34,575 nt of DNA, taken from assembly GCA_001787125.1 (NCBI GenBank), contig MFVU01000015.1:19992-54566 (forward strand), written 5' to 3'. Shown here one piece after another: positions 1-34,575 of this stretch. The stretch comes from Candidatus Nomurabacteria bacterium RIFCSPLOWO2_12_FULL_44_11. Lineage in GTDB: Bacteria > Patescibacteriota > Minisyncoccia > Phycocordibacterales > UBA9973. The notes under the pieces are model-generated. The model made no database searches. It saw nothing but the letters and a program-made list of their open reading frames with translations, and was not told the origin of the DNA. Position numbers and translations under genes: made by a program. The stretch's first letter is position 1, and every line of letters starts with the position of its first letter.

Positions 1-129
1 TTTTTTGGTCATGTTCAGCCCTTCGACAACAATTTTGCCCTCGCGCGGCAAAGCCCGGACAACTTTTCCTTTTTTGCCTTTATCTTTGCCTGTGATTATT
101 ACTACATTGTCTCCCTTTTTGATTTTCAT
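1..129 (-). CDS. rplX: 50S ribosomal protein L24 (partial, runs off window)
   Basis: Reverse-strand translation [43 protein letters not shown]; follows rplN. Confidence 0.93.
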
Positions 130-211
130 AAATATGATACCAATATGCTAATTTTTACTAAAGATACGAATTTTATTTGTATAATTGGTAGTCATTTGTA
201 TATTTGTATCG

Positions 212-583
212 TTAAATGACTTCGGGGGCCAAAGAAATGATCTTCTGGAAGCCCTTCTCCGCAAGCTCACGGGGAATCGGCCCGAAGATACGCCCCGCCT
301 TCGGGTCCATCTTATCTTTTTCTAATATAACTACCGCGTTGTCGTCAAAGCGAATATAAGAGCCATCCTTTCGCCGATAGGCATTCATGGTGCGAACAAC
401 CACCGCCTGATGCACGTCTTTCTTTTTTACCATTTTACGAGGGCTCGCAACTTTGACGGAAATAACCACCAAGTCGCCGATAGTAGCATAACGTTTCTTG
501 GAAGAGCCAAGCACTTTGAAAACGGCCCCAATGGTGCCCCCAGCGTTGTCTGTAATTTTTACTAAACTTCGTGGCTGAATCAT
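212..583 (-). CDS. rplN: 50S ribosomal protein L14
   Basis: MIQPRSLVKITDNAGGTIGAVFKVLG...; operon context. Confidence 0.98.
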   Translation of the reverse strand: MIQPRSLVKITDNAGGTIGAVFKVLGSSKKRYATIGDLVVISVKVASPRKMVKKKDVHQAVVVRTMNAYRRKDGSYIRFDDNAVVILEKDKMDPKAGRIFGPIPRELAEKGFQKIISLAPEVI

Positions 584-587
584 AGCT

Positions 588-827
588 TTAAATTACTCTA
601 AACTTTTTGTCTTTACTAATAGGCCTGGTTTCAACAATTTCCACAGTGTCTCCGATTTTATATTTATTTTCGGGGTCGTGTGCTTTATATTTTTTGTTTA
701 TTTTATAATACTTTCCGTAAAGCGGGTGCTTGACGAAGCGCGACACCGAAACCACAATGGTCTTATCCATTTTATCTGAAACCACTACTCCCTTCAATGC
801 ACTTCTTTTGGATTTTTCTTTGGTCAT
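588..827 (-). CDS. rpsQ: 30S ribosomal protein S17
   Basis: [30 protein letters not shown]. Confidence 0.97.
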
Positions 828-828
828 T

Positions 829-1017
829 TTATTTTTGATTTATCGCGGTTAAAACCCGGGCGATGTTTTTTCTTAAAGCTAAACTTTCCTTGACATTTTT
901 TGACTTGGCGCCTTCCGTTTTAAACCTAATCACTCGCAGGTCCTCCCGCAGAGCCACAAGCTTTTTCGAGAGTTCGTCCTGGCTTAATTCTCTTAAATTT
1001 TCCTTTTTCTTTGACAT
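829..1017 (-). CDS. rpmC: 50S ribosomal protein L29
   Basis: [26 protein letters not shown]; position between L16 and S17. Confidence 0.95.
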
Positions 1018-1028
1018 CGTTACTAGAA

Positions 1029-1457
1029 TTATTTATGCACTCGAGCCACCACGCGGCCTTTAATCGGGAGTTTAGTGCCGGCCTTGCGGAGCGCCTCCCG
1101 AGCAACGGTCTCTTCGACTCCGTCCACTTCGAAAATAATCCGCCCGGGAAAAACCTCGACGCAGTAGCCCTGCGGGTCGCCCTTGCCTTTGCCCATGCCC
1201 ACTTCGGCGGCTTTGGCGGTATAGGGACGGTCGGGAAAGACACGGATCCAATACTTGCCGGCTTTGGTTAAGGTTCGGGCGATAACTTTGCGGGCGGACT
1301 CGAGCTGGATGGACTTAATTCGCGCGTCCGTCTCCGCTTTCAGGCCAAAAGATCCGAAGGCTAGTTTGATGCCGCGTGTATCGGGCGAGATGGTCTTCCG
1401 ATTAATGCGCTTGGTCTGCCACTTCCTAAATTTTACTTTTTTTGGTAAAAGAGCCAT
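1029..1457 (-). CDS. rplP: 50S ribosomal protein L16
   Basis: MALLPKKVKFRKWQ...GKGKGDPQGYCVEVFPGRIIFEV. Confidence 0.98.
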   Translation of the reverse strand: MALLPKKVKFRKWQTKRINRKTISPDTRGIKLAFGSFGLKAETDARIKSIQLESARKVIARTLTKAGKYWIRVFPDRPYTAKAAEVGMGKGKGDPQGYCVEVFPGRIIFEVDGVEETVAREALRKAGTKLPIKGRVVARVHK

Positions 1458-1463
1458 GGTTTT

Positions 1464-2159
1464 TTAATTTCCGCCAAGGGCGGATCCGCCTCGGGCGGAA
1501 TTTTTTTCCGCGAAGATCTTGCCGCGATAAATCCAAACCTTGACCCCAATGGTGCCATAGGACATAATGGCGCGTTCTCTTTTAAAATCAATGTCCGCGC
1601 GGAAGGTCTGCAGCGGGATAGAGCCGCGCTTGAGCTCCTCGGTGCGGGCAATATCGGCCCCGCCCAGGCGCCCGGCGAGTAATATGCGCGCGCCCTCCAC
1701 ACCTCGGGCCGCCATGACCTTCTCCATTATTTGCTTGATAACTCTGCGGTAGGGCATCCGTTTTTCCAGTCCTTCGGCAACCATGTAGGCCACGATTGCG
1801 GCATCGGCTTCCGGATTTCCTACTTCCACGATCTCTAGTTTGAAATCTTCCGGTCGGGGAATTTTCAAACTGTCCATTTTTCTTAAAATTGCTTCTTTTA
1901 GTTTGGCGGCGCCCTCCCCGCTTCGTCCGATAATGAGTCCCGGTCGCGAGGTTCGAATGATAAAGCGAGTGGCTTTGCGACTTCTCTCAATTTCAATTGA
2001 GGAAACATACAGTCCGCGCAGTTTCTTCTCTAAATATTCGCGAACCAGAACATCTTCTTTTAAATAGGCAACATATTTTTTTGGATCGGCAAACCAGCGG
2101 GACTTCCAATCTCGGAGCTGAATCAATCTATGCGCGTATGGATGAACTATCTTTGACAT
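1464..2159 (-). CDS. rpsC: 30S ribosomal protein S3; C-terminal tail encoded by a palindromic repeat
   Basis: KH-domain GRSGEGAAKLKEAI...; GTIGVKVWIYRGKIF followed by AEKNSARGGSALGGN. Confidence 0.97.
   Translation of the reverse strand: MSKIVHPYAHRLIQLRDWKSRWFADPKKYVAYLKEDVLVREYLEKKLRGLYVSSIEIERSRKATRFIIRTSRPGLIIGRSGEGAAKLKEAILRKMDSLKIPRPEDFKLEIVEVGNPEADAAIVAYMVAEGLEKRMPYRRVIKQIMEKVMAARGVEGARILLAGRLGGADIARTEELKRGSIPLQTFRADIDFKRERAIMSYGTIGVKVWIYRGKIFAEKNSARGGSALGGN
1470..1499. repeat. Double palindrome TCCGCCAAGGGCGGATCCGCCTCGGGCGGA inside the 3' end of rpsC
   Basis: Self-complementary; near-copy at 34220-34249. Confidence 0.85.
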
Positions 2160-2193
2160 AAATGTTTAATTTCTAAATTCGAATATCGAAATC

Positions 2194-2577
2194 CTAAACT
2201 TTCTTTTTTAATTTGGTAATTTTTTCGGATTTCGTTTTTCGTGCTTCGGGTTTGGCTTGTTCTGCAAGAATAAGCGTAATGTTGCTGGTGCGCTTGTTAA
2301 TGCGATGACCGCTGCCCATGGCTGCCGGCATCATTCTTTTCATGGTAACGCCCTGATTTACCAGAAGTTCTTTGATCATCAAATTTTCTTTGTCCACGCC
2401 GGCTTGCTTGGCATTGGCTACGGCGGAAAGTAAAAGTTTTTTAAGCGGCAATCCGGCGCGCTTTGCCAAGAAGTCGAGCTCGGCAATCGCCTGTGGCACG
2501 CTTCGGCCCTTGATCACATTGGCGACCAAGCGGACTTTCCTAGGTGACTGTCTGTAATTTTTTAAAAATGCTCGCAT
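2194..2577 (-). CDS. rplV: 50S ribosomal protein L22
   Basis: MRAFLKNYRQSPRKVRLVANVIKGRSV...; internal Met chosen over the longer ORF. Confidence 0.95.
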   Translation of the reverse strand: MRAFLKNYRQSPRKVRLVANVIKGRSVPQAIAELDFLAKRAGLPLKKLLLSAVANAKQAGVDKENLMIKELLVNQGVTMKRMMPAAMGSGHRINKRTSNITLILAEQAKPEARKTKSEKITKLKKKV

Positions 2578-2602
2578 GTAAGTTATAAAGTTTGTAAAGT
2601 AA

Positions 2603-2965
2603 TTATTTGGCGGCAGGGGCGGCTTTAATGCCCGCGCCTGTTTGCGCAGTTGCTGCTTGCGCCTGCGCAATTTCCGCTTCCTTTTTCGCTTGCTCGAGCT
2701 CTTTCTGCATGCGTCCGCCGTGCTTGATAAATTTCTTGGTTGGGGAAAATTCCCCCAAGCGATGCCCGACCATGTCTTCCGTCACTAAAACTTCGATGTG
2801 AGTTTTTCCGTTATAGACGCCAAAAGTGAACCCAAGCATATCGGGAGAAATTTGGCAGGCACGGTTCCACGTCTTGACCATGGGGGTCTTCATTGGATCG
2901 CGGCCGGCGATCTTTTTCAAAAGCCGTTCGTCCGTGTATATTCCTTTCTTTATTGAGCGTGTCAT
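2603..2965 (-). CDS. rpsS: 30S ribosomal protein S19
   Basis: MTRSIKKGIYTDERLLKKI...DMVGHRLGEFSPTKKF. Confidence 0.96.
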   Translation of the reverse strand: MTRSIKKGIYTDERLLKKIAGRDPMKTPMVKTWNRACQISPDMLGFTFGVYNGKTHIEVLVTEDMVGHRLGEFSPTKKFIKHGGRMQKELEQAKKEAEIAQAQAATAQTGAGIKAAPAAK

Positions 2966-2997
2966 ATAAAAACGAGCTCGCAATGGAGCTTGAAAAC

Positions 2998-3025
2998 ATA
3001 CTAGCAAATAAGGTTAAAAAGTCAA
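2998..3025 (-). promoter_or_regulatory. Sigma70-like promoter TTGACT-16-TAGTAT upstream of rpsS
   Basis: Reverse complement: TTGACT ttttaaccttatttgc TAGTAT, 33 nt upstream of the rpsS ATG and just after a terminator. Confidence 0.65.
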
Positions 3026-3064
3026 ACAAAAAGAATGGGGGGAAACGATGGATTGTTTCCCCCC
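3026..3064 (-). terminator. Rho-independent terminator
   Basis: Reverse complement ggggggaaac-aatccatc-gtttcccccc hairpin followed by ATTCTTTTTGTTT. Confidence 0.85.
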
Positions 3065-3378
3065 TTTCGTGCACGATGGTGACTAGCACCACTGGAGGAC
3101 TGTTAGGCCTCCTTTTTGTGGGAGCGCTGAGGTGGCTCCGCATGACCCTTGGGGCTATGGGGACCCCATCCCGGCTCTTGGAAAATACTAACTCTGACTA
3201 GCATTTACCATGAGCACCAACGACTTGGTTGAGGAACACTAGGGCGATTCCTCTTTACCCTTGGAGCGGAATTTTCATCACGACTCCCAGCGACTCGGCC
3301 ACTCGGCCGAGAGAACGGAGTGACTTCCACCATGCCCTAGATGGCCACCGTCATAGAGTACCCTCCCTTCTCTTTCCA
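3031..3378 (-). ncRNA. Putative autonomous structured ncRNA (family unrecognised)
   Basis: ~345 nt without a convincing minus-strand ORF; promoter upstream, terminator downstream; many hairpins (CTCGGCC-GAGT-GGCCGAG, GAGGAA..TTCCTC, AATGCTA..TTAGTATT, GGAGG..CCTCC, GTGGTG-CTAGT-CACCAT). Confidence 0.6.
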
Positions 3379-3384
3379 TTTAGG

Positions 3385-3412
3385 AATATAGTCCTTTTAA
3401 AAAATAAATCAA
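3385..3412 (-). promoter_or_regulatory. Sigma70-like promoter TTGATT-16-TATATT for the ncRNA candidate
   Basis: Reverse complement: TTGATT tattttttaaaaggac TATATT, immediately after the rplB stop. Confidence 0.6.
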
Positions 3413-3428
3413 CTAAAAAAGTGAATAA

Positions 3429-4271
3429 CTATTCTTTCTTGCCGGACTTGCGTCGGTGGGAGACAATAAATATATTCGAGTATTTTTTCGGAGTGCGGGT
3501 CTTGCGTCCGCCGGTAACTTTGCCCCACTTGGTCTTCGGGCGCTTGATACCGCGGCCTTGGCGGCCCTCACCCCCTCCGTAGGGATGGTCCACCGGGTTC
3601 ATAGCCGTGCCGCGCACCGTCGGGCGAATGCCTTTCCAGCGGCTACGCCCGGCCTTGCCGAAATTCTGCAAATGATACTCTTCGTTCGAGACAACCCCGA
3701 CGGAGGCCCAGCAATTTTCATTTATTTTGCGGATTTCAGTGGAAGGCATCTTCAAATTTGTGTAGCCCTCGGCATTTGCCACCACTTGGGCAAAAATTCC
3801 CGCGGAGCGGCCAATCTTGGCGCCGCCTTGCGGCTTTATTTCAATATTGTAAACAAAAGTTCCGACCGGAATATTTTTCAGAGGCAAGCGATTGCCCGGG
3901 TTAAGTTCTGCTTTTTCGGAAACAATGAAAGAACTTCCCGGCTTGACTGATTTTGGTAAAACCACATATCTTTTCTCTCCATCCTTGTAGATAGCAAGTC
4001 CGATGAAAGCGGAGCGGTTCGGATCGTATTCGACGGAAGTTATCCTAGCCGGGATATCGCGCTTGTTATAGAGAAAATCCACGTCGCGGTACAGGCGCTT
4101 GTGCCCGCCACCCTTATGCCGCATGGTAATGCGGCCGGCGCTGTTGCGACCCACGCTACGCCGGAAACCGTGAAGAAGCGACTTGGTCGGCTCCGTCTGA
4201 GAAAGAACTCCGCGGTAAGTCACATGGGTCATTTGTCGCCTGGATTTACTTGTAGGTTTGTATGATTTCAT
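3429..4271 (-). CDS. rplB: 50S ribosomal protein L2
   Basis: SAGRITMRHKGGGHKRLYR...RGTAMNPVDHPYGGGEG. Confidence 0.98.
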   Translation of the reverse strand: MKSYKPTSKSRRQMTHVTYRGVLSQTEPTKSLLHGFRRSVGRNSAGRITMRHKGGGHKRLYRDVDFLYNKRDIPARITSVEYDPNRSAFIGLAIYKDGEKRYVVLPKSVKPGSSFIVSEKAELNPGNRLPLKNIPVGTFVYNIEIKPQGGAKIGRSAGIFAQVVANAEGYTNLKMPSTEIRKINENCWASVGVVSNEEYHLQNFGKAGRSRWKGIRPTVRGTAMNPVDHPYGGGEGRQGRGIKRPKTKWGKVTGGRKTRTPKKYSNIFIVSHRRKSGKKE

Positions 4272-4541
4272 TTAGATAAATTCTATTTTGTCTCCTTCTT
4301 TTAAATACACAAGCGCCTTGCGACCGCCGCCTTTGGTAAAAGGCACGCCGCGGACTTTCGTGTTCTTTTTGGGAACTTTGGCCACATTGACCCGCACCGG
4401 TTTTACTTTGTAGATGGCAAAGATCGCTTTTCTAATTTCGTTCTTGCTTGCTTTATCGGCCACATCAAAAGTGTAAACGTTGCCTTCCAGCAGGTTGGAC
4501 GCTTTTTCGGTAATTCTCGGATTTTTAATTATCTGGTTCAT
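4272..4541 (-). CDS. rplW: 50S ribosomal protein L23
   Basis: IIKNPRITEKASNLLEGNVYTFDVADKASKNEIRKAI. Confidence 0.96.
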   Translation of the reverse strand: MNQIIKNPRITEKASNLLEGNVYTFDVADKASKNEIRKAIFAIYKVKPVRVNVAKVPKKNTKVRGVPFTKGGGRKALVYLKEGDKIEFI

Positions 4542-4567
4542 TAATGCGTGTTACGTGTTACGTGCTT

Positions 4568-5227
4568 TTATCCTCGGCTGGCTAAAAATTTAACACTCTC
4601 TTCCGGGTTTTCTATTAAAAGGTATTTGTGGTTTAAAACATCCAATGGATTGAGGTTTTTTAAAAAAGAAATTTCGAGGGTAGAAATATTGCGCAAACTT
4701 TTTTCGGCATTTGGATTGCGCTCGTAAAGAGCTGTTAAAATCCTCGGCTTTCTGCTCTTCTTGCCGGCATCAAATTTCAGAACTTTCGCCAAACTCTTTA
4801 TAACTTCCACGCCGGTTTTTGTTTTGATCGGGGTTATATTAAGAGAATCTACAAAAATTATTTCCTCGTCTTTCATTTTCTTAGAAAGCACGGAGAATAA
4901 TGCTTGGGCGCGCATTTTTTTGGAAATTTTTCGCTTGTAATTTTTCTCCGCCAAAGGGCCATGGGTTACCCCACCGCCTACCCAGATCGGGCTCCTTGAG
5001 GAGCCGTGACGGGCTCGGCCGGTACCTTTTTGTTTCCATGGTTTGCGACCACCGCCGCGGACTTCGCTGCGATCTTTGGTGTCTGCAGTGCCGGCACGTT
5101 TATTGCTTCGCATGCTCTCCACTACTTGGTGCACCAAATCCGCGCGCCATTTAACGGCAAAAACTTTTGCCGGTAGATTGATCTCCCCTGACTCCTTCCC
5201 TTTTTGATTGTAAATTTTTGCATCCAT
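4568..5227 (-). CDS. rplD: 50S ribosomal protein L4
   Basis: GGGRKPWKQKGTGRARHGSSRSPIWVGGG. Confidence 0.97.
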   Translation of the reverse strand: MDAKIYNQKGKESGEINLPAKVFAVKWRADLVHQVVESMRSNKRAGTADTKDRSEVRGGGRKPWKQKGTGRARHGSSRSPIWVGGGVTHGPLAEKNYKRKISKKMRAQALFSVLSKKMKDEEIIFVDSLNITPIKTKTGVEVIKSLAKVLKFDAGKKSRKPRILTALYERNPNAEKSLRNISTLEISFLKNLNPLDVLNHKYLLIENPEESVKFLASRG

Positions 5228-5263
5228 TTTTTTTGTTGCGTGTTGCGTGTTACGTGCTATGTG

Positions 5264-5833
5264 TTACCTGCTCACTATTTCCACTAATGTGCCTCGGCGG
5301 CCGGTTATCGCCCCTTTGACTAAAAGTAAATTATTTTCCGGGTCCACAAATACTACTTTCAGATTTTTCTGGGTAATGCGGTCTCCGCCCATGCGGCCAC
5401 CCATGCGCATACCGGCCGGCACGTGAGTTCGCAACCCGCCGCCGATCGAACCCGGCTCGCGTTCCGAATGTTTCTGGCCGTGCGTTCGGGGCCCGCCGTG
5501 GAATCCATGGCGCTTGACCACCCCCTGAAAACCCTTACCTTTGGAGATACTCGAGACCTGAAGCTTGTCGCCTGGCGCAAAGACGGAAACATCGATGGTG
5601 TCTCCTTTTTTTGCTTCACTTTTATCCCCGGGCTTCAGCCGGAATTCTTTAATCTTTTCTTTCTTTCCCAAGGTGAAGCCCACCTGCACGGAATCGTAGC
5701 CATCCTTGGCTTTCTCGAAAATGTGTTTAACTTTCACCGGCCCGGCGGTTACGACCGTCACGGGAACAACTTCCCCCTCGGGGGTAAAATATTCGGTCAT
5801 TTCTTCTTTTGTTCCTAAAATAAACTTTACCAT
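5264..5833 (-). CDS. rplC: 50S ribosomal protein L3
   Basis: SKGKGFQGVVKRHGFHGGPRTHGQKHSEREPGSIGG. Confidence 0.97.
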   Translation of the reverse strand: MVKFILGTKEEMTEYFTPEGEVVPVTVVTAGPVKVKHIFEKAKDGYDSVQVGFTLGKKEKIKEFRLKPGDKSEAKKGDTIDVSVFAPGDKLQVSSISKGKGFQGVVKRHGFHGGPRTHGQKHSEREPGSIGGGLRTHVPAGMRMGGRMGGDRITQKNLKVVFVDPENNLLLVKGAITGRRGTLVEIVSR

Positions 5834-5838
5834 AATTT

Positions 5839-6273
5839 CTAAAGCATTTTCACGTCAATATCAACTCCGGAGGGCAGTGAAAGGTTCGTAAGCGCTTCGA
5901 TGGTTTTCTGATTGGGATTGATGATATCAATTAATCTTTTGTGCACGCGAATTTCAAATTGTTCTCGCGTATTTTTGTAAATGAACGCAGAACGATTGAC
6001 GGTATATTTTTTGATCTCGGTTGGCAGGGGTACGGGACCGACGATAGTGGCATCGTAGCGGGTAGCTGTATCCATAATCTGTTTCACCGAGGCATCCAGA
6101 ATTTTGCTCTCGTAAGCACGAACCCGGATGCGCAAAATCACCTTGGTCTCTTCCCCCGCCGGCTTCTTTTTTTTTTTGAAAACAATTTTTGGCTTGGCGG
6201 ATTTCGCCCCAACCTTCACCGGAGTCCCGACTTTGGTCGGGAGTTTCTTGGTTTTTGTTTCTTTCATTACCAT
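5839..6273 (-). CDS. rpsJ: 30S ribosomal protein S10 with ~40-aa Lys-rich N-terminal extension
   Basis: KVILRIRVRAYESKILDASVKQIMDTATRYDATIVGPVPLPTEI; basic extension upstream. Confidence 0.95.
   Translation of the reverse strand: MVMKETKTKKLPTKVGTPVKVGAKSAKPKIVFKKKKKPAGEETKVILRIRVRAYESKILDASVKQIMDTATRYDATIVGPVPLPTEIKKYTVNRSAFIYKNTREQFEIRVHKRLIDIINPNQKTIEALTNLSLPSGVDIDVKML
6223..6244. repeat. Palindrome AGTCCCGAC-TTTG-GTCGGGAGT in the rpsJ N-terminal extension
   Basis: Inverted repeat with one mismatch, translated as LPTKVGTP. Confidence 0.7.
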
Positions 6274-6276
6274 GTA

Positions 6277-7467
6277 TTACCCGAGAATTTTTGTGACTAC
6301 TCCCGCACCTACCGTCTTACCACCTTCGCGAACAGCGAATCTTTGCTGTTCCTCGAGCGCCACCGGAGTAACCAATTTAACCGTTATTTTAACTGTGTCT
6401 CCCGGCATTACCATCTCTGTGCCCTCGGCAAGTGTTACGTCGCCGGTCACGTCTGTAGTTCGGATGTAGAACTGCGGCTTGTAACCTTTGAAGAATGGGG
6501 TGTGGCGTCCGCCTTCCTCTTTTTTCAAAATGTAAATCTCGGCCGTAAAGTTATCATGCGGAGTAGTTGTTCCTGGTTTACAAAGAACTTGTCCGCGAGT
6601 GATATCTTCTTTCTTTAGACCGCGAAGCAGGACTCCGGCATTGTCGCCGGCCATACCTTCCTGCAAGTTCTTGTTGAACATTTCGATTCCGGTAACAGTC
6701 GTCTTTTGAGTTGGTTTGATACCGACCACTTCCACGTCTTCACCGACTTTCACGATGCCTCTCTCGATTTTACCGGTTACAACTGTGCCGCGACCTTCAA
6801 TCGAGAAAATATCTTCAACCGGCATAAGGAATGGCTTGGCAGTATCACGAACTGGGATAGGAATGTAAGTATCAAGCGCATTCACGAGCTCGAGAACTTT
6901 CTTAGCCCATTCGTCATCAACTGATTTGGATTCCAGGGCTTTCAGGGCAGAGCCACGGATAACCGGGCAGTCCTTATCAAAGCCTTGTTTAGCTAGCAAT
7001 TCGCGAATTTCCTCTTCAACGAGGTCGATCATGTCTTTGTCATCAACCATGTCGCACTTGTTTAAGAAAACAATTATCTTCGGCACACCAACTTGCTTCG
7101 CAAGCAAAACGTGCTCCCTGGTCTGCGGCATGGCGCCGTCAGTCGCCGCCACCACCAGCACCGCGCCGTCCATCTGCGCCGCGCCGGTAATCATGTTCTT
7201 AATGTAATCCGCGTGCCCCGGAGCATCAATGTGAGCGTAGTGACGAGTGTCCGTAGCGTACTCGTTGTGAGAAATGTTAATAGTGATTCCTCGGGCCTTT
7301 TCTTCCGGAGCGTTGTCAATTTGGTCAACACCTCGAAGGCGAACTGTCTTGCCTGCCATGTTTAACACATGGAGGATTGCCGCGGTTAAAGTAGTTTTAC
7401 CATGGTCCACGTGACCGATAGTGCCTACGTTAATGTGCGGCTTATCTCTTTTAAATTCTTCTGCCAT
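6277..7467 (-). CDS. tuf: Elongation factor Tu
   Basis: [21 protein letters not shown]...; NKCD. Confidence 0.99.
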
Positions 7468-7475
7468 ATAATTTC

Positions 7476-7491
7476 TCCGCCAGCTGGCGGA
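7476..7491. repeat. Perfect palindrome TCCGCCAGCTGGCGGA in the tuf 5' leader, overlapping the likely Shine-Dalgarno
   Basis: Minus strand reads CCGCCAGCTGGCGGAGAAATTATATG. Confidence 0.75.
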
Positions 7492-7631
7492 CTTTAATAA
7501 TGAGGACCCAGCGTACGAGAACCAGTCACTAAGGCCTAATTACTAACTACGTTAAAAACATTAATAATATCTAGTGTTTTTATGATTTTTTACAAAAAAG
7601 CAATAGAAAAACTGCCAAAAGTGCAGTTATT

Positions 7632-7662
7632 ATTATATTAGCAGATTACGAAACGTTGTCAA
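7632..7662 (-). promoter_or_regulatory. tuf promoter TTGACA...TAATATAAT
   Basis: Reverse complement TTGACA acgtttcgtaatctgc TAATATAAT. Confidence 0.6.
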
Positions 7663-7669
7663 ATAGGGC

Positions 7670-8164
7670 TTATCTATCTTTAGCTCCTTCGTTTCGAATG
7701 ATTATGTCGGCCGCAGGACCACTTTTTTCATTTACTATAAATTCTTTTCCTGGCCGGTACACACCAATATAAAAATCAGCATAGGTGTCAATCTCTCCGG
7801 GAGCATTCGGGTTGGCTGTTAGTATAATATCTCGAATGTTTTCTCCTTTTCTTTGCTTTATACCTTCATGTATAGTTATCCATACTACTTGTATGCCAGG
7901 TCTTTTAGAAGCCCTAAAGACATGTATACTTTCAACATTTCTTAAAGTTAATTCAGATTGTATGGCAGATAAAAGAAAACTTTTACCTACTTCATGCCAG
8001 GAACCATTGATAATTACATAAACATCTCTTTTAAGAGATTCCATTAAATTCAAAATTCTTTCAACTGCAATTTTTACTCCTTCTTCAAAGGAATACTCGG
8101 GAATTTTAATATCTGGTGATTTTGGTTTTGGGTCTTCTCCCCCTGGTGTTTGTCCTATTGGCAT
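7670..8164 (-). CDS. Hypothetical protein, possible P-loop nucleoside-kinase-like
   Basis: VYVIINGSWHEVGKSFLLSAI resembles Walker A; start from TATAAT-6nt-ATG. Confidence 0.65.
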   Translation of the reverse strand: MPIGQTPGGEDPKPKSPDIKIPEYSFEEGVKIAVERILNLMESLKRDVYVIINGSWHEVGKSFLLSAIQSELTLRNVESIHVFRASKRPGIQVVWITIHEGIKQRKGENIRDIILTANPNAPGEIDTYADFYIGVYRPGKEFIVNEKSGPAADIIIRNEGAKDR

Positions 8165-8171
8165 AAATGTA

Positions 8172-8546
8172 TTATAAATTATGCCAATCAATATCAGTGG
8201 GCTTTATCTTTGGTAATCCTGTGCCACCCTCGAGATTTTTCCCTCCTGTTGTTACGTAGTCCTCTATAATCCTACAGGCTTTACCGAAAAGAACCATATC
8301 TATGGACCCATCTTGTACCTGTATTCTCTGGGTAAGGGCTGTTGTATCTACTGTACCAGTACTTGCTAGCTCTTCAGTAATCAGTGCTTTATAGGTTTCT
8401 TTTAACTGACTTTGTGGTGTAAGATTTGGATTAGTCAATCTTTTTCTATATTCCACAGCTTTTGCAACTATAGCTTCCCTGCCTTCGATAAGAACAATTT
8501 TAGCCGGAACTTGTTTTATGTTTGTTGGTTCTCTTTCTTGTTTCAT
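8172..8546 (-). CDS. Hypothetical protein
   Basis: 124-aa ORF with TATAAG 6 nt upstream of ATG. Confidence 0.65.
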   Translation of the reverse strand: MKQEREPTNIKQVPAKIVLIEGREAIVAKAVEYRKRLTNPNLTPQSQLKETYKALITEELASTGTVDTTALTQRIQVQDGSIDMVLFGKACRIIEDYVTTGGKNLEGGTGLPKIKPTDIDWHNL

Positions 8547-8549
8547 AAA

Positions 8550-9356
8550 TTACTTATATTTCCTTATCTCCTCACAAAGTTTTTGGGCTTCGGCTTTTGG
8601 ATCAGCGGAGAAAATTATGCCACGAGAGGAATTGATGATGAGCCCGAGGCCCGCTGAATTAAGCCCTGCTTTAACTATTGCTTCAACTGATCCGCCCTGA
8701 GCACCCACACCCGGCACAAGAAAAGTCATGCCACCAGTTATTTCACGGATCTTTTTCATTTCTTCTGGATACGTGGCACCTACGACAAGCATGCAGTTAT
8801 TATTTTTATTCCAAATTTTCGAGACCCGCTCTGCAATGACTTCCCAGAGCGACACTTGTCGACCTGCGAGGTCGACAAGTTGATCCTGCAGTTCTCCAGC
8901 TCCTGGATTTGATGTTCTACATAAAATAATACTACCTTTATCTTTCCTGTCTAAAAATGGCTGGACCGCTTCCTGCCCCAGATACGGATTTACTGTAACG
9001 GCATCGAAGCCGAGCCAATCAAAAAGTGAAATAACGTAACCTTCATTAGTGTTGCCTATGTCCGCACGCTTAGCGTCGCAAATAGTAAAAATTTTCGGGT
9101 GATTCTTTTGCAAATACTCCATGGTCATTTTGAGTTCCCGGATGCCTTGGTCGCCGCGAGCTTCATAGAAAGCAATATTTAATTTAAAAGCGGCAGCATA
9201 CTCATGCGTCTGCTCGATAATCCATTTATTGAATTCAAACTGCGGAGTATGATTCTGCTTGAATTTCTCCGAAATTTTCTCGAAATCTGAATCCAGCCCA
9301 ACGCATAGTAGCGAATTTATTTCTTTGGCTCTTTTGTTGTATTTATCTATTATCAT
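8550..9356 (-). CDS. pyrF: Orotidine 5'-phosphate decarboxylase
   Basis: LLCVGLDSDFEKI...FTICDAKRADIGNTNEGY...TSNPGAGELQD. Confidence 0.95.
   Translation of the reverse strand: MIIDKYNKRAKEINSLLCVGLDSDFEKISEKFKQNHTPQFEFNKWIIEQTHEYAAAFKLNIAFYEARGDQGIRELKMTMEYLQKNHPKIFTICDAKRADIGNTNEGYVISLFDWLGFDAVTVNPYLGQEAVQPFLDRKDKGSIILCRTSNPGAGELQDQLVDLAGRQVSLWEVIAERVSKIWNKNNNCMLVVGATYPEEMKKIREITGGMTFLVPGVGAQGGSVEAIVKAGLNSAGLGLIINSSRGIIFSADPKAEAQKLCEEIRKYK
8854..8880. repeat. Perfect palindrome ACTTGTCGACCT-GCG-AGGTCGACAAGT within pyrF
   Basis: 12-bp arms, 3-nt loop; translated as QLVDLAGRQVS. Confidence 0.85.
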
Positions 9357-9363
9357 TATTTTT

Positions 9364-9383
9364 ATACGTATATGTATACGTAT
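9364..9383. repeat. Palindrome ATACGTATA-TG-TATACGTAT between pyrE and pyrF
   Basis: Perfect inverted repeat. Confidence 0.7.
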
Positions 9384-10004
9384 TTATTTTTTCAACTCCA
9401 AAAACTTCTTCCCATGACCAAGCGTAGTATTTATCGGAACTCCCTTTTTACATAAAGGGCACTCCTCTGCAGTATAAGTTGTAACGGGTAATTCCGAAAG
9501 AGAATCGAATGGAATTCCTAAAACTTTTGCATTTATTTTTTCAGGATCTTTGTTCACCATAACACAAACTCCTATAACTTTTCCGCCGGCCTGTTCTACC
9601 GACCTAGCTACTTTTATAACTGATCCACCAGTTTGGGTAGAATCTTCTAACACTAATACTTTTTTACCTTTAACATATTCGTCGTATCCTCGTTTAAATA
9701 TTTGGTCGTTTTCCGAAGTTTTTTCCGTAAATACGCTCAAAACTTCTTTGCCCGTAAATTTAGTTAAATGGTAGGCAGTCCATTGTGAAAAAGGGATACC
9801 TGCTACGGCGGGCGAGACCACAACTTCCACTCCTTTATCTTTATACTTTTCGGCAAAGAGTTTACAAATCCCTGACACCGATTCAGTATGCGGAAGTAAT
9901 GCATCCTTATTAACATAAGTATCAAAATGAAGCCCAGAGGTTCCGACAAAGTGACTATCGGTTATTATCGCACCAACCTTCTTTAATATAGAAATAATAT
10001 CCAT
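9384..10004 (-). CDS. pyrE: Orotate phosphoribosyltransferase
   Basis: KKVLVLEDSTQTGGSVIKVARSVEQAGGKVIGVCVMVNK (PRPP-binding loop); pyr context. Confidence 0.88.
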   Translation of the reverse strand: MDIISILKKVGAIITDSHFVGTSGLHFDTYVNKDALLPHTESVSGICKLFAEKYKDKGVEVVVSPAVAGIPFSQWTAYHLTKFTGKEVLSVFTEKTSENDQIFKRGYDEYVKGKKVLVLEDSTQTGGSVIKVARSVEQAGGKVIGVCVMVNKDPEKINAKVLGIPFDSLSELPVTTYTAEECPLCKKGVPINTTLGHGKKFLELKK

Positions 10005-10009
10005 TGTCT

Positions 10010-11077
10010 TTATCTTAACCTCTCTTTAATCTCTTTCGCAAGGTAGGGGTTCCACATCGCTCCAATCGCCGACATAACAATATCGGCTCCAGCATTTCGG
10101 TATTCGAAAAAGTCATCGGCGTTTGTCACTCCTCCGACCCCGATGATAGTGTATCTATAGCCGAACTCCTCCCGAAATTTTTTTAATTTCTTGGTCATCT
10201 CGAGCCCAGCCCATTTAATCGGTGAACCACAGGTCCCGCTAGTAACTCTTCCACCAGTTAAAGCGGGCTTGCCCTCATCGTCAATAATTTTAGCGGGCAT
10301 TGTATTGATTGCCGAAATCGCTTGGACCATGGGCGCTACCGCTTCGACGAATTTCCTCAGGTGCTCGGTGTCTGGAAAATAAGAAATTTTTATAATTATA
10401 GGGGTGTCGCCTATTTCATTTCGAACTGCTTCGACGACTATCTTTGAGCGCTCAACATCTAAACACAATAAATTGTTTATACCTTCATTCGGGCAAGCCA
10501 GGTTAAGCTCAATAATTTTTACTTCGGTTTCTTTCATCAATTTCGCTATTAATATAAAATCTTTTAGATAAAGTTCGAAGCCACCAACCTTCGGGAGGGT
10601 GCCTTGAATTCCACCCACCACAATTTGTCCTTTTTTGGCATATGAGATAGAATCGCGTAAATCTGCTTGCCAAAAACTCGGGTCCATTGATGGTATGCCG
10701 AAAGAGTTTGTAGTCGAGAGCGGTTCGGTAAAAGATTTCGCTATTTTCACTCCCTTCGAAGCGAGCTCTAAAGTCATATCTCCTACTACTTCTAGTGGAG
10801 CAATGTTAGGCAAAGGGTGACAAGGATGCATGTGAGCTCTGGTGTCCTTGTATTCCACAATATCGAATCCCTTATCTAGAGCAGCTTTCACAAAATTACC
10901 ATTTATCAATGGCCCGTTTGCAATCCCAAATGGTGAATTTACTTTAAAACCCAGAAAATCGTAGGTTTTTTTAGAGCTATTCTCTATAACAACCCCATCT
11001 GCAAAGGCGCCAAATGGCCCCTCCTTAAAGTTCTCCTCATAAGTTTTATTGGGGTCGTAGAATGGTTCGTGAAGCAT
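10010..11077 (-). CDS. pyrD: Dihydroorotate dehydrogenase family protein
   Basis: FGIANGPLINGNFVKAALDKG...IIELNLACPNEG...IIGVGGVTNADDFFEYRNAGADIVMSAIGAM. Confidence 0.85.
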   Translation of the reverse strand: MLHEPFYDPNKTYEENFKEGPFGAFADGVVIENSSKKTYDFLGFKVNSPFGIANGPLINGNFVKAALDKGFDIVEYKDTRAHMHPCHPLPNIAPLEVVGDMTLELASKGVKIAKSFTEPLSTTNSFGIPSMDPSFWQADLRDSISYAKKGQIVVGGIQGTLPKVGGFELYLKDFILIAKLMKETEVKIIELNLACPNEGINNLLCLDVERSKIVVEAVRNEIGDTPIIIKISYFPDTEHLRKFVEAVAPMVQAISAINTMPAKIIDDEGKPALTGGRVTSGTCGSPIKWAGLEMTKKLKKFREEFGYRYTIIGVGGVTNADDFFEYRNAGADIVMSAIGAMWNPYLAKEIKERLR

Positions 11078-11098
11078 TCTATTTATACTAACAGAAAA

Positions 11099-11797
11099 CT
11101 AAGGAATATTCACTGGGGACTCTTTGAAGCTATGGCGAAACATAAAGTATACAAAAATTGCGCCCACTAAAATGAGAATGTTGACATGATTAAGAAGAAT
11201 GGAGCCAAAATGATAAAACAAAATGGTCCATAAAGTGTTCCAAATAGTTATTGAGATTAAAGAATAGAGCGCGAATTTTAAAAATGAAAGATGGAGTATT
11301 CCCGCCGCGGTAGCGGCAAGTGCGCCGAAGTTAGGATGAACATAGGTGGTAAAAAGTATTTTAAGCCCCTTCTCGCCTATTTTCGTTTGCACTTTTTCCA
11401 AAGGCGCTCGCAAGCCAAATTTTAAGAGCACATGATACCAGCCAAATCTGCCTAAGACATAATTAAAAATTGCGGTAAGAAAAAATCCAAAGATGACTAG
11501 AAGAAGCATAAAAGGGACATCAAGCCCCGCCTCGCGCGCAATCACCACGCCCAGGGCCACCACAATTGAACCCGGGAAATACCAATTTATCAGTAACAGC
11601 CCTTCACCGATGGCGCCCAAGAGAACCACCCAGTAGCCGTATTTTTCATAGTAAACCGTGGTGAATTTTATTATTTCTTCGGGCTTAGGCAGGCCCAGGA
11701 GGTTGTAGGTAAATAAAAATATTAGATACGCGGCGACAATTACAAGTAAAACTCCAATGTAACGAAAAAATTTCTTCCACTGCTCTGTCATCAACAA
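11099..11797 (-). CDS. DedA/SNARE-associated-like membrane protein
   Basis: YYEKYGYWVVLLGAIGEGLLLINWYFPGSIVVALG...; multiple TM segments. Confidence 0.75.
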   Translation of the reverse strand: MLMTEQWKKFFRYIGVLLVIVAAYLIFLFTYNLLGLPKPEEIIKFTTVYYEKYGYWVVLLGAIGEGLLLINWYFPGSIVVALGVVIAREAGLDVPFMLLLVIFGFFLTAIFNYVLGRFGWYHVLLKFGLRAPLEKVQTKIGEKGLKILFTTYVHPNFGALAATAAGILHLSFLKFALYSLISITIWNTLWTILFYHFGSILLNHVNILILVGAIFVYFMFRHSFKESPVNIP

Positions 11798-11852
11798 AGT
11801 TTAGCATAAAACGAAACGCCGGAGAGCGCGAAGCCCCCCGGACGGTGTGTGA

Positions 11853-12182
11853 TTACTGGCAAGCACGTCTATCGTACTCGTAGCTCGCGCGAGCGGCAGC
11901 GAGAATCAACCGGCGGTGATATCCCCGCTCAGATTGATTGCGTCCGCCAAGCCGACCGATCGCGCTTTCGAGGATATCATCGGAGATCTGGCCACTAAGC
12001 GCCCAGCCCCGATCATGGATAATCCACCCGCCCTTGCTTTTGACCCACGAAGCTCGTTTGACTCCGAGGGAATCAAAAACGTAATGCCCTTCCGAGGCCG
12101 CGTTAAGGGCAGAAGCTAGGGCGTGAGCCGCAGCATCTTCAGCCAGAGAACCAGCCATCTTGCGAAAATCAACTTCAGTCAA
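11853..12182 (-). CDS. Hypothetical protein (TTG start, SD-like GAGGAGAGG)
   Basis: 109-aa ORF with upstream purine-rich RBS. Confidence 0.5.
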   Translation of the reverse strand: MTEVDFRKMAGSLAEDAAAHALASALNAASEGHYVFDSLGVKRASWVKSKGGWIIHDRGWALSGQISDDILESAIGRLGGRNQSERGYHRRLILAAARASYEYDRRACQ

Positions 12183-12235
12183 GGTACCTCTCCTCGCCCA
12201 CTTTATATCACACTTTGTGAAAATTACAATAAGGA

Positions 12236-12721
12236 TTACTCTGTAAGTCTAATTTCTTTTCTGTCTTTCCATTCGGGCCAATGAGAAATTATTTTTTCGG
12301 CTTGCGCTTTAGTGGATCTCAGAAAAAAACGAATGAGCTTTGTTGCTTCCTCAGGTAAAATCTCTACCGCAGATGGAAAATGCTCCCAAAGTTCTGAGGC
12401 CATGGTTTTGTTATGACTTACACCAGCATTATCCTCCCAAGTAAGCATGTGGGCTTCCCAGATTTGCCCGGCGAGACCGGTGAGGTAAATGTCAATAGAC
12501 GGATGGCCTTCGGTAACCAAATCGACAAAGAATTTTTCCTCGGCTTCCGTTAGGTTCGGTACTTCGCCTGGTCTAAGTTCGGAAAGTTTCTGCGGTAAAC
12601 CGGGGGCCCTCGTCGCCATGAAATCGATAAATTCCTGGCCGAGCCAGCGCAGATTAAAAAAAATCTCTCTCTTTGGAGCAAGGAGCTTATCCCCTGGACC
12701 TCCTGGAACGCCGGGATTCAT
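12236..12721 (-). CDS. Hypothetical protein
   Basis: 161-aa ORF; TATAAT 7 nt upstream of ATG. Confidence 0.65.
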   Translation of the reverse strand: MNPGVPGGPGDKLLAPKREIFFNLRWLGQEFIDFMATRAPGLPQKLSELRPGEVPNLTEAEEKFFVDLVTEGHPSIDIYLTGLAGQIWEAHMLTWEDNAGVSHNKTMASELWEHFPSAVEILPEEATKLIRFFLRSTKAQAEKIISHWPEWKDRKEIRLTE

Positions 12722-12724
12722 ATG

Positions 12725-13444
12725 TTATATTATAGCTCTCTTTTCTAAAAAATTCTCGGCATCAATTTCACCTTGCTTGATAGTTTTTTTGATTCTCTCT
12801 TTATTGGTATCCAAGCTATTTAGAAGCGGCATCCGGCTCGGTTCCAAAATTTCCCTCAGACCGTAAATTTGGTTGAAATATTTATTGGAAATAACCCCGA
12901 TAACTTCATCGTAAGCTTTTAATTCCTCTTGCAGAATATTTCTAAATTTTCTGACTGGAGTCATGCGACCGTCTACATATCGCCGACCGCCTATAAAAAC
13001 TTTCTTAGGGTAAAGAAGAGGCAAGGCACATGCGGCACGCATGAGATCGAAAATATTATTTTGTTTCAAGTCCATCAGTATCGGCTCCTTGGTTTCCCAG
13101 TCAGTGATAAAAGTATACAAATTGGCTTTCGAGTTCTCCATCGCTCTAATATTCAAGCGTGTTTTTAAAATATTAATCAAGTAATCTAAATCGAGGATTG
13201 GTTTTTTACGAAGTGGATTCAGGAAATTTATTAGTTTTCTGCCGGAGCTGTATTCTACCCACACTTCTTCAAGTTCCTCCATCTGGTTCGTGACAAAGGG
13301 CACTTGCTCAAATATTCCCACGGAAGTGGAAAAAATAGTGTCAAAATATTCTTTCCCCAATTCTCTTTCAAAAACTTTAAGCACTCCCACAAAATAAGCC
13401 CCGCGCATCGTCCCGCCCTGGATAATTAATGCTCTTTTAGGCAT
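12725..13444 (-). CDS. Patatin-like phospholipase family protein with variant nucleophile elbow
   Basis: RALIIQGGTMRGAYFVGVLKVF oxyanion motif; STSVG; VDGR catalytic-Asp motif. Confidence 0.78.
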   Translation of the reverse strand: MPKRALIIQGGTMRGAYFVGVLKVFERELGKEYFDTIFSTSVGIFEQVPFVTNQMEELEEVWVEYSSGRKLINFLNPLRKKPILDLDYLINILKTRLNIRAMENSKANLYTFITDWETKEPILMDLKQNNIFDLMRAACALPLLYPKKVFIGGRRYVDGRMTPVRKFRNILQEELKAYDEVIGVISNKYFNQIYGLREILEPSRMPLLNSLDTNKERIKKTIKQGEIDAENFLEKRAII

Positions 13445-14375
13445 GACGATCAAAGACCCTTTTTAAATTTCCTTGCGCCACATCAGCCATGAATGCTTTG
13501 GCTTTAGCCTCAAACGCTAACTTGAGAGCTACGTCTATAAGCACCTGAAGGTGAATATCCTTTTTTCTCTTTTGATATTCTTCTATTAAAGTAAGTCCTT
13601 TTTTTGCCTGCTCCTTGCACCATTGTAAAACACCTGGGTGATTTTTATATTTCCGCGACTTTAAAGTATCTATTGTGATATCTAATCTCTCACAATCCTC
13701 TGCTGAAATGTTTACCAATCCAGCTTTCAAATCCTCTTTGAGGTCTCGAAGATTATAGTAAATTCGATCGGCTTCACCAAGTGGTTGAATGGCACTAAAA
13801 TGCTCTGGGGACTCTCCGCACGCTTTCAATGCCCCTCCAATAACTCCTCTAATATCTAATTTATAGAAGTGATCATAGAGTTCTTGCCCGCTAAAAATTT
13901 GGTGAGTACCTTTGCGTTTTGCGTCAAAAAGTAAGGATTCTAAAATATCTACAGTCTCTTCGCTGATATCGAAGCCTGCTTCCTTTGCTAATTTAAAACA
14001 AAGTTTAAATAATTCGTCTACTTTATCCTTTGGTAACCCTCGTGCTGTTAGATTATCAATTTTTTGTTGTACGTAATCCGCGGAACTTGCATAACCATCC
14101 GGTAAAGGAACATCCCCATCCGCCACATCATCAACGAAACGCATAGCGATGTAATAATTTTCCATAAGATGACTTCGTTCAAAAGAACCGGAAAGCCTTC
14201 GAAGAATTCTAATGCCGAGAATAAACCATTTGTATTCTGGTTTTCCTCGTTCTAGCATTTGGTTGAAGACGTCTTCGCGAACAGAAGCAAATTCAGCAAC
14301 TTCTGAATTTAATTGAGAAATACGTTCTTTCTTGGCATGTTCAGCTGCGAGCGTTTCTAGGCTCTTAATTTTCAT
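13437..14375 (-). CDS. Squalene/phytoene synthase-like protein
   Basis: YYIAMRFVDDVADGD (DxxxD-like) and YYNLRDLKEDLKAGLVNI (second aspartate motif region). Confidence 0.72.
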   Translation of the reverse strand: MKIKSLETLAAEHAKKERISQLNSEVAEFASVREDVFNQMLERGKPEYKWFILGIRILRRLSGSFERSHLMENYYIAMRFVDDVADGDVPLPDGYASSADYVQQKIDNLTARGLPKDKVDELFKLCFKLAKEAGFDISEETVDILESLLFDAKRKGTHQIFSGQELYDHFYKLDIRGVIGGALKACGESPEHFSAIQPLGEADRIYYNLRDLKEDLKAGLVNISAEDCERLDITIDTLKSRKYKNHPGVLQWCKEQAKKGLTLIEEYQKRKKDIHLQVLIDVALKLAFEAKAKAFMADVAQGNLKRVFDRHA

Positions 14376-14401
14376 AACCATATTCTACTAGTAAGTACCA
14401 G

Positions 14402-14430
14402 TAAAAACCACCCTTTCGGGTGGCTTTTTT
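14402..14430 (-). terminator. Terminator downstream of fusA (possibly bidirectional)
   Basis: AAAAACCACCC-TTTC-GGGTGGCTTTTTT. Confidence 0.8.
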
Positions 14431-14461
14431 ATTTTCTCGCTGCAATGATGGTTTCCGCCAC
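14429..14461 (-). pseudogene. Second, recoded copy of the EF-G C-terminus ([10 protein letters not shown])
   Basis: GTGGCGGAAACCATCATTGCAGCGAGAAAATAA encodes the same 10 residues + stop as the fusA end. Confidence 0.85.
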
Positions 14462-14509
14462 CCCAGAACCAAAGCCTTCGGCTTGGTACAGGGCAGGCGT
14501 TATTCGGCA

Positions 14510-16657
14510 TTACTTACGAGCGGCTATTATTGTTTCAGCGACATTATTGGGAACCGTATCATACCTCAAGAATTCCATAGTGAAGGAGGCGCGGCCTTCG
14601 GTCATGGAGCGCAGGCCGGTCATATAGCCGAACATTTCAGAAAGCGGCACGATAGCGCGCATAACTTTATTCATGCCGCGATCTTCCATGCCCTCTATTA
14701 GTCCGCGCTTACTCGAGAGGTTGCCAGTAACATCACCCATAAACTTTTCCGGAGTTACTACTTCCACTTTCATCATTGGCTCCAGGATCACCGGGCGCGC
14801 TGAACGGCACGCGTCTTGCACGGCCATGGAGGCGGCAATTTTGAAAGCCATTTCGTTCGAGTCCACTTCGTGATAACTGCCGTCCCAGAGGTCCACCGAA
14901 ACATTGACCATCTTAAAGCCCGCCACGATCCCACGATCCAGCCCTTCCTTGAATCCTTTTTCACAGGCCGGAATATATTCCTGCGGAATCACGCCGCCTC
15001 TGATTGAGTTTACAAATTCAAATCCCGGACTGCGCTTGGTATTTTTCGGCAGGTCTTCCAACTCTTCTTTGGTGAGCGCCTCCATCGGCTTGACACGGAT
15101 CTTCACATGGCCATAGTTACCGCGACCGCCGGACTGCTTGATGTATTTGCCTTCAGCTTCAGAACTAGCAGAGATAGTTTCGCGGTAGGCCACTTGCGGT
15201 TTGCCCACATTCGCCTCCACGGTAAATTCCCGCTTCATACGATCCACAATAATTTCAAGATGAAGTTCACCCATGCCGGCAATAATGGTCTCCCCTGTCT
15301 CCTGATCGGTAGAGACCTTGAAAGTTGGGTCCTCCTGCGCGAGACGGTTTAAGGCCATACCCATTTTTTCCTGGTCGGCCTTGGTCTTCGGTTCAATACG
15401 CAGCGAGATAACCGGTTCCGGGAAAACGATACGATCAAGTGCTACCGGGTGGTTCTCGTCGCAGATAGTATCGGAGGTGATAGTGTCCTTGAGTCCCACC
15501 GCCGCGGCGATTTCTCCGGCGAAGACTTCTTTCACTTCTTCACGGTCGTTGGCATGCATTCGAAGTATGCGTCCGATGCGCTCTTTGTTTCTTGTGCGCG
15601 GGTTATATACATAACTTCCTGCGGCCAGTGTTCCGGAGTAGACCCGGAAGAAAATTAGCTGGCCCACGAAGGGATCCGTCGCCACCTTGAAAGCCAGTGC
15701 GGCAAAGGGTTCGGCGTCCGAGGCGTGCCTTTCTACTTCCTCGTCGGTGTCCGGATTGATGCCTTTGATGGCCGGAATATCGGTCGGCGCTGGCAGATAA
15801 TCCACCACGGCATCAAGCACGAGCTGGACGCCTTTATTCTTGAGTGCGCTTCCCGCAAAAACCGGGAAAATTTTATTAGCAATTACGGCTTTGCGGAGAG
15901 TTGCTTTCAGGGTATCGAATTTGGGCACGAGGCCGTCTAAATATTCAGTCATCAAGGTGTCATCTGTTTCTACAATTTTTTCAATTAATTCATTGTGATA
16001 TTTAAGCGCGTCGGCTTCCAGCTCCTTTGGAATTTCTTTTTCAATAACCTTATTGCCCATTTCACCTTCAAAATAGTAGGCCTTCATACGCAGAACATCT
16101 ACCACGCCTTCATGTTTCTCTTCCAGGCCGATGGGTATTTGCATGCGTACCGCATTTTTATTCAAACGGTCTAAAATTGTGGCAAAAGAACGTTCAAAAG
16201 ATGCACCGGTGCGGTCAAGCTTGTTGATGAAACATACCCGTGGAACTTTCGCTTCGTCTGCATAGCGCCAGTTTGTTTCGGATTGTGGCTCCACGCCAGC
16301 CACGCCGTCGAAAACAACCACTGCGCCGTCTAGCACTCGGAGTGATCTTTTAACTTCCACGGTAAAGTCAATGTGACCCGGAGTGTCAATAATATTGAAA
16401 CGATGTTTTTTAGTTTTATCGCCTGCGGCATACGTTGGCGTCCAGAAACATGTTACCGCCGCGGAAGTAATAGTAATTCCACGCTCGCGCTCCTGTTCCA
16501 TCCAATCGGTCACCGTATCGCCCTCATGCACCTCCCCTATTTTGTGCGAAACGCCGGTATAAAAAAGCACACGCTCGGTCGTAGTCGTTTTGCCCGCGTC
16601 AATGTGGGCGATAATTCCAAAATTTCTAACTTTTTCTAAGGGGTAATCTCTTGACAT
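14510..16657 (-). CDS. fusA: Elongation factor G
   Basis: [26 protein letters not shown]... Confidence 0.99.
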
Positions 16658-16660
16658 GGT

Positions 16661-16684
16661 AATAAAAAAGCGCCTGATGCGCTT
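16661..16684 (-). terminator. Hairpin AAGCGC-ATCAG-GCGCTT + TTTTTATT upstream of fusA
   Basis: Inverted repeat followed by T-run on minus strand. Confidence 0.65.
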
Positions 16685-16757
16685 GAAACACTATATAATA
16701 TAACCCATCTTTTTGCAAACCAAAAGCCACATTTTGGTGGCCTTCGAAATCAAATTA

Positions 16758-16991
16758 TTATTCTGTTTTTAGTTCTTCGGGCGGTTTAAAATAATCGCTT
16801 ATTTCTTGATTCAATTTTCTTTCTGCAGATGACATCATTTGCCAGACAGCAAGAGGAATATTTCCACTATATTTAAGCATTAACTCCATAAGCAATTTAG
16901 CAGCATCTGCTGTTCCTTCTAAACTAAACGGTTTCCCCTTCGCATCTTTTCTGTTAACTGGTAATTGACCACTTCCAGGTGTAGTTTCCAT
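16758..16991 (-). CDS. Hypothetical protein
   Basis: 77-aa ORF METTPGSGQLPVNRKDAKGK... Confidence 0.5.
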   Translation of the reverse strand: METTPGSGQLPVNRKDAKGKPFSLEGTADAAKLLMELMLKYSGNIPLAVWQMMSSAERKLNQEISDYFKPPEELKTE

Positions 16992-17093
16992 ATATTTAAA
17001 CTGAATTATCTATTAATATCTAAAGTGTACCCCCTGACACGTGCTGTCAAGGAAGAAAAGCAACTTATCCCAGCCCAAATTTTGCAAGATAAA

Positions 17094-17147
17094 AAATGAA
17101 AATCTGCTTCGCGCATAAGGTATGGCCTATTCGGCCCCGCAGATTTT
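17094..17147 (-). terminator. Long hairpin with T-rich tail downstream of rpsG
   Basis: AAAATCTGC...GCAGATTTT then CATTTTTTATC on minus strand; inner GGCC-GAATA-GGCC. Confidence 0.55.
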
Positions 17148-17251
17148 ATTTTCAAACGTAGGGTAAGTGGTTATTTAAAATATAGGGAGCAAACGACGGC
17201 AAAATTTGAGCGGGATGATGAAAACATAGTCGCTACGCTCCTTGTTTTCTA

Positions 17252-17722
17252 TCACCATGCGAAATGCGCAAAGGCCTTGTTGGCTTCGGCCATTTTGTGA
17301 GTGTCTTCTTTCTTCTTTACGGCCACGCCTTCGTTTTTTGAGGCAGCGATGAGTTCATCGGCGAGTTTCAAATGCATGGGTTTGCCTTTACCGCCGCGGG
17401 CGGCATCGCGAATCCAGCGCACCGCGAGCGCGAAGCGCCGCTCCGGCCGGACTTCGCGAGGCACCTGATAGTTGGCACCACCAATCCGCTTGGAGCGGAC
17501 TTCCGTCATCGGACCGGCGTTCCGAATAGCCGCATCGAAAATTTCCAAGGGGTTAGGATTACCAGTTTTTTCCTTGATTGTATCAAAGGCGCTGTAAACC
17601 ACCTTGCGGGCAGTTTCTTTTTTCCCGGACCATATAATGCAATTGATAAACTTCTCCAATTTTTGAGAATTGTAGATAAAATCCGGACTAACTTCTTTTC
17701 TTGCTTTTATTTTGCGTCTCAT
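17252..17722 (-). CDS. rpsG: 30S ribosomal protein S7
   Basis: MRRKIKARKEVSPDFIYNSQKLEKFINCIIWSGKK... Confidence 0.97.
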   Translation of the reverse strand: MRRKIKARKEVSPDFIYNSQKLEKFINCIIWSGKKETARKVVYSAFDTIKEKTGNPNPLEIFDAAIRNAGPMTEVRSKRIGGANYQVPREVRPERRFALAVRWIRDAARGGKGKPMHLKLADELIAASKNEGVAVKKKEDTHKMAEANKAFAHFAW

Positions 17723-17751
17723 TTTTTGTTATGTGTTACGTGTTATGTGAA

Positions 17752-18177
17752 TTATTTGGCTTTAGCTTCCTTTGGTCTCTTGTTTCCGTATAAAGATCGG
17801 CCCTGGCGTCTCTTCTCTACCCCTTGAGTATCAAGCACTCCGCGCACGATATGATATCGGACTCCGATTAAGTCCTTCACGCGACCGCCGCGAAGCAGGA
17901 CCACCGAGTGCTCTTGCAGATTGTGGCCCTCGCCAGGAATATAAGCGGTAACTTCCATACCGTTGGTAAGGCGCACGCGAGCGATTTTACGAAGAGCGGA
18001 GTTCGGCTTCTTCGGGGTAGTAGTGGAAACCTTGGTGCAGACACCGCGCTTGAAGGGCGAGAAGAAAGAGACCGGCCGGTTTTTGAGCACGTTGAATCCG
18101 CGCGTCAAAGCCACCGTTTTATCTTTCGGCTGGGGCTTGGTTCTATTTTTTCTGATTAGTTGATTGATTGTCGGCAT
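17752..18177 (-). CDS. rpsL: 30S ribosomal protein S12
   Basis: [15 protein letters not shown]...[27 protein letters not shown]. Confidence 0.98.
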
Positions 18178-18189
18178 GATTAATTTTTA

Positions 18190-18309
18190 AGGAATGAAAT
18201 GACTAAAAAAATATCACCATGTGAAATAACAATCCTAAGGATTGTTCCTTGCTTTGCAAGGATTTCACGGGGTAAAGAAAACCATAGTCACTAGTTCCTT
18301 GGTTTTCTA
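18190..18309 (-). promoter_or_regulatory. Structured rpsL leader (GTGAAAT/ATTTCAC-closed three-way junction plus hairpin)
   Basis: gtgaaat[acaatcc..ggattgt][tccttgc..gcaagga]atttcac; then gaaaacca..tggttttc; promoter TTGCAA-17-TATATT at 18309-18337. Confidence 0.65.
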
Positions 18310-18326
18310 ATATACTATTTTGTTAC

Positions 18327-18953
18327 CTAAATTGCAAGACCGGTAATTAGCTTGAAAAGATAAGCCATTGTTGGAAAAAGGTAGTTGGAAAAATAGACGA
18401 TGAAAAGAATGAGTAGGATAAAAGAAAACTGTTCCAGAACTATCACGACTTCATAGAAGGATCTTGGCAGAAAAGAAAAGAGGATTTTGGAACCGTCCAG
18501 GGGTGGAATGGGTATAAGGTTGAAGATCGCCAATACTAAATTTGTTATAACAATCATGAAGGTTATTGAATAAAATGCATCAGGCAAAGAGAAACTTGAG
18601 GAGAAGCGAATTACCAGACCAAAAAAGATTGCAATGAAAAAATTAGCGAGCACGCCGGCCGCGGCAACGGCTATGGTTCCCCACTTGCGATTGCTTAGAT
18701 TATCCGGATTGTAGGGCACCGGCTTCGCCCAGCCGAAGAGGAAGGGAGAGTGGGTAAGAACCAAAAGTGCCGGTAACAAAATAGAGCCGAACATGTCTAA
18801 ATGTTTGAGCGGGTTTAAAGTAAGTCGTCCGGCGAAACGAGCGGTTTTATCACCAAAACGCTCGGCCATGAAGCCGTGCGAGACCTCGTGAATAACTACG
18901 GACATTATCAATATAGTTATATAAAAAATTACATCAATTCCTTGCATATTCAA
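18327..18953 (-). CDS. Site-2 protease family (M50) membrane metalloprotease
   Basis: SVVIHEVSHGFMAERFGDKTARFAGRLTLNPLKHLD (HExxH) and NLIPIPPLDGSK. Confidence 0.92.
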   Translation of the reverse strand: MNMQGIDVIFYITILIMSVVIHEVSHGFMAERFGDKTARFAGRLTLNPLKHLDMFGSILLPALLVLTHSPFLFGWAKPVPYNPDNLSNRKWGTIAVAAAGVLANFFIAIFFGLVIRFSSSFSLPDAFYSITFMIVITNLVLAIFNLIPIPPLDGSKILFSFLPRSFYEVVIVLEQFSFILLILFIVYFSNYLFPTMAYLFKLITGLAI

Positions 18954-18979
18954 TATTTTAATGATAGCATAGAAAAACT

Positions 18980-19231
18980 ATGGCGAAAATATGCGACATA
19001 ACAAAGATGGGTTCACTTGTCGGAGGCGGATACTCCAACCGCACTCGTGCGACCCAGTTCAACCCCACCGGAGCAAAACGCAAATACCCGAATCTTCAAA
19101 AGAAGAAGGTTTTTATCCCGGAATTAAATAAGTCAATAAACATAGAGGTTTCCGCCCGCGGCCTGCGCACTATGAAAAAGCGCGGCGCCTACATCACCCT
19201 GCTCAAAGCAGGACTCATTGAGGCAAAATAA
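18980..19231 (+). CDS. rpmB: 50S ribosomal protein L28
   Basis: MAKICDITKMGSLVGGGYSNRTRATQFNPTGAKRKYPNLQ. Confidence 0.9.
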   Translation: MAKICDITKMGSLVGGGYSNRTRATQFNPTGAKRKYPNLQKKKVFIPELNKSINIEVSARGLRTMKKRGAYITLLKAGLIEAK

Positions 19232-19232
19232 A

Positions 19233-19287
19233 TAAAAAAAAATCCTCGCGGAAGGGTCCAGCTTGCTGGAGGAAGCGGGATTTTTTT
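19233..19287 (+). terminator. Terminator downstream of rpmB
   Basis: aaatcctcgc...tccagc-tt-gctgga...gcgggatttttttatttc. Confidence 0.75.
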
Positions 19288-19301
19288 ATTTCTTTATGGG
19301 A

Positions 19302-20531
19302 CTACGCCGGGATAAAAGTTAGGGCTGTCCCCTTTTTGCCAGAGCGACCGGTGCGGCCGATGCGGTGCACATAGGTATCGTAGGTTTGCGGCACATCGTA
19401 GTTGATGACGTGGGTTACGTCCGGAATATCGAGCCCGCGAGCGGCGACGTCGGTAGCAATTAAGATATTTATTTTGTCGTGTTTGAATGAATCAAGTATA
19501 CGAATTCTTTCTCTACTTCTTTTATCTCCATGGATCCCGCTAACCTTAAACCCTGCTTGCGCAAGCTCTTTAGTTAAGGAATCCACGCTGTGCTTCATCT
19601 CGCGGAAAATTAATACTTTATCGGATCCATCTTTTAATAGAACTTCATTAAGTTTCACCAGTTTTTCTTCTTTGCTTCGCACGCGAATTATATCTTGATC
19701 AATATTGTTTAGTGTCTCACCGGAAATTACAGAAATGAAAATCGGGTCTTTTAAATATTGAGTAGTTAGCTTTTTGATGTCGGGCGAGAGCGTTGCGGAA
19801 AAACAAAGTGTCTGTCTTTCCTTTGGAGTTTTGCCTATGATATATATCATGTCATCCCGGAAACCCATATCGAGCATGCGATCGGCTTCATCCAGCACAA
19901 CAGAGTAGCAAGTCGAAAGGTCTAAAATTTTTTTATCCATCAGATCGCGCAAGCGCCCCGGCGTGCCGATAATGAACGAGACACCTAAATTAATTTCCCT
20001 AATTTGTTTATTAATCGGAAGTCCGCCCACGCAGGCGACCGAAAACATGCCGAAGCCGAAAGCAAGTTTTTTAAAATCGGACTCTATCTGTAGTGCGAGC
20101 TCGCGGGTCGGCGCCATGATTAAAACTTTTTCTCTTTTATTCTGCCCCTTGGTCTTGGCAATTTTTTCTATGAGTGGTAAAAGAAATGCCGCCGTCTTGC
20201 CTGTCCCGGTGTTGGCCATGCCGAAAACATCTTTGCCCTTTAGTACCGTTGGAATAGCTTGATCTTGAATCGGCCGCGGGTGTAAATACCCCGCGCTGGT
20301 TATATTTTTATACAGTTGTGGGTTAAAAGGAAAATCAGCAAAAGTGTGTCTGGAAACATACGGTGCCTCTATAATATGTGTTCCCTTTTTAATAAAACGT
20401 GAAAAATCTATCCGCTCGCCTCTGCGTATCGGTTTTCGGAAGTTCCTATTTCTTTTTCCTACGAATCCTGGTGCAAAACGAGAATGAGAAGAATGAGAAC
20501 TTTTATTAGATTTTCTGTAAACGTAAGTGAT
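19302..20531 (-). CDS. DEAD/DEAH-box RNA helicase, probable non-AUG (ATC) start
   Basis: ANTGTGKTAAF, DEAD, SAT, HRIGRTGR; homologous-looking N-terminus (RRGERIDFSRFIKKG...PRPIQDQAIP) continues upstream of the first ATG. Confidence 0.85.
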   Translation of the reverse strand: MTYVYRKSNKSSHSSHSRFAPGFVGKRNRNFRKPIRRGERIDFSRFIKKGTHIIEAPYVSRHTFADFPFNPQLYKNITSAGYLHPRPIQDQAIPTVLKGKDVFGMANTGTGKTAAFLLPLIEKIAKTKGQNKREKVLIMAPTRELALQIESDFKKLAFGFGMFSVACVGGLPINKQIREINLGVSFIIGTPGRLRDLMDKKILDLSTCYSVVLDEADRMLDMGFRDDMIYIIGKTPKERQTLCFSATLSPDIKKLTTQYLKDPIFISVISGETLNNIDQDIIRVRSKEEKLVKLNEVLLKDGSDKVLIFREMKHSVDSLTKELAQAGFKVSGIHGDKRSRERIRILDSFKHDKINILIATDVAARGLDIPDVTHVINYDVPQTYDTYVHRIGRTGRSGKKGTALTFIPA

Positions 20532-20537
20532 GCTTTG

Positions 20538-20566
20538 AATATAGCATTTAATGCATCATTTGTCAA
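20538..20566 (-). promoter_or_regulatory. Helicase promoter TTGACA-17-TATATT
   Basis: Reverse complement TTGACA aatgatgcattaaatgc TATATT. Confidence 0.75.
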
Positions 20567-20602
20567 TGATTCTTATTGGAAGAGAAAAGCTATAATGAAA
20601 AT

Positions 20603-21451
20603 ATGAGGATTTATCTCGACGCGCTTAAAAAAATAATGACGGAAGGAAACGACCGAGAGGGCCGATATGGCCCGACCCGAGCTATGTTTGCGGTTCCGTT
20701 GCGTTTTAAAATGAAAGATGGCTTCCCGGCGATGACGACCAAAAAACTTGCCTTCAGAAGCGTTGCTGCAGAATTGCTATGGTTTATTTCTGGCAGCGGA
20801 GACAATCGAGAACTAAATAGATTGGGTTGTCATATTTGGGATGCAAACAGTAGCGCCGATTACTGGAAGCCGAAAACAAAATTCGAGGGGGATCTAGGAA
20901 GAATTTACGGGGTTCAGTGGCGCCATTGGCGGAAGCCGGATGGGAGCGAAACAGATCAGTTAAAAGAAATTATTGAACGGATAAAGTCCAATCCTTATGA
21001 CCGGCGTCTGATAGTAAGCGCCTGGAACCCGGGAGAATTGAACCAGATGGCTCTACCTCCTTGTCACATGATTTTCCAGTTTTTTGTCTCAGGCGGAAAA
21101 CTTTCTATGCATATGTATCAAAGAAGCGCCGATATGTTCCTAGGGGTACCCTTCAATATCGCCTCTTACGCATTGCTACTACATATCGTCGCGAGATTGA
21201 CCAATTTGGAGCCCGATGAACTTGTGATGACTCTGGGGGATGCCCATGTGGTGCACAACCATTTTGATGCGGTTAAAGAACAGCTGACCAGAGAGCCGTT
21301 GCCCCTCTGCAAGCTCTGGTTGAGCCCGGACATAAAAAGTTTGGAAGACCTGAATACGGCCCAATTTAATGAACCCGACGATATATTTAAAATTATTAAA
21401 TTGGTGGATTATCAATCTCACCCGGCGATTAAAGCGCCCATGGGGATATGA
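20603..21451 (+). CDS. thyA: Thymidylate synthase
   Basis: MRIYLDALKKIMTEG...LPPCHMIFQFFVSGGKLSMHMYQRSADMFLGVPFNIASYALL. Confidence 0.97.
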   Translation: MRIYLDALKKIMTEGNDREGRYGPTRAMFAVPLRFKMKDGFPAMTTKKLAFRSVAAELLWFISGSGDNRELNRLGCHIWDANSSADYWKPKTKFEGDLGRIYGVQWRHWRKPDGSETDQLKEIIERIKSNPYDRRLIVSAWNPGELNQMALPPCHMIFQFFVSGGKLSMHMYQRSADMFLGVPFNIASYALLLHIVARLTNLEPDELVMTLGDAHVVHNHFDAVKEQLTREPLPLCKLWLSPDIKSLEDLNTAQFNEPDDIFKIIKLVDYQSHPAIKAPMGI

Positions 21452-21942
21452 TTTCTCTTATCGCCGCCATCGGAAAAAACAACGAGATCGGAAAGAAAAA
21501 TTCCCTCCTTTGGAATTTGCCTGCAGATATGAAGCATTTTCGCGATACTACCCGCGGCCATACAGTAATTATGGGAGACAAAACTTTTGAATCCATCGGC
21601 AAACCCTTGCCGAATCGTAGGAACATTGTGGCAACTTTAGATAAAAACTACAAGGTACTCGGGGTAGAAATTTCCAACAATTTACAGAAAACGGTAGCAA
21701 AATTTAAAAAAAGTTCGGAAGAAGTTTTTGTAATCGGCGGCGCTCAAATTTATGCTCTAACTATTGCCGGCGCGGATCGACTCTACATTACGCACGTAGA
21801 GGCAAGTTTCCCGGAAGCGGATGCTTTTTTCCCTGAAATAAGTTCAGATATTTGGGAAGAGATTGAGCATAAAAAACATATAAAAGATTCTGAGAACCCA
21901 TACAATTACACATTTTCGGTTTATGAAAAATTGACAAAATAG
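21448..21942 (+). CDS. folA: Dihydrofolate reductase
   Basis: MISLIAAIGKNNEIGKKNSLLWNLPADMKHFRDTTRGHTVIMGDKTFESIG. Confidence 0.96.
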   Translation: MISLIAAIGKNNEIGKKNSLLWNLPADMKHFRDTTRGHTVIMGDKTFESIGKPLPNRRNIVATLDKNYKVLGVEISNNLQKTVAKFKKSSEEVFVIGGAQIYALTIAGADRLYITHVEASFPEADAFFPEISSDIWEEIEHKKHIKDSENPYNYTFSVYEKLTK

Positions 21943-21964
21943 CTGATTGTGCGAAACTGGCGAT

Positions 21965-22501
21965 ATGATTCTATCGGATAAAAAAATTCTGGAGGAAATG
22001 AAGAAAGGCAATATTGTGATCAGGCCCTTCAACCTTCAAAATATGGGTGGCAATTCTTACGATGTGCATTTGAGTAAATATTTTGCTCAATACGTTGATA
22101 AAACTTTGGACGCAAAAAAACACAATAAGGTAAAACATTTTGAAATCCAAGAAAAGGGTTTCGTGCTCAAGCCAGGTCAGCTCTATCTAGGCACCACGAC
22201 GGAATACACAGAGACACATAAATTTGTTCCTTTCCTGGAAGGCAAGTCCTCTACCGGCCGGCTCGGAATCGATATCCATGCAACGGCGGGTAAGGGTGAT
22301 GTCGGATTTTGCGGATACTGGACGATGGAAATATCTACCTCCAAGCCGGTTCGTGTTTATCCCGAAATGCCAATCGCTCAGCTTATATATTATGTCGTAG
22401 AAGGAAAAGTGGAACGCCCGTATAACAAAAAAGCAAGTGCTAAATACGGCAATAAAGAAAAATGGCCAAAGGAATCAATGATGTGGAAGAATTTTAAGTA
22501 G
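21965..22501 (+). CDS. dcd: dCTP deaminase
   Basis: MILSDKKILEEMKKGNIVI...FLEGKSSTGRLGIDIHATAGKGDVGFCGYWTMEI. Confidence 0.92.
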   Translation: MILSDKKILEEMKKGNIVIRPFNLQNMGGNSYDVHLSKYFAQYVDKTLDAKKHNKVKHFEIQEKGFVLKPGQLYLGTTTEYTETHKFVPFLEGKSSTGRLGIDIHATAGKGDVGFCGYWTMEISTSKPVRVYPEMPIAQLIYYVVEGKVERPYNKKASAKYGNKEKWPKESMMWKNFK

Positions 22502-22504
22502 CTG

Positions 22505-23518
22505 CTAATCTTTCTTCCCGAGAGCTTTGAGAATTTTTAAATACATCGCCTCGACTATCTTCCGCTGTCTGGCTCCAGTGGTCACATAGTGATCTAGTCC
22601 AGGCGCTGCATTTATTTCAATAATATAATACTTGCATCTCTTCGGGTCCTTCGTTATATCCCCTTCCATCACCATAATATCTACTCCGGAAATGCGAAGT
22701 CCCATTTCGCGAGTAAGATCGATGGCGATTTTCTTGAACCCAGGATGGATTGTTCTCGTAACATCAACACTATCCCCTCCGGTGGAAAGGTTGGCATTAT
22801 CCAGTAGATAAATTTTTTCTCCCTTGGCCAAAATGCTGCCGAGAATATAGCCCTCTCGGCGCAATTTCAATTTTATTCTTGAATCTATAAAATTTATTTT
22901 TGTGTCGCGTCCTTTCTTTATAAAATCTCCCTGTTTTTGCCTAAGCAGAGCGAGAATAGAGCGTCGCCCGTCACCGGTGACAGAGAGAGCGATGCGTTCA
23001 TAGGCAGAAATGATTTCTCCATCCAGCACCACAATTCGATAGTCGCGCCCGGGTAAATATTTTTCAATGAGAGCTACTTTATCCACTTTGAATATCTCAA
23101 GGAATGCTCGCCGCAACTCCCTAGCATCATAAACGAGGGAGACCTCGGCTCCCTGGCTTTGACTGTTCGGTTTGGCAATCACGGGGTAATTCAATCTTTT
23201 TGCGTATTGCAGTCCAGCGGGAATTTTGCGGTTGCTTTTTATGGTGTTCGCCCAGCTATCCTTAAAAAAGGTCCGCCCGGGAGCGACGGGGTAACCCTTT
23301 TTCTTCATAAAAAATTTTGCATAGTCCTTGTCTTTAGCAATATCGGAAGAAGCAATGTGATTGAGATCTAGCGAATACATTCGGAGCGATCGGACCACGC
23401 CATTTTTGTAAATTACCTGCGCAGCAATACCCCACTCGGGCTCGATTACTACCTTAGCGCCCACTTTGGGAGCAAGTTTTTTAATTAAGTTTGTCAAATA
23501 AGGGTGCATATACATCAT
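22505..23518 (-). CDS. ATP-grasp ligase, cyanophycin-synthetase/RimK-like
   Basis: YPVIAKPNSQSQGAEVSLV; SVTGDGRRSILALL; NANLSTGGDSVDVTRTIHP; IIEINAAPGLDHY. Confidence 0.85.
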   Translation of the reverse strand: MMYMHPYLTNLIKKLAPKVGAKVVIEPEWGIAAQVIYKNGVVRSLRMYSLDLNHIASSDIAKDKDYAKFFMKKKGYPVAPGRTFFKDSWANTIKSNRKIPAGLQYAKRLNYPVIAKPNSQSQGAEVSLVYDARELRRAFLEIFKVDKVALIEKYLPGRDYRIVVLDGEIISAYERIALSVTGDGRRSILALLRQKQGDFIKKGRDTKINFIDSRIKLKLRREGYILGSILAKGEKIYLLDNANLSTGGDSVDVTRTIHPGFKKIAIDLTREMGLRISGVDIMVMEGDITKDPKRCKYYIIEINAAPGLDHYVTTGARQRKIVEAMYLKILKALGKKD

Positions 23519-24173
23519 TCTTGGGATTTATTGTTAATTCTCCTCGCTTCGTACCTCTGACAAAGTCAGCCGGGGCGTCTGTAATCACCGCAAGGGGCTG
23601 TCGTTCTCTCCCCTCACCCATACAAATAGCCGCTGCGGTCGCGAAACTATCCGCCACGTTAACTTTTGAATAAACGAATTTGCGACCGAAAATATCGGGT
23701 TGCCCGATATAACTCTTTACTCCTTGGAAGCCCGCATAGCCGAGGGCCATGCCAATAACGCCGTTTCGGAGCGGGAGTAAGCCCGAGTCCGAAATAATAA
23801 CTCCGAGATTTTTTATTTTTAATTTACGACAGAGAGTTTTATGCAGTTTTTGAGCTGTGCGAAAGCTGTCCTTGGGTAAAAGGATTAATTTTTTATCAGC
23901 ATTGGACTCATCAATGCCCGCGTCCGCCATAATGGTGTTATCTTTGATGGTAAGCCAAACATGTTTGCTCTTCCATGTAAAATCGCTTTCCTGTTTAATT
24001 AAATCTTCTTTTTTTCTTACGTCCAAAGAAGTTCGCCCCTCCGATAGAGCGACAATTTTGGAAGCTACAACCAAAATAGAACTTTCTGGGATCTTTTTTA
24101 TATATTTAAAAATAAAAGAATTTAAATCTTCATTTTCTCGAAATATCCTGGTTTTTATCGCTCTAATTTCCAT
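23481..24173 (-). CDS. CofE-like (F420-0:gamma-glutamyl ligase family) protein, putative folate gamma-glutamate ligase
   Basis: ESSILVVASKIVALSEGR; LGVIISDSGLLPLRNGVIGMALGYAGFQGVKSYIGQPDIFGR. Confidence 0.82.
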   Translation of the reverse strand: MEIRAIKTRIFRENEDLNSFIFKYIKKIPESSILVVASKIVALSEGRTSLDVRKKEDLIKQESDFTWKSKHVWLTIKDNTIMADAGIDESNADKKLILLPKDSFRTAQKLHKTLCRKLKIKNLGVIISDSGLLPLRNGVIGMALGYAGFQGVKSYIGQPDIFGRKFVYSKVNVADSFATAAAICMGEGRERQPLAVITDAPADFVRGTKRGELTINPKNDVYAPLFDKLN

Positions 24174-24720
24174 ATTTATATTTTAACAAGAGAGTGCCGG
24201 ATTTGTTGAGTTTTTTCACCAATACCAGAGAAAATTTATATTTTTTGAACTTGCCTCCTTGAAACATCGGAACACCGGCGGTAAAAACATATGGCTCGAC
24301 AGTTACGTAAAACTCATCGAGCATGTTATGGCGCAGACAATAGTCATAAATTTGCGACCCGCCCAATATGGCTACGGTCTTATAATGTTTCTTGCGCAGG
24401 AAATTTTTCAAATTTGATGTCCTGGGGTTGAAAAAAACTGTTCGCGCTTCTGTTTTCGGCCGGTGGACTTTGGAAGTAATAACAATGGCATTCCGACGCC
24501 TTAAGCGACTTTCCGCTACTTTAAAGGTAGCATGGCCGACGATTACCGCATCGATTTTTTTAAGTGATTGTTGGAAAAAATTCCAGTCCTCTTTACTTGT
24601 CCAATCTGTACCCGAGTGATTATTTTGTGCTATTCGCCCGTCAATGCTAGTGGCAACATAAGCGACATAAAGAATTTTTTTATATGGATTTCTAACGGGA
24701 TTCATTGCGAAGCACGCCAA
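24163..24720 (-). CDS. RibD C-terminal/dihydrofolate-reductase-like protein
   Basis: VAYVATSIDGRIAQNNHSGTDWTSKEDWNFF...VIVGHATFKV...VAILGGSQIYDYCLRHNMLDEFYVTVEPYVF. Confidence 0.82.
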   Translation of the reverse strand: MACFAMNPVRNPYKKILYVAYVATSIDGRIAQNNHSGTDWTSKEDWNFFQQSLKKIDAVIVGHATFKVAESRLRRRNAIVITSKVHRPKTEARTVFFNPRTSNLKNFLRKKHYKTVAILGGSQIYDYCLRHNMLDEFYVTVEPYVFTAGVPMFQGGKFKKYKFSLVLVKKLNKSGTLLLKYKYGN

Positions 24721-25396
24721 AAAGATATTTTGACTCTATCATAAAACCAAGATTTAAGATACGCTTTTTTGCCAAAAGGGCCAGAAGATTGTTAACTAGA
24801 ACGAAAGATACACAGATTCCTAGAGCGAACAAGCTACGCTCTAAAGCCACCACGGGTATAAGCGATATCCAGATCGGCGCCGGTAAAGCGAAAACCCACA
24901 TCCATAAAGCTCCTCCGACCGCATGTGCGGTAAAAGTGGCACCAAGCGCTCGCGCCAAGAGGAACCTGTCGCGCAGATAGTAAGCAATTATCGGAATAAT
25001 CCAGAAAAGAGTAAAATACCAAACCTCCCGACCAATCGGATGCGCCACAAAAGCTATAATGGCGATTATTGGAATAACTAGATTAAATTTTCCTTTGCGG
25101 GTAAAATATAAAACCGCAAAAAGCATCGGCAAAAATCGGATAATCGTTCCAGCATCCTCTACTACCGCCCCGTGCACCACAAAATTCACAAACTGCATCA
25201 AAAATACCGCCACTACGCCAGGTAGTGTGCCAATAAAAGCGCCGGCCACCGGTGCGAAAGCGTCGTAAACCATAAACTTCGCTTTTGACCCCTCTAGTTG
25301 AGTAATCGGAATCTGCAACGCGATAAAACCCAAAACTGTAAAAATAATTATAAAAAGAACTTTTTTCTTGGTAAAATATTGTTTAATGTTTGACAT
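24692..25396 (-). CDS. Polytopic membrane protein, ECF transporter S-component-like
   Basis: About six hydrophobic segments; DAFAPVAGAFIGTLPGVVAVFLMQFVNFV. Confidence 0.55.
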   Translation of the reverse strand: MSNIKQYFTKKKVLFIIIFTVLGFIALQIPITQLEGSKAKFMVYDAFAPVAGAFIGTLPGVVAVFLMQFVNFVVHGAVVEDAGTIIRFLPMLFAVLYFTRKGKFNLVIPIIAIIAFVAHPIGREVWYFTLFWIIPIIAYYLRDRFLLARALGATFTAHAVGGALWMWVFALPAPIWISLIPVVALERSLFALGICVSFVLVNNLLALLAKKRILNLGFMIESKYLFGVLRNESR

Positions 25397-25423
25397 ATGA
25401 ATATCTTAACACAAATTTCGCTC

Positions 25424-25849
25424 CTATCCTTTGACATCTATCCCCATCGACCGGGCGGAGCCGGCAATAATAGCAATTGCCCCGTCGTCGTTTTTAGAAT
25501 TTAAATCCTGCATTTTCTTTTTGGCAATCTCCAGTGCCTGGGCCTTGGTGATCTTGCCGGCTTTGGCGGAATTCGGAGTGCCGGAACCCTTCTCTACCCC
25601 GGCCGCTTTCAAAATAAGACCGGTAACCGGCGGTGTCTTAATGACAAAATCATAACTACGGTCCTCGTAGACGGTAATAGATACCCCTACTCTATCTCCG
25701 GCCATTTTCTCTGTTGCCTTATTGAATTTGGTTACGAAGTCGCCGATATTTATTCCGGCTTGGCCAAGCGCTGGACCAAGAGGCGGCGCCGGGGTTGCCT
25801 TAGCTGCCTGAATTTGTAATTTTATTTTTTTGGTAATTTTTTTTGCCAT
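25424..25849 (-). CDS. rplK: 50S ribosomal protein L11
   Basis: [34 protein letters not shown]. Confidence 0.98.
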
Positions 25850-25867
25850 GTGAATCTATAGATTATA

Positions 25868-26413
25868 TTAAATTTTCTTAACTTGCAAGAAATCCAACTC
25901 CACCGGGGTTTCTCGGCCGAACATAGAAACCAAAACTTTTACTTTTCCCCGTTCTTGATCAACAGAATTTACCTTGCCTTCCAGCTCCTTAAACGGACCA
26001 TCGGTAATGAGCACGCTCTCTCCTGTGCTCAAATCAATATTGTGCTTGGTAGTACTTGTATCCATTTTCTTGAAAAGATATTCGACTTCTTCTTTTTTAA
26101 GTGGAACTGGATTCACGCCCGCACCTACGAAACCGGTCACTCGGGGAGTATTGCGCACCACATACCAGGAATCATCCGTGACAATCATATCTACCAAAAC
26201 GTAGCCGGGGTAAATTTTCTCTTCCACCTCCACGCGCTTGCCCCCTTTTATTTTTATTTTCTTCTCGACTGGAATGATGACATTGAAAATTTTGTCATTC
26301 ATGCCTAATGAGTCGATACGCTGTTTGAGATTTCGCAGTACCACATTTTCATACCCGGCGTAGGTGTGAATGGCATACCAACTTCTAGTTCCTTGTGTTT
26401 CCTGTTTAGACAT
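25868..26413 (-). CDS. nusG: Transcription termination/antitermination protein NusG
   Basis: WYAIHTYAGYENVVLRNLKQRI...VTGFVGAG...GKVNSVDQERGKVKVLVSMFGRETPVELDF. Confidence 0.97.
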   Translation of the reverse strand: MSKQETQGTRSWYAIHTYAGYENVVLRNLKQRIDSLGMNDKIFNVIIPVEKKIKIKGGKRVEVEEKIYPGYVLVDMIVTDDSWYVVRNTPRVTGFVGAGVNPVPLKKEEVEYLFKKMDTSTTKHNIDLSTGESVLITDGPFKELEGKVNSVDQERGKVKVLVSMFGRETPVELDFLQVKKI

Positions 26414-26441
26414 CTTTCTGGCTTTATGAACTTTATAACTT

Positions 26442-26627
26442 TTAACTACCCAGTATTTTCCCTAACCCGGTTGAAAATATAAAATCAAAAATACCCAAAA
26501 AGTAAGCAATAAGTGCGGAGAGCGCAACAACGATCAAGGTATAGTAAACCGTCTGACTTCGAGAAGGCCAAATTACGTGTTTGAGCTCGGTCTTTGTATC
26601 TTTTAAATATTGGGTAATTTTTGACAT
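26442..26627 (-). CDS. secE: Preprotein translocase subunit SecE
   Basis: KITQYLKDTKTELKHVIWPSRSQTVYYTLIVV. Confidence 0.95.
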   Translation of the reverse strand: MSKITQYLKDTKTELKHVIWPSRSQTVYYTLIVVALSALIAYFLGIFDFIFSTGLGKILGS

Positions 26628-26647
26628 AGATATATTCCTTGTTTATA

Positions 26648-26677
26648 AAAAAGCCCCTCACAGGGCTCTTTTAATGA
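26648..26677 (-). terminator. Terminator between the SIMPL-domain gene and secE
   Basis: Minus strand AGAGCCCTGTGAGGGGCTTTTTT. Confidence 0.75.
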
Positions 26678-26710
26678 TACTCCTTTTGAGCGGAATAGTC
26701 AATCGGAAAT

Positions 26711-27511
26711 TTATCTTATTTCGTAGGTTATAGTTACGTCGGAAGTTATAGTATTTTCTCCCGCAGGGATTTCGGATGGCACCGACGCGGAACTTACACT
26801 GTCCGCCTCCATCATAGCTTTGCCGTAAAATATTGGTCCCGGATAACCGGACTCACTAAAGTTAGCGACTCGGCCTAATCTCACTCCTAAATCTTTAGCC
26901 AGCACTTCTGCTTTGGCCTTCGCGTCAGCAATGGCCTCTTTTCTTGCCTTGGCCTGGAGAGCATCCGGGTCATCAATCGTGAAATTCGGCCCGGACATGT
27001 TCGTCACCCCGATCTTGTTTAGGCCGTCAACTATTTTTGATACATCGTCAACCTTTCGAATTTTTACACTGATATTTTGGGACACGGTGTAGCCGATAAT
27101 CTTTGACTCGCTACGACAGGGCGGCATTATGCTATTCGGACTATAATACAGGGGGCAGGGCTCTGGATTTGAATACTTGGGGTAGGAATTATATCCTTCG
27201 GTTTTAATATCGCGTTCGGTTATCCCGGATGATTTTAGAAAATCAAGAATGCTTTTTGTCTTAGTATTCACTTCATCACTTGAAGCGCTCTGCGTTGCCT
27301 TGCTTGACTCTATCGTAAAGTAAACACTCGCAATATCCGGAACGGCTTCCACTTCCCCGTGGCCGGAGAGCGTGATGGTATTGGCCTCGCTTGAACCCAT
27401 CATGCCATAGGCGCGGAATTCAGCCAATAATTTAACGGCAAAAAACAAAGAAAGGATAACGATAAAGACGAGAGACGCTCGATATAAATTTTTTATGTAT
27501 TCGGCTTGCAT
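26711..27511 (-). CDS. SIMPL-domain (DUF541) protein
   Basis: ITLSGHGEVEAVPDIASVYFTIES...GYTVSQNISVKIRKVDDVSKIVDGLNKIG. Confidence 0.85.
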   Translation of the reverse strand: MQAEYIKNLYRASLVFIVILSLFFAVKLLAEFRAYGMMGSSEANTITLSGHGEVEAVPDIASVYFTIESSKATQSASSDEVNTKTKSILDFLKSSGITERDIKTEGYNSYPKYSNPEPCPLYYSPNSIMPPCRSESKIIGYTVSQNISVKIRKVDDVSKIVDGLNKIGVTNMSGPNFTIDDPDALQAKARKEAIADAKAKAEVLAKDLGVRLGRVANFSESGYPGPIFYGKAMMEADSVSSASVPSEIPAGENTITSDVTITYEIR

Positions 27512-27537
27512 CCGACAATTATACACCCTCGGTCGCC

Positions 27538-28569
27538 TTAAATCAAATTGACTTCTGGGGTAAGTTTAAGGCCAAATTTTTTAAATACTGAATCAATGAT
27601 TTCTTCAGCGAGTTCCTTTACCGCCTGGCCGCTAGCGCCGCCGTAATTCACCAGAACTAGCGCCTGTCGTTTGTGCACGCCAGTATTCCCCACCCGATAA
27701 CCCTTCCAGCTTGTTCCGTTTTCGGGACCGCATTGTTCAATGAGCCAGGCCGCCGGAATTTTATGCACTCCCCCCTCCCGAAAGTAGGGCATATCCGGAT
27801 AGAGTGTGAGAAACTCCCCTAGTTTTTTTTCTTCGACAAAAACATTTTTGAAAAAACTCCCGGCGTTGCCGATAATCGTCGGGTCGGGTAATTTGCTTTT
27901 TCTTATGGAAGTTACCGCCTCGCTTATGTCCTTCGCGGCCTTAGGTTCAAGTTTGTTCTTCTCAAAGTATTCCCGTAAAACTTTATAGCTTAGATTTTTA
28001 CGCTCCAATTTGCTCAGCCGGAGAGTGATAGCGAGAATAAAATATTTATCCTTCAGCTCCTGCTTAAAAATACTGTCACGATAGCCGAGCTGGCACTCTG
28101 CCATTGAAAAAGTTCGCAGGTGGCCGCTTTTAACTTCGATCGTTTCGACGCTCTCTAAAACATTCTTGAGTTCCGCTCCATAAGCGCCAATATTTTGCAT
28201 TGGCGCGGCCCCGACCGTGCCGGGGATGAAAGACAAATTCTCTATGCCCCACAGAGAACGTTCGACGGCAAAATTCACCAGGTCGTGCCACACCTCTCCG
28301 CTCATCGCTCGAATTTGCATACTCTCCTCGTCCTCGTCTAGAACTGTGATTTCTTTTAATCTATTGACAATCACTATGCCCGGAAAATCGCCGAGGAGCA
28401 AAATATTGCTGCCTCCGCCTAAAAACAATTTTTTATTATTTTTAAACTCTTTGGAATCGAAAAGTTCCCCGAGGTCTGCCTCGTTTGTAATTTCGGCAAA
28501 AAATTTAGCTCGCGCCGATATACCGAAGGTGTTTAATTTAGTTAGATCGTAGTCTTTTTTGATTGTCAT
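27538..28569 (-). CDS. murB: UDP-N-acetylenolpyruvoylglucosamine reductase
   Basis: LGGGSNILL; SFIPGTVGAAPMQNIGAYGAEL; GNAGSFFKN. Confidence 0.95.
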   Translation of the reverse strand: MTIKKDYDLTKLNTFGISARAKFFAEITNEADLGELFDSKEFKNNKKLFLGGGSNILLLGDFPGIVIVNRLKEITVLDEDEESMQIRAMSGEVWHDLVNFAVERSLWGIENLSFIPGTVGAAPMQNIGAYGAELKNVLESVETIEVKSGHLRTFSMAECQLGYRDSIFKQELKDKYFILAITLRLSKLERKNLSYKVLREYFEKNKLEPKAAKDISEAVTSIRKSKLPDPTIIGNAGSFFKNVFVEEKKLGEFLTLYPDMPYFREGGVHKIPAAWLIEQCGPENGTSWKGYRVGNTGVHKRQALVLVNYGGASGQAVKELAEEIIDSVFKKFGLKLTPEVNLI

Positions 28570-28570
28570 G

Positions 28571-29068
28571 CTATTCTCGAAGTATAGTTATTGATCCATC
28601 AGCATGCAATCTAATAACTTTGGACGCTCTTGCGGTAATAGTTCCGCCGTCTATGTACAAATCAACTTGGTTGCCGAAATATTTTCTCGCCTCATCGATA
28701 TTTTGAGCAGGCGGCAAATCCTCTGGATTAGCGGAGGGCGCTACTAGTGGCCCGGTTTTGCGGATGAGCTCTCTCAGATTTTCATTTTGCGGCAAACGAA
28801 AAGAAATATCCTCCAAGATAACACTGGTGGGCTCATTAAATTGCGGAATTTTAAATTTCTTTGGGTCAATGCGGAATTTTTTTATATCTTCCCAGTCCGC
28901 AATCAAGTTTATAAGCTTTTTCTCCGGAGATCTTTTCTTAATTTTATAAATTTTTTCTACGGTACTGGCATTCTGCGCTCTGCCAACAATCCCATAAAGA
29001 GTGTCAGTGGGCATAACTACTACCCCATCACCTTTGAGGACTTTAAGAAGATTCGGGTCGCTCCACAT
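28571..29068 (-). CDS. Sua5/YciO/YrdC threonylcarbamoyl-AMP synthase family
   Basis: VVMPTDTLYGIVGRAQN...KIYKIKKRSPEKKLINLI...PSANPEDLPPA. Confidence 0.88.
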   Translation of the reverse strand: MWSDPNLLKVLKGDGVVVMPTDTLYGIVGRAQNASTVEKIYKIKKRSPEKKLINLIADWEDIKKFRIDPKKFKIPQFNEPTSVILEDISFRLPQNENLRELIRKTGPLVAPSANPEDLPPAQNIDEARKYFGNQVDLYIDGGTITARASKVIRLHADGSITILRE

Positions 29069-29078
29069 AAATATCGAT

Positions 29079-29624
29079 TTATAAAATTTCTCTCTCTAAC
29101 CTTTTTTCTATTTCCCCCTCGCTGACCGGTCGAAGCATTTTTTTCAGTTCCGGATCCTGCGAGATATCTATCCCCTGCTTCTCTAAGAGTAGAGCGATCA
29201 TTTTCATAATTTTAGTAATTTCCCGCTCCGCAATGAGATTGAGTTGCAGATGGGTCTCTTCGCGCAGATCGTCTACCTTGGCGGTGCGGTTTTGGGAAAT
29301 GAGCACAAACACGGAGAGAATGATTGCTTCCAAAGAAACTATCATGGTTAAAAGATTGAAAGGATATGGATCAAAGGGAGCTATGCCCTTTACTTGACTG
29401 GTATTGATAAGTATCCAGACGGCAAAGAGCAGTACGTTCAGCACTAAAAAAGTCATCGTTCCGAAACTAGAAGTCATGTTGTCGGCAATTTTCTCAACCG
29501 TCGTCCTTTTGGCGTTCGCCTTCGCTTTCATACTGCGAAATATCCGCTTCTGCGGCTCTTCGCTTTCACCAAACAACGCTCGTAGAAATGAAAGATGATG
29601 ACTGGCCATGTTTTTGTAATTCAC
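29079..29624 (-). CDS. DUF1003 membrane protein
   Basis: VEKIADNMTSSFGTMTFLVLNVLLFAVWILINT...FDPYPFNLLTMIVSLEAIILSVFVLISQNR. Confidence 0.85.
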   Translation of the reverse strand: MNYKNMASHHLSFLRALFGESEEPQKRIFRSMKAKANAKRTTVEKIADNMTSSFGTMTFLVLNVLLFAVWILINTSQVKGIAPFDPYPFNLLTMIVSLEAIILSVFVLISQNRTAKVDDLREETHLQLNLIAEREITKIMKMIALLLEKQGIDISQDPELKKMLRPVSEGEIEKRLEREIL

Positions 29625-29647
29625 CTATATTATAACATAGGGTAAAA

Positions 29648-29722
29648 TGGGGTGCCTATCCGGGGTTGAACCGGAACTAAAAGCTCCACAAGCTTCTGTG
29701 CTGCCGCTACACCATAGGCACC
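29648..29722 (-). tRNA. tRNA-His (GTG), with G-1, C73 and encoded CCA
   Basis: G-GTGCCTA..TTGTGGA anticodon loop..TCCGG TTCAACC CCGGA..TAGGCAC-C-CCA cloverleaf. Confidence 0.93.
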
Positions 29723-29733
29723 GTATATCAAAG

Positions 29734-30153
29734 TTATAGCACGCTGAAAATAAAAATAAAAGTAGAGACGGCAGCGGAGACGAAACACCAGGAGCATCCT
29801 TTTTTAAGAGCAAAAATTTGCACCCCGATAAGATAAAGAGAAAAAAGAAAGGCCATCACCGAAAGGATAAGGGAAGAATTGATTAAAAAATCAAGCGAGG
29901 AAATTTGCGGGAAAAGTAATACGGCGTGTAAAAGAGTGATCAGAGAATAATAGAACATGCCCAAAATTTCAACCGGTATGCCAAAAAATCTGGAGTAATC
30001 GCTATTGACCACCGTATTGCAGTCAAAACGGATGGGACAAACCAGGACGAGTCCCGCTTTTTTATGGTTGTAGATGTGCTTGGCAACGAAAAAGCCACAG
30101 ACGCCGAGTATCACGATCGCAAAATGCATCACAACATCGTTTGGTAATATCAT
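29734..30153 (-). CDS. Vitamin K epoxide reductase (VKOR) family protein
   Basis: FDCNTVVNSDYSRFFGIPVEILGMFYYSL and KKGCSWCFVSA (CxxC). Confidence 0.87.
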   Translation of the reverse strand: MILPNDVVMHFAIVILGVCGFFVAKHIYNHKKAGLVLVCPIRFDCNTVVNSDYSRFFGIPVEILGMFYYSLITLLHAVLLFPQISSLDFLINSSLILSVMAFLFSLYLIGVQIFALKKGCSWCFVSAAVSTFIFIFSVL

Positions 30154-30175
30154 GAACCAAGTATAGCAGTTTAAT

Positions 30176-30571
30176 CTACTCTTTCAAATCTAGGCAAACG
30201 GAATTGAGACAGTAATGTTTGCCTGTTTTTGCTTCAGGATCTTCAAAAATGTGGCCTAAGTGGGAATTGCATTTAGCGCAGGTAACTTCGGTCCTAGCCA
30301 TGCCATGAGAAGTATCACGTTCAAATTTTACTGCTCCAGGCAATGCTTGATCAAAGGATGGCCAACCGGAAAGTCCCAGTGCGTTAGAACCAAATTTAGC
30401 ATCTGAAGAAAATAAAGGGCTCCCGCAGGCCGCACAGACATAGGTCCCATTTTTTTTCTCATGCAAATATTTTCCAGAAAAAGGAGCTTCGGTGCCCTTC
30501 TCGCGTAAAACTTTGTATTGTTCTGGGGTGAGTTTCTTTTTCCAAATTTTTTCTTTGTCTTCGTCGATCAT
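30176..30571 (-). CDS. msrB: Peptide-methionine (R)-S-oxide reductase
   Basis: LTPEQYKVLREKGTEAPFSGKY...YVCAACGSPLFSSDAKFGSNALGLSGWPSF...HYCLNSVCLDL. Confidence 0.96.
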   Translation of the reverse strand: MIDEDKEKIWKKKLTPEQYKVLREKGTEAPFSGKYLHEKKNGTYVCAACGSPLFSSDAKFGSNALGLSGWPSFDQALPGAVKFERDTSHGMARTEVTCAKCNSHLGHIFEDPEAKTGKHYCLNSVCLDLKE

Positions 30572-30642
30572 TTTATTATTCTACCATAATTAATATCGCG
30601 CCGGACGAGGGGATGAAACCCTGCCGGCGCGATGCGTGCTTG

Positions 30643-30855
30643 CTACCTCGGGAGGCAGCCGATCATGTTGAGTGCCGCTTGCCGGCGCGTTTGGCCGAAA
30701 CCTACTGCGCCACCCGTCGCTACGGGTGCAGTTGGATCACGGTAACAAAACCGCATCCAAGCATACGACGAATTCGGATCGTGATCTGGTCGATACAGAA
30801 AACCTCGGGCCTCGATGATAGCTTTGGCTTCCAGTTCTTCTCCACTCTCAGTCAT
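30643..30855 (-). CDS. Hypothetical small protein
   Basis: MTESGEELEAKAIIEARGFLYRP...; longer ORF start would overlap the tRNA. Confidence 0.45.
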   Translation of the reverse strand: MTESGEELEAKAIIEARGFLYRPDHDPNSSYAWMRFCYRDPTAPVATGGAVGFGQTRRQAALNMIGCLPR

Positions 30856-30936
30856 TGCTATATACCTCGTGATCAAAAAGGTTCGAAAGAAGAATAACAT
30901 ATGTTTTGTGAAACACAAAAAGAGGGATACTTCCGG

Positions 30937-31020
30937 TGCGCGGGGGGAGATTTGAACTCCCATGCTCTTGCGAGCGCTACCACCTCAAGGTAGTACGTCT
31001 ACCAGTTTCGCCACCCGCGC
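30937..31020 (-). tRNA. tRNA-Leu (GAG); CCA not encoded
   Basis: GCGCGGG..CTACCTTGAGGTGGTAG..variable arm GCGCTCGCAAGAGC..GGGAGTTCAAATCTCCC..CCCGCGC-A. Confidence 0.92.
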
Positions 31021-31040
31021 TCGACTAGATTATATCAAAA

Positions 31041-31517
31041 TTATTCAGCTTTGACCCCGCCTGAATGAACTTCAGGTCGGGCGGGTTTTGTCACTTCTTC
31101 TTCCTCATCAACAATAGTGCTGCGCATCTTGCGGCGGACGTCCTTCACCGCCTTGGTACGAATGTAGTAGAGTTTGGAGCGTCCGGTGTTTGCTCTTTTT
31201 ACAATCTCAATTTTATCAACCATCGGGGAATAAAGCGGAAAAATTCTCTCCACCCCAACGCCCGAGGCCACGCGCCTTACGGTAAAAGTCCCGCCCGGTT
31301 CCGTGCCGTGCTTGCGCGCCAAGACCGTGCCCTCAAACGCCTGCAGGCGGAATTTTACTGTTTTTTCGCTTTTTTTATCTGCCCTAGTCGAAAATTTTTC
31401 TTCGGCAATTTTGGACCAGACCCGCACGGTATCGCCGGAACGAAAATCCAGTTTCCTCCGCGCCTCAATGTCCACCGGGCTAAATTTAATTTTGTTTAAT
31501 AAGGCAGTATTTGCCAT
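31041..31517 (-). CDS. rplS: 50S ribosomal protein L19; C-terminal tail carries a palindrome
   Basis: DFRSGDTVRVWSKI...RLQAFEGTVLARKHGTEPGGTFTVRRVASGVGVERIFPLYSP. Confidence 0.95.
   Translation of the reverse strand: MANTALLNKIKFSPVDIEARRKLDFRSGDTVRVWSKIAEEKFSTRADKKSEKTVKFRLQAFEGTVLARKHGTEPGGTFTVRRVASGVGVERIFPLYSPMVDKIEIVKRANTGRSKLYYIRTKAVKDVRRKMRSTIVDEEEEVTKPARPEVHSGGVKAE
31056..31085. repeat. Palindrome CCCGCCTGAA-TGAAC-TTCAGGTCGGGCGGG at the 3' end of rplS
   Basis: CCTGAA/TTCAGG core plus flanking complementarity; translated RPEVHSGG. Confidence 0.75.
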
Positions 31518-31555
31518 CCGGGACAATTTATCATAAAGCCCCGGTTTAAGCAAAT

Positions 31556-31919
31556 TCAGAGAAATTCAGCTTGGTAGCATTTCTCGCAATAAACAATCTC
31601 CGGCCGGTCTGGCGAATAGGAAGTTTTTATTGGCATTTGGCATTTCATGCATTCGCGGTGATAAAGTTTAGGCATGTTTGTTTGTACGAAACGTGCTCGA
31701 TGGCGACATTCAGAGCAATAGCGCGGAATGGGTAAACCAAATTTTCCTAAAAAATTTAATTCATTTTCTATTATTTTATACCCGCGTTTACATTTCATAC
31801 ATTCAATCACTTCCTGAAGGATATTTTTGTTGACATCTTTTAGGTCGTCTGGCAGATCAGCCGCTTTTTTGGTGATTTTGTAGACTGGCTTTTCCTTCTC
31901 GAACCAACTAAGTCCTTTT
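31556..31919 (-). CDS. C-terminal part of the Cys-rich zinc-ribbon protein, displaced in frame
   Basis: GLSWFEKEKPVYKITKKAADLPDD...CMKCKRGYKII...YCSECRHRARF...CMKCQMPI...YCEKCYQ. Confidence 0.7.
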
Positions 31920-33257
31920 TTTGGTGGCCTCGGTTTCAGTAGTTGGGAAATATTCCTGAGCAATTGTTTCGTTATACCCAAAAGGAGACAGTATAAGTGG
32001 AAAATATTCTCCGTACTTGTAAACTTTTCCTTTCTCGTCGATATAGGGATTTTTATCCATATCCCCAATAATCTTAAATTTTAAAGTTTCGTATTCTTGT
32101 TTTGAGTATTGCTTATTCAAGATACAATATTGTTTCTTCTTTAAGTTGATGCAACCAAAAGAATCTTTTGAGCTGTTAGCTGCGTAAATACAATATTCTA
32201 GATTGCGTGCATTAGAGAAACACTCACTACAAAAACGGCAATTGGATGCTCCTTCCCCTACGACGCAACACTCGTATAGCTTTTCTGAGTTATTGCCCCA
32301 ACCAGTATAATCATAAGCATCTTTCGTTTTCGGCAGGGTTAAAAATTGAACAAATCGACTATCTTCTACGCCGACCCCTATGTACACGTCGTGGGCATTT
32401 TTTGACTGGTATACATATTCCCCGGAAACCTTTTTATTCCGACTGTCACCCATGTAGAAGCGACGAGGAAATTGGAAGGAAAATTCCTGAAATTCTTTTA
32501 AGGTTAGCTCAACTGTTTGCCAGGAAGCCATATTTATTTGGGCTACTTTTTCTTTGTAATCCTCTTTAGTATGTTGCTTATTCCAAATGCAGTAATTTTT
32601 ATTCCGTAAATTCACACATCCAAAACAATTTGAGCAATCATAACAATTACGAGAAAAGTGCACGTCGTGGCAATCTCCACAATCAATGGTAAAATGGCAA
32701 TTATATAATTTATGGCCACCGATACTACCGTAGCAAAGTTCGGATTCATCTATGTGATAGCAATCCATGCAATCCCGAATGTGAGCCAAAATAGTACTGT
32801 AAAGAGAATTTTCTACATAATCCCCAAAATAAGTTAGATACGAATTTTTCTGCCAAGCAGTATAGTTCGTGTACGGAGTATTAATGTTTGTGGTATAGGT
32901 ACATTCCAATGCCATATAAGGAGATTTACTTTGCAGCTCTTTCATTTGTTCAAAAAAAGAGCGTGAGGGATCGTAATTCATTCCATATTCTGTGCCATCC
33001 CAACTATCGCCCCACCAGCAGGGATTACAGTAGACCTTTAATTTTTTGTCTCTGTGGAACATCGAGATTATACTTGCGCCACAGAGATCACAGGATCTTT
33101 TATAAAGTGTCCTAATGTTCACAAATGAAAACCTTCGGATCATCCGGCACTCTGGGCACCAGGTCGGCGGCGGGACTTGCATCTTTTCGTAGAATTTAAA
33201 ATCCTCCGGCTCTATATTAAAGTCCTTTTTGCAATTCTGGCATGTTCTTGTTTCCAC
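31908..33257 (-). CDS. Cys-rich zinc-ribbon protein, N-terminal and central part; GTG start
   Basis: TCQNCKKDF..WCPECRM..CDLCGASI..CNPCWWGDSWDG; repeated FGCxNLxxKxYCIxNKQ. Confidence 0.8.
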   Translation of the reverse strand: METRTCQNCKKDFNIEPEDFKFYEKMQVPPPTWCPECRMIRRFSFVNIRTLYKRSCDLCGASIISMFHRDKKLKVYCNPCWWGDSWDGTEYGMNYDPSRSFFEQMKELQSKSPYMALECTYTTNINTPYTNYTAWQKNSYLTYFGDYVENSLYSTILAHIRDCMDCYHIDESELCYGSIGGHKLYNCHFTIDCGDCHDVHFSRNCYDCSNCFGCVNLRNKNYCIWNKQHTKEDYKEKVAQINMASWQTVELTLKEFQEFSFQFPRRFYMGDSRNKKVSGEYVYQSKNAHDVYIGVGVEDSRFVQFLTLPKTKDAYDYTGWGNNSEKLYECCVVGEGASNCRFCSECFSNARNLEYCIYAANSSKDSFGCINLKKKQYCILNKQYSKQEYETLKFKIIGDMDKNPYIDEKGKVYKYGEYFPLILSPFGYNETIAQEYFPTTETEATKKRT

Positions 33258-33370
33258 GCCCAAATTATATAATTAAATTTTAAAACGTCAATTTAAATAT
33301 TGATTGTCGATAAGAAGTACTTATGCTACTTGATAATTTTAAGGAAGTTTATAATAAAGTGTCAATTTTC

Positions 33371-33398
33371 TTGACATTTTTCTAGGTTAATATATACT
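33371..33398 (+). promoter_or_regulatory. Promoter TTGACA-16-TATACT of the TrmB-like gene
   Basis: TTGACA tttttctaggttaata TATACT agattg ATG. Confidence 0.75.
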
Positions 33399-33404
33399 AG
33401 ATTG

Positions 33405-34163
33405 ATGAATCCGATAGAGACTTTGAAACAATTGGGATTGCATGAAAAACAAGCGGGGATATACCTGGCCCTTCTTGAACTAGGCGAGTCCTCTATGACC
33501 GAGATAGCCCGGAAGGCAAACTTAAAACGCCCTACGGTATATCTGATGATAGATGAGTTAATAATCCTCGGTCTTTGCTCGGAGCTGACCAAGGGAAAGA
33601 AAAAGTTTTACTCTGCCATTCACCCGCGCCGACTGGTGGAAATGACTCATTTCAGGAATAAGCAAGCGGAAAAATTATTGCCGGAGTTAGTAGCACTTCA
33701 AAATACCGCTGGGAAACCAAAGGTTAGAATGTTGGAAGGAATCGAGGGTATGCATATAGCTTATGAGGAAGCTTATTCTTCGTTAAACAATAAGGAGGAG
33801 GGATTATGGATAACAAATATAGATTTTTTGGAAGAAAAGTTTCCGGAGGTCATAAAACTATATTTAAAAACTCTAGAGAGACTGCGCAATCCCCCGATTC
33901 GGGAAATAGTCCAAGGCGGAGAAATAAGTAAAAATTACATTAAACGGGTGATAAATCTTAAAAAAGGAAAAAATTATAAAATAAGATACGTGCCTCAAAC
34001 ATACTTATTCGGATATACCGACCAATTAATAATTGGCGACAAAGTCATGACCTTCGTCCTGGGTAAAGAAATTTTCGTCCTTATCGTAGAGAGCAAAGAC
34101 AACGCCCAAACTCAGCGCGGAATTTTCGAACTGGCCTGGGGTGGGGCGGAAAAAATAAACTAA
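33405..34163 (+). CDS. TrmB-family transcriptional regulator
   Basis: LKQLGLHEKQAGIYLALLELGESSMTEIARKANLKRPTVYLMIDELIILGL. Confidence 0.87.
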   Translation: MNPIETLKQLGLHEKQAGIYLALLELGESSMTEIARKANLKRPTVYLMIDELIILGLCSELTKGKKKFYSAIHPRRLVEMTHFRNKQAEKLLPELVALQNTAGKPKVRMLEGIEGMHIAYEEAYSSLNNKEEGLWITNIDFLEEKFPEVIKLYLKTLERLRNPPIREIVQGGEISKNYIKRVINLKKGKNYKIRYVPQTYLFGYTDQLIIGDKVMTFVLGKEIFVLIVESKDNAQTQRGIFELAWGGAEKIN

Positions 34164-34575
34164 AGGAATTTTTGGAACTCTTTTGGCAGGGGTGATTCTA
34201 TTTTGATTGTTTTGTTTTTTCCGCCAGAGGCGGATCCGCCTAGAGCGGAGAATTCTATTGACTTAGCGTGGAGTGCCATGCGTTTAATGCCTTTCGGGCA
34301 GGGACCGTCCGGGTTATAAAGTGAATCGCAGACAATTGGGTGATTTAAGTATTTCATATGCACTCTTATTTGGTGCGTCCGGCCGGTCTTGGGGCGGATT
34401 TCAAGAAAACTGAATTTCACCCCCTCGGCCTTTGGCCACTCTCCCTTCGCAGGGCGAGATTGTTGGATGTTTCCCTCCCTGCGAAGGGAGGGCGCAGGGA
34501 GGGTGAACCGCTTGAGTACCCTGTATTCCGTTACCGCTTCCCGCATTTCCCCCCTGGCACCTCGACCCGCGAGAT
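34160..34575 (-). CDS. RluA-family pseudouridine synthase, C-terminal part (runs off window)
   Basis: GEMREAVTEYRVLKRF...FLEIRPKTGRTHQIRVHMKYLNHPIVCDSLY. Confidence 0.9.
   Translation of the reverse strand, partial: LAGRGARGEMREAVTEYRVLKRFTLPAPSLRREGNIQQSRPAKGEWPKAEGVKFSFLEIRPKTGRTHQIRVHMKYLNHPIVCDSLYNPDGPCPKGIKRMALHAKSIEFSALGGSASGGKNKTIKIESPLPKEFQKFL
34220..34249. repeat. Double palindrome TCCGCCAGAGGCGGATCCGCCTAGAGCGGA in the RluA-like gene
   Basis: Near-copy of 1470-1499; translated SALGGSASGG. Confidence 0.85.
34441..34503. repeat. Inverted-repeat element CTCCCTTCGCAGGG...CCCTGCGAAGGGAG plus CCCTCCCTGCG...CGCAGGGAGGG in the RluA-like gene
   Basis: Translated in frame as PSLRREGNIQQSRPAKGE between YRVLKRF and FSFLEIRPKTGRTHQ. 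Confidence 0.85.

Follow-up and report, generated by a model that had tools for sequence, protein, structure and literature searches.

The rplB-rpsS break in the S10 operon of Candidatus Nomurabacteria-like bacteria as a possible site of fast-turnover mini-genes

Introduction

Few gene orders in bacteria are as well conserved as that of the S10 operon. The elements with which an insertion into this operon may be compared include orphan small-protein genes, which are short, led by a Shine-Dalgarno (SD) sequence, without match to a protein family, equipped with a promoter and a terminator of their own and subject to rapid turnover. Intergenic trans-acting small RNAs and large structured non-coding RNAs (ncRNAs), as collected in Rfam, contain several hairpins and end at a strong terminator, and their classes are known by conservation across species. 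The mRNA leaders that mediate autogenous control of ribosomal proteins lie at the start of ribosomal-protein operons.

Here, we analyze a stretch of 34,575 nucleotides (the window) from Candidatus Nomurabacteria bacterium RIFCSPLOWO2_12_FULL_44_11, in which the S10 operon is interrupted between rplB and rpsS. The initial annotation attributed this interruption to a structured ncRNA gene of about 345 nt, which might represent either a new class or a very divergent housekeeping RNA. Literature searches returned no description of the rplB-rpsS spacer.

Results

Organization of the spacer

All features described here are located on the minus strand of the window. The first half of the split operon ends with rplB (L2; positions 3429 to 4271), identified from its open reading frame and a protein search in the genus, and the second half begins with rpsS (S19; 2603 to 2965, with the ATG at 2965). 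The spacer between them measures 463 bp (2966 to 3428) with a GC fraction of 0.48, in agreement with the interruption of about 460 bp reported initially. The unit in the spacer has a consensus promoter, TTGATT-16-TATATT (3385 to 3412), which is found at the same place in relatives and of which the -35 box begins 17 bases past the rplB stop codon. It is followed by an SD sequence, GGGAGGG (3367 to 3361), and the ATG of a five-codon ORF, MTVAI* (3354 to 3337), in a layout like that of the SD-led ORFs of relatives. A GC-rich stretch of about 300 nt, the body of the unit, separates this ORF from a strong predicted intrinsic terminator with a 10-bp stem, GGGGGGAAAC..GTTTCCCCCC, and a T-rich tail (3037 to 3064). 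Promoter and terminator together predict a transcript of about 345 nt (3037 to 3378), with a start near 3378 as judged from the -10 box. The promoter of rpsS and the genes that follow, TTGACT-16-TAGTAT with a TG that extends the -10, lies at 2998 to 3025 and is itself followed by a hairpin close to the 5' end of the predicted rpsS mRNA, AGCUC-loop-GAGCU, and a U-rich stretch (2975 to 2990).

The spacer promoter, the terminator and the new rpsS promoter were thus all located where they had been annotated, and the sequence is consistent with a separate unit that would divide the operon into two transcription units. Many relatives have a terminator between rplB and the unit promoter, whereas the window has none, so that a transcript from rpsJ-rplB would meet its first terminator at the end of the unit.

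Just ahead of the unit promoter, the sequence TTATTCAC (3428 to 3421) resembles the DnaA-box-like sequences TTATCCACA or TTTTCCACA, which were seen near the centre, just upstream of promoter-like sequences, in L239, L244, L251 and L263.

The operon break across the genus

A protein search with rplB located the locus in 76 of 80 genomes of the genus, and the region behind rplB was taken from 75 relatives. The full spacer could be extracted for 68 genomes, that of the window among them, with a median length of 527 bp and a range from 72 to 3753 bp. In a second set of named records, mostly recorded as Ca. Nomurabacteria and other Paceibacterota, the rplB-rpsS gap was at least 100 bp in all 46 loci of the genus (median 519 bp), as compared to medians of 4 to 33 bp for the ten remaining gaps between genes of the operon. 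The split between rplB and rpsS is therefore real and genus-wide. Among the other genera sampled from the order, many likewise had long or variable gaps, some of them close to 100 bp.

Promoters and the rpsS leader

Consensus matches in the region are barely above chance, both for promoters (4, as compared to 2.4 expected) and for terminators (5, as compared to 4.3 expected), and the two promoters of the spacer are credible because relatives have them at the same positions. The unit promoter of the window obtained a weight-matrix score of 23.2 and also matched the exact pattern TTGN3TATTTTN9-11TATAWW. Of 55 spacers longer than 250 bp, 25 scored at least 14 in the forward direction and none did so in reverse, a strand comparison that is partly circular since the matrix was trained on the forward strand. 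The exact pattern occurred 15 times forward and never in reverse in 75.8 kb of spacer, and 12 of these 15 matches are independent, since three of the spacers had served to define the pattern. Across 80 whole genomes it was found about 90 times, and its single occurrence in the genome of the window is at the rplB-rpsS spacer.

The rpsS promoter with its extended -10 (TTTGNTANTAT) is conserved in relatives (L039-L113, L162-L207). Close to the 5' end of the predicted rpsS mRNA, 77 of 84 spacers have a hairpin, mostly of 5 to 7 pairs and followed by a U-rich stretch, as compared to 2.6 in shuffled sequences, and its pairs vary, for example from AAGCUC/GAGCUU to AGGCUC/GAGCCU. Judged from these sequences, the RNA feature that is kept across the genus and beyond is this leader hairpin, which lies outside the 345-nt unit. 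It may function as a 5' stabilizer, an attenuator or a protein-binding leader, and it is a candidate ribosomal-protein leader for which there is no Rfam entry.

Contents of the gap in relatives

Many relatives have a promoter a short distance downstream of rplB, or of the rplB terminator, and then an SD sequence, a short Arg/Lys-rich ORF and a GC-rich terminator. The GC-rich terminator of the window likewise precedes the rpsS promoter, as in this layout. Some relatives have almost nothing beyond a terminator and the rpsS promoter, the shortest content being 72 bp of promoter and leader, and others carry ordinary or mobile-looking genes of up to several kb, such as four ORFs in L050 that resemble pyrimidine-biosynthesis genes and a recombinase-like ORF in L080 (functions recognized by eye). 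Such variation, next to a constant terminator and rpsS promoter, would be expected if the site were a transcriptional boundary only, in which drifting filler separates the terminator of rpsJ-rplB from the promoter and leader of the rpsS half, these being the parts under selection. We consider this unlikely, because relatives also have the promoter of the unit itself in the same position and direction, and because filler would not maintain SD-led basic ORFs on one strand.

These ORFs were strand-specific in that 45 SD-led ORFs of at least 18 amino acids were found in the forward direction of the spacers, as compared to 10 in reverse. For 27 ORFs of at least 15 amino acids behind the promoter, the mean charge per residue was +0.19 in the SD-led frame, as compared to +0.11 and +0.06 in the two alternative frames (p = 0.002). 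On average, codon scores for the small ORFs of relatives were near zero, and a Pfam search with ten of the small proteins gave no match above the curated cut-off. An all-against-all comparison of the small ORFs yielded a single, weak but plausible pair (L062 and L090, 57% over 23 residues); the remaining matches look like ORFs that run through shared promoter sequences. The absence of recognizable homology among the small proteins suggests very fast turnover or divergence, and it means that position, promoter and layout are the grounds for treating them as one class. At the same site, L041 and the first unit of L088 appear non-coding, so that a form of the unit that consists of RNA only may exist. 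In spacers from the order outside the genus, the small-ORF pattern was not clearly present.

Two further elements were observed in subsets of the spacers. About ten relatives (L044, L045, L051, L053, L055, L056, L058, L059, L095 and L098) have in common an AT-rich block, CAACATATTCAAAATTCTGCAACTAGATTTTAAATGAC.., which measures about 100 bp, precedes the rpsS promoter and is absent from the window. L040, L078, L083, L084 and L061 share, as judged by eye, what may be a leader hairpin with a stretch of TTCTTT or CTCTTT, located downstream of the unit promoter and ahead of the SD sequence.

Coding potential of the window copy

No minus-strand ORF of at least 60 amino acids lies wholly inside the 463-bp gap, and the shorter ones have negative or near-zero codon scores, as compared to +0.3 to +0.6 per codon for real genes. 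These scores rule out the minus-strand ORFs of the spacer as ordinary genes and bear out the earlier view that the gap holds no convincing coding sequence on this strand. An SD-led small Arg/Lys-rich ORF was also not found in the window unit: the SD sequence and ATG are present, at a place that matches the ORFs of relatives, but MTVAI* stops at codon six. After the stop, the same frame reopens for about 42 to 43 codons (42 codons at 3205 to 3333) with a basic reading. It is a doubtful gene, with a poor codon score and no SD sequence of its own, and a reopening of about 43 codons is not rare by chance (probability about 0.14, a hand estimate).

Elsewhere on the minus strand of the window, further short GC-rich ORFs without obvious family were seen at 30600 to 30870 and 11853 to 12182, the former followed by a GC-rich inverted repeat.

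Folding of the unit and searches for RNA homologs

The whole predicted transcript including its ends folds with a z-score of -5.65. For the body without the terminator, the z-score was -2.87, with none of 100 shuffled sequences as stable, and that of its complement was -2.31; the two halves of the body had z-scores of -1.91 and -2.66. According to these predictions, the excess folding of the body is modest. Several spacers of relatives that carry ORFs fold equally well or better, and folding is therefore not decisive. Of the structure proposed in the initial annotation, several local hairpins were predicted here too; the long-range helix ACGGUGG/CCAUCGU was absent from the predicted minimum-energy structures.

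At the gathering score, Rfam 15 gave no match in the spacer, in line with the initial annotation, which had seen no hallmark motifs of RNase P, tmRNA or SRP RNA, and at a relaxed score there were chance-level matches only. DNA searches with the body against 60 relatives, 148 genomes of the family, phages and plasmids returned the body itself or chance-level matches, the best non-self match in the 148 family genomes being about 21 bases long (E = 0.03). Two covariance models, one per half of the window unit, recovered the unit itself and one match with an E-value of 0.27 from 80 genomes of the genus; being built from single sequences, these models have limited reach. A new conserved class of ncRNA is thus unsupported, with no homolog by sequence in 148 genomes or by covariance model in 80.

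The unit might nevertheless encode a functional ncRNA specific to this species, a stable RNA of 345 nt that, for example, pairs with mRNAs or binds a protein. This would fit with the predicted promoter and terminator, the lack of a good ORF, the folding of the whole transcript and of the body beyond that of shuffled sequences, and the two relatives that have no clear ORF at the same site. We regard it as improbable, since neither sequence nor structure has a homolog, an SD sequence and ATG are present in the leader, folding at least as good is seen in coding spacers of relatives and the complement folds almost as well.

The suggestion of a very divergent housekeeping RNA fared less well. RNase P RNA and tmRNA were both found elsewhere in the genome of the window, and the models for these families had no match in the spacer. 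Only for SRP RNA did the search of the genome fail: RF00169 and RF01854 found none in the genome of the window and none over the cut-off in 30 relatives, i.e., among 31 genomes of the genus, in which SRP RNA may be strongly divergent. That the spacer holds the missing SRP RNA is very improbable, since this RNA is expected to be conserved between species while the spacer bodies are not, and since the SRP core motif is absent from every spacer on both strands.

Discussion

The explanation that we favour, with some reserve, is that the fixed break in the S10 operon holds a positionally conserved mini-gene unit with fast turnover, of which the window contains a broken or minimal copy. It is probable that the unit of the window represents a mini-gene specific to this species, or the remnant of one, rather than a member of a new RNA class. 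This explanation builds on the gap in all 46 loci, the strand bias of the exact promoter pattern (15 to 0) and of the SD-led ORFs (45 to 10), the charge of the SD-led frame, the correspondingly placed SD sequence and ATG of the window unit, the conserved rpsS promoter and hairpin, and a body without homologs. Against it stand the lack of homology among the small proteins, the two units of non-coding appearance, the near-zero codon scores and the folding of the body beyond that of shuffled sequences.

According to this mini-gene model, a promoter that is common to relatives would start an RNA of about 345 nt, and the strong terminator would end this RNA and also stop read-through from rplB, after which the conserved promoter and 5' hairpin would start transcription anew for rpsS and its downstream genes. 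A site insulated in this manner would tolerate free replacement of its contents from one species to the next. Where relatives have the unit promoter, the product would in most cases be a very small mRNA, presumably translated from its SD sequence into an Arg/Lys-rich protein of about 20 to 80 residues. The window copy keeps the SD sequence and start codon but has most likely lost, or barely retains, the coding part, and its RNA may still be made. More speculatively, the locus may combine a fixed promoter with a changing product, a small basic peptide or an RNA that is replaced in almost every species of the genus but has one and the same role, perhaps on the ribosome or on nucleic acids, with a switch from peptide to RNA in the window; we put this forward as a tentative idea.

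A genus of Ca. Nomurabacteria-like bacteria, along with many sampled genomes of its order, thus breaks the S10 operon at the same point, where a conserved promoter and leader hairpin would restart it and where the gap seems to be used as a slot with fast turnover. The rplB-rpsS slot is a defined place in which to seek unannotated small proteins and RNAs and their origin in reduced genomes. The case also illustrates that hairpins, a promoter and a terminator in one genome are insufficient for claiming a new class of ncRNA.

Among described systems, the units of the relatives are most readily compared with orphan small-protein genes, with which they share the short SD-led frame, the lack of a family match, the rapid turnover and the promoter and terminator of their own. 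They differ in that site and promoter are fixed in a ribosomal-protein operon, and in that the ORF of the window has five codons only. The window unit is like the trans-acting small RNAs and large structured ncRNAs in its intergenic place, several predicted hairpins and strong terminator, but lacks in its body the cross-species conservation and the Rfam match by which those classes are known. Ribosomal-protein leaders correspond to the rpsS hairpin (2975 to 2990), which likewise belongs to a ribosomal-protein operon leader, although typical leaders are much larger and this hairpin, without an Rfam match, is separate from the 345-nt unit.
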